Positions 1-64,000 of a stretch of DNA of 64,000 bases are shown one piece after another. This DNA comes from Emcibacter sp. (GTDB taxonomy: Bacteria > Pseudomonadota > Alphaproteobacteria > Sphingomonadales > Emcibacteraceae). The stretch is from positions 186,001-250,000 of the forward strand of contig JAJFIQ010000006.1 in assembly GCA_021774785.1 (NCBI GenBank). The letters are read 5' to 3'. The notes under the pieces were generated by a model. It saw nothing but the letters and a program-made list of their open reading frames with translations, had not been told where the DNA came from and searched no databases. The translations under genes were made by a program, and so were the position numbers. Numbering within the stretch: position 1 is the stretch's first letter; the number at the start of each line of letters is the position of its first letter.

Positions 1-773
1 CTGGGCAGGTCTTTCATCCACCAATGTTCAGAACCGGAATGGTTAGCTATCATGTCCATAATAAAGCCAATGCCCTGGTCACGAGCCTTTTCCACCATAA
101 GACGGAATTCTTCATTGGATCCGAAGCGGGGATCAACCTTATAAAAGTCTGTGGTGGCATAACCATGATAACTATAGGTTGGCTGAGCATTTTCCAATAC
201 GGGGTTAAGCCAGATTGACGTAAAACCCATGTCTGAAATATAATCCAGGTGATCACTGATACCCTGAATGTCACCACCATGACGGCCACCCTTAAAATCC
301 CTGTTGTGCTTATCCTCAAGCCCCGCAACAGTATCATTCTGCATCTTACCATTGGCAAAACGATCCGGTGTTATCAGATATATAGCATCAGAAGAATTGA
401 ACCCCTGGCGGGCCGCAGAATTTTCACTCCGGGCCTTTAATTCATAACCATACGAGATTTTCTCGCCAGTGGTATTTTTGAATGAAATATTAAACTGCCC
501 CGCTTTTGCATCGGGAGCAACCATCACATCAATGAACAGATAATTTGGATTTTTAACCCGGATGACCTTTGTGATACTGACACCGGGAAACGTTATGTTT
601 GGGGTATACTGGGAAATCTCTGCCCCGTGGACAAGAAGCTGCAATTTGGTTTCTTTAAACCCTACCCACCAAAAAGGCGGCTCTACACGATCAATAGAAT
701 TTTGCGCTTGAAGCACACTCGATAAACAACAAATGCCAAGAAAAACAATCAAAAATATTTTAACCGGTTTCAT
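1..773 (-). CDS. SusA-like neopullulanase/cyclomaltodextrinase (GH13), partial
   Basis: The frame is open from an ATG at 773 down to base 1, so about 257 N-terminal residues are present and the rest lies outside the window. It begins with a signal peptide (MKPVKIFLIVFLGICCLSSV, then LQA-QNS), followed by an N-terminal beta-sandwich-like region with PPFWWVGFKETKLQLLVHG, typical of the cyclomaltodextrinase N-terminal domain. The GH13 barrel then starts at about residue 128 with IYLITPDRFANG, GGDIQGI, FTSIWLNPVLEN, SYHGYATTDFYKVDPRFG and MDMIANHSG. The family hydrolyses alpha-1,4 links of maltodextrin, cyclodextrin or pullulan, and the signal peptide points to the periplasm. The gene is 11 bases downstream of the GH97 stop codon on the same strand, so the two are almost certainly cotranscribed. 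The catalytic nucleophile and acid lie beyond the edge, so exact specificity cannot be judged. Confidence 0.9.
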   Translation of the reverse strand, partial: MKPVKIFLIVFLGICCLSSVLQAQNSIDRVEPPFWWVGFKETKLQLLVHGAEISQYTPNITFPGVSITKVIRVKNPNYLFIDVMVAPDAKAGQFNISFKNTTGEKISYGYELKARSENSAARQGFNSSDAIYLITPDRFANGKMQNDTVAGLEDKHNRDFKGGRHGGDIQGISDHLDYISDMGFTSIWLNPVLENAQPTYSYHGYATTDFYKVDPRFGSNEEFRLMVEKARDQGIGFIMDMIANHSGSEHWWMKDLP

Positions 774-784
774 GTCATATTTCC

Positions 785-2842
785 TTATTTCAGCGGGGTG
801 AACCGAATGGCCTGCCCGCCACTTGTGGCAAGGTCAATGACAAGTTTTGTCTTAGCTGTAACTTGTTTTTCTTCAATAACCATATCATAGGGATTATTTT
901 CAAAATCAGCCTTTGGCCCATCACCGTAAATTTGCGCCATATAGGTCGTATCTGCGCTGAGAAAATCCAGTGAAATTTCAAACTTGCGCGCTTTTTCATT
1001 GGTCAGACTACCAAGGAACCAATCATCACTATGGCGGTCTTTTCGTACGATGGTAACGAAGTCGCCGACCTCACCGTTCAAAACAAGGGTATTCTCCCAG
1101 TCGGTGGGGACATCCTTGATAAATTGAAATGTCTTTGGTCGTACCTGATAATTTTCCGGCAAATCTGCCGCCATTTGAATTGGACTATAGAGAACCACAT
1201 AAAGTGCCAGTTGTTTTGCCAATGTGGTTGGAATACGGTTGTTGGGCTTCTCTTTCTCGAACAAAAGATCAAAGATACCGGGTGTGAAATCCATCGGTCC
1301 CGCCAACATACGAGTAAAGGGCAAAATAGCTGTATGTTCCGGTGAGTTCCCCGGTTCTCCCCAGGCATTATATTCCTGACCTCTTGCCCCCTCACGGGAA
1401 ACCCAATTGGGATAGGTACGGCGCAAGCCGGTATCTTTGATTGGTTCATGGGTGTTGATAGCAATCTTCCGTTTTGCAGCTTCATCAATCACCTTTTGAT
1501 AATGACGCACCATAAACTGGCTGTCATGCCATTCATAATGTGTCTTGCCATTTTCATCAGTAAAAGTTATGCCCCCGCCGTCCGCGACATATCCGGTCTT
1601 AATAGATGTTATGCCAAGCTTCTGATAATAATCCAGCGCATCACTCAACTGTTGCTCATAATTGGAAATACCGCCAGATGTCTCATGATGCCCGATCAGG
1701 CGCACGCCTTTCGATTGGGCATAATCGGACAAAACTTTTATATCAAAATCGGGATAAGCTTCAGTGAAACGGAAAAAATCGCCATTGCTGAACCAGTCAC
1801 CGTCCCAGCCAATATTCCATCCCTCAACCAGAACTCCATTAAAACCATGATCGGCAGCAAAATCAATATAGGTTTTGGTGCGTTCGGTCGTTGCCCCATG
1901 TTTTACCCCTGACCCCCAAGAGGCAACACCAAGATGCATTTCCCACCAGATTCCGACATATTTTCCCGGTGTTACCCATGACACATCACCCTGCTTATTT
2001 GGCTCATTAAGGTTAAGGATCAGATAGGAGGTGATCAAACCGCCTGCGGTATCAGAAATCTGGAGCGTACGCCAGGGTGTATGAAAAGGTGCTGTAGCCT
2101 TTACCTTAATACCATCGGAAAGTGGTGTAAGGTCTGCTTTGAGCGACTGCCCGCGCCCCCGCTTCAGAGTCATGCCTGCGTAATCCACCAATGCTGCCTC
2201 ATGAATACTGATATGAAGCCCTGCTTCCGTTCTTAACGTTAAGGGGGTATGGACATGGCTGACTTCTGTCAACGGTGTCTTGTCGTAGAGATATTCATAG
2301 CGGTTCCATTCACGTGCCGGTATCCACCATGCGGTTGCTGGGTCATTGATTTGAAACTCCGTCAGTTCATCAATGATCTGCACATCACCCAGACTTTCCT
2401 GTTTGGGCAGTTCATAACGGAAGCCGATACCATCATCGTAAACACGAAACACCACAACCATACTGCGTTTCAGGCCGTCTGTTTCGGTCAGTATAGCCCG
2501 CAATTCGTTATAATGATTGCGGATATCCTTTTTCTCGCCCCATGGCTGGGTCCATATATTATCAAATGAACTTGTCTCGGATGACGAAATGGCAAAACCG
2601 CCATCAAGATGGGGGACGTCCTTAAAACGCAACCCCAATCTGGATTTCCCGATAATATTTTTACCGCGATGATCTACCTGATAATAGGGCGTTTTATTTT
2701 CAAGACCCAATGTAACCGTTATCATATTGTCGGGCGAGTTTACTTTAAGGGTCGCGGCCCCCGTTACATTCGAATAACATAAAAATCCAATGATAAGAAT
2801 AAGGGCCGATAAAGCCGTTCTTGAAATAACCCTAATGATAAT
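785..2842 (-). CDS. GH97 family alpha-glucosidase (SusB-like), apparent non-ATG start
   Basis: Glycoside hydrolase of family 97, expected to release glucose from maltooligosaccharides in the periplasm. Family signatures are VEGWNIGWDG, HHETSGG, NTHEP and REGARGQEYNAW; these carry the glutamates that act in catalysis and calcium binding in SusB. The first in-frame ATG is at 2725, but starting there cuts the conserved first strand. The open frame continues upstream and encodes a good signal peptide (RVISRTALSALILIIGFLCY, then SNVTGA) and a typical GH97 N-terminus (ATLKVNSPDNMITV). That stretch has no in-frame ATG, GTG or TTG; a GGGAGA ribosome site at 2846-2851 precedes ATT (2842), ATC (2839) and ATT (2836). 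I therefore extend the gene to 2842; the precise start codon is uncertain. It is the first gene of an operon with the SusA-like gene, under the paired operator at 2890-2949. Confidence 0.85.
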   Translation of the reverse strand: MIIRVISRTALSALILIIGFLCYSNVTGAATLKVNSPDNMITVTLGLENKTPYYQVDHRGKNIIGKSRLGLRFKDVPHLDGGFAISSSETSSFDNIWTQPWGEKKDIRNHYNELRAILTETDGLKRSMVVVFRVYDDGIGFRYELPKQESLGDVQIIDELTEFQINDPATAWWIPAREWNRYEYLYDKTPLTEVSHVHTPLTLRTEAGLHISIHEAALVDYAGMTLKRGRGQSLKADLTPLSDGIKVKATAPFHTPWRTLQISDTAGGLITSYLILNLNEPNKQGDVSWVTPGKYVGIWWEMHLGVASWGSGVKHGATTERTKTYIDFAADHGFNGVLVEGWNIGWDGDWFSNGDFFRFTEAYPDFDIKVLSDYAQSKGVRLIGHHETSGGISNYEQQLSDALDYYQKLGITSIKTGYVADGGGITFTDENGKTHYEWHDSQFMVRHYQKVIDEAAKRKIAINTHEPIKDTGLRRTYPNWVSREGARGQEYNAWGEPGNSPEHTAILPFTRMLAGPMDFTPGIFDLLFEKEKPNNRIPTTLAKQLALYVVLYSPIQMAADLPENYQVRPKTFQFIKDVPTDWENTLVLNGEVGDFVTIVRKDRHSDDWFLGSLTNEKARKFEISLDFLSADTTYMAQIYGDGPKADFENNPYDMVIEEKQVTAKTKLVIDLATSGGQAIRFTPLK

Positions 2843-2889
2843 TGTTCTCCCTGTTTTTTTCTATCCTAAAGGGTGGAACCCATGCTGAA

Positions 2890-2949
2890 CAAGGGATAAC
2901 ATACGTATTCATGAATTCTTATTCTGTTGAATACGTATGTTATCCCTTG
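2890..2949. promoter_or_regulatory. Paired operator with 22-bp inverted arms in divergent promoter
   Basis: Two perfectly complementary 22-base arms (2890-2911 and 2928-2949) are separated by 16 bases. Each arm contains the 13-mer ACATACGTATTCA, which itself has the palindromic core ATACGTAT; the core centres are 30 bases apart, about three helical turns. The element sits between the GH97 operon (leftward) and the halogenase-like gene at 3019 (rightward). The same 13-mer occurs three more times upstream of the TonB receptor and GH13 alpha-glucosidase. A LacI-type sugar repressor is the likely binder by analogy with other proteobacterial sugar regulons; this is inference, as no such gene is in the window. 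Confidence 0.75.
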
Positions 2950-3018
2950 CTGCCAGAAAGCAGGCGGGTTTATTCTTTAGTCTGTGCTTAAATACAGTGT
3001 AATGATTGGAAAAATAAA

Positions 3019-4527
3019 ATGAATGACCGTAAAATTCGTCATATTGCCATTATCGGCGGCGGTACCGCCGGATGGATGACTGCTGCTGCTTTGGCAAATG
3101 CTTTACGGGGAAACTGTAAGATTACCTTGGTTGAATCAGAAGACATCGGCGTTGTCGGTGTTGGTGAAGCCACTATCCCGCCCATTAAAATCTTCAACCA
3201 TTCCTTAGGTATTGATGAAAATGATTTCCTTAAAAATACCCAAGGTACCTTTAAGCTCGGTATAGAATTTGAAAACTGGACCCGTGACGGGCACCGCTAT
3301 TTTCATCCCTTCGGTGAATTTGGTGCCGATTTTGATGCTGTCCCTCTCTATCATTATTGGCTGCAATCTCGTGAAAATGGCAACGAAACCAGTCTTGATG
3401 ATTATTCAATGGCTTGGGTTGCGGCAAAAAATGGCAAATTCAACAAACCGACCCAAGACCCAAAACTGGTGCAGTCAACCTATGACTATGCCTATCATTT
3501 TGATGCCATAATGTATGCTAGATATTTACGTGGCTATGCCCAGAAAAAGGGTGTTACACGGCTGGAAGGCAAAGTTGTTGATGTTAAATTACGGGGTGAA
3601 GACGGCTTCATAGACCATGTGGTCATGGAAAATGACACAAAGGTTGAAGCAGACCTTTTTGTTGATTGCACAGGCTTCCGGGGGCTGTTGATCGAAGAAG
3701 CCATGAATACAGGTTATGAGAATTGGAGCCACTGGCTGCCCTGTGACCGCGCCATAGCGGTTCCCTGTTCCTCCGAAGGAGAGTTTACCCCCTATACCCG
3801 GTCAACAGCACGGAAAGCCGGTTGGCAATGGCGTATTCCCCTGCAACATCGTATTGGCAATGGTTACGTCTATTCAAGTGAACATATCAGTCAGGACGAA
3901 GCCACACACACCCTTCTCGATAATCTCGATGGCGAACCATTAGCTGGGGCAAGGGTGCTGGGCTTTACCACAGGACACCGCAAAAAATTCTGGAACAAGA
4001 ACTGTGTGGCCATTGGGCTTTCCAGTGGGTTTTTAGAACCGCTGGAATCCACAAGTATTCACCTTATACAGTCAACCATTACCCGCCTTCTTGCCCTGTT
4101 TCCCGATCGGGATTTTGATCCATTGGCCGAACAGGAATATAACCGTATTACCCAAGCTGAGTATGAAGCCACCCGCGACTTTATCATTTTACATTATAAG
4201 GAAACCGAACGGCGGGATACGGAATTATGGCGATATTGCGCGAATATGGAAGTTCCCGGAAACCTGCAATATAAAATCGATCATTTCCGAAGCGGCGGAC
4301 GCATTGTGGCAAACGAAATTGAACTTTTCCGGAACCCAAGCTGGCTCGCGGTTCTGATTGGCCAGAATGTTATGCCAAAGCGTCATGCCCCGCTGGCAGA
4401 CTTGCGCGGCGTGGACGGTGAGAAGTTATTAAGTGGCCTTCGACGTGTCATGGAACAAGCGGCAAGCGTTATGCCCACCCATAAAGATTATATCGATCAT
4501 TACTGCAGGGCCTCAGCGGAGCAGTGA
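3019..4527 (+). CDS. Flavin-dependent (tryptophan-type) halogenase-like protein 1
   Basis: A 502-residue protein of the FADH2-dependent halogenase family. It has the Rossmann motif GGGTAGW (residues 13-19), [10 protein letters not shown] (47-56), the catalytic lysine at residue 79 inside [12 protein letters not shown] (the same number as Lys79 of PrnA), the family motif WQWRIP, and [13 protein letters not shown], which carries the active-site Glu-Ser pair. All residues needed for hypohalous-acid chemistry therefore appear intact. Its position next to glycosidases and a TonB receptor is a recurring arrangement in Caulobacter-like and Xanthomonas genomes, where the natural substrate is unclear. 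A free-indole halogenase of a secondary-metabolite cluster is less likely because no biosynthetic genes surround it. Its 3' end overlaps the convergent paralogue by 28 bases. A reduced-flavin supplier is not encoded nearby. Confidence 0.9.
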
Positions 4528-6023
4528 CGGGCAATAAAATCCCGTTGGGACGGTAATTTTGTCACATTACTATCAATAATAGTCTTCATATCTGTAAGAA
4601 AGCCCTTAAGTTTGGCCACCTCCATGGTATCTGCCATAGGGTGATAGCTTTTGGGTCTTAGGCCCTGACCATACATAACCTGCAACCATGCGGCTTCTGC
4701 AAATAATTCATTATTTTCGCGAAATATACGGCCTGTTGTTTCAAATAAATCCATCCGGTGCTGTAGGGATTCCGGAATTTCCATTTCCTGATAGTGACGC
4801 CAGAATGGGCTGTCTGTACGCTCGCTTACTTTATAATGCATGATAATAAAATCACGGATACGTTCAAATTCAAAGGCAATCTGTTTGTTATATTCATTTT
4901 CATTGGCCGCAGAAAAACCCATGGTCGGGAACATCTGCGCTAGGCGGACAACGGAATTCTGAATAAGATGAATGGCGGTGGATTCAAGCGGCTCCAAGAA
5001 TCCGCTACTCAAGCCCACAGCTACACAATTCTTATGCCAGAATTTTTCCCGTCGCCCGACTGTGAAGCTAAAGCTTCGCGGGTCAGCCAAGGGCTTCCCT
5101 TCCAGATTGTTCATCAATGTATCTGTCGCCTCATCTTCGCTGATAAAATCACTGCAGAATACATGACCATTACCCGCCCGGTTCTGCAACGGTATACGCC
5201 ATTGCCATCCTGATTCATGGGCAATTGACTGGGTATAGGGTCGCATGCGTTCACCATTTTCCGTTGGCACCGCGATGGCACGATTGACTTTGCACCAATC
5301 AGCCCAACTGGTATAACCAATACCAAGCGCACTGCCCATCAACACAGACCGGAAACCCGTGCAATCCACAAAGAAGTCACCAGATATTTTTGTGCCGTCT
5401 TTTAAGGCTATCGCCTCTATAAAACCTGTTTCAGCATTAAGAATAGTGTCGATCACAAGACCTTCAATGCGCTTTACCCCCAATTGTTCGCTGCCCTGAC
5501 GAAGATATTTTGCATAAAGCAGGGCATCAAAATGAAAAGCATGGCTTATCCCCGCAAGAGGAGAATTGGGTATATTGTCAAGGCGCGAGAATTTATCAGC
5601 TTTAGCCACCTGATAATTGAAGGAATAATCCCATAAATCGCTGGTATCACCCTCGGCCTGTGTCCGCAGCCAATAATGATGAAACGGCAGGAAGCCGATG
5701 TCATGACCCATGGTACCGAAGGCATGCATGTATTTATTGCCAACCGAGCCCCAATTTTCAAATTGGATGCCGAGCTTGAATGTTCCCTGAGTTTTACGGA
5801 TAAAATCATTCTCATCCAGCCCTAGTACATTATTGAAAACCTGTATTGGCGGGATAGTGGCTTCCCCGACACCAATGATACCAATATCATCAGATTCCAC
5901 CAAGATAATATCAATCTGGGAACCAAGAAGCTTTGCCATCAGGCTCGCTGTCATCCAGCCTGACGTCCCACCACCAACAATAACAACCTTCTGTACGCGA
6001 TTTCCCTGTGCCATAATATTCAC
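4500..6023 (-). CDS. Flavin-dependent (tryptophan-type) halogenase-like protein 2
   Basis: Paralogue of the gene at 3019 (up to 507 residues) with the same motif order: GGGTSGW near residue 17, [10 protein letters not shown], the catalytic lysine in [12 protein letters not shown] (residue 83 from the first ATG, 80 from the second), GWQWRIP, and [13 protein letters not shown]. Two possible starts (6023 and 6014) differ by three residues; AAAGGTG at 6026-6032 favours the first. It is read in the same direction as the TonB receptor upstream, separated by a hairpin terminator at 6032-6067, so it may be expressed by partial read-through. The two halogenases converge and their coding ends overlap by 28 bases on opposite strands. 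Substrate unknown; a role tied to alpha-glucan uptake is inferred only from location. Confidence 0.9.
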
Positions 6024-6031
6024 CTTTAAAT

Positions 6032-6067
6032 AAAAAAGCCCCTGCCAACAGTTATATCGGCAGGGGC
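6032..6067 (-). terminator. Hairpin terminator/attenuator between TonB receptor and halogenase 2
   Basis: GCCCCTGCC (6038-6046) pairs with GGCAGGGGC (6059-6067), a perfect 9-bp GC-rich stem with a 12-base loop. Read leftward it is followed by six T's (6032-6037), a classic intrinsic terminator. It lies 23 bases after the receptor stop and immediately before the ribosome site of the halogenase, so it would reduce rather than separate expression. Confidence 0.85.
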
Positions 6068-6090
6068 GATGTTTTCAAGTCTTCTTCCGA

Positions 6091-8910
6091 CTACATTTTG
6101 TAATTCAGACCAAAGAGATAAGTACGGCCATATCTCTGGAAATCACGGATCTGACGTGCATCATCACCTTGGAAAGATGTAAATGTCTGATCTGTAATAT
6201 TACTCACCTGGAACAATGCCGTCAGGCCGGGAAAGCCAATATCATCAAAGTCATATGATACCTGAGCATCAAAGATAGTTTCCGCCTTAATAATCTTTTT
6301 CTCACGAACAAGACTTAGGCCGGATACTTCACCAAGGAAGTTTGACCGATGACGAACACTACCACGTACCTGAAAACCATGTTTCTCATAATAAAGCGTA
6401 CCATTGAGTACGGTTTTAGAAAGACCCGGCATATTAATGGAGTCACTGGTTTCATTCTCCTTAACTTCACTTTCTGTAAAGGAACCACTGAAAGTTGCAC
6501 CAAATCCATCCAATGTCTCATCAATCATAGAGAAAGGAACAGAACCAGAAACCTCAAGACCATAAATCTTGCCGCCATGCACATTTTGCGGCTGCGTGAT
6601 AAGGCCCTGTGTGAATGCAATACCGGTTTCACCTGAGATATCTAGAATGTCAGAAAAATCAAACGGCGTAGACTGATCAAACGGGAAGCTAGTGATTTTC
6701 TTATAAAATCCAGCAATAGCCAAATAACCACCTTCACCAAAATAAGTTTCAAACGAAAGGTCATACTGCCATGTCATGAAAGGCCGCAGTTTCGGATTGC
6801 CACCACCACCACTCCACGGTGAATTGTTGATATCCGTTGAGTCTCTCAAAGTACTATTAAACCCAAAACTGAAGCCTGAGTTCATTTGGTCCATGCGAGG
6901 GCGCGCAAGAACACGAGCTATACCTACACGAATTTTCTGATTCTCTGCCACTTCAAGGTTCAGGTTTAGACTTGGCAAAAATTCCCAATATTTGTCACCA
7001 TCAACAACAGGCTCTCTGATTACTGTGTTAACGCCATCAATATTGGCTACCCGTGCAGCAAATCCTTCTGACGTCTGATCAGTATGCACGGCCTGCAGAC
7101 CAACATTACCCAATACTGGCATATCACCTATCACAGTATCAATATTGGCTTGTGCATAAAGGTTAATTACCTTCTCTGTTACTGTCCAGCTATTGGTTGA
7201 ACGGCCTATGCCACTAGCAGTATCATTGGTTTCAATGTAAGCCCCGGAATTAAATAGGGCCAGAGCATCATAGCTTAACACATTACCCAACCCAAGGAAC
7301 TCAAGAGATGTTGGCTCCAACAAGAACTCACTTGGAACCGGTAACGTATTAAAGTTATCCGGATCAGCCGCAAAGCCTTTAAGTGTCAGGAATGCTCCCT
7401 CATCCAACAGTGATTTTGAGCGATCCGCATAACGTGCCCCTACATCTATTGTGCTGATAAAGCCGTTATCCATAACATGTTCTGCACTCAGGCGGAAAGC
7501 CTTGAGTTCATCGTCTGTGCTCGGTCTGTTGATAAAGCCATCCTGACCTCTGTCATTGTCAAACACGCCGGCAGCAATAAGGCCCCCACCCCAACTGAGC
7601 GGACCGCCTAATTGAATAAGGTTTGGATCAGAATAATCAAGGCCCGGGTTAAATACAGCACCTGCATTCGCATCAAGTGTAAAACCGAGTGTATCGGTTG
7701 CGCCGACACCCGAACCACGGCCAGTTCCGCTATATGTTTCCATATTGGCTTCAATACGATCCACTTTGGAATAGCTCAGATCAGCTTCTACCGACCAGCT
7801 TTCATTGATTTCGTAGCGTGAATTCCAACCGACGGCGAATGTTTCGGCTTCGCGGGTTACAACATCATTACGAACCACGGCTTCTACCCCGTCCCATGTT
7901 CCCGCTGTAATAAGACCGTCCACAGCTGTAAAGTCATCTCTAAGCGACGCGCCAGACCATGCCAGAGGAATTTCAATACCACGCAAGATTTGGACATCAT
8001 TAAATTTGGAATAATACATATCAATTGTAGTATTGAATTGATCGTTTGGTTCATATTCCAACACACCCATCAAACCGTCACGTGTCAATTCATTAGACTT
8101 TACAAAAGGTTTGGCCCCACCAATAATAGCATTGCCTGATGAATGATCAGGGAAACCCCATGAATTCCACCGTTCTTCTTGTGTCGGTGACACCATACGC
8201 GCGTAACCGATCGCGATACCGATAGTGTCATCTGCGAATTGATCAATATAAGAAACAGTACCACGATAACCCAAAGCCGTTGTACCAGCATTCAAAGCAC
8301 CAAGGTCATTATACTCACCGCGCAAGTTCAACACGATCGTACGTTCACCATGGGCCAGCGGACGGATAGTTTGCAGGTCAATCGTACCACCAACAGCCTG
8401 AGAGGTCAGTTTGGCGTCTGTTGTTTTATGAACAACTACAGAGTTTATCAACTCTGAAGGAAACTGATCAAATTCCACAGAACGGTTATTGTTGGCAGAA
8501 ACCATCTCACGCCCGTTAAGGGTGGTTGTGGTAAAGTCAGGTGCCAGACCACGAATGGAAATCACGTTGGCGCGACCATCAAGACGCTGGGCCGCAAGAC
8601 CGGGCAAACGGGCAAGTGATTCAGCGATAGAGGCATCTGGCAGTTTGCCGATATCTTCAGCAGAAAGTGCTTCAACGATAGATGAGTTATTACGTTTCTT
8701 GGCAATAGAGTTAATGATACTGCCGCGAATACCCGTAACAACCACTTCTTCCAGAATATTTTCTTCATCGGCTTCATCTTCTGCCGCATAAAGCATGGTA
8801 GGATTTACTGTGGCCATCATGGCTGCAGAAATTAACGATGTATATAGAATTCTATTGGTATGCCTGCTTGTGATATGCGCAGAATTTTGTGTAGGTAACT
8901 TCATGTTCAC
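6091..8910 (-). CDS. TonB-dependent receptor, probable maltodextrin transporter
   Basis: A 939-residue outer-membrane receptor. The N-terminus has a signal peptide ending near MLYA-AEDEADEE, then a TonB-box-like segment EEVVVTG (about 54-60), the plug domain (GKLPDASIAESLARLPGLAA, SIRGLAPDFTTTTLNGREM, SVVVHKTTDAKL, GGTIDLQT), and a long beta-barrel ending in a typical C-terminus (GRTYLFGLNYKM). This plug signature is characteristic of the large carbohydrate-linked TonB receptors of Caulobacter and Xanthomonas. Import of maltooligosaccharides is inferred from flanking GH13/GH97 enzymes. GGGAG precedes the ATG at good spacing. A TATAAT at 8983-8988 (minus strand) lies exactly 17 bases from an operator copy that occupies the -35 position, so repression by promoter occlusion is likely. 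Confidence 0.92.
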   Translation of the reverse strand: MNMKLPTQNSAHITSRHTNRILYTSLISAAMMATVNPTMLYAAEDEADEENILEEVVVTGIRGSIINSIAKKRNNSSIVEALSAEDIGKLPDASIAESLARLPGLAAQRLDGRANVISIRGLAPDFTTTTLNGREMVSANNNRSVEFDQFPSELINSVVVHKTTDAKLTSQAVGGTIDLQTIRPLAHGERTIVLNLRGEYNDLGALNAGTTALGYRGTVSYIDQFADDTIGIAIGYARMVSPTQEERWNSWGFPDHSSGNAIIGGAKPFVKSNELTRDGLMGVLEYEPNDQFNTTIDMYYSKFNDVQILRGIEIPLAWSGASLRDDFTAVDGLITAGTWDGVEAVVRNDVVTREAETFAVGWNSRYEINESWSVEADLSYSKVDRIEANMETYSGTGRGSGVGATDTLGFTLDANAGAVFNPGLDYSDPNLIQLGGPLSWGGGLIAAGVFDNDRGQDGFINRPSTDDELKAFRLSAEHVMDNGFISTIDVGARYADRSKSLLDEGAFLTLKGFAADPDNFNTLPVPSEFLLEPTSLEFLGLGNVLSYDALALFNSGAYIETNDTASGIGRSTNSWTVTEKVINLYAQANIDTVIGDMPVLGNVGLQAVHTDQTSEGFAARVANIDGVNTVIREPVVDGDKYWEFLPSLNLNLEVAENQKIRVGIARVLARPRMDQMNSGFSFGFNSTLRDSTDINNSPWSGGGGNPKLRPFMTWQYDLSFETYFGEGGYLAIAGFYKKITSFPFDQSTPFDFSDILDISGETGIAFTQGLITQPQNVHGGKIYGLEVSGSVPFSMIDETLDGFGATFSGSFTESEVKENETSDSINMPGLSKTVLNGTLYYEKHGFQVRGSVRHRSNFLGEVSGLSLVREKKIIKAETIFDAQVSYDFDDIGFPGLTALFQVSNITDQTFTSFQGDDARQIRDFQRYGRTYLFGLNYKM

Positions 8911-9005
8911 TCCCTATTTCCCTTGTAACGAAGTTTATAATAAACGGTTTGATTAATAATTCCACGGACATCCTATTCATGGATTATAGAGCAAGGCAAA
9001 CGCCT

Positions 9006-9018
9006 ACATACGTATTCA
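9006..9018. promoter_or_regulatory. ATACGTAT operator copy 1 upstream of TonB receptor
   Basis: ACATACGTATTCA, identical to the core of the paired operator at 2890-2949. Seventeen bases separate it from the receptor -10 box (8983-8988), so it covers the -35 hexamer position. A bound repressor would block RNA polymerase directly. Confidence 0.7.
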
Positions 9019-9034
9019 TCAGTAAAGACCTTAA

Positions 9035-9047
9035 GCATACGTATTCA
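9035..9047. promoter_or_regulatory. ATACGTAT operator copy 2 upstream of TonB receptor
   Basis: GCATACGTATTCA differs from the 13-mer by one base. Its core centre lies 29 bases from that of copy 1, nearly the same spacing as the two sites at 2904 and 2934. Paired sites at about three helical turns suggest cooperative binding. Confidence 0.65.
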
Positions 9048-9185
9048 AAGATTTCTCAAAGCATGTTTTCAGGAGGGGTTTATATTTTGGGATCGAAAAT
9101 TTGTCATAAAATTCAACAACTTAAATTTTATTTTCTTTAAACATCATAAAATATATGCGGATGCAGGTCATATTAAACGTCAATT

Positions 9186-9198
9186 TGAATACGTATGT
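9186..9198. promoter_or_regulatory. ATACGTAT operator copy 3 upstream of GH13 alpha-glucosidase
   Basis: TGAATACGTATGT is the exact reverse complement of ACATACGTATTCA. It lies 168 bases before the alpha-glucosidase start and is the nearest copy to that gene, so it may control the rightward transcript. Confidence 0.6.
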
Positions 9199-9365
9199 AT
9201 TGATTTGCAACTGTTCCGCAGTGCCGCGTAGCTTCACTTAAAGCGTCACAAAAATTTATATATAAATTAACGCACAAACAGGGAAGTCAAAAGATAGTTA
9301 AGTGGTTGAACATATGGTTCTATTTAATAATCTTTGGCTAACAAAAATAAAGAAGTTAACTACGC

Positions 9366-11000
9366 ATGAATCAAACATCTTGGTGGGACGGCGCCGTAAT
9401 TTATCAGGTTTACCCCCGCAGTCTTATGGACAGCAACGGGGACGGAATTGGTGATTTGCCAGGCATCATAAGTAAACTTGACTATATTAAAAGTCTTGGC
9501 GTAGACGCCATCTGGATATCCCCCTTCTTTAAGTCCCCCATGAAGGACTTCGGATATGACATTGCCGACTATCGGGATATTGATCCCCTGTTCGGGACAC
9601 TTAATGACTTTGATAATCTTATAAAGCAGGCTCATAAAAGAGGGCTTAAAGTAATCATTGACCAGGTCTTGAACCATACATCCGATCAACACGCATGGTT
9701 TCAAGAAAGTCGCAAGAGCCGTGATAACGAAAAAGCCGATTGGTACGTCTGGGCCGATGCCAAGGAAAATAAGGATAATAATGACCTGCCGAATAACTGG
9801 TTATCCATATTTGGTGGATCCGCGTGGCAATGGGACGAAAGTCGGAGACAGTATTTTCTGCATAATTTCCTGACTAATCAGCCAGACCTGAATTATCATT
9901 GTGCCGAATTGCGGAATCAAATTCTCGAAGAAGTTAAATTCTGGCTGGATCGCGGTGTTGATGGCTTCCGTCTTGATGCCGTTAATTACAGCTATCATGA
10001 CAAGGAATTACGCGACAACCCCATCAAACCTTTACACGAACGTCGGGGTCGCGGGTTCAGTTCCGACAACCCTTATGCGGCACAATATCATATCTATGAT
10101 AGTGACCGGCCAGAGACATTGGATTTTCTGGAAGACCTCAGATCATTAATTAATCGCTACCCGGGTGTGATGACGATGGGTGAGATCAATACCGAGGACT
10201 CCCTTAAATCCATATCCCAATATACTGCGGGGAATATACGTCTTCACATGGGCTATAGTTTTGAGCTGCTGGCAGATGAATTTTCCGGGTCCCACATAAG
10301 GGAAACCGTCAAAAATCAAGTGGCTCAAATGAATGGCGGTGGGCCATGTTGGGCCATCAGCAATCATGATGTCGTCCGTGTCTTAAGCCGTTGGGGCGGA
10401 GATAATCCTGATCCTCAGATGGCCAAGATGCTAACCGCAATGTTATGTTCACTACCCGGCACCATATGCAGCTATCAGGGTGAAGAACTGGGGCTGACCC
10501 AAGCTGAAATCAACCAAAGCCAATTAAGAGACCCCTTTGGAATAGAATTTTGGCCCAGCTTTAAGGGTCGCGATGGTTGCCGAACACCTATGCCTTGGGA
10601 CTCGAAAATATCCGGCGTTGGCTTTTCAGAAGGGTCTTCCTGGTTGCCAATCCCCGAAGAGCATCTTGCGAAGGCAGTTGATATACAGGAAACAGATTCT
10701 AATTCCACCTTAAATAGTTTCAGAGTTTTTCTGAAATGGCGCAAGCAGCATGATGTGCTTCTGCATGGTGATATCCGTTTCATTGATACGGTGGCTGATA
10801 CGCTGGCCTTCACCCGTAATGATCAAGAAAGCACGCTCTATGCCTGCTTTAATCTGTCAGCGGAGACCAAATCCATAATATTACCTGAGGGCATTTCATT
10901 ATGCGCCCAGCCTGATCATAACTCTTGCCCGGAAGCGGATGACAAAAGACAGATCAGTCTGCCCCCGTATGGCATGTTATTCGGAACAGCAAGCCACTAA
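9366..11000 (+). CDS. GH13 alpha-glucosidase (subfamily 23-like)
   Basis: A 544-residue GH13 enzyme without a signal peptide, so probably cytoplasmic, cleaving glucose from maltose and short maltooligosaccharides. Motifs in order: WWDGAVIYQVYPRSLMDSNG (5-24), DQVLNHTS (99-106), GFRLDAVN with nucleophile Asp204, MGEINTE with acid/base Glu273, and ISNHDV with Asp335. QVYPRSL and the length match alpha-glucosidases rather than oligo-1,6-glucosidases of Bacillus. It stands alone on the plus strand, with operator copies upstream and a bidirectional terminator downstream. Together with the exported SusA-like and GH97 enzymes and the TonB receptor it completes a route from extracellular glucan to cytoplasmic glucose. 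Confidence 0.93.
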   Translation: MNQTSWWDGAVIYQVYPRSLMDSNGDGIGDLPGIISKLDYIKSLGVDAIWISPFFKSPMKDFGYDIADYRDIDPLFGTLNDFDNLIKQAHKRGLKVIIDQVLNHTSDQHAWFQESRKSRDNEKADWYVWADAKENKDNNDLPNNWLSIFGGSAWQWDESRRQYFLHNFLTNQPDLNYHCAELRNQILEEVKFWLDRGVDGFRLDAVNYSYHDKELRDNPIKPLHERRGRGFSSDNPYAAQYHIYDSDRPETLDFLEDLRSLINRYPGVMTMGEINTEDSLKSISQYTAGNIRLHMGYSFELLADEFSGSHIRETVKNQVAQMNGGGPCWAISNHDVVRVLSRWGGDNPDPQMAKMLTAMLCSLPGTICSYQGEELGLTQAEINQSQLRDPFGIEFWPSFKGRDGCRTPMPWDSKISGVGFSEGSSWLPIPEEHLAKAVDIQETDSNSTLNSFRVFLKWRKQHDVLLHGDIRFIDTVADTLAFTRNDQESTLYACFNLSAETKSIILPEGISLCAQPDHNSCPEADDKRQISLPPYGMLFGTASH

Positions 11001-11040
11001 AAGAATAAAATATTTCCTGATATCCATTCATGAGACAATA

Positions 11041-11070
11041 AAAAAGCCCGCATATTTATGCGGGCTTTTT
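11041..11070. terminator. Bidirectional intrinsic terminator
   Basis: AAAAAGCCCGCAT (11041-11053) and ATGCGGGCTTTTT (11058-11070) form a perfect 13-bp stem with a 4-base loop. The A-run on one side and T-run on the other let it stop both the alpha-glucosidase transcript (plus) and the protease transcript (minus). Confidence 0.9.
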
Positions 11071-11092
11071 CTATGGCTTACCAGCAATAATG

Positions 11093-14086
11093 TTATTGCG
11101 TATCAACGCTGATAATAGTTCTGGCAACCTCACCACTATCGTCCTGATGGCTTACAATGCCAAGATGACGGTTACCGGCACTTAATGGGCCATAATCAAC
11201 CGTAACCGTATCCGTCGCACCCAAAGTAGCTGAGGCTGGAGCAGTTACAGATGTGTTACCATCATCACCCAATACGAAGTGAATAAAGGCTTTATAATCA
11301 ATGTTATCACCCACGGCTGCGGCAAAATAATCGATAACAAAGAAATAACCACCTGCGGGTGCATTTGCTACATCAATTGTTTCAACTGATGTTGCTCCAC
11401 CACTGCCTGCAATTTGTGCGATGTTATTTCCGCCACAGTCATCAGCAAGGAACACACGAATATCAATATCGTCTGCACCCGGTGTGGTGGTGTCTTCATC
11501 AAATGTTGCCATACGAATATGGTCCATCGCAGGAAGATTTACACAAAAAGCTTCAAGTCCTTCTGCTGCACTAACATTACTAGAGATAACACTGGCCGGT
11601 GATATACCACTTACAACAGCGGAATAGTTACCTTCAAAACCAAATTCAACATTAATGTCAACTGATCCGCTGGTACCACTGGCTGAAACCTCACCATCGA
11701 CACTCATATTCAGTGGACGAATAGCAATAGGGCTACGGGCCGGACTGGCATTCGCATCATCATTGGCCCAAGTCAGCGACCCAAAGGTCCACTCACCCGC
11801 AACAACATTTGCATTGGCGCTAAAGGTAATGCTTACTTCTTGACTGTCACCCTTTGCAAGACCGAACGCATCCGGTGTAACCACAACATCAACACCAGAA
11901 GGTGCCTCAACAACAGCACTAAAGTTAGTCGTACCATCTGTAACGCTGGTCACGGTACGGGTTACTGTCTGTGAACCGACAAAGTCAGCAATACCAATGG
12001 ATGCAAGGTTCAAGTCACTACCGTCGGTGGGGAAGCCAAGTCCTTCCAGAAACGCACAGCTTCCATCACTGACCAGTTGGACATTATTGTCACAGCTAAA
12101 GGCCAGATAATCAAAGAAACCGGCATTATAAACCAGACCCGGTGAGAAGGCATCGGATGGAACAATATGTCCAGCACCAATGTCAAACGGATCAGCAGCA
12201 GCATCACCAAAGGTCTTTTTAAGATCTTGGCGTCCTGACGTCATCAGGGCAGATTTAGCCATAGCCGCTGACCAATTCGGATGAGCCCCTTTCAGCAGGG
12301 CAAAAGCACCCGCTACATGGGGGCTGGCCATTGAGGTTCCACTGATACGAATGAAAGAATTCGCACCGGCACCCGCCGCAATGATATTCACACCCGGTGC
12401 AGAAACATCGGGCTTGATAACATCAAGTGCCCCACCATTAGGTCCCCGTGAGGAGAAACCAGCAATGCGGTTATTCTGCGATATTTGTGTCCCCGGCCCG
12501 ACCAATCCGGCAGCACCAGCCGTGGCATCAATCAGGGCCCCGTCTGGATGGCTGATCATAATTCCTGGAATAGTGGTTCCAGGCGCACTCATGACGATAG
12601 GATCAATTCGGCTGGAATCCGCACCATCATTATAGACCACAATAGCAGTGGCGCCAGCAGCGGCTGCATTGTTATATTTGTCCGTAAAGGCACAGGCCCC
12701 ACGAATAATCAATGCTATATTTCCCGCAATGTCACTCCCATTGGTAAGGGGAGCACAGCCATTATGGGGGGCAGCAGAAACAATTGGTCCGGCTATATCA
12801 CCTGTATTGGTAAATGATACATCACCGCCACCTTCAAGGCCAAGATAGTCACCAGCTATACCGACAGGATCGGTAACCTCAAGTGACAGAGCGACAACCT
12901 CGTTATCCTGTGTTGCACCAACAGATGTAATCCACGGAACGCCAGCCGGTGTTCCCGTGGTCTGCGCGTCTGGTCCTGAGTTACCGTTGGATGTTGCCAC
13001 AAATACACCCGCATCGGCGGCAAACAGGAAGGCAATATCATCAGGGCCGGCGAAAACCGTGCTACCACCACCGATGGAGAAGTTGATCACATCAACACCA
13101 TCAGCAACGGCCTGATCGATGGCGGCGGCGGAATCAGCCCCGGCACATCCACCTTCCCAACATACTTTATAGGCCGCGACCCGTGCTCTTGGAGCAATAC
13201 CGCTAATTGGTTGACCCGTTAGCGTGTTAATGGGGCCTTCGTTACCGGCGGCAGTACTGGCTGTATGACTGCCGTGTCCGTCAGTATCACGGGCAGAGTA
13301 CATTTCTGATGGTAAAATACCGGAAGCGCCATGAGCACTAAATCCGCTTACATACCAGCGGGCACCGATCAATTTATTATTACAATCATCCTGAGACCAT
13401 TGTTCCCCGGATATACAATCACCATGCCAACCGGCTGGAGCAGAACCGTAAGATAAAGTACGTTTGCCGCTGGAGCCAGTTGCGTTTGATAAATCTATCT
13501 GATCAGAGAAACTGGGATGCTCAGGCGTGATACCGGTATCAATAACACCAACAATAACATCTTCACCTTTGCCATGCAGGTCCCAGACGCCACCTTCACC
13601 CGTCAGATCAAGATAATCTGGCGTGCTATTAGTGGTCAGTTGGCGAATCTCATCAAGCCATACCTGTTGGACATCATCACGGGTTTTCAGAGCGGCAGCC
13701 TGAACAGGTGTGAGCAGAGCGGCAAAACCGTTTAGGGCATAACGATAATCATAAATCTTTTCGGTTACACCCACAGAACTTAAAGCCCTGCTGTGATTTG
13801 CATCCAAAAAATTAGCATATTTTTTAACATGGGCGCTATTCGGATTTATTTTATTGCCTTTAGCCGCTTTGGTGGCGCGGTACCCACTGATATCACCTTC
13901 ATAAGCGACAATTGGGGAACTTTTCATCTGGACAATATAAACCTTGGCCTCATTAGCGGCAGGCTTTGCAGTTGCCGCCGGAATAGGCACACTATCAATC
14001 TTTGTAAGAGTGATTTCGGCTTGGGCAGTGCCGAGAGTTGCTATACCGGTAATACCAGCAAGCAATAAATATTTTAATCCCCGCAT
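11093..14086 (-). CDS. Secreted subtilisin-like serine protease (S8) with PA domain
   Basis: A 997-residue exported protease. Signal peptide (MRGLKYLLLAGITGIATLGT, then AQA), an inhibitor-I9-type propeptide (about 48-148, beginning KVYIVQMKSSPIVAYEG), then the catalytic domain with Asp183 (VGVIDTGITPEHPSF), His271 (DTDGHGSHTAS) and Ser585 (GTSMASPHVAGA). A protease-associated (PA) insert lies at about 420-525. The C-terminal 400 residues are beta-rich, with an Fn3-like region resembling plant and bacterial subtilases (SVTDGTTNFSAVVEAPSGV) and a pre-peptidase-like tail with NIAQIAGSGGATSVETIDVA. The three catalytic residues are intact. The gene is monocistronic between the terminator at 11041 and a long upstream gap. 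The role is probably extracellular protein degradation; its target is unknown. Confidence 0.93.
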   Translation of the reverse strand: MRGLKYLLLAGITGIATLGTAQAEITLTKIDSVPIPAATAKPAANEAKVYIVQMKSSPIVAYEGDISGYRATKAAKGNKINPNSAHVKKYANFLDANHSRALSSVGVTEKIYDYRYALNGFAALLTPVQAAALKTRDDVQQVWLDEIRQLTTNSTPDYLDLTGEGGVWDLHGKGEDVIVGVIDTGITPEHPSFSDQIDLSNATGSSGKRTLSYGSAPAGWHGDCISGEQWSQDDCNNKLIGARWYVSGFSAHGASGILPSEMYSARDTDGHGSHTASTAAGNEGPINTLTGQPISGIAPRARVAAYKVCWEGGCAGADSAAAIDQAVADGVDVINFSIGGGSTVFAGPDDIAFLFAADAGVFVATSNGNSGPDAQTTGTPAGVPWITSVGATQDNEVVALSLEVTDPVGIAGDYLGLEGGGDVSFTNTGDIAGPIVSAAPHNGCAPLTNGSDIAGNIALIIRGACAFTDKYNNAAAAGATAIVVYNDGADSSRIDPIVMSAPGTTIPGIMISHPDGALIDATAGAAGLVGPGTQISQNNRIAGFSSRGPNGGALDVIKPDVSAPGVNIIAAGAGANSFIRISGTSMASPHVAGAFALLKGAHPNWSAAMAKSALMTSGRQDLKKTFGDAAADPFDIGAGHIVPSDAFSPGLVYNAGFFDYLAFSCDNNVQLVSDGSCAFLEGLGFPTDGSDLNLASIGIADFVGSQTVTRTVTSVTDGTTNFSAVVEAPSGVDVVVTPDAFGLAKGDSQEVSITFSANANVVAGEWTFGSLTWANDDANASPARSPIAIRPLNMSVDGEVSASGTSGSVDINVEFGFEGNYSAVVSGISPASVISSNVSAAEGLEAFCVNLPAMDHIRMATFDEDTTTPGADDIDIRVFLADDCGGNNIAQIAGSGGATSVETIDVANAPAGGYFFVIDYFAAAVGDNIDYKAFIHFVLGDDGNTSVTAPASATLGATDTVTVDYGPLSAGNRHLGIVSHQDDSGEVARTIISVDTQ

Positions 14087-14571
14087 TTTCTATCTCCATA
14101 AGAATTTTATTATTAATATCATTAAGAAAAAGCACAACCACCGTTACCCTAAACAGATTTCGGCATAAATTACTTTTTCAACACAACGCATAAGGCAACT
14201 ATAGGTAAACTACTGAAAATAAATGCATAAAACACTTTAGGCAGAAAAAACCACACATTTTTGTCTACCTTAAGATGAATATAGTGTTTTATATATGCAA
14301 TAAATACGCCAATGAATAAAGTTGTTGATTTTCAATAACTTAAAATAAGTAGGCTATATTTATGCTTCGTAAACTGTAAAGAATCTTGACACTTTATTAG
14401 TGATTTTTTATGCTTTTTTACACTTTTATACTGTAAATTTTTTTTATCCATCCAATTTATTGGTACTTGGTTGTGCATGGCCTGTCAAGGCAACTATGTT
14501 CAGCTGAAAAGTATCCCCAAATTTTTCTTTTCGTCGCCAAATACTGGTTTTTCCTCATATCTTCAGAAAAG
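14087..14571. other. 485-base non-coding gap between protease and LysR gene
   Basis: No gene could be supported here. It should hold the protease promoter on the minus strand and the 3' end of the LysR transcript. It also contains a good plus-strand sigma70-like promoter (TTGACA 14386-14391, 17-base spacer, TATGCT 14409-14414) that points toward the 3' end of the LysR gene with no reading frame behind it. Confidence 0.6.
14386..14414 (+). promoter_or_regulatory. Orphan sigma70-like promoter
   Basis: A perfect TTGACA -35 box and TATGCT -10 box with the optimal 17-base spacing. Nothing coding follows on this strand before the LysR 3' end at 14572, so any product would be a small RNA or an antisense transcript into the LysR gene. 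I saw no strong terminator, so this is only a candidate. Confidence 0.4.
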
Positions 14572-15471
14572 CTATATCATTGCAAAAGATTCTTTTATTT
14601 TGCATGATAAAGACTGCACTATCGGCGTATGAATAGCCTCTGGGCGCATGATAATATAAGCCTCCCACAGGGGAAGTTTTTTCAACGGAATAATCCTAAG
14701 CTGCCCACATTTGAGATCTTCGGAAAATAAAATATCAGGTCCGGCAATCACATGATTGGTAGATTTGGCCACGGTGATAAGCAACCTGTAATTTTCAGAT
14801 AAAAAATACGTGCCTTTGTTTAAGGGCGCCTGTCTCTGTGACACGAACCATTCCTCAATGGCAGGAGGAATATCGGGAATTGCCAAGGGATATTCAAACA
14901 CTTCCGAAAGATTAAAGCTCGATTCACTATGAGCAAAAAGGGGGTGTTCCGGTCTAACAACAAATATTACTTTTTGCCGCCCAAGCCGCTCTACGTGATA
15001 ATCTGTATAGTGCTGAATATTTGAAAATGCCCCAACAGCGATATCAATCTCGCCCGCCTCCAGAAATCTCATCAGATTATTGGCATTATCAACTTTAATA
15101 TCAAAACCAATATGGGGGTATGCCTTTAAAAAATCACCAAGAATTTTTGGCAATATCTCTTCCTCTATAACGGGTCCTACACCAAGTCTGAGCATGCCTA
15201 GCTCCTTACCCGCCATTAAAGTAAGTTCCCGTTCCAGAATATCCATCTGTTGCGATATTATGGTGCCATCAGCAACTATTTTCTTACCAAAGGCCGTTGG
15301 AATGATACCCTTGTTAGACCGATGAAACAATTTCATACCGAGAATATCTTCAAGGCGTGCAATCCTTTTGGTCAGTGCAGGCTGAGACATAAACAACTTC
15401 GGAGCAGCTTTATTAAAACTTCCTTCCTCCGTCACTATTCTGATCCGGTTGATGTCTGATATATCAAGCAT
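14572..15471 (-). CDS. LysR-family transcriptional regulator
   Basis: A 299-residue LysR regulator with an N-terminal winged helix (residues about 3-60: NKAAPKLFMSQPALTKRIAR, then LEDILGMKLFHRSNKGIIPT) and a C-terminal effector-binding domain (LRLGVGPVIEEEILPKIL onward). AGGAA precedes the ATG. It is transcribed away from the alkylsulfatase-like gene, with 103 bases between the two starts, the usual layout for a LysR protein controlling its divergent target. The effector is unknown; a sulfate ester or released alcohol is a guess from the neighbouring enzymes. Confidence 0.9.
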   Translation of the reverse strand: MLDISDINRIRIVTEEGSFNKAAPKLFMSQPALTKRIARLEDILGMKLFHRSNKGIIPTAFGKKIVADGTIISQQMDILERELTLMAGKELGMLRLGVGPVIEEEILPKILGDFLKAYPHIGFDIKVDNANNLMRFLEAGEIDIAVGAFSNIQHYTDYHVERLGRQKVIFVVRPEHPLFAHSESSFNLSEVFEYPLAIPDIPPAIEEWFVSQRQAPLNKGTYFLSENYRLLITVAKSTNHVIAGPDILFSEDLKCGQLRIIPLKKLPLWEAYIIMRPEAIHTPIVQSLSCKIKESFAMI

Positions 15472-15574
15472 TGTTATTCCTAAAAGCTATAACAATTAAC
15501 TATAACTAGAACTACAGAGAATTACAACATTTTGGTATAAGGCATTATGGCAAATTTTTGAAAAGGACACTCTC

Positions 15575-17338
15575 ATGTTGTTTCGGTTAATATCCCTCTT
15601 GATGTTTCTAATATTAGGAACCCCAACCACATTCGCAAGAATGCAGGCTGCACCCATTCATCTCGAATTGAAAAAACATACCGAACATTTCCAGAAGAAG
15701 GTCTATAAAATCGGTGACCGGGTCTATTCGGCAGTGGGTTATAGTCTGGGCAACATCATTATGGTCGTCGGCCATGACGGTGTTATTGTGGTTGATACAG
15801 GTACCCATCCCACAGAAGCTGCAGAAGCATGGGCCGAATTAAGAAAAAAGACTGACAAGCCCGTTAAAGCTGTTGTCTATACCCATTTCCACCCGGACCA
15901 TTGGGGTGGGGTAAAGGCCATTATCAGTCAAGCGCAGGTTGACAGCGGAACCGTCAAGATAATTGCCCACAGAACCATGCTTGATAACGTCATTCATCAG
16001 GGGGGTGCGGTCGGCCCTATTCTTGCCATGCGCACGGCATATTCCTTTGGCCTGTTTTTATCACCGGAGGATCACGAAGGGATGAACCATGGAATCGGAC
16101 CGGAAATCACCCCCGGAATCTCAAGTTTCATTCGTCCCAATACATTTGTCGATAATGCGCTAAAGCTTGAAATCGCCGGTGTTAAGATGTTGATCAAGCA
16201 TGTGCCGAGCGAGGCACCAGATGAAATTGCAGTTTATCTAGAGGACGATAATATCCTGCTGTCTGGAGAAGCCATTCAAGGCCCTACCCTGCCCAATATC
16301 CATACGCTCAGGGGCACTAAATTCCGTGACCCTTATCTCTGGTATAAAAGTCTGGATAAATTACGAATATTTAAAGCCGAACATCTCGTGCCTTCTCATG
16401 GGCAACCGATCTACGGCAAGGAAAAAGTCGAAGAAGTAATCCGCATGACCCGCGATGGTATCCAATTTATTCACGACCAGACTTTGCGCCATATGAACAA
16501 AGGAGCGACCCCAGATGAACTGGTTAATCTGGTTAAAATGCCACCCTATCTCAGTAGCTACACCCCATTCCTGCGCGAATATTACGGTACTGTAAAACAT
16601 TCCGTACGTCAGATATATAATGGTTATCTGGGCTGGTTTGCCGGTGATCCGGTTGATCTGAACCCGCTACCCGCACCATATGCCTCACGGCGGTATATCG
16701 CCCTCATGGGTGGGCGGGGCAATGTTCTAAACCATGCTGAGAAAGCCATGAAAGAACTAGAATATCAATGGGCAGCGGAACTGATGACACATCTTATCCG
16801 TATCGATAAAACAGATCAGGATGCCAGAAACATAAAGGCTCATGCCTTGCGTGAACTGGGGCTAGCCTCCATGAATATCAATTGGCGAAACTGGTATCTT
16901 ACCGCATCATATGAACTAGAAGGAAAAATTGATCCCGCAAAAGGTCTGGTCAATGCGGTTGGCTTCTTTTCTTCCCCTGATATCATTGCACAATGGCCAT
17001 TATCTAAAATTCTGGAAGGACTTTCTGTGAGGCTTAAAACGGAAATATCTCAAGATAAAAATCTGAAGATAAATTTTACAGCCATCGACACAAATGAACA
17101 TCATGGGCTTGAGGTTCGCAAGTCAATCATGCAATTCCATGGCCAAGCCACAACGGATGCAACGGTAACTATTCAGGCACCCCGTCAGGCCATCATTGGT
17201 CTGCTCATGGGAAAATTATCTATTGCACAGTTCACGGCCTTGCCTGTAGTCTCCATCACTGGCAACACACAAGATTTGACTGCCTTTATGGCGATGTTGG
17301 ATCCGTTTTTATCACCAATCAAACTTACAGTTCACTAG
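15575..17338 (+). CDS. Alkylsulfatase-like MBL-fold hydrolase, exported
   Basis: A 587-residue protein with a signal peptide (MLFRLISLLMFLILGTPTTF, then ARM), a metallo-beta-lactamase domain with THFHPDHWGG (zinc ligands His104, His106, Asp108, His109), MNHGIGPEI, NIHTLRG and PSHGQPIYG. The middle dimerisation helices (NGYLGWFAGDPVDLNPLPA, then AEKAMKELEYQWAAELMTHL) and an SCP2-like C-terminus follow. This is the domain order of class III alkylsulfatases such as SdsA1, which hydrolyse primary alkyl sulfates to alcohol and sulfate in the periplasm; it is somewhat shorter than SdsA1. AAGGAC precedes the ATG. The GMC oxidoreductase starts 12 bases after its stop, so the alcohol product could be oxidised next. 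The exact substrate is not proven. Confidence 0.85.
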   Translation: MLFRLISLLMFLILGTPTTFARMQAAPIHLELKKHTEHFQKKVYKIGDRVYSAVGYSLGNIIMVVGHDGVIVVDTGTHPTEAAEAWAELRKKTDKPVKAVVYTHFHPDHWGGVKAIISQAQVDSGTVKIIAHRTMLDNVIHQGGAVGPILAMRTAYSFGLFLSPEDHEGMNHGIGPEITPGISSFIRPNTFVDNALKLEIAGVKMLIKHVPSEAPDEIAVYLEDDNILLSGEAIQGPTLPNIHTLRGTKFRDPYLWYKSLDKLRIFKAEHLVPSHGQPIYGKEKVEEVIRMTRDGIQFIHDQTLRHMNKGATPDELVNLVKMPPYLSSYTPFLREYYGTVKHSVRQIYNGYLGWFAGDPVDLNPLPAPYASRRYIALMGGRGNVLNHAEKAMKELEYQWAAELMTHLIRIDKTDQDARNIKAHALRELGLASMNINWRNWYLTASYELEGKIDPAKGLVNAVGFFSSPDIIAQWPLSKILEGLSVRLKTEISQDKNLKINFTAIDTNEHHGLEVRKSIMQFHGQATTDATVTIQAPRQAIIGLLMGKLSIAQFTALPVVSITGNTQDLTAFMAMLDPFLSPIKLTVH

Positions 17339-17350
17339 GGGATACCGACC

Positions 17351-18940
17351 ATGGAAGAATATGATTATATCGTTATCGGTGGCGGTTCTGCCGGATGCGT
17401 TCTGGTTCGCCGTTTGATAGATGCCGGGCATAGCGTCTGTCTTTTGGAAGCGGGAAAAACGGACAAGAGTCCCTTGATACATATCCCCCTTGGTCTAGCG
17501 GTCATTCTGCCCACTAAGCATGTTAACTGGGCCTTTGATACAGAACCTCAAGCGGGACTGAATGGCAGGCGCGGCTATCAGCCACGGGGCAAGACACTGG
17601 GCGGCAGCAGTAGCATCAATGCCATGCTTTATGTACGGGGTCACCGAAGTGACTATGATGACTGGGCAAATGCGGGCAATGCGGGCTGGGGGTATGATGA
17701 TATCCTGCCCTATTTTATAAAATCAGAAAATAATGAACGTGGGCAAGACGAATACCACGGCACCGGTGGTCCGCTGAATGTGGCTGACCTAAGAAGCCGC
17801 AACCCTTTCAATGATAATTTTATTGCTGATGCCAAGGAACTTCAACACCAGTATAACCCGGATTTTAACGGCGCACGACAGGAAGGGATTGGCGATTTTC
17901 AGGTTACTCAGATAAAGGGACAGAGATGCAGTGCTGCAGTCGCCTTCCTGAAACCCATCCGAAACCATCCAAAACTTAATATCATAACTCAGGCGCAATC
18001 ATCACAACTGCTCTTTGACGGTCACCGCTGCATCGGTGTGGAATATATTTCCAAAGGCCAGAAAAAATCGGTCAAGGCTCGGGCAGAAGTAATTTTATCA
18101 GCCGGGGCCTTTGGATCGCCTCAGTTGCTTATGTTATCGGGTATTGGTCCTGCGGCAAAGTTACAGAAACACGGCATTGATATTCGCCATGATTTACCGG
18201 GTGTGGGAGAAAATCTTCAGGATCATATCGATTATGTGGCGGCATATAAATCCAGATCCCTGGAACTAATGGGTTTTTCTCTACCCGGTTTTGTTAAAAT
18301 GACCGGAGAAGCCATTCGTTATGCTTTCACAAGGCGGGGTGTCTTTTCTTCCAGTGCGGCTGAATCCTGCGGCTTTCTGAAAACTGACCCCGCTCTCAGT
18401 CGACCTGATATTCAACTACATTTCATCAATGGCATCGTTGATGACCATAATCGGAGCCTGCATTGGGGACATGGTTTCAGCTGCCATGTCTGCGTATTAC
18501 GGCCCAAAAGCATTGGCTCGGTTGAACTCCATAATTCTAACCCGTTGGCACCCCCGAAAATTGATCCGGCATTCTTTAAGGAACAAGCGGATATGGATGT
18601 CATGATGAAGGGTTTTAAAATCATGCGCAAAATAATGAATAGCCCGCGCCTGAGTTCGCACGCAACTGAAGAATTATATACCGCCAACATTCACAGTGAC
18701 GCCGATATTGAACAGATATTACGCAACAGGTCCGACAGCGTATATCACCCGGTAGGGACCGCCAGGATGGGCTATGACCATATGGCCGTGGTATCCCCTG
18801 ACAGCCTGAAAGTTCATGGACTTGAAGGATTGCGAGTTGTTGATGCGTCAATTATGCCGACACTGATCGGTGGCAATACAAATGCTCCAACCATTATGAT
18901 TGCAGAAAAAGCCTCAGATATGATTATTAATTCTCCATGA
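17351..18940 (+). CDS. GMC-family alcohol/choline dehydrogenase-like flavoprotein
   Basis: A 529-residue glucose-methanol-choline oxidoreductase. FAD-binding motif YIVIGGGSAGCVLVRRLI near the N-terminus, RGKTLGGSSSINAMLYVRG (GMC signature 1), GAFGSPQLLMLSGIGP (signature 2), and the C-terminal VYHPVGTARMG with the catalytic His, then VVDASIMPTLIGGNTNAPT. These are typical of AlkJ-like alcohol dehydrogenases and choline dehydrogenases. No signal peptide is seen. It follows the alkylsulfatase by 12 bases, so oxidation of a released alcohol to aldehyde is the likely role; choline is less likely because no betaine aldehyde dehydrogenase is nearby. Confidence 0.9.
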   Translation: MEEYDYIVIGGGSAGCVLVRRLIDAGHSVCLLEAGKTDKSPLIHIPLGLAVILPTKHVNWAFDTEPQAGLNGRRGYQPRGKTLGGSSSINAMLYVRGHRSDYDDWANAGNAGWGYDDILPYFIKSENNERGQDEYHGTGGPLNVADLRSRNPFNDNFIADAKELQHQYNPDFNGARQEGIGDFQVTQIKGQRCSAAVAFLKPIRNHPKLNIITQAQSSQLLFDGHRCIGVEYISKGQKKSVKARAEVILSAGAFGSPQLLMLSGIGPAAKLQKHGIDIRHDLPGVGENLQDHIDYVAAYKSRSLELMGFSLPGFVKMTGEAIRYAFTRRGVFSSSAAESCGFLKTDPALSRPDIQLHFINGIVDDHNRSLHWGHGFSCHVCVLRPKSIGSVELHNSNPLAPPKIDPAFFKEQADMDVMMKGFKIMRKIMNSPRLSSHATEELYTANIHSDADIEQILRNRSDSVYHPVGTARMGYDHMAVVSPDSLKVHGLEGLRVVDASIMPTLIGGNTNAPTIMIAEKASDMIINSP

Positions 18941-19071
18941 TATTTCTATCAAAAGGCTACAAATTATAACGGGTATTACTGATTAGCCTCTTATGTTATG
19001 GTCTGCTCGGTCGCTTTATGTATTGGCCCCTTTTAAAAGTATGTCGTGAACAATAATAAGGGAATTTGATC

Positions 19072-21480
19072 ATGAAATTCAATGGTCTTGGCATTATTAT
19101 CGCGGCCTGTCTGTTACCCATGGCAGTATCAGCAGGTGACACGGTTGTTACCATAAAACGCGATGACTTTGGCACTCCGCATATCTATGCCAAGGATGAT
19201 CATGACCTTTTTTATGGCTATGGCTACGTTCTGGCCGAAGACCGCCTTTATCAGCTGGAAATGCTCAAAAGATCAACGCAAGGCAAGGTAGCAGAGGTTC
19301 TGGGCAAGGGTTTTATTGCCTTTGACAAAAAACAAAGAACCCTATTCTGGCCCGACGATATTCGGGCGGAAATATCTTTTCTTGATGATAATATGAGTGG
19401 ATTATTCAAGGGCTTCGCCGCAGGTATCAATGATCGTATCGCCACCGTACTCGCCGATCCGGACCAACTGATGCCTTACGAGTTCACCGCCAATGATTTC
19501 CGGCCACAGCTTTGGACGGATTATGATGTGGTGATGATGTTTGTTGGCTCCATGCTGCTCAGGTTTGGTGATTTTAATACGGAACTTGAAAATCAGGCCT
19601 TTCTTTCCGACCTCATCAAAACCCACGGCAAGGTGGACGCATGGAAAATATTCAATGCCGTGATACCGATAAATAATGGTTATGCCCCGACATCAATTCC
19701 CAAAGGCGACTGGCAGAAATCCGCGCACGCCCCCCAGCCCTTTCAACGTCATGAGGTGATTAATGCGAAAATCTCACCCCCCCATAACCCAAATGCGAGG
19801 GGACATGCGTTCAGCAATGCCCTTGTTCTTGGGCCGGAGCGGCTAAAGGGTGCCAAGGCTGTTTTGATCAATGGCCCGCAGTTTGGCTGGTACGTACCCG
19901 CCTATACCTATTCGGTTGGTTTTCATTCCCCGGGCTGGGATGCGGTCGGCAATGCACCGCTTGGCTATCCGCTGCCCATGTTCGGCTATAACAAACATAT
20001 AACATGGGGCAGCACATGGGGTGTTATGGATAATGTGGATATATTCCGCGAGACATTAAACCCTGATCGTCCCCTGCATTATAAACATAAAGGCCTATGG
20101 AAGGCTCTGCGTTCCCGAGAAGAAATTATTAAGGTCAAAGACAGTGAAGACATTACCTTTAATGCCCTGAACAGCATTCATGGCCCCATTATCCACCGGG
20201 ACGGGCAATATGCCTATGCCAAGCGGCGGGGGTGGGCCGGACGCGAACTTGAAACCCTCACCGGATGGATAGAAGCCACAAGGGCTAAAAACCACGCTGA
20301 ATGGCTAAATGCCGTGGGTAAATCTGCCCTGAATGTAAACTGGTATTTCGCCGATCAAAAAGGCAATATTGGCTATGGTTCCATGGGGGCGTACCCTGTC
20401 AGGGCCAAGGATCATGATAATCGCCTTCCCGTCAGCGGCGAAGGTGATATGGATTGGGTCACCATTCAATCACCCGCTATGAACCCTCAAAAACTCAATC
20501 CTTCGAGCCATTATGTTGCCAACTGGAATAACAAGCCCGGCGCGGGTGTTGATAACCCCGATGAATGGTGGGCTTCATGGTCAGAAGCAGACCGGGTTAA
20601 GATACTGGATGATGCCGTAAGGAAAGCAGGCAGAATGACCCCTGATCAGGCGTGGCATTTAATGATGCAGGCCTCATTCACCGACCCCAATGCCACCTAT
20701 TTCCGGCCCCTTATGTTATCTGCTTTGACAACATACGGAGAAAATCCGCGTTATGCCGCCATAAGGGACGCGCTGCTCAGCTGGGATGGTACATTTTCAA
20801 AGATGACGGGAAAAGGCACAGCCAATTCAAGTGGCAATGGCTACGAGCATCCCGGCAATGCCATTTTCCGCTTTTGGCTGAGGGAAATGATGGTGTCTGT
20901 GTTATCTGATGACCTGTCTGGTAATATTGGGGGCATCATCGCCCACAGCACCGGCTACGGCACGCCGGAAAAGCCGACAGCCAGCGGTATTAATATTTCC
21001 GTTGGGCTTAAACTGCTTTTTGAAACATTGCAGGGACGCGGCAGATTTGACTTTCTTAATGGTGAAAAGGCTGATGATATATGGATCGCGGCACTTGATA
21101 AGGCGCTTGAGAGTTTAACTACCAAATTCGGCAAGGATATATCCCGGTGGCATTTGCCAGTGCCCGCCACGCGGTTTCGGCATGTTAATTTTCTGGGTAT
21201 CCCGCAGGCATTGGCCCAATCCGTACGTGATGATATACCCGCCATGAACCGGGGTACTGAAAATAATATGACTGTCTTTACACAGGATGGGCCAAAGGGC
21301 TATGAGGTTGTCCCGCCCGGGCAAAGTGGCTTCATAAAACCAGACGGTGAAAAAGCAAAACATTATGATGACCAGTATTTAATGTATCAAAATTTGCGAA
21401 ATAAGCCCACATGGTTATATCGGAAAGATATTGATAGCCATACGGAACGCACATATAGCCTGACCATCAAGCGGCCTTAA
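19072..21480 (+). CDS. Penicillin acylase family protein (Ntn hydrolase), exported
   Basis: An 802-residue penicillin-amidase family precursor. I place the start at ATG 19072, since AAGGGA at 19058-19063 has ideal spacing. It has a signal peptide (MKFNGLGIIIAACLLPMAVS, then AG), the alpha-chain motif DDFGTPHIYAKDDHDLFYGY, a linker, and a likely autoprocessing site before Ser248 in HAFSNALVLG, which becomes the N-terminal nucleophile of the beta chain. Conserved beta-chain elements include HSPGWDAVGNAPLGYPLPM, GYNKHITWGSTWG and DNVDIF. Family members cleave amides such as penicillins or acyl-homoserine lactones; substrate cannot be read from sequence. It lies 131 bases after the GMC gene, so it may have its own promoter. 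Confidence 0.88.
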   Translation: MKFNGLGIIIAACLLPMAVSAGDTVVTIKRDDFGTPHIYAKDDHDLFYGYGYVLAEDRLYQLEMLKRSTQGKVAEVLGKGFIAFDKKQRTLFWPDDIRAEISFLDDNMSGLFKGFAAGINDRIATVLADPDQLMPYEFTANDFRPQLWTDYDVVMMFVGSMLLRFGDFNTELENQAFLSDLIKTHGKVDAWKIFNAVIPINNGYAPTSIPKGDWQKSAHAPQPFQRHEVINAKISPPHNPNARGHAFSNALVLGPERLKGAKAVLINGPQFGWYVPAYTYSVGFHSPGWDAVGNAPLGYPLPMFGYNKHITWGSTWGVMDNVDIFRETLNPDRPLHYKHKGLWKALRSREEIIKVKDSEDITFNALNSIHGPIIHRDGQYAYAKRRGWAGRELETLTGWIEATRAKNHAEWLNAVGKSALNVNWYFADQKGNIGYGSMGAYPVRAKDHDNRLPVSGEGDMDWVTIQSPAMNPQKLNPSSHYVANWNNKPGAGVDNPDEWWASWSEADRVKILDDAVRKAGRMTPDQAWHLMMQASFTDPNATYFRPLMLSALTTYGENPRYAAIRDALLSWDGTFSKMTGKGTANSSGNGYEHPGNAIFRFWLREMMVSVLSDDLSGNIGGIIAHSTGYGTPEKPTASGINISVGLKLLFETLQGRGRFDFLNGEKADDIWIAALDKALESLTTKFGKDISRWHLPVPATRFRHVNFLGIPQALAQSVRDDIPAMNRGTENNMTVFTQDGPKGYEVVPPGQSGFIKPDGEKAKHYDDQYLMYQNLRNKPTWLYRKDIDSHTERTYSLTIKRP

Positions 21481-21549
21481 GCGGTTATGGATGCCAGGTT
21501 TCCTTTATCATTGACACAGCCCGTTAAGCAGACTTTATGCCAAAGCTAC

Positions 21550-23730
21550 TTAATTATTTTCAAGGTTGTTCAGGGCCTGACGGATTTCCTGTGTCTTCCC
21601 CGTCGCAAACTGCGCTATTTCAACATCAACATTCAGGATATGACCAATCCACCAGTCGCGTAAGAAACGGCAGAGTCTATACCGCATTTCAGGGTCTTTG
21701 TTTTCACGCCAATCACGGGCCAGTTCATGCACCTGTGCAACAAGTTTCTGATGGTATTCCTGATGTTCTATCAGTTTGGGGAAGTCACAGACTTCCATGA
21801 TCGTCTCCTCTCGCCTGAAGTGATATTCGGTATATTCAATCAACTCTATAATGACGTTATTCAATTCTGCTTCTTGGCAAAAACCACTGGAAATTTTATT
21901 AATAAGAAAAATAATTACCTGGTGGTCTTTGTCGATGGGGTCAACGCCAACACGCAAGTTATCACTCCAGATTAGTATCATGTCATTTGATGCCAGCGGC
22001 AACTCGATCCAGAATGTTGTGCCTACACCTTCCTCACTTTCAAAATCAATCCGCCCGCCCATTTGCTCTGTAAGCAGTTTACATATGGCGAGGCCGATAC
22101 CATTGCCTTCTCTGGTTATCGCAGAATGAGAACCGAGACGTTGAAACATATTAAAAACATTTACATAATCTTGTTCAGCAATGCCAATACCAGTATCCGC
22201 AATCAGTATCCGCAAAAATCCTTCCTTGGTTTCCTGATAACTCACTATAATCGTACCACCATCGTTATTATATTTTACCGCATTGGATAGAAGATTTATT
22301 ATGATCTGTTCGAAGCGCAACTGGTCTGTGCGAAGAAGAGCCTTCGCTCCAGCCTTAATCTGGTTAATAACTTTTATTCCCCGCTCTTCCCCAAGAGGCT
22401 GTACCTGTGTAATACAATTTTGAATGGTTTCTACGGCATCGACTTCTTCCAAAAATATGGCCGCTTGGTCGGCCTCGATTTGAGATAGGTCGAGAATCTC
22501 GTTAATAAGTTTAAGAAGATAATTGCCACCAGTCAGAATATTCTCCACATACTCGCTCTGGGTTTTCGAAAGAGTTTCTTCTGAATTTAATAGCAACATC
22601 TGTCCAAACCCCAAAACGGCATTTAGCGGAGTTCGAAGTTCATGGCTCATGCTGGCAAGGAATTCCGATTTTGCCTTGCTAGCCTGATTCGCTTCTTTTT
22701 TGGCTACCCGTAAATTATCTTCATATAACCTACGGTCCGTTATGTCTATTATGGAACCCGCCATATAAGTGGGCTGGCCAAATTCATCGCGGCTTGCTCT
22801 GCCTCTGGATTGCACCCAAATATATTCACCATCTTTTTTACGCATTCGAAATTCCATGTCAAATGGTGTCTTAAATTCCAAATGGGTATTAACATGGTGC
22901 CATACCAGATCTCTATCATCAGGATGAATAATATTTGTAAACGTTGCCACAACCGGTTTAAGGTCGCTAAAGTCATACCCCAGAATCTCTGCCCAACGTG
23001 GCGAGAAGTAATCATCACCCGTTTTAATATTCCAATCCCATATGCCATCATTTGTCCCGTCAACAGCACGATGATACCGTTGCTCACTTTCCTTTATCCG
23101 GCGGATCATGGGATTGTTCACACGCAGAAATAGTGCTGCACCTAACCCCGTCAGGAGCATTGAAAAGAATATAAGAAAACCTCCCATTTCCAGGAACGGC
23201 GCACGGACCTCGGCAATATCAATTTTGACAACAATCCCAAAATTCAGTGTTTTTACCGGCTGATAGGCTGCTAAAACTTCAACACCATCATAATCTTTTC
23301 CGATCATGACGCCGCCGTACCCGTTAAGTGCTCGCCGCATGGGTTCGGCCAAGACAGATCCGGAGGGTACCCCACGGGGCACCAATTCACCGCCACCAGG
23401 TGAAATCAACAAGAAATTAATATTTTCACCCTGCTTCTGAGCAAGAAGGAATTCCCCTGTTTCCCCTATCTTTTCCAGTGAGTTAAAGGCCTCATTTATT
23501 TGGCTGAATGTCGCTGATAACGATCCATCCGGATAATCAGCACTATATTCCTGATCGAAAAGAGCCACAGATTCCAGTAGCCGCGTCTGACTAAGGGCCG
23601 TTCTTGTCAAATTTTCACGAGATTGATCCAAAGCCACCTGATATAAGGCCGTTAATGTACTGGCCAGAATAACCATGGCGATTATCACCATTATCCCGAT
23701 CAACGTTATATTTACCTTGCGAAAACTCAT
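21550..23730 (-). CDS. Hemerythrin-tailed PAS sensor histidine kinase (copy 2)
   Basis: A 726-residue membrane sensor kinase. I chose ATG 23730 because AGAGGTG lies six bases before it. Order: transmembrane helix (7-30), periplasmic region (30-183), second helix (183-203), PAS domain (about 215-335), HisKA with the phospho-acceptor His363 (ASMSHELRTPLNAVLG), HATPase with LLSNAVKYN, DTGIGIAE and GNGIGLAIC, then a C-terminal bacteriohemerythrin domain. The hemerythrin has all seven di-iron ligands: His in DKDHQ, HFRRE (HxxxE), EHQEYH (HxxxH) and HILNVD (HxxxxD). The di-iron centre should bind oxygen or sense redox state or NO. There is no receiver domain. It is closely related to the gene upstream, 86 bases away, so a tandem duplication is likely. 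Confidence 0.9.
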   Translation of the reverse strand: MSFRKVNITLIGIMVIIAMVILASTLTALYQVALDQSRENLTRTALSQTRLLESVALFDQEYSADYPDGSLSATFSQINEAFNSLEKIGETGEFLLAQKQGENINFLLISPGGGELVPRGVPSGSVLAEPMRRALNGYGGVMIGKDYDGVEVLAAYQPVKTLNFGIVVKIDIAEVRAPFLEMGGFLIFFSMLLTGLGAALFLRVNNPMIRRIKESEQRYHRAVDGTNDGIWDWNIKTGDDYFSPRWAEILGYDFSDLKPVVATFTNIIHPDDRDLVWHHVNTHLEFKTPFDMEFRMRKKDGEYIWVQSRGRASRDEFGQPTYMAGSIIDITDRRLYEDNLRVAKKEANQASKAKSEFLASMSHELRTPLNAVLGFGQMLLLNSEETLSKTQSEYVENILTGGNYLLKLINEILDLSQIEADQAAIFLEEVDAVETIQNCITQVQPLGEERGIKVINQIKAGAKALLRTDQLRFEQIIINLLSNAVKYNNDGGTIIVSYQETKEGFLRILIADTGIGIAEQDYVNVFNMFQRLGSHSAITREGNGIGLAICKLLTEQMGGRIDFESEEGVGTTFWIELPLASNDMILIWSDNLRVGVDPIDKDHQVIIFLINKISSGFCQEAELNNVIIELIEYTEYHFRREETIMEVCDFPKLIEHQEYHQKLVAQVHELARDWRENKDPEMRYRLCRFLRDWWIGHILNVDVEIAQFATGKTQEIRQALNNLENN

Positions 23731-23816
23731 GATATTCACCTCTCGGAAAATCATGTCCGAGTATACTACACAAAAACGGAAGTCATATTAACATATATCA
23801 ATCTATGGTAGATTGA

Positions 23817-26105
23817 TCATTTCTCAAGTTCTGTCAAAGCCTTACGAATTTCCTTCTTCTTACCTTTGGTATATTCCTCTATTTCAGTATCAACTTTCAT
23901 AATATGTCCAACCCACCAGTCTCGCAAAAAGTAGCTGAGTCGTTGGTGTAATTCCGGACTTTTATTTTTTCGCCAATCACGGGCTAAATCATTCACTTCG
24001 GCAACAAATTTTTGATGATAGGCACGATGTTCTTTCAATTTCGGATAACCACATACTTCCATAATGACTTCCTCTCGTCTGAAGTGATATTGAGTATATT
24101 CAATTAACTCCTTAATGATATCATTCAAATCAGTTCCATCGCAATTGCCACTGGAAATTTTATTAGTAAGAGAAATAAGGGTTTGATGGTCTTTGTCTAT
24201 GGCATCAACACCAACACGCAGGCTGTCACTCCAGATGAGCACCCCTTTATTTGATGCCAGCGGCAACTCAATCCAGAATGTTGTGCCCTTGCCAATCTCG
24301 CTCTCAAAATCTATTCGTCCAGCCAGTTGTTCCGTAAGCAACTTACATATGGCAAGCCCGATACCATTGCCTTCTCTTGCTACCCCTGAATGAGACCCCA
24401 GACGTTGAAACATATTAAAAATATTTGCATGGTTTCTTTCGGCGATACCAACACCAGTATCCGCTATGGATATATGCAGAAATCCTTCCTTGGTTTTTTG
24501 GTAATCCACCGTTATTGTACCACTATCTTTATTATATTTTACAGCATTGGACAGGAGATTAATTATTATCTGCTTAAACCGCATCTGATCTGTACGAAGG
24601 AAATCATCGGAACTAGCCTTAATCCGGTTAATAATCTTTATGCCTCTCGCCTCACACGAGGGTAAAATCTGAACTATACAGCTTTTAATAATTTCCTCTG
24701 CATCTATCTCTGTCAGATAAATAGATGCCTGATCAGCCTCAATCTGTGACAAATCAAGAATTTCATTGATGAGTTTCAGAAGGTGATTACCACCTGTTAG
24801 AATATTTTCCACATACTCATTCTGAGTTGTAGAGAGGTCATCTTTAGGGTTGAGCTGAAGCATCTGACCAAACCCTAAAACAGCATTAAGGGGTGTTCTG
24901 AGCTCGTGACTCATGCTGGCTAGAAATTCAGATTTAGCCCTATTCGCTGTCTCTGCTTTTTCCTTGGCCTTTTCCAATTCTCGTTTGTTGTTAATTCTTT
25001 CCGTGATATTCTTGGCGCTTCCCCGGTATCCGACAAATTGTCCATCATTATCATACACTGGAACACCGCTGACACTGACTTGCAGTTTCTCATTATTGCC
25101 AAAGACAACGGTATATTCAAAATCTTTAAAAGGGCGTCGGGCAATGAGGTCAGCCTTATGTTTTTCCCATTTCTCGGGTGTATCCTGAGCATTTGAAAAA
25201 TTCCACCGTTTAGTGCCAATCACCTCATCAACTTCGTAACCTGTAATTTTTTCAAAATTACCAGTGATTGACGTATATCTCAAATCGGCATCCATTTCCC
25301 AAAACCAATCGGAAGATACATTGGCAAAATCGCTGGCCCTGCGTTCACTGGTTAAAAGCTCCTGACGGGCCTTATACACTGAATCAAGCATATCATTAAA
25401 TCCATGAGCCAGTTTTCCCAGCTCATCTACGCGAACCACATCTGCCCGCGTATCATGCAACCCTTTTGATACTGAATCGGCAGCACCGATCAGCCGGTAT
25501 ATACCCCGCGACAACCCCAGCCCCATATAATATGCAAATATGGTTCCGACAATTATCGCCACAAATGTGTAAAGAACGCCATCTCTGGTAATGATATCCA
25601 AATTAACTGTCGTATTATTACGATCAATGCCGACACGCGCCCAGCCTATTTGACGGCCCTTTACCACAACAGGTGCCGCAACATCGATTATTTCGTCACT
25701 ATTGACCATAACAACGGTTGCCAATATATGATCAAGTAAAGCAAGGCTGATGGGATCGTCAATATATTTACCAACCATTTTACGGTCCGTATAACCCAAT
25801 ATTTTGCCCTTTAAATCGTGGATCATGGCATATTGCAAAGAGGGGTAGTTGCTTTGAGAGTTAATCACTTCTTCCAGACCCACAACATCACTGGATAATA
25901 TCCATGACGTGCTATTGGCCGCCAGTGTCTTGGCGAGGCTTCCGGCATGTTCGATAGTCTGTTCACGAAGAAAATTGCTTTGGCGGGTCACAAGATCAAA
26001 AACAAATATGGTCATCAATACTGCATGCACAAGGGCGATCCCGATGATCAACTGCCGCCGAATTGACCCCTTCCAAAAATATTCTATTTTTTTGATAATA
26101 GTCAT
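23817..26105 (-). CDS. Hemerythrin-tailed HAMP-PAS sensor histidine kinase (copy 1)
   Basis: A 762-residue sensor kinase: transmembrane helix (about 19-40), periplasmic sensing region with YAMIHDLKGKILGYTDRKM (about 90-160), second helix (177-197), HAMP (to about 250), PAS (255-370), HisKA with His400 (ASMSHELRTPLNAVLG), HATPase, and a C-terminal hemerythrin with complete ligands (DKDHQ, HFRREE, EHRAYH, HIMKVD). Kinase and hemerythrin parts are strongly similar to the copy downstream, while the sensor parts differ, so the two may sense different signals. The gene follows a PhnD-like binding protein by 65 bases. Three octamer repeats occupy the region where its ribosome site should be; the visible ribosome site is weak. 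Confidence 0.9.
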   Translation of the reverse strand: MTIIKKIEYFWKGSIRRQLIIGIALVHAVLMTIFVFDLVTRQSNFLREQTIEHAGSLAKTLAANSTSWILSSDVVGLEEVINSQSNYPSLQYAMIHDLKGKILGYTDRKMVGKYIDDPISLALLDHILATVVMVNSDEIIDVAAPVVVKGRQIGWARVGIDRNNTTVNLDIITRDGVLYTFVAIIVGTIFAYYMGLGLSRGIYRLIGAADSVSKGLHDTRADVVRVDELGKLAHGFNDMLDSVYKARQELLTSERRASDFANVSSDWFWEMDADLRYTSITGNFEKITGYEVDEVIGTKRWNFSNAQDTPEKWEKHKADLIARRPFKDFEYTVVFGNNEKLQVSVSGVPVYDNDGQFVGYRGSAKNITERINNKRELEKAKEKAETANRAKSEFLASMSHELRTPLNAVLGFGQMLQLNPKDDLSTTQNEYVENILTGGNHLLKLINEILDLSQIEADQASIYLTEIDAEEIIKSCIVQILPSCEARGIKIINRIKASSDDFLRTDQMRFKQIIINLLSNAVKYNKDSGTITVDYQKTKEGFLHISIADTGVGIAERNHANIFNMFQRLGSHSGVAREGNGIGLAICKLLTEQLAGRIDFESEIGKGTTFWIELPLASNKGVLIWSDSLRVGVDAIDKDHQTLISLTNKISSGNCDGTDLNDIIKELIEYTQYHFRREEVIMEVCGYPKLKEHRAYHQKFVAEVNDLARDWRKNKSPELHQRLSYFLRDWWVGHIMKVDTEIEEYTKGKKKEIRKALTELEK

Positions 26106-26108
26106 TAA

Positions 26109-26132
26109 TCAAATACTCAAATACTCAAATAC
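26109..26132. repeat. Three tandem copies of an octamer at a kinase start
   Basis: TCAAATAC is repeated three times without error (26109-26116, 26117-26124, 26125-26132). It begins four bases before the ATG of the kinase at 26105 and fills its translation initiation region. Gain or loss of a unit would alter the spacing of any ribosome site, so length variation could tune expression. Confidence 0.8.
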
Positions 26133-26170
26133 GGTTACGATAACTCTATTACCCCAAAAGCCTTAACATA

Positions 26171-27097
26171 CTAATCCAATGGTCTTACTTTTTCGTGAAA
26201 TTTTTCCAAAAATACAGTTATCGGCTTATATGTTGCGTTCGTTGCTGTTTCAAAACGGGAAAGATCCATAGCTGATAATAGTTTTTTACCCGTTGGATGT
26301 TCATGAAGTGAAAACAATATATTAGAGACTTTTGCTAACAGTTCGGGCGGGACATCATCCCGCACCACCAAACCATTATTCACCAGCGGCTCTGTCTGCC
26401 AGATCGGATAGACTTCTGCCGCCAGTTCAGGTCTTTCTGCCGACAATAAATTCCACGGTGGAGGCCAGGTGGCCGCCGCCACAACATTCCCAAGATATAC
26501 ATTCATCACCGAGGATTCCTGTGATCCCACATAATGAATATCCAGATCCTTCATCACATCAATACCATGGGTTTGGAGGTAATATTGCGGCATCATTGTT
26601 GCTGCGAGTGCTGTCGGTGCGGGAAAACTAACCGACTTACCTTTCAAATCTGCAACTTTTTTAATGCCACTGTCCTTGCGAACAAGGATAATTCCACGGA
26701 ATTTGTGATCATCGGCCATTTTACCAAATACACGATAACCATGCTGTAAAGAATTAATCGTCTGATAGGGGTTTGGCAGCGCAAATTCAAATTTGCCGGC
26801 ATAGAGTTTTTCATCATAGGCCGCATAATTTCGTGACGCCTCAATTTTAAAGGAAGCCTCTGGAATTTTCTCATTCAGATAATCGGCCAAAGGGCCAAAT
26901 ATTTCATAGAGACGTTCAGGATTATGAAGCGGATGGACACCCAGAATATATTCATGTTTTACATCGGAACTATGGTCAGAAAATGATGGCTTATAGCCCT
27001 CAGTCTCCTTTTGGTCACATGCCAACAGGGCCAACAGAATGTAGAATCCTGTTAGTATTTTCCCCAACAGGTTAGACATGTTAAATAAGTCACTCAT
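26171..27097 (-). CDS. PhnD/SsuA-like periplasmic binding lipoprotein
   Basis: A 308-residue lipoprotein with a lipobox ending in Cys27 (ALLAC-DQKE) and a type 2 periplasmic-binding fold of the PhnD/phosphonate-binding family (YILGVHPLHNPERLYEIFGP, LADYLNEKI, EFALPNPYQTINSLQHGYRV, GKSVSFPAPTALAATMMPQY). In ABC systems such proteins bind phosphonate, phosphite or similar anions. Here no ATPase or permease gene is adjacent; two membrane histidine kinases follow on the same strand. A sensory role, presenting a bound anion to the kinase periplasmic domain, is therefore more likely than transport. AGGG lies 11 bases before the ATG at 27097. Confidence 0.85.
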   Translation of the reverse strand: MSDLFNMSNLLGKILTGFYILLALLACDQKETEGYKPSFSDHSSDVKHEYILGVHPLHNPERLYEIFGPLADYLNEKIPEASFKIEASRNYAAYDEKLYAGKFEFALPNPYQTINSLQHGYRVFGKMADDHKFRGIILVRKDSGIKKVADLKGKSVSFPAPTALAATMMPQYYLQTHGIDVMKDLDIHYVGSQESSVMNVYLGNVVAAATWPPPWNLLSAERPELAAEVYPIWQTEPLVNNGLVVRDDVPPELLAKVSNILFSLHEHPTGKKLLSAMDLSRFETATNATYKPITVFLEKFHEKVRPLD

Positions 27098-27140
27098 AAC
27101 GATTAAACCCTAGACCCAGAAGTCCAGACTGTCAAATAGT

Positions 27141-28334
27141 TTACGAGTAGTTTAAGGCCTGATTGATATCGGCCAATATATCGTCTGCTGTCTCCAGACC
27201 AGCGGAAATCCTCACCAGCCCTTCAGTGATGCCAAAGCGCGCACGTTCTTCCGGCTCGTATGTGGAATGGGTCATGGAAGCAGGATGTTCAACCAATGTT
27301 TCCGCGTCCCCGAGGCTAACGGCAATCTTGCAGAGTTCCAGCGAATTGAGGAATTTCAGACCCGCATCATGGCCCCCATTCAGTTCGAAAGCAATCATGC
27401 CGCCGAAACGCCGCATCTGTGTTTTTGCCAGCTCATATTGATCAAAAGACGGCAGACCGGGAAAGAAAACTTTCTCCACCTTATTATTGCCCTCCAGAAA
27501 GCTTGCGATTTTTTCCGCATTATCACAATGCCGCTCCATACGAAGCTCCAGTGTTTTCAAGCCACGCGTAATCAGAAAAGCATTCATGGGCGAGAGGACG
27601 GCCCCGGTCATATCCTTCAGGCCTACATAGCGGATCTGTTCCATATCTTCGGTACTGGACAGGATAACACCCGCCATCAGATCACCATGACCACCTAAAT
27701 ATTTGGTGGCACTATGGACCACAATATCCGCCCCCAGCGCAATGGGGTTTTGCAGATACGGTGTGCAGTAAGTGCTATCCACCACCACCTTGGCCCCTTT
27801 AGTATGGGCAATTTCTGAAATGGCTTTGATATCCACAATGCGCATATTAGGATTGGCCGGCGTTTCAAAATATACAACCCGTGTTTTATCGGAAATCTCA
27901 CGGGTGAGGTTTTCAGGATCGCGCATATCAACATGACGTACCGTAATACCGAACCGCTCCATACCATGACGGAAGAAAGCGAATGTGCAGCCGTATAAAG
28001 TCTCATCCACCAGAATTTCATCCCCCGGCGAGACAAAGGACCAGAAAACGCTAGATATAGCCCCCATGCCGGACGCTACCGTGAGGCAGGCTTCGGCCCC
28101 TTCCAGTTCCGCAAGCTTTTGTTCCAGTTCATTCAATGTGGGATTGCCAAGGCGGGTATAGATATAACCACCTTCTTCACCGGCAAAACGCGCCCCGCCC
28201 TGCTCCGCCGTATCAAACTCAAAGGTGGATGTCATATAGATCGGTGAGGTCAGAGAGCCATGGGGGTCGCTCTTATCGCGCCCGGAATGAATGGCGCGCG
28301 TGGCAAAACCCTGTGGTTTGGTAGGAGATGACAT
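27141..28334 (-). CDS. megL: L-methionine gamma-lyase
   Basis: A 397-residue PLP enzyme of the Cys/Met metabolism family. I start at ATG 28334, because GAGG lies six bases before it while the upstream ATG at 28346 is only one base from the same site. With this start the numbering equals that of Pseudomonas putida methionine gamma-lyase: Tyr59 and Arg61 (GYIYTRLGNP), Tyr114 and Cys116 (LYGCTFAF) and the PLP lysine Lys211 (HSATKYLGGHG). Cys116 is diagnostic for the lyase versus cystathionine gamma-synthase. The reaction splits methionine to methanethiol, ammonia and 2-oxobutyrate. The gene is transcribed away from the MBL hydrolase. No riboswitch-like structure was recognised in its 133-base leader. 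Confidence 0.92.
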   Translation of the reverse strand: MSSPTKPQGFATRAIHSGRDKSDPHGSLTSPIYMTSTFEFDTAEQGGARFAGEEGGYIYTRLGNPTLNELEQKLAELEGAEACLTVASGMGAISSVFWSFVSPGDEILVDETLYGCTFAFFRHGMERFGITVRHVDMRDPENLTREISDKTRVVYFETPANPNMRIVDIKAISEIAHTKGAKVVVDSTYCTPYLQNPIALGADIVVHSATKYLGGHGDLMAGVILSSTEDMEQIRYVGLKDMTGAVLSPMNAFLITRGLKTLELRMERHCDNAEKIASFLEGNNKVEKVFFPGLPSFDQYELAKTQMRRFGGMIAFELNGGHDAGLKFLNSLELCKIAVSLGDAETLVEHPASMTHSTYEPEERARFGITEGLVRISAGLETADDILADINQALNYS

Positions 28335-28467
28335 GACATGCCTCATAAAATACTGTTACAATCAATAGAAGTCATTGTAACACATTACGCAATTAATTGC
28401 TCTATATCATGATAAATCAAAATTAATTGTCGAATATATTTAAAAAATAGAAACAGTTTTCAGAAAT

Positions 28468-29355
28468 ATGCTTAAATTTAATAAAAATTTTTCGCCCGAC
28501 TATGGGAAAGTCACACAAGTCACACCCTTGATCCGTCGACTCGTCGCCCATAACCCCTCACCCTTCACCTTTCATGGTACGGGCACTTATATTGTGGGAA
28601 CCAATAAAGTTGCGGTCATTGATCCGGGGCCGGCTATTGCCTCCCATATTCATGCCTTGGAAAAATTTCTGGAAACTGTGGAAGTCAGCCACATTCTGGT
28701 CACCCATAATCATGTGGATCATTCCCCAGCAGCACATCCCCTGAAGCTGGTCACGGGGGCAGATATATACGCCTTTGATATGGGAAGCCAAGCCGATGTG
28801 GACAATCATGCCGAAGAAGGTCGAGACCAACATTTCAGGTCCGACCATATCTTAAAGGATGGCGATATGATAGAGGGAGATGGCTGGACATTGGACGTTG
28901 TCCACACGCCCGGTCATCTGTCCAACCATTTATGCTTTGGTCTGCGGGAAGAAAAGGCCTTTTTCACCGGCGATCATGTGATGGGATGGTCCACATCCGT
29001 TGTTTCCCAACCGGACGGGGATATGAAAGATTATCTCTCTAGCCTTGAGAAGCTTCTGCACAGAGATGATGATATCTACTATCCGACCCACGGTGCCCCA
29101 ATAGAGAATCCACAGCCCTATGTCAAAGCCCTGATCGCCCATCGTCATGATCGGGAGAAGCAGATTCTGGCCGCCATTTCCGAAGGCGCCCATAATATCC
29201 CCGAAATGGTGGGTGCCATCTATAGCGACATTCCCACCTATCTCCACCCCGCCGCCGCAAGCTCGGTCCTGTCCCACCTGATCCATATGGCCGACAACGG
29301 TCAGATAACCTGTGACGGAGACATAACGAAAGACGGGGTTTTTACTGTAATCTAA
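28468..29355 (+). CDS. MBL-fold metallo-hydrolase (LACTB2-like)
   Basis: A 295-residue metallo-beta-lactamase-fold protein. Zinc motif THNHVDHSPAAH gives His80, His82, Asp84 and His85; further ligands are in HTPGHLSNH, FFTGDHVMGW and YPTHGAPI. The C-terminal 70 residues form the winged-helix-like tail found in the LACTB2 branch (ILAAISEGAHNIPEMVGAIY, then LSHLIHMADNGQI). Members include thioesterase-like and nuclease-like hydrolases, so the substrate is open. It is divergent from methionine gamma-lyase and cytoplasmic by absence of a signal peptide. Confidence 0.85.
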   Translation: MLKFNKNFSPDYGKVTQVTPLIRRLVAHNPSPFTFHGTGTYIVGTNKVAVIDPGPAIASHIHALEKFLETVEVSHILVTHNHVDHSPAAHPLKLVTGADIYAFDMGSQADVDNHAEEGRDQHFRSDHILKDGDMIEGDGWTLDVVHTPGHLSNHLCFGLREEKAFFTGDHVMGWSTSVVSQPDGDMKDYLSSLEKLLHRDDDIYYPTHGAPIENPQPYVKALIAHRHDREKQILAAISEGAHNIPEMVGAIYSDIPTYLHPAAASSVLSHLIHMADNGQITCDGDITKDGVFTVI

Positions 29356-29429
29356 TATTTGTTCTTGTTTTGTTCTATATTTTGAGTCTATAATACTGCC
29401 CCCTCCCATTATGAGAGACTCAAGAGAAT

Positions 29430-30713
29430 ATGTTGGAAATTCCCACTGCCCTTCGGTGGATGTATATTGATCTGAACAGCTATTTTGCCAGTGTTGAGCA
29501 GCAGCTACAGCCACACCTGCGCAACAGGCCGGTTGCGGTTGTGCCCACATCGGGTACCGACAGCACCTGCGCCATTGCCGCCAGCTATGAGGCCAAGGCA
29601 TTCGGCGTTAAAACCGGCACCATGATCTATGAAGCCCGCCGCCTGTGTCCCGGCCTGCTGATCGTACCCGCCCGTCATGACAAATATGTAGATTTCCACC
29701 ACCGGATTATGACGGAAATTGACCGTCATATTCCGCTGGAAAAAGTCTGTTCCATTGATGAGGTCGCCTGTCGCCTGATCGGACCGGAGCAAGACAAGGG
29801 CAATGCCATCGCCCTAGCCCAGCGCATCAAACAGAGCATTGCCGATAATGTGGGGCTTTACCTGAAAAGCTCCATCGGGATTGCACCCAACCGTTTTTTG
29901 GCCAAAGTGGCGGGTAACCTGCAAAAACCCAATGGCCTGACCGTGTTGGAAGCCCATGAACTGCCCGACCGACTACTTCATTTATCTCTGCGCGACCTGC
30001 CCGGTATTGGTCGCCGAATGGAACAGCGGCTTCGCGATGTGGGCATCACGAGCCTACAAAATTTCTGGAACCTTGATCCGAAACATGTGCGAAGAATCTG
30101 GCATAGTGTGGAGGGGGAGCGTTTCTGGTACGCCCTGCGCGGGGTTGAGGTTGCCGAGCCGTCGGAAACACAACGTCATACCGTGGGCCATAGCCATGTC
30201 CTGTCGCCGCGCATGCGCCCCCGACACAAGGCCCGCATGGTCGCCCGCAGATTAACCGTCAAGGCCGTGACCCGTATGCGTCGGCTGGGCTTTTACGCCA
30301 GTTTCTATAACCTTTATGTGCGTTTTGAATGCCGGGAGGAACCATCCCGATGGCAAAAGCATATTAAACTGCCCTACGCACAGAATAACTACTGCTTTCT
30401 GAAGGCCCTGAACGGCTTATGGGATGATATGTCGCAAGTAGAAAATTCAACCCATATAAAACAGATTTCCGTCGCCCTTTACGGGCTGGTTCATGAGGAT
30501 GACAGGATGCCGGATATGTTCGCGGCCCTGGGTGACCCCGTCGCCCGTGAGCAGAAAAAGCATAATCGCCTGTCAATTGCCATGGATCTGATCAATAAAA
30601 AATATGGTCTGGATACCATTGTCACCGGGGCCCTGCCCTGCCCCATGTCGCGCTATACCGGCAGCAAGATCGCATTCACCCGCATCCCCGAAAAGGCAGA
30701 ATTCCATGAATGA
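29430..30713 (+). CDS. Y-family DNA polymerase (DinB-like)
   Basis: A 427-residue translesion polymerase. Catalytic carboxylates are visible: Asp14 in YIDLNSYFASVEQ and Asp110-Glu111 in CSIDEV, with the fingers motif CAIAASYEAKAFGVKTGTM. The thumb contains the helix-hairpin-helix LRDLPGIGRRMEQRLRDVGI, and the little-finger region starts near SHVLSPRMRP. CSIDEVACRL differs from the SIDEAYLD usual in Pol IV, so this belongs to a side branch of the family rather than to classical dinB. The C-terminus ends in RIPEKAEFHE without an obvious clamp-binding QxxLF motif. Its stop overlaps a possible upstream ATG of nadA (ATGA), but the nadA start is more likely downstream. Confidence 0.88.
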   Translation: MLEIPTALRWMYIDLNSYFASVEQQLQPHLRNRPVAVVPTSGTDSTCAIAASYEAKAFGVKTGTMIYEARRLCPGLLIVPARHDKYVDFHHRIMTEIDRHIPLEKVCSIDEVACRLIGPEQDKGNAIALAQRIKQSIADNVGLYLKSSIGIAPNRFLAKVAGNLQKPNGLTVLEAHELPDRLLHLSLRDLPGIGRRMEQRLRDVGITSLQNFWNLDPKHVRRIWHSVEGERFWYALRGVEVAEPSETQRHTVGHSHVLSPRMRPRHKARMVARRLTVKAVTRMRRLGFYASFYNLYVRFECREEPSRWQKHIKLPYAQNNYCFLKALNGLWDDMSQVENSTHIKQISVALYGLVHEDDRMPDMFAALGDPVAREQKKHNRLSIAMDLINKKYGLDTIVTGALPCPMSRYTGSKIAFTRIPEKAEFHE

Positions 30714-30784
30714 CCTTGCCAAGCTTGACAGCAGAAGTTAAACCTCCATCTATAGGATATAATTTAATCTGGTCAGGAATGAGT

Positions 30785-31789
30785 ATGTCTATACCCTTGA
30801 TGGGAAAGCACGGCCCCACTGACGCCGAGCTACTGGAAGAAATCAACCAACTACGCATCGAAAAAAATGCCGTCATTCTCGCCCATTATTATCAGGATGG
30901 CAGGATACAGGATCTGGCGGATTTTGTCGGTGACAGCCTCGACCTGTCGCGCAAGGCCGCATCGACGGATGCGGATGTCATTGTATTCTGCGGGGTACGT
31001 TTCATGGCGGAAGTTGCCAAAATCCTCAGCCCCGGCAAGACCGTTGTCCTGCCCGATATGGAAGCAGGCTGTTCATTGGAAGACAGTTGCCCGCCGGATG
31101 AGTTTGCCGCCTTTCGCGCCAAATATCCCGACCATATCAGTCTGACCTATATCAACTGCTCTGCGGCCGTTAAAACTCATTCCGATATTATTATCACCTC
31201 CAGCAATGCCAAACATATCATTGACCAGATACCAGAGGATAAACCGATCCTGTTGGCCCCGGATCAACATCTTGGCGGGTACCTCGCCAAGGAATCTGGT
31301 CGCGAAATGGTGTTATGGCCCGGCTCCTGCATTGTGCATGAGCAATTTTCCGAAAAAGAGCTAATCAAGCTCAAAACCGAACATCCCGATGCCCCCGTTG
31401 CCGCCCACCCGGAATGTCCGGCCCATATCCTGAACCATGCCGATCATGTGGGATCCACGTCATCCATCCTGAAATTTGTTCTGGAAAATGACGCCAACAC
31501 CTTCATCATCGCCACGGAACCCGGCATCATTCATCAGATGGAAAAATCATCCCCTGAAAAAACTTTCATCGGAGCGCCCGGTATGGACGGGGAATGTAAT
31601 TGCAACCAATGCCCGTTCATGGCGCTGAACACGCTGGAGAAGCTGCGCGACTGCCTGCGTGATCTGACCCCGACCATAGAGATCAGCGAGCAGGAACGGC
31701 TGGCGGCCAAAGCCCCGTTGGACCGGATGCTGGAAATGTCACCGCCAATGGCTCAGAACAGACCGCCGAAATCTGGACGAGCTTATTAA
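30785..31789 (+). CDS. nadA: Quinolinate synthase A
   Basis: NadA joins iminoaspartate and dihydroxyacetone phosphate to form quinolinate, using a [4Fe-4S] cluster, in de novo NAD synthesis. Signatures: AVILAHYYQDGRIQDLADF, GDSLDLSR, VFCGVRFMAEVAKIL, GSCIVHEQF and the cluster region GECNCNQCPFMALNTLEKL. The frame opens at ATG 30710, overlapping the polymerase gene, but residues before 30785 are not NadA-like; ATG 30785 follows GGA with suitable spacing and gives 334 residues, normal for the family. nadC follows with its ATG directly after the stop codon. nadB, which makes iminoaspartate, is not in the window. Confidence 0.93.
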   Translation: MSIPLMGKHGPTDAELLEEINQLRIEKNAVILAHYYQDGRIQDLADFVGDSLDLSRKAASTDADVIVFCGVRFMAEVAKILSPGKTVVLPDMEAGCSLEDSCPPDEFAAFRAKYPDHISLTYINCSAAVKTHSDIIITSSNAKHIIDQIPEDKPILLAPDQHLGGYLAKESGREMVLWPGSCIVHEQFSEKELIKLKTEHPDAPVAAHPECPAHILNHADHVGSTSSILKFVLENDANTFIIATEPGIIHQMEKSSPEKTFIGAPGMDGECNCNQCPFMALNTLEKLRDCLRDLTPTIEISEQERLAAKAPLDRMLEMSPPMAQNRPPKSGRAY

Positions 31790-32644
31790 ATGGTGGAATC
31801 TCCGCTTTATAAGGAAGAACTACGCCAATTCATCAAATCCGCACTGGATGAGGATGTGGGTCATGGCGACCTGACCAGCCTTGCCACCATTCCGGCGGAT
31901 CAAAACCTGTCGGCAGCTATGGTTGCCCGGGAAAATATCGTGGTGGCAGGCATGTTCATCGCCGTGGAAGTGATCCGAACCTGTGACCCGCTGGCAAAGA
32001 TCGAGATTATCACGGCGGACGGAGCCGAGGTCGTGGCGGGCAGTATCATGTTGAAAGTGGAAGGCAATGCCAGAAAGCTGCTGACCGCAGAACGTACGGC
32101 CCTCAATATCCTGCAACATCTGTCGGGGATAGCGACCCTCACCCGCATTTATGTGCGCGAAATAGAGCATACGGACTGCCGCCTGCTGGATACCCGCAAG
32201 ACCATTCCCGGCTACCGTAAACTGGCCAAATATGCCGCCGCTCTTGGCGGAGCCATGAACCACCGTATGCGCCTAGATGATGGCCTTCTGATCAAGGACA
32301 ATCATATCGCACAGGTGGGTAGCATCAGCCAAGCCATTGAGGCCGCGAAAGCCCATGATACTAGTGCCAGTACCATCGGCATCACGGTCGAATGCGATAC
32401 ACTGGATCAAGCCGCCGATGCGGTAGAGGCTGGCGCAGACCGATTGCTACTGGATAATATGCGTAACGACCAATTGACCTCTGCTGTGGCGAAGTACAAA
32501 GGTCAGGTCAAGCTGGAAGCATCCGGTGGCGTGACACTAAGTACCATAAAAGAGATTGCCGAGACGGGCGTGGATTACATCTCCGTAGGCCGCATCACCC
32601 AATCCGCCCCGGCGGTTGATATCGGACTGGATTATCTGGATTAG
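31790..32644 (+). CDS. nadC: Nicotinate-nucleotide diphosphorylase (quinolinate phosphoribosyltransferase)
   Basis: A 284-residue NadC that converts quinolinate and PRPP to nicotinate mononucleotide. Recognised by DEDVGHGDLTS, LLTAERTALNILQHLSGIAT, DTRKTIPGYRKLAKYAAALG, MRLDDGLLIKDNHIA, ITVECDTLDQ, LLLDNM, LEASGGVTL and DYISVGRIT. Its ATG abuts the nadA stop codon (no gap), so the two are cotranscribed and translationally coupled. There is no visible terminator after it. Confidence 0.95.
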   Translation: MVESPLYKEELRQFIKSALDEDVGHGDLTSLATIPADQNLSAAMVARENIVVAGMFIAVEVIRTCDPLAKIEIITADGAEVVAGSIMLKVEGNARKLLTAERTALNILQHLSGIATLTRIYVREIEHTDCRLLDTRKTIPGYRKLAKYAAALGGAMNHRMRLDDGLLIKDNHIAQVGSISQAIEAAKAHDTSASTIGITVECDTLDQAADAVEAGADRLLLDNMRNDQLTSAVAKYKGQVKLEASGGVTLSTIKEIAETGVDYISVGRITQSAPAVDIGLDYLD

Positions 32645-32688
32645 GAATTAATTCAGAAATATCTCACTTTTTTATTTGAAAAGTAATT

Positions 32689-32750
32689 TTATGCAAGACA
32701 CCTTCTGTCTTAACGCGCTCACCATCCTTGATGGATGGCGCATAGCGGAA
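32689..32750. repeat. 62-base exact repeat, 3' part (partner 34311-34372)
   Basis: Identical to 34311-34372, which encodes the C-terminal APSIKDGERVKTEGVLHK region of the intact gene. Exact identity over 62 coding bases suggests a recent duplication or gene conversion. Confidence 0.9.
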
Positions 32751-32769
32751 TTGTGCCAGAGCATCCATC

Positions 32770-32863
32770 AAAGTTCACTCATTTGAGCCAGATTGAAGGC
32801 TGCCGTAGCATGGGGATTTGATATTTTACCATAAACCTTCGGCGTCAATTCATACATCTGCTT
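32770..32863. repeat. 94-base exact repeat, 5' part (partner 35131-35224)
   Basis: Identical to 35131-35224. Between the two repeat blocks only 19 bases remain here versus 758 in the intact gene, which dates the deletion after the duplication. Confidence 0.9.
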
Positions 32864-33136
32864 GGAAAATTTCAGAGCCATGTCATAATCACCTGCCCCT
32901 AGGCTGTCCATATAGCTCTCATATAGGGTAATAACTACCATTTTTTGATCGGCCTTTTCATCGGCCAGCAACGATATTGGCGTCAAGAAAATTAACGCTC
33001 CAAAAACAACAACAAACAGACGTGACATGATTTCCCCTTATATTTCCCAACAATATTGGAAAAGACTATAAGAAAGCAAACTGATTGCCAAGGGTGTTTT
33101 TCAGTTTTGCTTTAAGGCCCGCTGTTACATTAAGGG

Positions 33137-34237
33137 TCAGTTTTTCATGACAAAGCTCATCTTATGCAAAACGTCAAATGCCTTGACGGGTTTGCCATCC
33201 TTGATTGAAGGGGCATATCTGAATTTTGATAACGCGCTTACCGCCTCATCATTAAAGACTTTATCCGTTGTCTCAATAATTTTTATATCTTTAACCCGGC
33301 CTTCCTCATCAACCGTAAACTTGCCAATAACATAACCGCCTTTTTCATGGCGGCGGGCCGTAACAGGATAATTTGGTGCTATTTTATATAATAGATACAC
33401 ATATCCACGTTTGTTTTCTGGACGCGCCATTGCATAGGCAATACAATGTATTGTTGCCTTATCACCCTCATTCATATTTTCATAGGTATCCACCAAATAA
33501 GAATATATATTCGTTATTCGCCTGTCATCATATTCAAGGATATTTTTATAGGCTGCCAATGCGTTCTCAAACATGATCGCCGCTTTACGGTTTTGTCCAT
33601 AATTAAGCAGATTTCTACCCTGCCAGAAAACTGCAGAGACAGTTTTATTATGGTTTTCGCCGTAACTTTTATAAAACAGATCATAGGCTATTTTTAAATG
33701 TGTTTTAGCCTCAGCGCGTTTGCCGTAGATATGGGTATAATATAAACCCAGTGCCAATTCATAATCCCCGATTTCCCCTTTAGGCAACTTCAATTTTTTT
33801 GCAAGTTTCAAGGTTTTCCATGCGTAAATTATAGTCCTCTTATCATCCCCGCTAATATGATAAACTAAGGTCAAACCTTCCAATACGGATAAGTAGAGTT
33901 TATCCTTTGGCACCTTCATCTTCTTGGTAATATATAGATATTCCTGATAGAATTGGATAGCTTCATAATATAAATTTTGATATCCCCTCATTTCTGCCAG
34001 ATGCAAAGCTGCTGCTGCATGGGCGTCTGATATTTTACCGTATACTTTAGGGGTCAGCGCATACATCTGCTCGGCAAACTTCAAGGCAGCGTCAGTATCC
34101 CCCTCTTTGAAGCTGGCATTATAGCCTTCATGTAATCTGAGAATTTCAGCCTCTTGATCAACGTCATCACCGGCTAGGGCGGGTGGTGGAAGTAAACAGA
34201 TAAGCGCACTAAGAATAGTAATGAATAAATGTGACAT
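33137..34237 (-). CDS. Secreted TPR protein with TonB-like C-terminal domain (copy B)
   Basis: A 366-residue protein with a cleavable signal peptide (MSHLFITILSALICLLPPPA, then LAGDD), helical TPR-like repeats over about residues 25-275 (for example DAALKFAEQMYALTPKVYGK, and AKTHLKIAYDLFYKSYGENH), and a C-terminal domain resembling TonB_C (NYPVTARRHEKGGYVIGKFT, VDEEGRVKDIKII, EAVSALSKFRYAPSIKDGKP). True TonB has an N-terminal membrane anchor; here the signal looks cleavable and there is no proline-rich spacer, so it would be free in the periplasm. Function is not known. It is the second of three tandem paralogues, 45 bases after copy A. Confidence 0.82.
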   Translation of the reverse strand: MSHLFITILSALICLLPPPALAGDDVDQEAEILRLHEGYNASFKEGDTDAALKFAEQMYALTPKVYGKISDAHAAAALHLAEMRGYQNLYYEAIQFYQEYLYITKKMKVPKDKLYLSVLEGLTLVYHISGDDKRTIIYAWKTLKLAKKLKLPKGEIGDYELALGLYYTHIYGKRAEAKTHLKIAYDLFYKSYGENHNKTVSAVFWQGRNLLNYGQNRKAAIMFENALAAYKNILEYDDRRITNIYSYLVDTYENMNEGDKATIHCIAYAMARPENKRGYVYLLYKIAPNYPVTARRHEKGGYVIGKFTVDEEGRVKDIKIIETTDKVFNDEAVSALSKFRYAPSIKDGKPVKAFDVLHKMSFVMKN

Positions 34238-34282
34238 AATTTCCTCTCATATTTTCCCGCAATATCAAGAAAATTCTTAAAA

Positions 34283-35389
34283 TTACCGCCGTTCCATTTT
34301 AAAAGTCACTTTATGCAAGACACCTTCTGTCTTAACGCGCTCACCATCCTTGATGGATGGCGCATAGCGGAACTTTGACAAAGCCTCATGGGCCGCTTTT
34401 TCAAAAGTTTTTACATTCTCGCCTTCCAGCGTTTTTATGTCTTTGACCTGACCAAACTCATCAACAATAAATTCTGCAATGATATAGCCTTCGCTTTGGC
34501 TACGTTCCGCACTGTGGGGATAGACGGGTATTACCTTATATAGCGGTTCAATTTCCCGTTCAAAACCTACTGGGCGCTCCTTTGCTACCGCAATGCAATG
34601 CTCCGTAGATTTTTCCTTTTCCCCTAATTTTTCATAAGTATTCACCAGAAAGGCGTGGGTTTGTAGAATAGAGCCATGCCCCGGATCTAGATTTTCGTTA
34701 TAAATTTCCAGAACATTCTCAAATTCTTCGGCGGCCTTACGGTTTTTATTAAGGCCCATGCTCAACTTTGCCCTCCAGAACAAAGCCTTTGCCGTCTTTA
34801 TATGATGTTCCCCATATGAGGCCGAAAATAGTTTTATGGCTTTGTTTACACGCTTCTTAGCCTTGCCAGCCTTACCATAAATTCGGTAGTTATATATGCC
34901 CAAAGCAAGTTCATATTCAGCCAATATCTCATCCTGTATATTCAATGCCTTGGCAAGTTTCAATTCCTTGCGGCCATTTTTTGCCGCCTTCTTATAATAA
35001 TCACCCCGCATATATGCCTTGGTCAATAATCTCAATTTCCCCAAATATTTTTCATCTTTCGGTACATTTAAGGCATCCAGAATATCAATATGTTCCCGAT
35101 AAAGTGCTGCGGCATCTTCTCTGATATATAAAAGTTCACTCATTTGAGCCAGATTGAAGGCTGCCGTAGCATGGGGATTTGATATTTTACCATAAACCTT
35201 CGGCGTCAATTCATACATCTGCTTTGCATACTTCAGGGCCGCCTGATTATCTTCTTCCTTCAGGCTGGCTCTATAGCTCTTATACAGGCTAATAACTTGC
35301 GCCTTTTTACCAGCGTCTTCATTCGCGAACACGGATGATGGCATCAGAATGATAAACATTCCTAAAATAATAATGAATAGACGTAACAT
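34283..35389 (-). CDS. Secreted TPR protein with TonB-like C-terminal domain (copy A)
   Basis: A 368-residue paralogue of the gene downstream: signal peptide (MLRLFIIILGMFIILMPSSV, then FANED), TPR-like helices (KYAKQMYELTPKVYGKISNP, and AKKRVNKAIKLFSASYGEHH), and a TonB_C-like end (PVYPHSAERSQSEGYIIAEF, then FRYAPSIKDGERVK). It is the probable parent of the decayed copy at 32664-33028, with which it shares exact blocks at both ends. Lack of a membrane anchor argues against a normal TonB role. There is no ExbB/ExbD gene nearby. Confidence 0.82.
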   Translation of the reverse strand: MLRLFIIILGMFIILMPSSVFANEDAGKKAQVISLYKSYRASLKEEDNQAALKYAKQMYELTPKVYGKISNPHATAAFNLAQMSELLYIREDAAALYREHIDILDALNVPKDEKYLGKLRLLTKAYMRGDYYKKAAKNGRKELKLAKALNIQDEILAEYELALGIYNYRIYGKAGKAKKRVNKAIKLFSASYGEHHIKTAKALFWRAKLSMGLNKNRKAAEEFENVLEIYNENLDPGHGSILQTHAFLVNTYEKLGEKEKSTEHCIAVAKERPVGFEREIEPLYKVIPVYPHSAERSQSEGYIIAEFIVDEFGQVKDIKTLEGENVKTFEKAAHEALSKFRYAPSIKDGERVKTEGVLHKVTFKMERR

Positions 35390-35466
35390 GATTTCCCCTT
35401 ATAGTTTCCCATAATATTTGAAAGAGATTATAAGAAACCAAGCTGATTGCCAAGGGTATTTTCTAA

Positions 35467-36582
35467 TCAGGGTATTGGGACAGTCGCGCCACTGTTCTGG
35501 TCAAAATCCGTTGTTTTCGAAACCCGGCCCACCATCCAGCCGCTGAACCGCCATAACATCCATGTCAGCAGGATGGAAACATAACCATCCACCGCATAAT
35601 GCCAGCCCAGATGCACAGCCCCCACCTGAATGAAGATCAGATACAAAAGGGCCGCATAGCCCATTTTTCGGTTGATTTCCCGTACCGCCAGAAAGACCAG
35701 CATGGCGAAAGATACATGCATACTGGGCATGGCCGTAATACCGCTGCCCAAACCAATATAATCATCCGTATAAAAGGACCATAACAATTCCTGATTCAAT
35801 ATGGCATAGAGACCCACTTGACCATTATCACCCTGTATAACCCCAGAAATCTCATGGAGCCGACCCATAAGAGGACTATAGACATTAACCCCATCGACAA
35901 AATTACCGTAAAAGCACGGACCTGCGGCTGGTAAAATCACCGCCAGAAAAGTCCCCAATACGCCCCATATCAGAATATAGGATAATAAAAATTTTGTCCG
36001 AACCCGCCCTAACCCGTGGTTGGCAATCATCCATGCGGTGAACAGCATTAACAGGACAAACCATGTCTGATAAATAAAATCCACCACCTCAGTCACTAGT
36101 CCGGCCCCAAAGACCGCATGGGTCAATTCCCAGGGGTGAAAACCAAAATGCAGAGCTCGGTCTATCTCCATCAAGGGCACATCCAGATAAAACGGGTTTA
36201 CCATGGGAAAGAGCGTCTTTACCGACCCAAAGAGTGACATCATGAGCGAAATACCAAGCAGAGGCATGAGAATAGTGAAAACCACACGCCTGTTGAGCCA
36301 GTTTTCTTTTAAATCCGGAATGAAATTTTTCTTGTCCAGATAATAGCCGTGCCTCACCCTGTTTGATAAAAGGTGATAGAATGACTTTAAGATAAGGAGA
36401 AGAGTAAATACGCTGAAAAAAAGTGCCTTATAAATTCTGAGGCTGGCATATTGATAAAGATCATTATACAAAAAGAAAATAACCGCACATAAGGTATAGA
36501 CAAAAAAAGTCCCAAGAATTAACCCATTCTCACGGGAAAAATTGTCCCCCAGCGCAGAAATATATTCATTTTTCTTATTCAA
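35467..36582 (-). CDS. PAP2-superfamily membrane protein (second of pair)
   Basis: A polytopic PAP2_3/inositol-phosphotransferase-like protein of about 371 residues. Motifs: AAGPCFYGNF, GSGITAMPSMHVSFAMLVFL and HLGWHYAVDGYVSILLTWML, which carry the catalytic histidines and the aspartate in the pattern PSMH...HxxxD. The frame opens at 36630, but I prefer TTG 36582: GGAGA lies just upstream, it leaves only an 8-base overlap with the gene before, and it aligns the N-terminus with that paralogue. Such proteins move phosphate or phospho-headgroups between lipids; the substrate is unknown. Start codon uncertain. Confidence 0.78.
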   Translation of the reverse strand: MNKKNEYISALGDNFSRENGLILGTFFVYTLCAVIFFLYNDLYQYASLRIYKALFFSVFTLLLILKSFYHLLSNRVRHGYYLDKKNFIPDLKENWLNRRVVFTILMPLLGISLMMSLFGSVKTLFPMVNPFYLDVPLMEIDRALHFGFHPWELTHAVFGAGLVTEVVDFIYQTWFVLLMLFTAWMIANHGLGRVRTKFLLSYILIWGVLGTFLAVILPAAGPCFYGNFVDGVNVYSPLMGRLHEISGVIQGDNGQVGLYAILNQELLWSFYTDDYIGLGSGITAMPSMHVSFAMLVFLAVREINRKMGYAALLYLIFIQVGAVHLGWHYAVDGYVSILLTWMLWRFSGWMVGRVSKTTDFDQNSGATVPIP

Positions 36583-37669
36583 GGCCACTCTCCGACTGTT
36601 CTTTATAGATGCGCCCTGCCAGCCAGCCACAGCACTTCCATAGCATCCAGATCAAAAGGATCGACACATAGCCATCAATGGCATAATGCCAGCCAAGATG
36701 TACCGATCCAATCTGGATAAGGGTTAGAAAGACAAGCATGCCATGGCCGATATATCTATTGGTTTCGCGGGCGGAAAAATAAAGCAGGGCCGCAATGGCA
36801 ACATGCATACTGGGCATGGCGGAAATGCCGCTGCCTATGTCCGTATCATTTTTCAGATAATCTGCCCACAGCATATCCTGCGTGCCCAGAGCATAGATGC
36901 CAAAGAAACTATCCTCATACTCCTTATCGAAAGTGGCAAGAGCATCCATCATCGGACCAAAGATTGTGGCATCACCAACAATATCACCGTAATATACCGG
37001 ACCCGCAGAAGACAAAAGAACCGCAAGGAGCGATCCGATCAGGGGCCATGATATGACAAAGGCAATAAGAAACTGCAAACGCGACCGCCCCAGATGTACG
37101 TTGATGATCTGCCACAATACATAGGAAAACATGATAAAAAACCACAGATTATAGAAAAAATTCAACATAACCGACAGGCTGGCCGTGCCAAATATACTGT
37201 GTGTGATACGCCATGGATCAACCCCGAAATGAAGAAAACGGTCAATTTTCATAAAGACTTCATCCAGATAAAAGGGCTGCACCAGATGAATGATCGACTT
37301 CATGGAAGAAAACAATGATATGAAGGTTGGTAAAAACAAGACGGGTACCAAAAAGGCGATCATATAGTTGGCATTCATCCATCCGCCTAAAAAGTCATCT
37401 TTCACCCGTGCAAGGCCCCGTTTATCTCTATCATAATTTACATAGCGCAACAGATAGGATATGCCCTTGACGAATAATACGACCCCCAGACTGACCAGCA
37501 GAATATTTTCATAAAGTGTCGGTTTGAAATGGCTAAGGAGGTTCTGGCTCCACATGGTGAAATAAACCGCACCTGCCTGTGTGGCAAAAAGAAGCAGTAA
37601 AATAATATTTCCCTGCAAAGTAGATCGCTCCACTTCCAATCTTCCCTTAAAGATTGCTACATTATCCAT
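36575..37669 (-). CDS. PAP2-superfamily membrane protein (first of pair)
   Basis: A 364-residue paralogue of the gene downstream, with several transmembrane helices and the same PAP2_3 signatures: SSAGPVYYGDI, GSGISAMPSMHVAIAALLYF and HLGWHYAIDGYVSILLIWML. The conserved DRFLHFGVDPWRITHSIFG is shared as DRALHFGFHPWELTHAVFG by the partner. The pair probably arose by duplication and is cotranscribed. A role in cell-envelope lipid headgroup transfer is inferred from the family. Confidence 0.83.
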   Translation of the reverse strand: MDNVAIFKGRLEVERSTLQGNIILLLLFATQAGAVYFTMWSQNLLSHFKPTLYENILLVSLGVVLFVKGISYLLRYVNYDRDKRGLARVKDDFLGGWMNANYMIAFLVPVLFLPTFISLFSSMKSIIHLVQPFYLDEVFMKIDRFLHFGVDPWRITHSIFGTASLSVMLNFFYNLWFFIMFSYVLWQIINVHLGRSRLQFLIAFVISWPLIGSLLAVLLSSAGPVYYGDIVGDATIFGPMMDALATFDKEYEDSFFGIYALGTQDMLWADYLKNDTDIGSGISAMPSMHVAIAALLYFSARETNRYIGHGMLVFLTLIQIGSVHLGWHYAIDGYVSILLIWMLWKCCGWLAGRIYKEQSESGLE

Positions 37670-37822
37670 TCAATTACCCGACATATGGTTTTCATTTACT
37701 TTATCTGCTTTAATCAATAGCTGTCAGCTATTAACATATTACAAAAATATAGTTAAAAAATAGATTGTTTTCCGACCCTATTCCATGTTTCATTGGCTAA
37801 AATGTGAAGAGAAATTTAATCA

Positions 37823-38710
37823 ATGTCCGTAACCCGTGCCAACCTCATTCTCCTGTTAGCCGCCCTTATCTGGGGCGCATCCTTCATTTTTCAAAAGGAT
37901 GCCATGAAATATATGGGGCCGTTTAGTTTCAATGCTTTTCGTTTTCTTTTGGGTGGATTGGTGCTTCTACCACTTATAGGCTGGCGAAATAAAGGAAAGA
38001 GCAGGACTGAAAAGTCATATTCCCCGGCTTTGATAAAAGGTGCTTTACTGGCGGGGGCATTGATCTTTTTCGGAGCCGGATTTCAGCAAACTGGGATTCA
38101 ATATACCACCATTGGAAATACCGGCTTCATTACAGGTCTTTATATTGTCATTGTCCCGATCATAAGTTTATTTATGGGTAACAGATATAATCATGGCATC
38201 TGGTTTGCTGTGGCAATGGCGTGTCTGGGCCTTTATCTGCTCTCGGGCATGACTGGCTTCACCATGGCGCGGGGGGATTTTCTGGTCCTGCTGGGGGCTG
38301 TTTTCTGGGCCTTTCATGTGATTGTCATTGATCATATGACCAATGATCATGATCAGATTAAATTTGCCGCCCTACAGTTTTTTGCCTGTGCCGCCCTCAG
38401 TTATCTTGCCGCCCTTTATATGGGTGACAAAGCCATGCTGCTTAGTTTTAATGAGTGGAAATGGGTTATTGTCAGCGGCATTGTGGCAGTTAGTATTGGA
38501 TATACCCTGCAAGTGATCGGACAAACCACATCACCCCCAGCACAGGCAGCGGTTATCATGAGCCTTGAAGCTGTATTCGCCGCCATTGCTGGTTATTTCT
38601 ATTATGGTGAAATTCTAAGCACACAGGCTTTGATTGGCTGTGGTTTAATGTTTGCCGGATGTCTTCTTACGCAACGCTATCACCCGCTACCTAAAAAGAT
38701 TAACCAATAA
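37823..38710 (+). CDS. EamA/DMT-family exporter
   Basis: A 295-residue inner-membrane protein with ten predicted helices in two EamA repeats. The first starts NLILLLAALIWGASFIFQKD, the second DFLVLLGAVFWAFHVIVIDH. TSPPAQAAVIMSLEAVFAAIAG is the conserved end of the second repeat. DMT proteins export metabolites or amino acids; the substrate cannot be told. It is monocistronic and followed by a response-regulator gene 74 bases later. Confidence 0.88.
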   Translation: MSVTRANLILLLAALIWGASFIFQKDAMKYMGPFSFNAFRFLLGGLVLLPLIGWRNKGKSRTEKSYSPALIKGALLAGALIFFGAGFQQTGIQYTTIGNTGFITGLYIVIVPIISLFMGNRYNHGIWFAVAMACLGLYLLSGMTGFTMARGDFLVLLGAVFWAFHVIVIDHMTNDHDQIKFAALQFFACAALSYLAALYMGDKAMLLSFNEWKWVIVSGIVAVSIGYTLQVIGQTTSPPAQAAVIMSLEAVFAAIAGYFYYGEILSTQALIGCGLMFAGCLLTQRYHPLPKKINQ

Positions 38711-38784
38711 CAAATACATTAGCAATGCCTTAACTATTGAGGTAGTATGTTATGGTCGGGTAATAATGAGAAGTTAAAATAAAT

Positions 38785-39258
38785 ATGCCGAACAAATTAA
38801 ATATATTAGTTGTGGATGATATTTTTATTAATCATGTGATCCTTGAAAGCATTTTGCTTGAAAATGGACATAACGTGAAAAGTGTGAAAACAGGATTAGC
38901 CGCAGTGGAGACGCTGAAGGAGGAGAATTTTGACCTCATTCTCATGGATATTAATATGCCGGAAATGGATGGTAAATCGGCAACCCGCATGATCAGAAAC
39001 TTACCATCCCCAAAATCCGAAACCCCTATTATTGCCTGTACCGCTGATGATACAGAAAAGCATAGAAATGAATATCGGGATATTGGCATGAATGGAGTGA
39101 TTAGCAAACCCATATCCAAAGATAACTTGATCAATGCCCTGAATAATTACTGCAACGGCAGTTTTTATTTTCACAATGGAACCCAAAACAAAGGTGATAA
39201 AAACGCCACAAAGACCACAAAAGCACTAGGTGATCTTCTTAAGAAAATCAGCGACTGA
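38785..39258 (+). CDS. Single-domain response regulator (CheY-like receiver)
   Basis: A 157-residue protein made of one receiver domain: acidic pair in ILVVDDIF (Asp11, Asp12), phospho-acceptor Asp55 in LILMDINMPEMDGK, a Thr in ACTADD and Lys in VISKPIS. A basic, low-complexity tail of about 35 residues follows (KGDKNATKTTKALGDLLKKI). There is no output domain, so it acts through a phosphorelay or by protein contact. It is the only response regulator in the window but lies over 11 kb from the hemerythrin kinases. Its stop is three bases from the convergent Rieske gene. Confidence 0.9.
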   Translation: MPNKLNILVVDDIFINHVILESILLENGHNVKSVKTGLAAVETLKEENFDLILMDINMPEMDGKSATRMIRNLPSPKSETPIIACTADDTEKHRNEYRDIGMNGVISKPISKDNLINALNNYCNGSFYFHNGTQNKGDKNATKTTKALGDLLKKISD

Positions 39259-39261
39259 GAT

Positions 39262-40848
39262 TTATCCTTCCTGTTGCACAAAATAACGTGCCTGCTTTGC
39301 CGTCCTCAACCCATGCTTTCTCTTTAACGGTGAATTCAAAAAACGATTTACGCTGGCTAGTAAAATATCTCTGGCGACCCCAGAAGACATCAACTCTGCA
39401 TCCTCCCTCACCGCAGTCAAGACTTTCAACCTGTGACAAGAAACAACGGGCTCCGGCAGGCCATGGTCCACAAGTTTAATGAACTCTCTCTCAAAAAATG
39501 CCTGCTGATTTGCAACATTAAATGACGACACATCCTGTTCCCGGTCAATGAAACCAACATTACGGCCGGAAAAGCAGGCCAGTTGTAACAACGCCTGCGG
39601 CCATAAATCCGGGTAACGTCCGCATAAATCTCTTCCCGCATTAGCAAATGTCAGAGCATGTGTGAAATTTAGCCAACCCACATTCTGGGCGATAGGATGA
39701 TCCGTAGATTGGTCCAGCGCCATATCAAAATATAGCATATTTCGCGCCAATGTTTCGTGAATTGCCGCATATATATCTTCAATTTTTGCCGATGATTGCA
39801 ACATCCTATCCATAGTTTTATTGACAGACAGCCCCGTAAGGTCATGAGACGAAATAGCCTTTTCTCCCTTTCCGTCCCACTTGGCCAATGCCCCTGCGTA
39901 ATGACGGAACTCAGGGATAAGATCTTCCCGGCTGGTATAAATCAAATGTCTGATCAATGACAAGACAACTGGTTCCAACACATCCGACCCCAATTGATCA
40001 ATTAATTGACCCGCTTTCTGGACATATATGGCTGAATGACCAAAGTCATTATAATGGGCCAATGCTGCTGCGGCCAGCGCAGGTTCCAGTTCCTCATATG
40101 TCAGACCTTCCAATATGGCACCTCGTGCCAGAGCGACGGCTGTATTCTCATCTTCCTGCTCAATGGCGTTGATCAAGGAATTTTGGTCATAGGGCTGAGT
40201 ATCAGCCGTGAAAGGAAAGGTTTTTTCTCTCAGGGTATCCCATGCCACATGACTGATAATTTCCAGAATGGCCGCCAGAGCCTCATCATCCTTGCCTTGG
40301 CTTTCCTGTGTCCTTGCATAAGCAAGCCAGTCTGCGGCAGCGGCAAAGGCATGGCCCGAACCATATTCAAATCGGTCATAATTTTTTCTTATACAATGGG
40401 ATACGGCAAAAGCATATTCGCCACCCGCCTGTTTTAAGCGCGCCAGTTCACGGGCCATCCGGTCAAATTCGTATCTTTGAAAACTATCCTGAATATTATC
40501 CAGTGCTTTTTGCCGGATATCTTCTTGTGGCGCATCCTGAACATCGATCCAAAGACCATCCTCATCATTACGAACAGGATAATGGCGAAGGACATCACCG
40601 CCCACCACCGTATCACCGCTCCGCAGGTCAAATTTCCAGTTATGCCAATTACAGGTCAGCTTGCAATCCTTTGACAGGCTACCCTCACTTAACGGATAAC
40701 CTTCATGGGGACAGCGATTATTTACTGCAAAAATTTTGTCTTCTTGCTGGATAATTAAAATTTGCTTGCCCTCATGGCGAAACAACATCCGGCCTTTTTC
40801 GGCCAGCTTTGCCTTATTCTCCACTTTGACCCATATTGAAACTGTCAT
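39262..40848 (-). CDS. Rieske [2Fe-2S] protein with long helical C-terminal domain
   Basis: About 528 residues from ATG 40848; an in-frame ATG at 40890 would add a poorly supported extension. The N-terminal 100 residues form a Rieske ferredoxin domain with cluster ligands Cys46/His48 (RCPHEGYPL) and Cys66/His69 (CNWHNWKF). The remaining 420 residues are helical and not of the ring-hydroxylase alpha-subunit type, with histidine-containing stretches such as NVGWLNFTHALTFANAGRDL and WPQALLQLACFSGRN. A questin-oxidase-like fold is a weak possibility. It is transcribed away from a cysteine-rich regulator, which suggests iron-sulfur-dependent control. Reaction unknown. Confidence 0.82.
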   Translation of the reverse strand: MTVSIWVKVENKAKLAEKGRMLFRHEGKQILIIQQEDKIFAVNNRCPHEGYPLSEGSLSKDCKLTCNWHNWKFDLRSGDTVVGGDVLRHYPVRNDEDGLWIDVQDAPQEDIRQKALDNIQDSFQRYEFDRMARELARLKQAGGEYAFAVSHCIRKNYDRFEYGSGHAFAAAADWLAYARTQESQGKDDEALAAILEIISHVAWDTLREKTFPFTADTQPYDQNSLINAIEQEDENTAVALARGAILEGLTYEELEPALAAAALAHYNDFGHSAIYVQKAGQLIDQLGSDVLEPVVLSLIRHLIYTSREDLIPEFRHYAGALAKWDGKGEKAISSHDLTGLSVNKTMDRMLQSSAKIEDIYAAIHETLARNMLYFDMALDQSTDHPIAQNVGWLNFTHALTFANAGRDLCGRYPDLWPQALLQLACFSGRNVGFIDREQDVSSFNVANQQAFFEREFIKLVDHGLPEPVVSCHRLKVLTAVREDAELMSSGVARDILLASVNRFLNSPLKRKHGLRTAKQARYFVQQEG

Positions 40849-41000
40849 TTTCACATCCAATCCGGGTTTATTTATACATCCAGGGGCCAATATTTGCCGG
40901 TGCCAGAAATTTCAAGGCTCTGGAGATTTTTTCAACAAACTTTGAGAATGCAAAAGTACTTCCGGATGTTGTTATAAATGTCGTAATCATGATAAATTCC

Positions 41001-41073
41001 TTTTCTAAAGTTTTTTCTATATAAATAGATATACAGTATTATCTTTACTTGTCAAACATTTTTCTTTAGAAAA
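41001..41073. promoter_or_regulatory. Inverted 10-mers flanking the Rieske/SufR-like intergenic region
   Basis: TTTTCTAAAG (41001-41010) and its exact reverse complement CTTTAGAAAA (41064-41073) lie 53 bases apart. The right copy touches the regulator start at 41079. They could be operator half-sites used by the regulator for both genes; two A/T-rich 10-mers can also arise by chance, so this is tentative. Confidence 0.45.
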
Positions 41074-41078
41074 TAAAA

Positions 41079-41723
41079 ATGATCAAAAAAAATACCAAAG
41101 AAAAGACCCGTGCTGGCATTTTAATGTTACTGAAACGTGATGGCCCACAGGAAGCGACACAGCTTGCCAAACAGTTTGGCGTAACCGATATGGCCGTCCG
41201 ACAGCATCTTTATGCCTTGGAGGAACAGGGAGATATTTGTTACTGTGACGTTCCCCGGCCCAAGGGAAGACCCGCTAAATTATGGCAGCTCACCGAACAG
41301 GCCAATGATCACTTCCCCAACGCTCATGCGGAATTCTCCACTGGGCTAATTTCATCAATTCAGGAAGTTTTTGGTGAACAAGGCATGGAAAAGCTGCTGG
41401 ATGTGCGCTTTCGGGATCAACTTGCGGACTATGGCGGGCAAATCCCCCGGTCAAGCCCCCTGAAGGACAAGCTGGAAACGCTGGCCGCCATCCGGTCGCG
41501 TGAAGGCTATATGGCCGATATAATTAAAAGCAGTGACCGGGAAGGCTTTCTATTCGTGGAAAATAACTGCCCGGTATGTGAGGCGGCAAAATCCTGTTCC
41601 GGTATCTGTTCACGGGAATTAAATTTATTCAAAGAGGTTCTGGGCCGGGACGTCACCGTAAAACGTTCTGAACATATCATTCAAGGTGCGCGACGTTGTG
41701 CCTATGAAATATCACAGGATTAG
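41079..41723 (+). CDS. SufR-like winged-helix regulator with cysteine cluster
   Basis: A 214-residue protein with an N-terminal winged helix (GILMLLKRDGPQEATQLAKQ, TDMAVRQHLYALEEQGDI) and a C-terminal cysteine-rich segment: Cys164, Cys167, Cys173, Cys177 (NNCPVCEAAKSCSGICSREL) and Cys207 (GARRCAYEI). This layout is that of SufR-like iron-sulfur-binding repressors, in which an Fe-S cluster controls DNA binding. It is divergent from the Rieske protein gene, its probable target. The suf operon itself is not in the window. Its stop overlaps the convergent ArsC/Spx-like gene by 12 bases. Confidence 0.85.
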   Translation: MIKKNTKEKTRAGILMLLKRDGPQEATQLAKQFGVTDMAVRQHLYALEEQGDICYCDVPRPKGRPAKLWQLTEQANDHFPNAHAEFSTGLISSIQEVFGEQGMEKLLDVRFRDQLADYGGQIPRSSPLKDKLETLAAIRSREGYMADIIKSSDREGFLFVENNCPVCEAAKSCSGICSRELNLFKEVLGRDVTVKRSEHIIQGARRCAYEISQD

Positions 41724-42062
41724 ATTAATCTCTTCCTGATCCTTCTTTGAAAAACCGACCCGTCGCAGATTACCAAAATCAAAAACGGGTCTTTTGATCA
41801 TGGCCGGATATTCCAGAAGCAAGTTGATGATGTCTTCATCGTTTATATTATTTTTCTGATCTTCGGGTAATTTACGCCAAGTCGTTCCCCGCTTATTCAG
41901 CAACAGTTCAACCCCTAATTCCTGTATCCAACCTTCCAGAAGCGTCCGATCAAGACCATCTTTACGAAAATCATGAAACTGATAATCTAGCCCCTTATCA
42001 GAAAACCACTTGAGGGACTTCTTAACGGTGTCGCATCCTTTAATGCCATAGATGATGATCAT
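41712..42062 (-). CDS. ArsC/Spx-family protein (YffB-like)
   Basis: A 116-residue thioredoxin-fold protein of the ArsC/Spx family, from ATG 42062, which follows GAGG at good spacing (the longer frame to 42122 adds a non-conserved extension). It shows MIIIYGIKGCDTVKKSLKWF with a single N-terminal Cys, QFHDFRKDGL, NKRGTTWRKL and IKRPVF. A single cysteine instead of CxxC fits YffB-like proteins, of which the exact role is not settled, rather than true arsenate reductase. Its 3' end overlaps the SufR-like gene. Confidence 0.86.
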   Translation of the reverse strand: MIIIYGIKGCDTVKKSLKWFSDKGLDYQFHDFRKDGLDRTLLEGWIQELGVELLLNKRGTTWRKLPEDQKNNINDEDIINLLLEYPAMIKRPVFDFGNLRRVGFSKKDQEEINLIL

Positions 42063-42240
42063 TTTATCCTCACAAAAAAATTGATTTTTTACTATAAAGT
42101 AAGCCATAAATTTTTCTATCAAAAACAGGTAGAATTTCTAATTTTACACTATAAAGTCACTTCGCTAAGTCTACATAAGCCATTTTTGGCAATTTAGCTA
42201 AAAATGGTAAGCTTTATTTATATACTTAATGGAGACTAAA

Positions 42241-43065
42241 ATGACTTTATATATATCAAAAAATCAAAGACCTTGTTTACGTCATATATTCTTAATGGCC
42301 AGTATTGCTGTGAGTGGTCTTTCCTTCGGCGGGTATGCCCAAGCAGACATGAATGCCCCTCACGCCACCAATGCGGACGCTAAAATATCCCTTCCCGCCC
42401 AGAAATTTAAAACTATAAATTTCAAAAAAGACAAAATTTACGAATTTTCCTATTTCACCGTGAAGCCCGGTAAGCAAAAACAGCTTGATGAAAAATATTT
42501 TCCCGTATCCATGCCCATCGTTGCCGAATACGGCGGCAAGATGCACGCCATGTTTATGGTCACCGATAACATAAAGGGTGACCTTGAGGGGCAGATGCTT
42601 GGTATATTTGAATGGCCGAGCCTTGACGTTAAAAACAAGATGCATGAAGACCCTCGCTTTAAAAAAGTTGCCCCTGTCATGATGGACGCGTTGAGTTATT
42701 TCAAAACAGGTTTTTATGAAATTGAGAATGATGCTAACGTTACTTTTTCAAACCAAAAATCATATGAATTTTTTGGCGCGTGGATAAATTCAGACGAAAC
42801 ATTGAAGGAGTATTTCAAAGTTTCCGGCCCGATCAAGAAAAGTTACGGTCATCCCGAACCAAAATTCAAACTCGCTTTAAAACCTGCTAAAGGTCAAGGT
42901 CTTTTTGCTTATACACCGGATATGTCGGGCATAGTAGAATGGGACAAGGGTGAAGATTATCACGCACTGACCAACAGCAAAGAATTCAAAGCACAAGCTG
43001 AAGGTCTTCTGGATGATGCCGTTAAGGAAATGAATTTGGTTCAAACCCGGATTCTTATCCAGTAA
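42241..43065 (+). CDS. Exported protein with two DUF1330-like domains
   Basis: About 274 residues from ATG 42241, preceded by GGAG (an ATG at 42229 overlaps that site). A signal peptide ends near SFGGYAQA-DMNA. Two tandem segments (about 60-160 and 170-270) look like dimeric alpha-beta barrel domains: YEFSYFTVKPGKQKQLDEKY, MPIVAEYGGK, GIFEWPSL, and again YEFFGAWINSDETLKEYFKV, SGIVEWDKGEDYHAL. I have no function for it. It is monocistronic, ending at the terminator at 43082. Confidence 0.75.
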   Translation: MTLYISKNQRPCLRHIFLMASIAVSGLSFGGYAQADMNAPHATNADAKISLPAQKFKTINFKKDKIYEFSYFTVKPGKQKQLDEKYFPVSMPIVAEYGGKMHAMFMVTDNIKGDLEGQMLGIFEWPSLDVKNKMHEDPRFKKVAPVMMDALSYFKTGFYEIENDANVTFSNQKSYEFFGAWINSDETLKEYFKVSGPIKKSYGHPEPKFKLALKPAKGQGLFAYTPDMSGIVEWDKGEDYHALTNSKEFKAQAEGLLDDAVKEMNLVQTRILIQ

Positions 43066-43081
43066 ATAGTATTTTCAAGAT

Positions 43082-43135
43082 AAAAATAGCGGTACTTTCT
43101 ACATAATATTATGTACCGAAAATACCGCTATTTTT
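43082..43135. terminator. Bidirectional terminator with nested palindrome
   Basis: AAAAATAGCGGTA (43082-43094) pairs perfectly with TACCGCTATTTTT (43123-43135), and the loop holds a second palindrome (ACATAATATTATGT, 43101-43114). It lies between the convergent genes ending at 43065 and 43153 and has an A-run and a T-run, so it should stop both. Confidence 0.88.
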
Positions 43136-43152
43136 TTATTTCCATAGGATGG

Positions 43153-43638
43153 TTAACGTGCAAAAAATGTTTGATTAACTTGCCTGCCACTCTCAGCATA
43201 GGCCGCATTGCTGTCCAACAAGCTTTGCAACATGGGTCTGAACTTGCTTTTCATCAAAGGAGTCATAAGTTTACCAATTAATCCCATTTTTGGCGTGAAC
43301 TCCATAATCATAGTAACTTCTGTTTTCTGATTGTTGATTTTTGTGAAATTAAAAGTTCCCACAGCTGATTTCAACGGCATGGTTCCTTCATAAATATCAA
43401 GAACAATTTGTTTGTTTTCTACTACACGGATAACTTTTTCACGTATCCAGTTTTTTCCGTCATTCATTACGCAATGACGCATAGCACCCAAACCGGCAAA
43501 AGCTGGGGATTGATCCAGTAAATATGATCTGCTCAAACCGGGGTGATATTTATAAATATCTGCAAATTCATCATTCCAAGTTGAAAAAACTTTCTCGATG
43601 GGGGCGTTGATGATTTTTTTAACAGTTACTTCAGCCAT
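43153..43638 (-). CDS. SRPBCC (START/polyketide-cyclase-like) family protein
   Basis: A 161-residue single-domain protein with the SRPBCC pattern: VKKIINAPIEKVFSTWNDEF, LGAMRHCVMNDG, IREKVIRVVENKQIVLDIYE, KTEVTMIMEFTPKMGLIGKL and a long C-terminal helix MLQSLLDSNAAYAE. These folds bind hydrophobic ligands; the ligand is unknown. It is divergent from a LysR regulator starting at 43800, which may control it. Confidence 0.85.
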   Translation of the reverse strand: MAEVTVKKIINAPIEKVFSTWNDEFADIYKYHPGLSRSYLLDQSPAFAGLGAMRHCVMNDGKNWIREKVIRVVENKQIVLDIYEGTMPLKSAVGTFNFTKINNQKTEVTMIMEFTPKMGLIGKLMTPLMKSKFRPMLQSLLDSNAAYAESGRQVNQTFFAR

Positions 43639-43799
43639 AATATTTCCTTCGTTTATAGGTAAATTATAATAAGATAAACTATTTGATTTTTATTATATTA
43701 GTTAATATTATCTATATATAACAGCAAAAGCCTTAATTAAAATTAGTTATTCTTTCTCCTTTGAATAGAAAAATTAATACATATACAAGAGAGATGCAC

Positions 43800-44705
43800 A
43801 TGCTTGATTTGAATAAACTGAGAACCTTCACGGTTGTTGCAGAAGCTGGAACGATTACCAAGGCTGCCGACCTGCTATTTCGCACCCAGCCTGCAATCAC
43901 GGCTCAGATCAAAGACCTTGAGGAAGAAACAAAACTGATCCTTTTTGAACGTAAAAATTCAAGAATTTACCCCACCAAAGAAGGTCAGGAATTATATGAC
44001 TATGCTATGGTACGGATTGCCGAGATGGATGACATCATCCTTCGTCTTCGTCATCAAAATGAAAATTTGGAAGGTAAAATCCGCTTAGGGGTGCAATGGG
44101 AACTTACCGAGCATCTGGTCCCTGATATCGTGCATGACTTCAGGAAACTCAATCCAAAAGTATATTTTGAGATAAAACAATATGATCATGAAAATCTGGA
44201 AGTGGCCCTGTTAGAAAACAAGGTGGATGTGGGGCTGAGTATCTTATACAAGCAGAAGCATTTTTTTGAAACTCATGCCTTTTTCAAATTCGAGCGATCA
44301 CTGGTGGCGTCCAAAGCTTATCTGGAGAGGGTACCACCCATCAAAAAATATAAAGATCTTTTGGAGCTTGATATCATAAGTTTCAGCGAACGTCTTGAGG
44401 ATTTCAGATTCTGGCTGGAAAAGAACGGCCAAAAACATCTTGTTAAATTCGCCGATAAATTTTCTAATCCCGTGACGGTAAAAGAAACAAATACCCTGCA
44501 TAGCCTAATTAAGAAAGGCGTTGGTTTTGGCTTTGGTGACAGTTTTATTTTACAAAAAGAATTAAATGGCAACGAAATCGTCAAATTACTCCCAAAATCA
44601 AAACCTATTTATGTAACTATAGATATTGCCAGACGGAAAGTAAGGACACCGAACCTGCTGCTTGACAATTTTTTTGATTTCATGCTGATGAGATCCAATT
44701 GTTAA
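43800..44705 (+). CDS. LysR-family transcriptional regulator
   Basis: A 301-residue regulator. I start at ATG 43800 (MLDLNKLRTF), because AAGAGAG is well spaced before it; in-frame ATGs at 43794 and 43761 are worse. The N-terminal winged helix reads AGTITKAADLLFRTQPAITA, QIKDLEEETKLILFERKNSR. The effector domain starts near LEGKIRLGVQWELTEHLVPD. It is divergent from the SRPBCC gene, 161 bases between starts, the expected target. Confidence 0.9.
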   Translation: MLDLNKLRTFTVVAEAGTITKAADLLFRTQPAITAQIKDLEEETKLILFERKNSRIYPTKEGQELYDYAMVRIAEMDDIILRLRHQNENLEGKIRLGVQWELTEHLVPDIVHDFRKLNPKVYFEIKQYDHENLEVALLENKVDVGLSILYKQKHFFETHAFFKFERSLVASKAYLERVPPIKKYKDLLELDIISFSERLEDFRFWLEKNGQKHLVKFADKFSNPVTVKETNTLHSLIKKGVGFGFGDSFILQKELNGNEIVKLLPKSKPIYVTIDIARRKVRTPNLLLDNFFDFMLMRSNC

Positions 44706-44734
44706 GCCTGTCCCCCGCTCTAAAATTGCTTTCC

Positions 44735-45649
44735 CTATTCGGCAAAGGACACATCTTCAATATAGCCTTCAGGATCAGCATGGATCAGGACTTCAGCCGC
44801 TGGATATTCGGCCATAACCGCATCTTCTACATCATCTGAAATATGATGGGCGTCACTAAGGGTAATATCACCATCCAGTTCCAGATGAAACTGGATGAAT
44901 ATATTCAGGCCAGATTTTCGGGTTTTCATGTCATGAACACCGCGCACTTTGGAATTTTCCTTGATAATCGCTAGAATTTTTACCTTGTCGGCATCTTCCA
45001 TTTCCCGATCCATGAGCATATCAATAGAATTCTGCCCGATTTGTCTCACATTATACAGCAGATACCCGGCAACCAGAATTCCAATAATTGGATCTGCAAA
45101 ATAATATTGCATATAACCACTAAGAAATAACGCCAGTATCACACCAAAATTCATCAAGATATCGCCAGTATAATGCAGATGGTCGGCTTCTATGGCTACG
45201 GAACCTGTTTTTCGGATCACATAGCGCTGGTAAGCAACCAGCAAAACCGTAAGGACAATAGCAATAACCAAAACGACAATGCTTTTATCCGCTTCCATTA
45301 CGGGTGTGGGATTTATCAGCTTCTTTCCGGCCTCGACCAAAAGAAACAATGCTGACAGAAAAATAACCATTGCCTGAACCAAACCCGCTATGGCCTCTGC
45401 CTTGCCATGGCCGAAACGGTGATCATCATCCGCAGGCGTCACCGCAAAACGAATGGCCACCAGATTGATTAAAGACGCCAGAATATCCATCAGGGAATCC
45501 ATCAGGGATCCCAACATGGACACTGACCCGCTGATACTATAGGCCCAGGCTTTTATCACAATCAGCGTGAAGGCAACCGTTACAGCCGCATTAGCCGCCC
45601 GAACCATAAGACGCGAAGAATTTTCATTCCCCGTTTTCTCTTTAATCAT
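44735..45649 (-). CDS. Cation diffusion facilitator (FieF/ZitB-like) metal exporter
   Basis: A 304-residue CDF protein: six membrane helices, the metal site [17 protein letters not shown] in the second helix, [37 protein letters not shown] in the fifth, and a cytoplasmic C-terminal domain with [20 protein letters not shown]. Paired Asp residues in the two helix sites are those of FieF-type zinc/iron exporters. Its ATG overlaps the pdxH stop region by four bases, so the two are cotranscribed. Confidence 0.93.
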
Positions 45650-46221
45650 GGATAAAGTTCCTTTTTCACCCAGTTATTCTTGTTATTTTTTTCATAAACA
45701 TGCCTCATATGCAGGCGAAATTTACGATCTTCCCAAAACTCAATACTTGTTGGTTCGATACGAAAGCCGGACCAATAGGGCGGGCGTGGAACCTCACCAA
45801 AGGTATATTTAGCGGCATATTTGGCTATGGCCGCTTCAAATTCAAATAAACCTTTCATGGTTTGGCTTTGTTTCGATGCCCAGGCTCCGATTTGACTATC
45901 CTTGGCACGTCCGGAAAAATAAGCATCCGCCTCGGCATCCCTAACTGGCACGACCGGTCCTTCAATCCTGATTTGTCGTTTTTGTGATTTCCAGTGAAAA
46001 CACAGCGAAGCATATGGATTTTCAGCGAGTTCCCTGCCCTTTCGGCTTTCCATATTGGTGTAAAATGTAAAACCTCTCTCATCCGCCGCTTTCAGCAGAA
46101 CCATCCTGACCGATGGCCGCCCTTCCCCGTCAGCCGTAGCAAGGGCCACGGCCTCTGCAAGATCTTCCCCCTCATGGGCCGCCTCAAACCACTTGTTAAA
46201 TAATTTGATCGGATCCAACAC
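45646..46221 (-). CDS. pdxH: Pyridoxamine 5'-phosphate oxidase
   Basis: A 191-residue PdxH that oxidises pyridoxine or pyridoxamine phosphate to pyridoxal phosphate with FMN. Recognised by [75 protein letters not shown], and the C-terminal [20 protein letters not shown], then RLHMRH. It is at the short end of the family range but complete. It is followed by a metal exporter with a 4-base overlap; a functional link is not obvious. Confidence 0.95.
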
Positions 46222-46343
46222 TCTACACCCCTTGAATTTGTCACAAAAATACCAAACTTATCATTACAATATGTAATTTCAATTTATATGTTATATAGTC
46301 GTAATATGATTAGAATACAATTATTGAATCGAAAGGAATATAT

Positions 46344-46838
46344 ATGTCGATTTCCACAAAACTTATGCCGAAGACACTTATTACAGCATCCTTGATTATT
46401 GCTTTTTCCATGCCACTTGCCTCCTGCACAAAAGAAGAAAGCGGCACCCTGCTCGGCGCAATTGGTGGCGCGGCAATTGGCTCTGCTATCGGCGGTAAGG
46501 GCGGGGGAACGGGTAAGGTTGTTGCCGTTGCTGCTGGCACATTGGCGGGGGCCTATATCGGCAGGGAAATTGGCCGGTCTCTCGACAAGGCTGACCGTCA
46601 AGCCATGCAGGACCGTACCCAATATTCACTGGAAAGCACCCAATCCGGCACCACGTCAAACTGGCATAACCCTGATAGCGGAAATTCCGGAACCGTCACG
46701 CCGCAACCTGCTTACACCAACAAAAAAGAAGAATATTGCCGCGAGTATCAGCAAACGGTAACCGTTGGTGGAAAAACCGAAACCGCATATGGTACAGCCT
46801 GTCGCCAGCCGGACGGTACATGGAAAATCACCAATTAA
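46344..46838 (+). CDS. Glycine-zipper outer-membrane lipoprotein (17-kDa antigen-like)
   Basis: A 164-residue lipoprotein: signal peptide with lipobox (MPLASC, Cys about 28), a glycine-zipper helix GTLLGAIGGAAIGSAIGGKG (about 35-54), GTLAGAYIGREIGRSLDKAD, and a C-terminal beta domain with YCREYQQTVTVGGKTETAYG, TACRQPDGTWKI. This is the architecture of the Rickettsia 17-kDa surface antigen family. GAAAGGA precedes the ATG. The following DnaJ-like gene starts 20 bases later, so cotranscription is possible. Confidence 0.9.
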   Translation: MSISTKLMPKTLITASLIIAFSMPLASCTKEESGTLLGAIGGAAIGSAIGGKGGGTGKVVAVAAGTLAGAYIGREIGRSLDKADRQAMQDRTQYSLESTQSGTTSNWHNPDSGNSGTVTPQPAYTNKKEEYCREYQQTVTVGGKTETAYGTACRQPDGTWKITN

Positions 46839-46857
46839 TTACGAGTTGAATTAGCAT

Positions 46858-47769
46858 ATGAAAGACCCGTACAGCGTATTAGGTGTTTCCAATACATCCA
46901 CCGATGCGGAACTGAAAAAAACTTATCGCACTCTGGCCAAAAAGCTGCACCCTGACAGCAATGCCGGAGACGAAAAAATCGCCGAACGCTTCAAAGAAGT
47001 GTCGGCGGCTTATGCTTTATTGCGCGATAAGGACCTTCGTGCCCGCTATGACCGGGGCGAAATCAATCCCGATGGTTCAGAAAAAGGCTTCGCTGGCGGC
47101 GGCTTCCACCCCCAAGGAGGCGGCATGGGCCGGGGCGGTATGGGTGGCGGTCGTTTTGGCGAAGGATTTGATCCGGAAGAAATTTTTGCCTCCATCTTTG
47201 GCGGCGGTCGGCGACAAAGGCAGCCACGTCGCCAAAAAGGGCAAAATAAAAACTACCGGCTATCGGTTGATTTTCTTGATGCGGTCAAAGGGGGTAAAAA
47301 ACCTCTGACTCTGGGAAATGGCAAGACGCTGAATGTCACCATCCCGGAAAATGTCAAGGAGGGGCAGAAAATACGTCTCAAAGGACAGGGAGATGAAGGC
47401 ATCGGCGGTGGCCCTGCCGGAGATGCCATTATCGAAATTATAATCAAAAAACATGCCTTTTTCAGTTGCGACGACAATGATATTCATCTTGACTTACCCA
47501 TCACACTGGAAGAAGCGGTCTTGGGCAAAAAGGTTAATATTCCGACCATAGACGGAAAAGTTGCCATGACGATTCCCAAAGGATCAAGCTCTGGCCGCAT
47601 GATGCGTCTGAAAGGAAAAGGGGCCCCTGACCCAAAATCAAAAACAAGGGGTGATCAATTTGTTAAACTTCAGATCATGTTACCCGCAGAACCAGACGAG
47701 GATTTGGAAAAAGCCATCAAGAAATGGACTAAAGAAAAAACTCAGGACGTCAGATCACATATGAAATAA
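46858..47769 (+). CDS. DnaJ-family chaperone without zinc finger (CbpA-like)
   Basis: A 303-residue J-domain protein: PYSVLGVSNTSTDAELKKTY, HPD at 31-33, a glycine-rich linker (about 78-108), and a DnaJ C-terminal substrate-binding part (VTIPENVKEGQKIRLKGQGD, then TLEEAVLGKKVNIPTIDGKV). No CxxCxGxG repeats occur, so it is CbpA-like (type II) rather than DnaJ. It would work with DnaK on partly folded proteins. It lies between the glycine-zipper lipoprotein and the YihY gene. Confidence 0.92.
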   Translation: MKDPYSVLGVSNTSTDAELKKTYRTLAKKLHPDSNAGDEKIAERFKEVSAAYALLRDKDLRARYDRGEINPDGSEKGFAGGGFHPQGGGMGRGGMGGGRFGEGFDPEEIFASIFGGGRRQRQPRRQKGQNKNYRLSVDFLDAVKGGKKPLTLGNGKTLNVTIPENVKEGQKIRLKGQGDEGIGGGPAGDAIIEIIIKKHAFFSCDDNDIHLDLPITLEEAVLGKKVNIPTIDGKVAMTIPKGSSSGRMMRLKGKGAPDPKSKTRGDQFVKLQIMLPAEPDEDLEKAIKKWTKEKTQDVRSHMK

Positions 47770-47788
47770 AAGAAAAACTGCGTATGAA

Positions 47789-48652
47789 ATGAAAGAAAAG
47801 CTGCGTAAATTCAAATTTTTAATAGAAGCCCTGCAAAATTTTGCCAAACATGATGGCATGGTCATGGCGGGCTACCTTGCTTTTCTGACCATGTTGGCGC
47901 TATTTCCTTTTATCATTTTTCTCGTCTCCCTTGCGGGCTTCTTTGGTCAATCTGAAGCCGGACCACAGGCACTTGATAATTTATTTGAATTTATGCCACC
48001 CGACGTCAGCAAGGTGCTGCAAGGCCCCATTGAGAAAATGGTCCAAACCACCGACAAAAGCATTATGACCTTCAGTATTCTGGGTGCCATATGGGTGTCA
48101 TCATCTGCCATTGATGCGGCACGGCTAGCCATCGTCCGCGCATTTGGCACCGTCAGCCGCCGACCCTTCTTGCGCCGCCGCACAGAAGGATTATTACTGG
48201 TCATACTGTCCGCCAGCAGTATTATCATCGGCATGTCTATCATGGTATTTGGCCCGGTGGCCTGGAAAATTCTCATCAGTTTTATTCCCCTTGAGGCCGA
48301 CTGGAAACTTGTGTGGAACCTGATACGTCAGTCAACCAGCATCAGCCTTATTTTCGGGGCATTATGCCTGTCTTATTTTGTGCTGAAACCACGAAAATTA
48401 GATGCGCGCACCCCTGTTATGGCGGGGGCCTTTACGTCTCTTCTGCTGTGGGTGGTAATTGGAAACGGTTTTTCCATTTATCTGAAACATTTTGGGAATT
48501 ATGACGTAACTTACGGCAGTCTTGCCGGAGCCATTATCACGCTAATGTTATTTTATTTAATTGGCGCATCCTATATTTTAGGCGCAGAAGTGAATGCTGC
48601 GCTCTATCATCAACGGCTTAAAAATATCACAAAAAGCAACGCAACCGATTGA
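47789..48652 (+). CDS. YihY/BrkB-family inner-membrane protein
   Basis: A 287-residue membrane protein of the YihY (virulence factor BrkB) family with about six helices: MVMAGYLAFLTMLALFPFII, ILGAIWVSSSAIDAARLAIV, GLLLVILSASSIIIGMSIMV, KLDARTPVMAGAFTSLLLWV, NYDVTYGSLAGAIITLMLFY and IGASYILGAEVNAALYH. Its molecular role is not settled. The ATG at 47789 lies 19 bases after the chaperone stop. Confidence 0.9.
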   Translation: MKEKLRKFKFLIEALQNFAKHDGMVMAGYLAFLTMLALFPFIIFLVSLAGFFGQSEAGPQALDNLFEFMPPDVSKVLQGPIEKMVQTTDKSIMTFSILGAIWVSSSAIDAARLAIVRAFGTVSRRPFLRRRTEGLLLVILSASSIIIGMSIMVFGPVAWKILISFIPLEADWKLVWNLIRQSTSISLIFGALCLSYFVLKPRKLDARTPVMAGAFTSLLLWVVIGNGFSIYLKHFGNYDVTYGSLAGAIITLMLFYLIGASYILGAEVNAALYHQRLKNITKSNATD

Positions 48653-48736
48653 ATAGCCTGTAAAAATGTGTAGGATTAGCGTTTATGCTAGAATTGCCTA
48701 TGCCAAAGAATGAGAAATAATCTCAGAGGAATAATA

Positions 48737-49549
48737 ATGACAGATAATAATGGACTTCTCGCCGGAAAACGCGGCATCATCATGGGAGTTGCCAATAACC
48801 GCTCTATCGCATGGGGCATCGCCCGAAAAGCTGCCGAACAGGGTGCGGAAATAGCCTTTACCTTTCAGGGAGAGGCATTAGAAAAACGCGTGCGGCCCCT
48901 CGCGGAATCTGTAGGCTCCGATATTATTCTGCCCTGCGATGTCACGGACGGCGCATCCATTGATGCGGTATTTGAAGAATTGGAAAAACGCTGGGGGAAA
49001 ATTGATTTTCTGGTTCATGCTATTGCATTTTCAGACAAGACAGGTTTGACCGGACGTTATGTGGACACGACGCCGGAAAATTTCGCCATGAGCCTGAATA
49101 TATCATGCTATTCCTTTACTGCCGTGGCCCAAAGAGCCGAAAAACTGATGGCCAATGGGGGAAGCATGATCACGCTGAGTTATTATGGTGCCGAGAAAGT
49201 CATCCCGCATTATAATATCATGGGTGTGGCCAAAGCAGCGCTGGAAGCCAGCGTTAAATATCTGGCCCGTGATCTTGGCCCCAATGGAATTCGCGTTAAC
49301 AGCCTGTCTGCCGGCCCCATTAAAACGCTGGCGGCGGCGGGCATCGGTGATTTCCGCTATATTCTGAAATGGAATGAGCTGAATTCGCCCCTTGGCCGCA
49401 ATGTGACCACCGATGAGGTGGGCAATAGCGGTGTTTATCTGCTCAGCGATTTATCTAGCGGCGTCACCGGTGAAAATCATCATGTGGATAGTGGCTATAA
49501 TATTATGGGGATGAAACGGGAAGATGCGCCCGACCTTAGCCTTGTCTAA
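48737..49549 (+). CDS. fabI: Enoyl-[acyl-carrier-protein] reductase (NADH)
   Basis: FabI reduces trans-2-enoyl-ACP in the last step of each fatty-acid elongation cycle. From ATG 48737 (GAGGA six bases upstream; the frame opens at 48710) it has 270 residues. Signatures: GIIMGVANNRSIAWGIARKA, FLVHAIAF, LSYYGAEKVIPHYNIMGVAK with the Tyr...Lys active-site pair, VNSLSAGPIKTLAAAGI, and HHVDSGYNIMGM. It lies 25 bases before aroC, so the two are probably cotranscribed. Confidence 0.95.
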   Translation: MTDNNGLLAGKRGIIMGVANNRSIAWGIARKAAEQGAEIAFTFQGEALEKRVRPLAESVGSDIILPCDVTDGASIDAVFEELEKRWGKIDFLVHAIAFSDKTGLTGRYVDTTPENFAMSLNISCYSFTAVAQRAEKLMANGGSMITLSYYGAEKVIPHYNIMGVAKAALEASVKYLARDLGPNGIRVNSLSAGPIKTLAAAGIGDFRYILKWNELNSPLGRNVTTDEVGNSGVYLLSDLSSGVTGENHHVDSGYNIMGMKREDAPDLSLV

Positions 49550-49574
49550 CAAATAGTATTTAGAAAGCAGGAAT

Positions 49575-50648
49575 ATGTCTTATAACAGCTTCGGCCATAT
49601 CTTCCGGGTCACGACCTGGGGGGAAAGCCACGGGCCAGCCATCGGCTGCATCGTTGATGGCGTGCCTTCAATGCTGACCATTAGCGAAGCTGAAATTCAG
49701 ACATTTCTGGATAAGAGAAAGCCCGGGCAAAACCGTTTCATGACCCAGCGTCAGGAAGCGGATTTGGTAAAGATTCTTTCTGGCACCTTTGAGGGAATGA
49801 CAACGGGTACGCCTGTCAGTCTGATGATTGAAAATACCGACCAGCGGTCCAAGGATTATGGGGATATCAAAGATAAATACCGGCCCGGTCATGCGGACTA
49901 TACCTATATTGAGAAATATGGCATCCGCGATCATCGCGGTGGTGGACGGTCATCGGCCCGTGAAACCGCCTGTCGGGTTGCAGCAGGTGCCATTGCGCGC
50001 AAAATTCTGGGTGACGGCATACAGGTCAAGGCGGCCTTGGTCCAGATCGGGGATCACGAAATCAACCGTGATAACTGGAACTGGGACGAAGTCAACAACA
50101 ACCCTTTCTGGTGCCCGGATAAGGAAATAGTCCCCGTGTGGGAGAAATATCTGGATGGCATCCGCAAAAAAGGCAGCTCCATCGGCGCCATCATCGAAGT
50201 GCATGGCATCGGCGTTCCTGCCGGAATTGGCGCCCCCGTTTATGCCAAACTCGACAGTGATCTGGCGGCGGCCATGATGACCATCAATGCGGTCAAGGGC
50301 GTTGAAATTGGTGAAGGCTTTAACGCGGCCCGCCTGACCGGTGAAGAAAATGCCGATGAAATGTATATTGATGATGATGACTTACCGGCGATCAAAACAA
50401 ATCACGCCGGCGGTATTTTGGGCGGTATCAGCTCGGGCAAAGAAATCGTTTGCCGTTTTGTGGTAAAGCCCACATCCTCGATCCTGACCCCGCGAAAAAC
50501 AGTTGATAAGCAGGGAAATGAAACCGAGATCGTGACCAAGGGCCGCCACGACCCCTGTGTCGGCATCCGCGCCGTCCCCATCGGCGAAGCCATGATGGCT
50601 TGCGTCATCGCCGACCACATTCTGCTGCATCGGGCGCAGCAGGGGTAG
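49575..50648 (+). CDS. aroC: Chorismate synthase
   Basis: A 357-residue AroC that converts EPSP to chorismate with reduced FMN, the last common step of aromatic biosynthesis. Signatures: [74 protein letters not shown] and [18 protein letters not shown]. Its stop is one base from the convergent hypothetical gene at 50650. Confidence 0.96.
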
Positions 50649-50649
50649 G

Positions 50650-51126
50650 TCACGACTTCAAACTATCCACATAAGTCAAAATCGCCTGAATGCGGTGGGT
50701 GTCTTCGATCTGATGGCGGTCGCCGCCGAAGCGGATGACATTTTCCTGTTTGCTTTGCCACAGTGCGATATAGTTTTTCCGTTCATGACTGAAAGGCTTG
50801 CTCTCCGTCGGGGTATCCAGATTAACTTCTGGCTGGAAACTTAAATTGATATGATCATCATAACTGATAACACCGGCTTTATAGAGCTGGTTGCTCAGGG
50901 CGATAATTTCTCTGGGGTTCGCATCCGTAACATCAATATCACGGGCAACCTTTTGCCAGACATCAGATATTGAGATATTATCCGCATGGGATACATCTGG
51001 AGACGTTAAGGGTTGCTCTTCTACTGGTCTTGACCTCTGGGTACGCATACTATCCTGTTCTGTCCGATTCAGGTTGTTTTGACGTAATAGTCCACCTGTT
51101 CCGATCTGTAATTCACTAATATTCAT
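50650..51126 (-). CDS. Hypothetical protein
   Basis: A 158-residue protein I do not recognise. The first 50 residues look disordered (GGLLRQNNLNRTEQDSMRTQ), followed by helical stretches (DVWQKVARDIDVTDANPREI, IALSNQLYKAGVISYDDHIN) and a C-terminus QIEDTHRIQAILTYVDSLKS. There is no signal peptide or membrane segment. The codon use looks like that of its neighbours, and it abuts aroC without a gap, which supports a real gene. Function unknown. Confidence 0.7.
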   Translation of the reverse strand: MNISELQIGTGGLLRQNNLNRTEQDSMRTQRSRPVEEQPLTSPDVSHADNISISDVWQKVARDIDVTDANPREIIALSNQLYKAGVISYDDHINLSFQPEVNLDTPTESKPFSHERKNYIALWQSKQENVIRFGGDRHQIEDTHRIQAILTYVDSLKS

Positions 51127-51489
51127 TACTCAACTTTCACTATAATTATATCTTGCTTCATTGCCTTTAATATCTAGCAATTAGCGTGCCAAATCAGCTC
51201 CTTTCAAAAATTGGCGGAAAACGGTACTCAAATCCTAACATATTGTTAATAAACGAATATTAATACTTTATTAACCATTAACTTACGGCATTATTTGCCT
51301 TGAACAAGACTATATTGCCTAGTGCCTTAAGGTAGCGTGAATAAATATAGTAAATTTTATGTTTTCCATAATTTTTTAAGTTCTCAGGGAAGATAAATTT
51401 TTACACGCTATAAATATATATTGACTTCATGCTATCGTTTATGTAGCTATTATGCTACATAAACGATAGCAAGTAGCGAGAAGATTACG
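51127..51489. promoter_or_regulatory. Intergenic region with HxlR promoter
   Basis: This 363-base AT-rich gap separates divergent genes. It contains a TATAAT on the minus strand close to the start of the hypothetical gene, several TTAATA-rich stretches around 51240-51290, and a 17-bp perfect inverted repeat (51431-51470) just before the HxlR gene. No gene is seen in it. Confidence 0.6.
51431..51470. promoter_or_regulatory. Perfect 17-bp inverted repeat upstream of HxlR gene
   Basis: GCTATCGTTTATGTAGC (51431-51447) and its exact reverse complement (51454-51470) are separated by TATTAT. It is 19 bases before the HxlR start and overlaps a TTGACT -35-like box at 51421-51426. HxlR proteins bind as dimers to inverted repeats, so autoregulation is likely. 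There is no T-run, so it is not a terminator. Confidence 0.7.
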
Positions 51490-51819
51490 ATGATCCCCTT
51501 TCCTGGAAAACCTGTAAGAGGGTCAAAATCCGGTGCGCCTATTATGGCTTTATTTGATCTGCTTGGGCGACGGTGGGCGATGGGCATTATCTGGAATTTA
51601 GAGGGCAGCCCAAGCACATTCAGAGACTTGCAGGCAAGATGTGAAAGTATATCACCCACTATTTTAAACAGTCGCCTTAAAGAATTACGCGAAGCTGAAA
51701 TCATTGAACATAACGGGAAAGGTTATTGTTTAACCGAACACGGTATGACGTTGCTCAAGCAATTAAAGCCACTAGGCAAATGGGCAAAAGACTGGGGAAA
51801 CAGGGTCAAACAGGAATGA
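51490..51819 (+). CDS. HxlR-family transcriptional regulator
   Basis: A 109-residue HxlR winged-helix protein: PIMALFDLLGRRWAMGIIWN, LEGSPSTFRDLQARCESISP, TILNSRLKELREAEIIEHNG, YCLTEHGMTLLKQLKPLGKW. The family typically answers aldehydes, quinones or redox signals, often via a cysteine; one Cys is present (Cys50, in QARCES). It lies 11 bases before the gluconolactonase-like gene and so forms an operon with it. Confidence 0.92.
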   Translation: MIPFPGKPVRGSKSGAPIMALFDLLGRRWAMGIIWNLEGSPSTFRDLQARCESISPTILNSRLKELREAEIIEHNGKGYCLTEHGMTLLKQLKPLGKWAKDWGNRVKQE

Positions 51820-51830
51820 AGGATTAAAAA

Positions 51831-52745
51831 ATGGCCAAAAGTGATTATGAATTTATGGACAAATCCTTCGGGTATCTTGTGAGTTCCAGCGCCAATGTGG
51901 AGAAAATTTGGTCAAAAGGTATATGGACTGAGGGACCGGCATATTTTCCGGCTCAAAAGTCCCTGATCTGGAGCGATATTCCCAATGAACGCATGATGCG
52001 CTATGACGAGACAACGGGGAATGTTGGTGTCTTTCGGCACCACTCCAATTTTGCCAACGGTAATGCCATTGATAGGCAGGGCAGAATGATAAGCTGTGAG
52101 CAGGGAACCCGACGTCTGACACGGACGGAACATAATGGTAACATCACCATATTGGTGGATAAGTTTCAGGGGAAAAAATTTAACAGCCCCAATGATGTTG
52201 TGATTAAATCTGATGATACGATCTGGTTTACCGATCCCGCCTATGGCATTGAAACCGATTTTGAAGGCTATAAAGCAGAAAGCGAGATCGGCAGCGACAA
52301 TGTCTATCGGTTTGACCCCAATTCAGGGGATTGCCAAATTGTTACGGATGATTTTAAACGCCCTAATGGTCTGGCTTTCTCACCAGATGAAAACAAGATT
52401 TATATTGTCGATTCAGGCGGTTGGCGTTACCCGGAAAACCCCCATCATATTCGTGTCTTTGATGTTTCTGGAGAAAATACGTTATCTGGTGGCGAGATTT
52501 TTGCCGAATGCACCAAAGGGGTCTTTGATGGCTTCCGTCTGGATGAACAGGGCCATATATGGACAAGTGCCGAAGACGGCGTCCATTGTTATCATCCTGA
52601 TGGCCGGCTGTTGGGTAAAATCCTCGTCCCGGAAGAAGTGGCAAATCTGACCTTTGGCGGCGAACGTAATAATCGCTTATTCATTACCGCCACATCCTCC
52701 GTTTATACGGTGATGATCAGAGTGAAAGGGTTAGTATTATTCTAA
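51831..52745 (+). CDS. SMP-30/gluconolactonase-family hydrolase
   Basis: A 304-residue six-bladed propeller of the SMP-30/LRE family. Signatures: WTEGPAYFPAQKSLIWSDIP with the metal-binding Glu, FANGNAIDRQGRMISCEQGT, FNSPNDVVIKSDDTIWFTDP with the catalytic Asn-Asp, and RPNGLAFSPDENKIYIVDSG. Such enzymes open sugar lactones with a divalent metal. It is cytoplasmic and in an operon with an HxlR regulator. Its last 9 bases overlap the convergent methyltransferase gene. Confidence 0.9.
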   Translation: MAKSDYEFMDKSFGYLVSSSANVEKIWSKGIWTEGPAYFPAQKSLIWSDIPNERMMRYDETTGNVGVFRHHSNFANGNAIDRQGRMISCEQGTRRLTRTEHNGNITILVDKFQGKKFNSPNDVVIKSDDTIWFTDPAYGIETDFEGYKAESEIGSDNVYRFDPNSGDCQIVTDDFKRPNGLAFSPDENKIYIVDSGGWRYPENPHHIRVFDVSGENTLSGGEIFAECTKGVFDGFRLDEQGHIWTSAEDGVHCYHPDGRLLGKILVPEEVANLTFGGERNNRLFITATSSVYTVMIRVKGLVLF

Positions 52746-53996
52746 TACTGCCCGCCGAAAACCGGCGATGACCTCTAGGTGAGGAGAATAGAGAAACTGA
52801 TCCACGGGCAGAATATCGCCCATGATAAATCCCCCGTCAACGAGCGTCCTTGCATCGCGGGCAAATGTCGCCGGATTACAGGAAATCATCACTATATTTT
52901 TAATATCTGATTTGGCGATTTCCTCTATCTGATCCCGCGCCCCGGCCCGTGGCGGGTCAATGACCACCGCATCGTAATTCTTCAATTCATGGGGCAAGAG
53001 CGGTCGCAGAAATAAATCCCTGACCTCCGTGGTCAGAGCACGAATTATTCCCATCTGATGAGCGCTATTCTTCAGGGCATCCACCATATCCTGATCGCCC
53101 TCAACCGCATGAACAGCATGGTTGCCGATCAGCGCCACGGTAAAAGTACCGCAACCGGCAAAAATATCAACGATCTTATCCGCATCCCCCAAAGCATGTT
53201 TCATAAAGCAGGTAAGCGCCGCCTCTCCGCTCTTGGTGGCCTGTAGAAAAGACCCCGGCGGAATAAACACCTGTCGCCGATCAAAGGTGACATAAGGTTT
53301 CCGTCGTTCGCACAGAATTTCATGATAGGGATTTTTTAACTTGCTATCCTGCCAGCAGATACGCGCCACATCCTGCGCTTCTGCAAAAGCGGCAATATCC
53401 ATGCGCAGGTCAAGATTTGGCTCCCCCGGGCCTTCCAGAATAATATCCAGCCCATTCTCCGCCAGATTTATCTGAACCGCCATTTTCTTGCGCAATTCCA
53501 TCTGCCGTCCGAGAAATTCCCTCAAGGGTGCAATGAAGGCTGTTATTTCAGGGGCCAAAACAGGACATTCGGTAATATCGATAATATTATGGCTCGCCCT
53601 TTCCGTAAATCCAACCACTGCAATGCCTTTGCCACGGCCCAGAACCGAGAGCCGCGCCCGTCTGCGGCTGCCCAGTGTGCTAACTTTTGGGTCGAGAATG
53701 GTCACATCCTCAAACCCCCGATGGCTGAGAGCTAATCGGATCTGTTTCTGTTTCCATTGCCCGTAATAATCTTCTGAAACATGTTGCAAGGAACAGCCGC
53801 CACAACGGCCAAAATGTTTGCATTTAGGCGCGATACGGTCAGGGGATGGCTTATGTATATGCTTGATACGACCTTTCTGTCCCTGAACTTTAATATCAAT
53901 ATCATCCCCGTCCACAGAGAAGGGAACATAAATAGGCCCATTTGCAACACCGTCACCACGTGCGCCAATATGATCAATCTTTACCCGAATAGTCAT
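52737..53996 (-). CDS. TrmA/RlmD-family RNA uracil-C5 methyltransferase
   Basis: A 419-residue RNA methyltransferase: N-terminal TRAM domain (IDHIGARGDGVANGPIYVPF), Fe-S cysteines Cys59, Cys65, Cys68 (CKHFGRCGGCSLQH) and a later one near ITECPV, SAM-binding ADKIVDIFAGCGTFTVALIG, the AVVIDPPRAGARDQIEE loop and the nucleophile in MISCNPATFARD. It would methylate a uridine in 23S rRNA, like RlmD/RlmC; the exact site is not deducible. Overlaps the tlyA-like gene upstream by four bases (translational coupling). Confidence 0.93.
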   Translation of the reverse strand: MTIRVKIDHIGARGDGVANGPIYVPFSVDGDDIDIKVQGQKGRIKHIHKPSPDRIAPKCKHFGRCGGCSLQHVSEDYYGQWKQKQIRLALSHRGFEDVTILDPKVSTLGSRRRARLSVLGRGKGIAVVGFTERASHNIIDITECPVLAPEITAFIAPLREFLGRQMELRKKMAVQINLAENGLDIILEGPGEPNLDLRMDIAAFAEAQDVARICWQDSKLKNPYHEILCERRKPYVTFDRRQVFIPPGSFLQATKSGEAALTCFMKHALGDADKIVDIFAGCGTFTVALIGNHAVHAVEGDQDMVDALKNSAHQMGIIRALTTEVRDLFLRPLLPHELKNYDAVVIDPPRAGARDQIEEIAKSDIKNIVMISCNPATFARDARTLVDGGFIMGDILPVDQFLYSPHLEVIAGFRRAVLE

Positions 53997-54739
53997 TTTT
54001 TATATTCCGCTACTATGAGAAATTCCACATTGCCTTCCGGCCCTTTAATGGGGCTTGTGGTCAGGCCGAGCACCGACCACCCAGCCATATCATCCGTAAT
54101 CCAGTTTTCAATTTTTTCACAAACCTGAACATGGAGTTCAGGATCACGTACCACGCCGCCCTTGCCCACATTACCCCTGCCGACCTCAAACTGTGGTTTG
54201 ATCAGGGCTACAAGAATACAGCCATCCGCCGCAAGTGACATGGGGGCGGGCAACACGGTCTGCAAACCAATAAAGCTGGCATCACAGACAATCATATTCA
54301 CGCGGTCCGGAATTTGTTCGGCGGTCAGATAGCGGGCGTTGGTTTTTTCCAACACAACGACCCGTTCGTCACCGCGTAATTTCCACGCAAGCTGTCCGTG
54401 TCCCACATCCACCGCATAAACCTTTGCCGCCCCATGATGCAAACAAACATCAGTGAAGCCACCCGTGGATGCCCCCACATCAATCACGCATTTGTCCGTA
54501 ACATCAAGAGAGAATTCTTCGATGGCCTGAATGAGCTTCAGTCCGCCACGGCTGACCCAGGGATGTTCTTTTGAACGTACTTCCAAGGGTGCATCTTCGG
54601 CTAATTGTGTACCGGCCTTGTCAATTTTCTTTTCCCCGCTAAAGACGACGCCCGCCATAATATAGGCCTGTGCCTTATTACGGCTTTCCGCTAGCCCGCG
54701 CTCTACCACAAGCTGGTCTACACGTTTTTTCTTAGCCAT
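53993..54739 (-). CDS. TlyA-family rRNA 2'-O-methyltransferase
   Basis: A 248-residue protein with an N-terminal S4 RNA-binding domain (KKRVDQLVVERGLAESRNKA, QAYIMAGVVFSGEKKIDKAG) and an FtsJ-like methyltransferase (CVIDVGASTGGFTDVCLHHG, AKVYAVDVGHGQLAWKLRGD). TlyA methylates 16S and 23S rRNA and in mycobacteria affects capreomycin response. It lies 3 bases after dxs, in the alphaproteobacterial order dxs - tlyA. Confidence 0.93.
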   Translation of the reverse strand: MAKKKRVDQLVVERGLAESRNKAQAYIMAGVVFSGEKKIDKAGTQLAEDAPLEVRSKEHPWVSRGGLKLIQAIEEFSLDVTDKCVIDVGASTGGFTDVCLHHGAAKVYAVDVGHGQLAWKLRGDERVVVLEKTNARYLTAEQIPDRVNMIVCDASFIGLQTVLPAPMSLAADGCILVALIKPQFEVGRGNVGKGGVVRDPELHVQVCEKIENWITDDMAGWSVLGLTTSPIKGPEGNVEFLIVAEYKK

Positions 54740-54742
54740 TAT

Positions 54743-56662
54743 TTATCCAATTGAGGATGAGTTGGTATCATTATGCCTCAGGGCTTTCAGGGACACTTCC
54801 ATGATATCGCTGGCGCATAGCCTAGCCTCCTGATACATGACATCGGGATTATTCTGATCCTGGAAAATATCAGGCAGTTTCAATGTCCTTACCTTCAGAC
54901 CGCTTTCCAGCAGGCCTTCATTGCTAAGGTAATCCAGCACATGACTGCCAAAGCCGCCGATGGCGCCTTCCTCTATGGTCACCAGAACCTCATGGTTCAG
55001 GGCCAAATCACGGATCATATCCAGATCAAGCGGTTTGGCAAAACGAGCATCAGCCACCGTGGTGGTCAGACCATGCGCCTTTAAAGATTCCGCAGCCGCC
55101 AAGGCTTCCTGTAACCTGGTTCCAAGGGACAATATGGCAATATGGGCGCCTTCTTGCATGATGCGGCCCTTGCCAATTTCCAGAATTTTACCGTTATTCG
55201 GCAAATCCAGTCCAACCCCTTCACCACGCGGATAACGCACCGCAGAGGGTCGGTCATCAATATCGGCGGCCGTGGCCACCATATTAACCAGTTCCACCTC
55301 ATCCGCCGCCGCCATAACCACAAAGTTCGGCAGACTGGCAAGATAGGTAATATCAAAAGATCCCGCATGGGTCGGCCCATCTGCGCCCACTAAGCCAGCC
55401 CGGTCAATGGCAAAACGTACGGGCAAATTCTGTACCGCCACATCATGGACAACCTGATCATAGGCACGCTGTAGAAAAGTAGAATAGATGGTGACAAACG
55501 GCTTGTAGCCTTCTGTTGCCATACCGGCCGCAAAAGTTACCGCATGCTGTTCGGCTATCCCAACATCAAAACAGCGATCAGGAAAGGCCTCACCAAATTT
55601 ATCCAGTCCTGTGCCCGAGGGCATGGCTGCGGTAATGGCTACGATCTTGTCGTCTTTAGTGGCCTGTGCAATCAAAGCTTTAGCATAAATATTAGTATAA
55701 CTCGGTGCTTTCGGCGTGGATTTACTCATGGCCCCGGTAACCACATTAAACTTGGATACGCCGTGGTATTTATCCTTGGCTTCTTCTGCGTGGCGATAGC
55801 CTTTACCCTTTTGGGTTACCACATGGATCAGCATCGGCCCCTGACCCGCATCACGAACATTTTCCAACACCGGTAGCAGATGTGCCATATTATGACCATC
55901 AACCGGACCCACATAATAAAAGCCCATTTCCTCAAACAAGGTGCCACCCGTCGCCATACCACGGGCATATTCATCCGCGCGTTTAGCTCTTTCGCTAATC
56001 GTCCGCGGGAAATGTTTGACAATATTCTTGGCAAAGTCTCGAAGGTTAAGGAACGACCGGGATGACAATAAACGGGCAAGATACGCGCTCATGGCACCCA
56101 CAGGGGGGGCGATAGACATATCATTATCATTAAGAATTACAATCAGGCGGGACTTCAATGCCCCCGCGTTATTCATGGCCTCATACGCCATACCCGCGCT
56201 CATGGACCCATCCCCGATAACGGCGATAATATTCTCATCACTGCCGCGAAGGTCACGGCTTACCGCCATGCCTAGTCCTGCGGAAATAGAGGTTGAACTA
56301 TGGCCCGCGCCAAAGGGGTCATATTCACTTTCCTTACGCTTGGTAAAACCCGCAAGACCGCCACCTTGACGTATGGTGCGCATACGGTCGCGTCTGCCGG
56401 TCAGTATTTTATGGGGATAACATTGATGGCCAACATCCCAGATCAACTTGTCTATGGGCATATTAAAAACATGATGGAGGGCTACAGTTAGTTCCACAAC
56501 GCCTAATCCCGCACCCAGATGTCCGCCGGTCTGGGAGACCGTATCAATCATATCAACCCGAACCTCATCGGCCAGTTGTTGAAGCTGGTCTGGTTTCAGA
56601 TTTGTTACATCATCAGATGATTTAATCTGATCAAGTAATGTTGTTATCGGTTTGCCACTCAA
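54743..56662 (-). CDS. dxs: 1-deoxy-D-xylulose-5-phosphate synthase
   Basis: A 639-residue Dxs, thiamine-diphosphate dependent, joining pyruvate and glyceraldehyde-3-phosphate at the head of the MEP isoprenoid pathway. Signatures: [60 protein letters not shown] (ThDP motif), [20 protein letters not shown] with the catalytic Glu, and [20 protein letters not shown]. It is in an operon with the polyprenyl synthase upstream (18-base gap). Confidence 0.97.
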
Positions 56663-56680
56663 TCGACCATACCCTAAAAT

Positions 56681-57583
56681 TTAACTTGCCCGATTAATAA
56701 TGAATTTCGCAAGGTTACGCAAGTTTTCTGCCTTGCTACCAAATATCTCAAGATGCTTTACGGACTGATCGATCAACATATCAGCCTTTGTGCGGGCCTG
56801 ATCTATACCCACCAGTGAAACAAATGTCGCTTTACCGGCAGCGGCATCTTTCCCAGCAGTTTTGCCAATTTCTTCTGAGCTGCCCTCTTCATCCAGCAAA
56901 TCATCGGCGATCTGAAAAGCCAGTCCCACATCATGAGCATAGCCTCTGATGGCATGACGTCGTCTGGATTCAGCCTTGCCAAGTATAGCGCCTGCCTCAC
57001 CGGAAAATACAATCAAGGCGCCGGTTTTCATTCTTTGCAGACGGGTAATCCGGATTTTGTCCAATTCCTGATTTTCGGCAAGAAGATCAAACATCTGTCC
57101 ACCGACCATTCCATTGACACCCAGTGCCTTAGCCATAAGGCTGATCAATTCACAACGCACCCGTGCGTCCGCATGGGTCTGTTCATCGGACAATATTTCA
57201 AAAGCCAGCGTTAACAAGGCATCCCCGGCAAGAACCGCCGTTGCTTCATCAAATTTTTTGTGAACCGAAGGCTGTCCCCGGCGCATGTCATCATCATCCA
57301 TGCAGGGCAGATCATCATGAATCAGAGAATAGGTATGAACACATTCCACTGCCGCCGCAACCCGCACGGCAGCACTTTCACCCACGCCAAAAATTTTAGC
57401 ACTTTCCATCACCAGAAAAGGCCTGATCCGTTTGCCCCCCGCCATCAGCGCATATTCCATAGCATTAATGACCTGCTGCTCCAGGTCAACGGCCTTGGGC
57501 AGGAGTTTGAGCAATTTCTCTTCAACCTGTTCAACAGCTTGCCCTAATGCAGTCTGTGCCAGATCATTATCAGTATTTATCAT
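56681..57583 (-). CDS. ispA: Polyprenyl (farnesyl/geranyl) diphosphate synthase
   Basis: A 300-residue short-chain prenyl transferase, from ATG 57583, just after the xseB stop (the frame opens at 57661 but the extension is not conserved). First aspartate-rich motif IHDDLPCMDDDDMRRG and second QIADDLLDEEG are present; GGKRIRPFLV and GDALLTLAFEIL are also typical. It makes FPP/GPP from the products of the MEP pathway, whose first enzyme, Dxs, follows. Chain length cannot be proven. Confidence 0.93.
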   Translation of the reverse strand: MINTDNDLAQTALGQAVEQVEEKLLKLLPKAVDLEQQVINAMEYALMAGGKRIRPFLVMESAKIFGVGESAAVRVAAAVECVHTYSLIHDDLPCMDDDDMRRGQPSVHKKFDEATAVLAGDALLTLAFEILSDEQTHADARVRCELISLMAKALGVNGMVGGQMFDLLAENQELDKIRITRLQRMKTGALIVFSGEAGAILGKAESRRRHAIRGYAHDVGLAFQIADDLLDEEGSSEEIGKTAGKDAAAGKATFVSLVGIDQARTKADMLIDQSVKHLEIFGSKAENLRNLAKFIINRAS

Positions 57584-57590
57584 AAACGCT

Positions 57591-57848
57591 TTATCCCGCA
57601 TCCAGATCAGTTGTGGCAAGGGTACCATCCTGAGCTTTGGTAATTTTTTCAATCCGCGCACTGGCGTCTTTTAATTTATTGTCGCAATGCGCCCGAAGCT
57701 GGGTACCACGGGTGTAAATATCAATGGACTCTTCCAATGAGACTTGCCCGCTTTCCAGATTTTTGACGATTTCCTCCAACGCACTGAGCGCATCTTCAAA
57801 ATTCATACCGGCAATGTCTTCCGGAATGATGTTAGTTTCGTCTGACAC
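57591..57848 (-). CDS. xseB: Exodeoxyribonuclease VII small subunit
   Basis: An 85-residue XseB with the family core MNFEDALSALEEIVKNLESG, QVSLEESIDIYTRGTQLRAH. It binds XseA to make the DNA exonuclease VII; xseA is not in the window. It is the first part of the xseB - ispA - dxs - tlyA cluster. Confidence 0.95.
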   Translation of the reverse strand: MSDETNIIPEDIAGMNFEDALSALEEIVKNLESGQVSLEESIDIYTRGTQLRAHCDNKLKDASARIEKITKAQDGTLATTDLDAG

Positions 57849-57900
57849 TATATGCTCCTAAAATATGAATCGATAATAACCCTTTATAACGCAAAGCCGC

Positions 57901-58839
57901 TTAACTCATCAATGCCGAAACATGGCTAGCGACACTTTCCCCTAAAACATTAAGGTTATAGCCGCCCTCAAGGCAAGATACCAGCCTGCCTTTGCAATGT
58001 TCTTCAGCAATTTTCATGATCTCAGCCGTCACCCAGAAAAAATCATCTTCCATCAGTTTTAAATCCGCCAGCGGATCCATGGCATGAGCATCAAATCCAG
58101 CAGAAATCAGAATAAAATCCGGATCAAACCTCTCCAGAGCAGGAAAGATGCGCTCCTCATATGACTTGCGAAACGGCCTACTGCCACTGCCTGCAGCCAA
58201 AGGTACATTGACGATCACGCCTTCCCCATGGTCATGCAAATGGCCTGTACCGGGAAAGAGCGGGGACTGATGGGTTGAGCCATAAAACAGGCCCTTGTTT
58301 CCCGCCACCACCGTTTGGGTACCATTGCCGTGATGGACATCAAAATCAATTATCGCCACCCGATGTTGGAAATATTTTTGCCGGGCATAAAGGGCCCCGA
58401 TAGCCACATTATTGAACAGACAAAAACCCATAGCCTGATCCGGTTCTGCGTGATGTCCCGGCGGCCTTGTGGCACAAAATGCATTGACCAGCTTCCCCGC
58501 CATCACATGATCAATGGCCTCACAGACGGCCCCTGCTGCTCTCAAGGCCGCATCAACCGACCCCGGTGAAAGATAGGTATCAGCATCCAGACTGTAATGA
58601 CCACCCTCTGGCACATTTTCCATCACGGACTGAATATACGCCTTACTGTGAACCGGTGCGAGCTTGTCCAGCGATGCGGCCTCTGCCTGATGCTTGTGTA
58701 ATTTTTTGAAATCAGGTTGTTCCAGACGGTCCAGAATTACCGAAAGCCGTGCTCGCGCCTCCGGATGACCATCCGGTGTGATATGATCGTTACAGTCTGG
58801 ATGATAAAATAAGCCAGTGGCCAAAAATGTCTCCCTCAA
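57901..58839 (-). CDS. Histone-deacetylase-family deacetylase
   Basis: A 312-residue arginase-fold deacetylase: ATRPPGHHAEPDQAMGFCLF with the active-site His pair, AIIDFDVHHGNGTQ with zinc-binding Asp and His, and GFDAHAMDPLADL with the second zinc Asp, then SCLEGGYNLNVL. Bacterial members deacetylate acetoin-related, polyamine or unknown substrates. It lies 52 bases upstream of xseB and is probably part of the cluster. Confidence 0.93.
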   Translation of the reverse strand: MRETFLATGLFYHPDCNDHITPDGHPEARARLSVILDRLEQPDFKKLHKHQAEAASLDKLAPVHSKAYIQSVMENVPEGGHYSLDADTYLSPGSVDAALRAAGAVCEAIDHVMAGKLVNAFCATRPPGHHAEPDQAMGFCLFNNVAIGALYARQKYFQHRVAIIDFDVHHGNGTQTVVAGNKGLFYGSTHQSPLFPGTGHLHDHGEGVIVNVPLAAGSGSRPFRKSYEERIFPALERFDPDFILISAGFDAHAMDPLADLKLMEDDFFWVTAEIMKIAEEHCKGRLVSCLEGGYNLNVLGESVASHVSALMS

Positions 58840-58888
58840 TATCTCCAGAGTATTTTACCATAAATTTTGTCAAAGATGAGCTATTATT

Positions 58889-60586
58889 TTACACTTGCTT
58901 CTGGCGCATTTCATATTTGGCTTTTTCTTCTGCCACCAATTCCTTTTTCGACAATTTTCCGATCATGGTTTTTGGCAGTTCGTCCCTGAATTCAATCTCT
59001 TTGGGCCGCTCATGCTTTCCCAGTTTGCTCCGGATAAAAGTCATTAACGCCTCTTCACCAAGATCCTCATCGGGGTCTTTCAGGGTGACGAATGCTTTAG
59101 GCCTTTCGCCCAGATAATCATCCGGTATGCCAATAACCGTTGCTTCGTGTACGGAAGGATGCTCATAAATTGCTTCCTCAACCACACGCGGATAAACATT
59201 AAAGCCCCCGACCAGTATCAAATCCTTGTCCCGGTCAATAATATAGGTAAAACCTTCTTCATCCATATAACCCACATCACCAGTCCTTAACACACCGTCA
59301 ATGATGACTTCATTGGTGGCATCCGGTCGGTTCCAGTATCCTTTCATCACTTGAGGCCCTCGGACACAGATTTCCCCATTTTCACCCAAAGGCATTATCT
59401 TTGTGGGGTCTTCACGGTCAGCTATGATGATTTCCGTCGCGGGCATGGGTAGCCCTATGGACCCTTTACGGCTTTCCCGGTCATAAGGATTGGACGCGCA
59501 AACCGGTGATGTCTCAGTCAGGCCATAGCCTTCTGAAATAGAAATATTTATTTTATTTTTAAAAGCCACCCCCAGTTCCACAGGTAGCGGGGCGCCGCCA
59601 GACATACACATCTTCACATTGTCCATGCCAATATTAGGGGCAGATTTATGATTCAGCAAAGCGGTATACATGGTTGGCACACCCGCAAATAGGGTCGGTT
59701 TTTCCCTTTTCATCATTTTGATGGCAGCATTAAGCTCAAACTTTGGCTGAATAACCACTTTGGCACCCACATAGATACTTAAATCCATAACCACCGTCAT
59801 GGCAAAAACATGAAAAAACGGCAGCGAACCAATAATAACCTCTTTACCCGGCTCAAGATCGATGGCCCATGCATCAAGCTGAAGCACATTGATATAAATA
59901 TTAGCATGGGTCAGCATAGCCCCTTTGGGAATACCCGTGGTGCCGCCGGTAAATTGAATGACCGCCACATCAACATTCACATCTATATGAACAGGATTAG
60001 GTTGGCCATTATTATCCAGAAGTTTGCTATAATCCACATAGTATCTGTCTTCTACTACCGCAGCAATTTTACTGCTTTTATATAATAGATTAAACAGGAG
60101 GTTTTTGGGGAATGGAAGGGTATGGCTATATTTTTCAACCACCAGATGCTTCAGACGGCTTTTTTTGGCAACCTCATGAATTGTATTGTAAAGTTCGTTT
60201 AAATCCATCGTAATCATCACGTCGGTTTCAGAATCTTCCACCTGTGCGATAAGTTCATTTTCAGAATAAAGCGGGCTATAATTCACGACAGTCGCACCGG
60301 CCTTTAAAATGCCGAAATAGGAAATCGCAAATTGGGGACAGTTGGGCAGAAAAATGCCCACATGGCTACCCTTACCAACACCAAGTTCCTGTAAACCCTG
60401 TGCCATGCGATTAACCAGATCCAGAAAATCGCTATAATTTAGCTCTTTACCCATAAAATCATAAGCTATGGAATCCGGAAAATTTCGCGCTGAATCCTCA
60501 ACCAAAGCATAAAGCGGTTTGGGAATGAACTTCTGGTCCCATTCCACATGTTTCGGATAGTTGGTTAGCCAAGGATGTTCTATCAT
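58889..60586 (-). CDS. fadD: Long-chain fatty-acid-CoA ligase
   Basis: A 565-residue AMP-forming ligase: AVIQFTGGTTGIPKGAMLTH (AMP-binding), GSLPFFHVFAMTVVM, SEGYGLTETSP, LRTGDVGYMDEEGFTYIIDR, and VGGFNVYPRVVEEAIYEHPS with the C-terminal Lys in GKLSKKEL. It activates fatty acids to acyl-CoA for beta-oxidation. The acyl-CoA dehydrogenase gene ends three bases before its ATG, so they are cotranscribed. Confidence 0.93.
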   Translation of the reverse strand: MIEHPWLTNYPKHVEWDQKFIPKPLYALVEDSARNFPDSIAYDFMGKELNYSDFLDLVNRMAQGLQELGVGKGSHVGIFLPNCPQFAISYFGILKAGATVVNYSPLYSENELIAQVEDSETDVMITMDLNELYNTIHEVAKKSRLKHLVVEKYSHTLPFPKNLLFNLLYKSSKIAAVVEDRYYVDYSKLLDNNGQPNPVHIDVNVDVAVIQFTGGTTGIPKGAMLTHANIYINVLQLDAWAIDLEPGKEVIIGSLPFFHVFAMTVVMDLSIYVGAKVVIQPKFELNAAIKMMKREKPTLFAGVPTMYTALLNHKSAPNIGMDNVKMCMSGGAPLPVELGVAFKNKINISISEGYGLTETSPVCASNPYDRESRKGSIGLPMPATEIIIADREDPTKIMPLGENGEICVRGPQVMKGYWNRPDATNEVIIDGVLRTGDVGYMDEEGFTYIIDRDKDLILVGGFNVYPRVVEEAIYEHPSVHEATVIGIPDDYLGERPKAFVTLKDPDEDLGEEALMTFIRSKLGKHERPKEIEFRDELPKTMIGKLSKKELVAEEKAKYEMRQKQV

Positions 60587-60589
60587 TCG

Positions 60590-62383
60590 TTACCCCATAT
60601 TCTCAGTTGGTATGGCAAAAAACAAATCATCCCCGGCCATAATCGTTTCTTTCAATCCTATTGTTTGTGGCACAATCTGCTCAGCATAAAAACGGGCAGT
60701 AATTATTTTTGCCTCTAAGAAATCCTTATCCTGATCGCCATTATCCAATCTACGCCGCGCAGCCAAAGCCCCTTTAGACAATAGATAACAGCCCACAGTC
60801 ACACTGAAAAGCCGCAAAAATGGCGACGAGCCAGCAAGGGCTGAACGCATATTATCCACATGCTGCGCCAATATCCATTCTGCACAACCCCTTGTCGTAA
60901 CGACAGAATCTAGCAGGTTTTTGGCAAGAGTTGAAAATTCATCTGTTCCGGGCAAATCATTGCCAAATGCGGAAATTTCATTCAAAAAGTCGCGCCAGTG
61001 TTTGCCGCCCATCATGGATAATTTACGACCGACAAGATCCATTGCCTGCACACCGTTAGTACCCTCATATATGGGGTTAATGCGTGAATCCCTGAATATC
61101 TGAGCAATTCCGGTTTCCTCAATAAAACCCATGCCACCATGCACCTGAAGCGCAAGAGAAGAATTTTCAACGCCCAAATCGGAACCATAGGCCTTCGATA
61201 AGGGGGTAAGCAGGTCAGCCAACCCCTTATATCTTTCCCGCACCTGTGTTTCAGGATGATGGTCACCCAGATCAAGCGCCTTAGCATTCAACATGGTGAT
61301 GGCACGAGCGGCTTCGGTAGTGGATTTGATCGTCATTAGCATTCGGCGTACATTAGCATGTTCGATGATGGCACTAGGGCCAGGCTTGGTGGCACCAATA
61401 GCAATGCCCTGCAATCTTTCTTTGGCATATTCTACCGCCATCTGCCATGCTCGCTCCGCACAGGCAACACCCTGTATTCCTACATTAAGGCGTGCATTAT
61501 TCATCATGGTGAACATGGCCGCCATGCCTTTATTCTCTGCCCCAAGCATATAGCCGACACAATTGTCTTCTTCACCAAAAGCCATGACGCAGGTCGGGCT
61601 GCCGTGAATACCGAGCTTATGTTCCAAAGATACACATTTCGCATCATTACGCGCCCCAAGGGTGCCATCGTCATTAATCAGAAATTTTGGCACAATAAAC
61701 AGGGAAATTCCTCTGGAGCCTTCCGGGCTTCCCGGTGTTCTGGCAAGAACCAGATGAATGATATTTTCAGCCATATCATGATCACCCCAGGTAATGAAAA
61801 TCTTTTGACCACTGATGCGGTAGCTTCCATCTCCCACTGGTTCCGCCTTGGTCCGAAGCGCCCCAACATCCGTTCCTGCATGGGGTTCCGTTAAGTTCAT
61901 GGATCCGGTCCACTCACCGGAAATCATTTTTTCAAGATAGGTTTTTTTCTGTTCTTCCGAGCCATGAGCCACGATTGATTCAATGGCACCAGTGGTCAAC
62001 ATGGAGCACAGGCTGAAAGCCATATTGGAGGCATCAACAAATTCATATACCGCCGAGGCGAGCGTAATTGGCAAGCCCTGCCCACCGTAATCCACATCAC
62101 CCGATACACTGGTCCAGCCATTTTCAGCATAAGAGATGTAAGCTTCCTTAAAACCCGGTGAGGATTTTACGCCACCCTCTGTGAGACATGCACCCTGTCT
62201 GTCGCCAACCACATTCAGCGGCGATAATATTTCACCGCAAAATTTTCCGGCTTCTTCCAATACCGCATCAATAATGTCATCACTGGCATCCTGAAATTTC
62301 TCCAGCTCTGATATCTCTGCAATTTCAATCACATCCTTCAGAACAAATTTCATTTCACGGGTCGGGGCGATATATTCAGCCAC
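60590..62383 (-). CDS. Acyl-CoA dehydrogenase, long form
   Basis: A 597-residue flavoprotein of the acyl-CoA dehydrogenase superfamily with the longer C-terminal extension seen in FadE-like and AcdA-like members. Signatures: GGQGLPITLASAVYEFVDAS, MNLTEPHAGTDVGALRTKAE, YRISGQKIFITWGDHDMAEN, GSPTCVMAFGEEDNCVGYML, QVHGGMGFIEETGIAQIFRD with the catalytic region, and INPIYEGTNGVQAMDLVGRK. It catalyses the first step of fatty-acid beta-oxidation and forms an operon with fadD. Divergent from the Sua5-like gene. Confidence 0.94.
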   Translation of the reverse strand: MAEYIAPTREMKFVLKDVIEIAEISELEKFQDASDDIIDAVLEEAGKFCGEILSPLNVVGDRQGACLTEGGVKSSPGFKEAYISYAENGWTSVSGDVDYGGQGLPITLASAVYEFVDASNMAFSLCSMLTTGAIESIVAHGSEEQKKTYLEKMISGEWTGSMNLTEPHAGTDVGALRTKAEPVGDGSYRISGQKIFITWGDHDMAENIIHLVLARTPGSPEGSRGISLFIVPKFLINDDGTLGARNDAKCVSLEHKLGIHGSPTCVMAFGEEDNCVGYMLGAENKGMAAMFTMMNNARLNVGIQGVACAERAWQMAVEYAKERLQGIAIGATKPGPSAIIEHANVRRMLMTIKSTTEAARAITMLNAKALDLGDHHPETQVRERYKGLADLLTPLSKAYGSDLGVENSSLALQVHGGMGFIEETGIAQIFRDSRINPIYEGTNGVQAMDLVGRKLSMMGGKHWRDFLNEISAFGNDLPGTDEFSTLAKNLLDSVVTTRGCAEWILAQHVDNMRSALAGSSPFLRLFSVTVGCYLLSKGALAARRRLDNGDQDKDFLEAKIITARFYAEQIVPQTIGLKETIMAGDDLFFAIPTENMG

Positions 62384-62565
62384 GGAAAAGCTCCTGTATT
62401 ATTTCCATTATTTAAGTCGTAAACTCATGAATATTATATTATTAATATAATCGCACAGTAAAAAATAAAATAACATGAATTAAAACAGTCGTTTGAAATT
62501 AGAATTTACATGAATTACCGGATTAAAACAAGCGTATAATCACCCTAAAGGATCAAAAGCAAATA

Positions 62566-63543
62566 ATGCCGCCCAGTGACACAAATAAAAACATAATGCC
62601 GCCAACACTGGCCAATTTTCATCTGGCGGTAAAATTCCTGTTGCAGGGCAAGCTTGTCTCATTTCCCACTGAAACCGTATATGGTCTGGGAGCAGATGCA
62701 ACAAGTGACATTGCCGTCGCCCATATTTTTGAAGCTAAACAAAGGCCTGCTTTTAATCCGCTGATCATTCATCTTTCATCGATTACGGAAGCGGAAAAAT
62801 ATGTAGAATTTGACATGGTTTCCCGAAAACTGGCCGAAAAATTTTGGCCGGGTCCTTTCACACTTGTCTTGAAAAAGAAACCGGGCAGCATGCTGTCAGA
62901 TTTAGTTTCTGCGGGTCTGGACACGGTAGCTGTTCGCGTGCCGGAGCATCCCGTGGTTAGGGAATTATTACAGCATTTCAATTATCCCATTGCCGCCCCA
63001 AGCGCAAATATTTCCGGAAAACTCAGCCCCACCCGCCCGGAACATGTCGCCGCCAGTTTATCGCCCGAGGTTGCCATGATACTCGACGGACCACCGTGTC
63101 GGGAAGGCATTGAATCGACCATCGCCCAAGTGGTGGGGGGTGAGATCAGGCTGTTACGCCCGGGTAGCATTACCAAAGATGAAATAGAGGAGCTTACCGG
63201 TCTTCGGGTCACCTATTATGAAGACGGCCAAAATCCAACGGCACCCGGTCAGCTTAAAAGCCACTATGCGCCTAATGCCCGTATCAGACTTAACGCTGAA
63301 ACCATCTATCCGGGGGAAGCCCTGCTGGCTTTTGGTAGCCTTTATCCAAAAGATGCTCAAATTATTCGAAACATCAGCCCCAAAGGTAATTTACGGGAAG
63401 CGGCAGCAAATTTATTTTCCATGTTGCATGAATTGGACCAGACGGGATGCAAGACCATTGCCGTAAGCCCGATACCGGATAAAGGTTTAGGCGTCGCTAT
63501 AAATGACCGGCTGGCTAGAGCTGCCGCAATGAATGATGAGTGA
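62566..63543 (+). CDS. tsaC: L-threonylcarbamoyladenylate synthase (Sua5/YwlC type)
   Basis: A 325-residue Sua5-type enzyme that makes threonylcarbamoyl-AMP for tRNA t6A37. N-terminal YrdC domain: LVSFPTETVYGLGADATSDI, AKQRPAFNPLIIHLSS, FWPGPFTLVLKKKPGSM, VAVRVPEHPVVRELL, PIAAPSANISGKLSPT and AMILDGPPCREGIESTIAQV. The C-terminal Sua5 domain begins near GQLKSHYAPNARI, so it is the long Sua5 form rather than short TsaC. A TATAAT lies at 62535-62540. Confidence 0.93.
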   Translation: MPPSDTNKNIMPPTLANFHLAVKFLLQGKLVSFPTETVYGLGADATSDIAVAHIFEAKQRPAFNPLIIHLSSITEAEKYVEFDMVSRKLAEKFWPGPFTLVLKKKPGSMLSDLVSAGLDTVAVRVPEHPVVRELLQHFNYPIAAPSANISGKLSPTRPEHVAASLSPEVAMILDGPPCREGIESTIAQVVGGEIRLLRPGSITKDEIEELTGLRVTYYEDGQNPTAPGQLKSHYAPNARIRLNAETIYPGEALLAFGSLYPKDAQIIRNISPKGNLREAAANLFSMLHELDQTGCKTIAVSPIPDKGLGVAINDRLARAAAMNDE

Positions 63544-63549
63544 ATACAT

Positions 63550-64000
63550 ATGAGTATTGCATCCCGACATCTTGATGAGTTAAAAAAAATTTCCGGCATC
63601 AAAGGCTGGATTGATGATCAGAACAGCATGCAGCCTTTCCTCATTGAGCCCCGTGATAAATATCAGGGCAGGACATCTTTGGTTTTACTGCCGGATACCG
63701 TGGAAAAAATCGCTGAAATAGTCACCTATTGTGCCCAGAAAAAAATATCCATTATCCCTCAAGGAGGTAATACAGGCCTTGTTGGGGGGAGTATCCCGTC
63801 CACTTCCGGCCAAGAAATTCTGGTTAGCCTGAAACGACTTAATCGCATCAGGGAAAAAGACACCTACAATCAAACCCTGACAGTAGAGGCCGGATGCATC
63901 CTGTTAGATATTCAGGATCTGGCAAAGGATATGGGTTTCCTGTTTCCTTTAAGCCTCGCCGCAGAAGGGTCTTGCATGATTGGCGGCAATCTGTCCACCA
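63550..64000 (+). CDS. FAD-binding oxidoreductase (D-2-hydroxyacid dehydrogenase/GlcD-like), partial
   Basis: The frame is open from ATG 63550 to the window edge, about 150 residues. It reads MSIASRHLDELKKISGIKGW, then QPFLIEPRDKYQGRTSLVLL, the FAD-binding_4 signature SIIPQGGNTGLVGGSIPS, and TVEAGCILLDIQDLAKDMGF, then GSCMIGGNLST. This is the VAO-type flavin domain of D-lactate, glycolate or D-2-hydroxyglutarate dehydrogenases. The start follows the tsaC stop by six bases. The C-terminal substrate part is outside, so specificity is open. Confidence 0.9.
   Translation, partial: MSIASRHLDELKKISGIKGWIDDQNSMQPFLIEPRDKYQGRTSLVLLPDTVEKIAEIVTYCAQKKISIIPQGGNTGLVGGSIPSTSGQEILVSLKRLNRIREKDTYNQTLTVEAGCILLDIQDLAKDMGFLFPLSLAAEGSCMIGGNLST

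Follow-up and report, generated by a model that had tools for sequence, protein, structure and literature searches.

A PhnD-like lipoprotein and two membrane histidine kinases, HK1 and HK2, are encoded by three genes on the same strand (Table 1) of an Emcibacter sp. contig, within the 64,000-nucleotide stretch of DNA analyzed here (the window). Our data indicate that HK2 is almost certainly a natural chimera of two sensor types. Its input half is 51% identical (E 9e-87) to a PhnD-linked kinase of genome G403 and has no match to HK1; its output half is 72% identical to HK1, and the similarity of this half to the G403 kinase does not exceed the background shared by all kinases. We propose that HK2 couples an input from the lipoprotein, received through its sCache-HAMP region, with oxygen or redox tuning by its C-terminal hemerythrin domain (probability roughly 0.6). 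Integration of two signals is plausible because a permease-free binding protein is paired with a membrane kinase and because hemerythrin lies behind the ATPase domain. On these grounds, the original prediction of a circuit joining a periplasmic signal to oxygen or redox state stands in part; two of its elements, a trio conserved as a circuit and an anion of the phosphonate/phosphite family as the signal, do not.

Table 1. Positions in the window of the lipoprotein gene, the two kinase genes, parts of HK2 and the neighboring landmark gene
Feature	Position	Strand	Basis
HK1, resident kinase: Cache-like sensor-PAS_3-HisKA-HATPase_c-Hemerythrin	21550..23754	-	domain profiles; congener orthologs
HK2, chimeric sensor histidine kinase (very probable chimera): sCache_3_2-HAMP-PAS-HisKA-HATPase_c-Hemerythrin	23817..26105	-	domain profiles
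HK2 C-terminal hemerythrin domain	23817..24242	-	TIGR02481, 118 bits (cut-off 51.75); seven di-iron ligands
HK2 residues 375-762 (HisKA-HATPase_c-Hemerythrin), output half	23817..24983	-	72% identical to HK1
HK2 residues 1-250 (TM1-sCache-TM2-HAMP), input half	25356..26105	-	51% identical to G403 PhnD-linked kinase
PhnD-like (PF12974) periplasmic binding lipoprotein	26171..27097	-	PF12974 profile; lipobox Cys27 + Asp at +2
Methionine gamma-lyase, syntenic landmark of HK1 locus	27141..28346	-	89% identical in congener G057

Two kinases with a C-terminal hemerythrin domain

Both HK1 and HK2 are histidine kinases by domain content, each combining a HisKA domain that carries the phospho-acceptor His with a HATPase_c domain. 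As originally predicted, they share their kinase and hemerythrin parts and differ in their sensors: the HisKA-HATPase cores are 76% identical and the hemerythrins 66%, the sensor regions have no significant similarity, and a HAMP domain occurs only in HK2. The sensor of HK1 matches dCache below threshold. At the DNA level the identity of the two cores is 74%, too low for a very recent duplication. Homologs of HK1 begin MxFR..N, which makes an internal ATG at 23730 its more probable start. A scan for consensus promoters and terminators gave no usable result.

The Hemerythrin profile scores 51 bits in HK2 and 38 bits in HK1. The full set of di-iron ligands that had been read in both proteins is indeed present (seven residues: H, H, E, H, H, H, D) and is invariant in seven relatives as well; moreover, the ATPase-hemerythrin junction is largely conserved across all nine aligned sequences, which represent several families. 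The domain matches bacteriohemerythrin 4xpy in sequence, and the AlphaFold2 model of the HK2 domain is a four-helix bundle whose four helices have block pLDDT values of ~66-91. Earlier examples of an output domain under the control of hemerythrin are DcrH, Bhr-DGC and Bhr-HD-GYP (PMC9388753). By analogy, it is somewhat likely that the hemerythrin of HK2 modulates the kinase according to O2 or redox state.

The domain could instead be an iron store, a scavenger of NO or peroxide, or a structural appendix, in which case HK2 would simply sense a ligand much as the AioX/ArrX systems do and carry a passive tail. Most bacterial hemerythrins that have been counted are single-domain proteins, with roles often unknown or non-sensory (PMC2556348, PMC12607906), the version of the lipoprotein-kinase pair found in G403 and its relative G995 has no hemerythrin, and within the duplicated half it is the hemerythrin that differs most between HK1 and HK2 (66% identity vs 81-86%). 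However, nine sequences from several families retain all seven ligands and a large part of the junction, and redox-dependent catalysis is seen in other bacterial hemerythrin fusions (PMC9388753), so that we regard a passive tail as rather unlikely, with about one chance in four.

Input and output of the signaling locus

The lipoprotein is a member of the PhnD fold family by its match to Phosphonate-bd (PF12974; 192 bits, cut-off 27). Its N-terminus contains a lipobox-type LLAC ending in Cys27, the sole Cys of the protein, followed by an Asp at +2 that would retain the protein in the inner membrane in E. coli. Its TIGR01098 score is 109.4, just below the cut-off of 112.05, and its match to the TtrS profile NF040750 is weak (40 bits, cut-off 750).

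The case for a signal from the phosphonate/phosphite family, as first suggested, is weakened by comparison with PtxB, whose anion anchor STS-H consists of S124, T125, S126 and H155 (PMC5700983). A HMMER alignment to the PtxB chain places A163, L164, A165 and Q193 of the lipoprotein at these positions. This replaced ALA...Q anchor is also found in the 63%-identical orthologs of G403 and G995, whereas the second PhnD-like protein of the genome, used as an internal control, keeps the STS and the histidine. This makes phosphonate or phosphite an unlikely ligand; another small molecule is more probable, to whose identity the conserved ATWPPPW segment offers a lead only. A wider possibility is that the input module senses phosphonate, phosphite, phosphate or an arsenic oxyanion, in the manner of AioX/ArrX. 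Membership of PF12974 speaks for it, as do the best PDB matches, which are PtxB, PhnD-type proteins and ArrX; but the loss of the anchor in the lipoprotein and its orthologs, the absence of the arsenite-site Cys106 of AioX, which follows from the lack of any Cys beyond C27, and the absence of molybdenum oxidoreductase or phosphonate genes among the scanned neighbors make it improbable.

Most likely, the lipoprotein serves no transporter. The original prediction noted no permease beside it, and this extends to the whole genome, where no PhnE-type permease was found. The five BPD_transp_1 matches genome-wide are ModB, PstC, PstA and a MalF/MalG-like sugar pair, and ModA and an SBP-like lipoprotein adjoin two of these systems. 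Binding proteins are able to serve permeases encoded far away, and the TIGR01098 score falls only just short of its cut-off; nevertheless, this permease inventory and the linkage of the lipoprotein to an sCache kinase in another alphaproteobacterial family leave a transport function, with an accidental kinase neighbor, very improbable.

We propose the following model. The membrane-anchored, transporter-free lipoprotein would bind its small ligand and dock on the sCache domain of HK2. Gene order and the linkage elsewhere make it likely that the lipoprotein acts through this kinase, although it could serve HK1 or another receptor instead. As has been proposed for AioX-AioS, docking would alter autophosphorylation, in HK2 by way of HAMP, PAS and the DHp helices, and the cytoplasmic di-iron site of the hemerythrin, just past the ATPase domain, would make the kinase more or less active depending on O2 or redox state. 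HK2 would thus read an outside ligand against inside oxygen or redox state, and HK1 would lead to the same output from a different periplasmic cue.

No response regulator adjoins the trio, as originally noted, in contrast to XSR-type clusters. About 50 receiver domains are encoded in the genome. Since the HisKA regions of HK1 and HK2 are 86% identical, the two kinases may well feed the same distant response regulator, which we consider moderately likely. The nearest receiver seen is a lone one at 38785-39258, which had been put forward as a candidate partner. Orthologs of it (48-59%) are encoded by four congeners, G102, G113, G096 and G041, in which hemerythrin kinases were not detected; conversely, G093 has a hemerythrin kinase but yielded no ortholog of the receiver. 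Several of these congener genomes are incomplete; as far as they go, the distribution does not track hemerythrin kinases, which weakens the case for this receiver as a dedicated partner.

Other loci were observed along the way. The second PhnD-like lipoprotein of the genome, with STS-H intact, lies in another binding-protein/kinase cluster without a permease inside (L145:6249-16921; contig C11, ~15.2-25.9 kb), together with a hybrid PAS kinase, a Peripla_BP_5 protein, a dCache-HAMP kinase, a PAS kinase and a receiver-kinase; this cluster adjoins flagellar-type genes. In G408 (L144:2063-7616), a PhnD-like protein with the pocket motif FPAPAAFAAS is encoded beside a hybrid kinase (receiver + Hpt) and a divergent regulator of NtrC-like appearance, an XSR-like locus. 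In Hwanghaeella grinnelliae (L030:7581-10561), a PhnD-like gene, a weak phmmer match, overlaps a histidine kinase gene at the 5' end of the latter. Within the window, alkyl sulfatase, GMC oxidoreductase and penicillin-acylase-family genes stand in a row at 15575-21480 with a divergent LysR regulator in front, which looks like an operon for the breakdown of an alkyl sulfate or acyl compound. Two convergent genes lie at 3019-6023; the first is of the tryptophan-halogenase family (652 bits), and a similar [10 protein letters not shown] sequence opens the second.

Probable origin of HK2 beside the resident kinase

A search of 385 genomes of the class returned one, G403, with a 63%-identical lipoprotein. 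G995, a second genome of that genus, whose family differs from that of Emcibacter, has the same lipoprotein. In both, the lipoprotein gene is directly upstream of an sCache_3_2-HAMP kinase gene, in the same order and on the same strand; the two kinases are 99% identical, and neither a permease nor an adjacent regulator was seen at these loci. The G403 kinase has no hemerythrin. Outside the genus Emcibacter, the pair is represented by these two genomes of one genus only. Among 298 genomes of the same order, no close relative of the lipoprotein was found; the only other match is 28% identical and lies beside an ordinary kinase. A plasmid search gave distant matches only (best ~21-29% identity).

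Across the PAS region, sliding identity of HK2 to the G403 kinase falls from mostly 45-65% to background, and that to HK1 rises from background to 52-88%; the PAS domain between the halves resembles neither kinase well. In a tree of the cores, HK1 and HK2 pair with each other (89/96) within a clade of their own genus (100/100).

The HK1 locus was recovered in congeners. In G057, an HK1 ortholog lies 3-4 kb from the methionine gamma-lyase gene on the same strand, and the locus contains neither the PhnD-like lipoprotein nor HK2. The HK1-type sensor is 59% identical in G057 and 67% in G093. The expectation that the trio is conserved across alphaproteobacteria is thus contradicted at both ends: only the lipoprotein and a hemerythrin-free sCache-HAMP kinase occur together outside the genus, and HK1 stands without the other two in G057. 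The G057 ortholog carries extra PAS domains, and HK1 orthologs in congeners (L127:7023-10358, L129:3102-5660) have one or more, so the number of PAS domains between sensor and kinase varies quickly.

The G403/G995 pair, the similarity of HK2 to HK1 and the congener HK1 locus together suggest that the lipoprotein and sCache-HAMP form the older unit and that the hemerythrin came from the resident kinase family. Because the G057 locus has HK1 without the other two genes, PhnD and HK2 were most simply added beside HK1, with the output half of HK2 built from the HK1 type, an order of events that we infer. GC3 is ~39% in the PhnD and HK2 genes, slightly more than 1 SD below the window genes (47 +/- 6), and is low in HK1 too (43). 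That HK2 is instead the older form, with hemerythrin lost and the core changed in other lineages and no fusion in this genus, can practically be dismissed: domain loss is common in kinases, but the HK2 core groups with HK1 in the genus clade, contradicting that history, and the core in G403 belongs to another type of kinase rather than being a truncated version.

Relatives of the core and known systems

A scan of ~85,000 species genomes for relatives of the HisKA-HATPase-hemerythrin core yielded, among the matches listed, at least six close ones (L012-L017), all from alphaproteobacterial metagenome-assembled genomes and 47-55% identical over the core. A binding domain is fused in L012 (NMT1) and in L015 (SBP_bac_3), and a binding-protein-like gene is directly upstream of the kinase gene in L013 (no Pfam match, modest PDB sequence matches only) and L014 (marginal in Pfam); L016 and L017 have neither a fused nor an adjacent binding protein. 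No adjacent dedicated response regulator was seen in L012-L017. By comparison, 55 other kinases of the same scan included one with a fused and three with an upstream binding protein (Pfam). The link to a binding protein is therefore found in 5 of 12 clade kinases vs 4 of 55 controls among the matches listed (p=0.007; 0.03 without the L013 case), in a clade sample that is small and partly non-independent, four members besides HK2 coming from one genus. These data are suggestive of a recurrent link between hemerythrin kinases and binding proteins. Hemerythrin domains but no further member of the clade were found in 349 genomes sampled from the phylum, and the matches listed for a fold search with the core model were all ordinary kinases. 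We tentatively raise the possibility, for which the odds are at present below even, that alphaproteobacterial kinases of this type form a family of two-input receptors, in which one redox-gated core, reporting to a common unlinked response regulator, has repeatedly been joined to varied binding proteins, whether fused or separate (PhnD-like, NMT1, SBP_bac_3-like).

HK2 probably reads external-ligand and oxygen or redox signals together. As a natural domain swap, its crossover is readable between HAMP and DHp, and both parental types are available, G403/G995 for the input and HK1 for the output. It makes two questions testable, namely binding-protein signaling through a single-Cache domain and kinase control by a hemerythrin placed after the ATPase domain.

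To call the locus an undescribed signaling system, as was done originally, is too strong. Signaling by a PhnD-type binding protein and a kinase is known from AioX-AioS-AioR and ArrX-ArrS-ArrR (PMC5908839), and four hemerythrin-histidine kinase fusions had been counted by 2008 (PMC2556348). A 2022 review of bacterial hemerythrin sensors covers a chemoreceptor, c-di-GMP enzymes and an ATPase, and its available portion contains no histidine kinase (PMC9388753). In the literature searched, we found neither a characterized hemerythrin-kinase fusion nor a description of a hemerythrin kinase combined with a binding protein.

As in the trio, a PhnD-type binding protein and a membrane histidine kinase are encoded side by side without a permease in the AioX/ArrX systems, and there the binding protein is a signal receptor, not part of a transporter. 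The trio differs in having no adjacent response regulator, no arsenic genes in view and no Cys106 of the AioX type; in addition, HK2 has a hemerythrin and the pocket motif of the lipoprotein is different. The tetrathionate sensor kinase TtrS (NF040750; PMC5408782) also links a PhnD-like binding domain to a histidine kinase, but by fusion, whereas the trio has a separate lipoprotein. DcrH, Bhr-DGC and Bhr-HD-GYP (PMC9388753) share with HK2 a hemerythrin that is fused to a signaling output and keeps all seven ligands; unlike theirs, the output of HK2 is a histidine kinase core. L012-L017 have the same core as HK2, and 4 of the 6, among the matches listed, have a fused or adjacent binding protein that is NMT1 or SBP_bac_3-like rather than PhnD. 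Binding-protein/kinase pairs and hemerythrin-output fusions are thus each known; what appears to be new, at the level of sequence, is their combination and the domain swap demonstrated in HK2.
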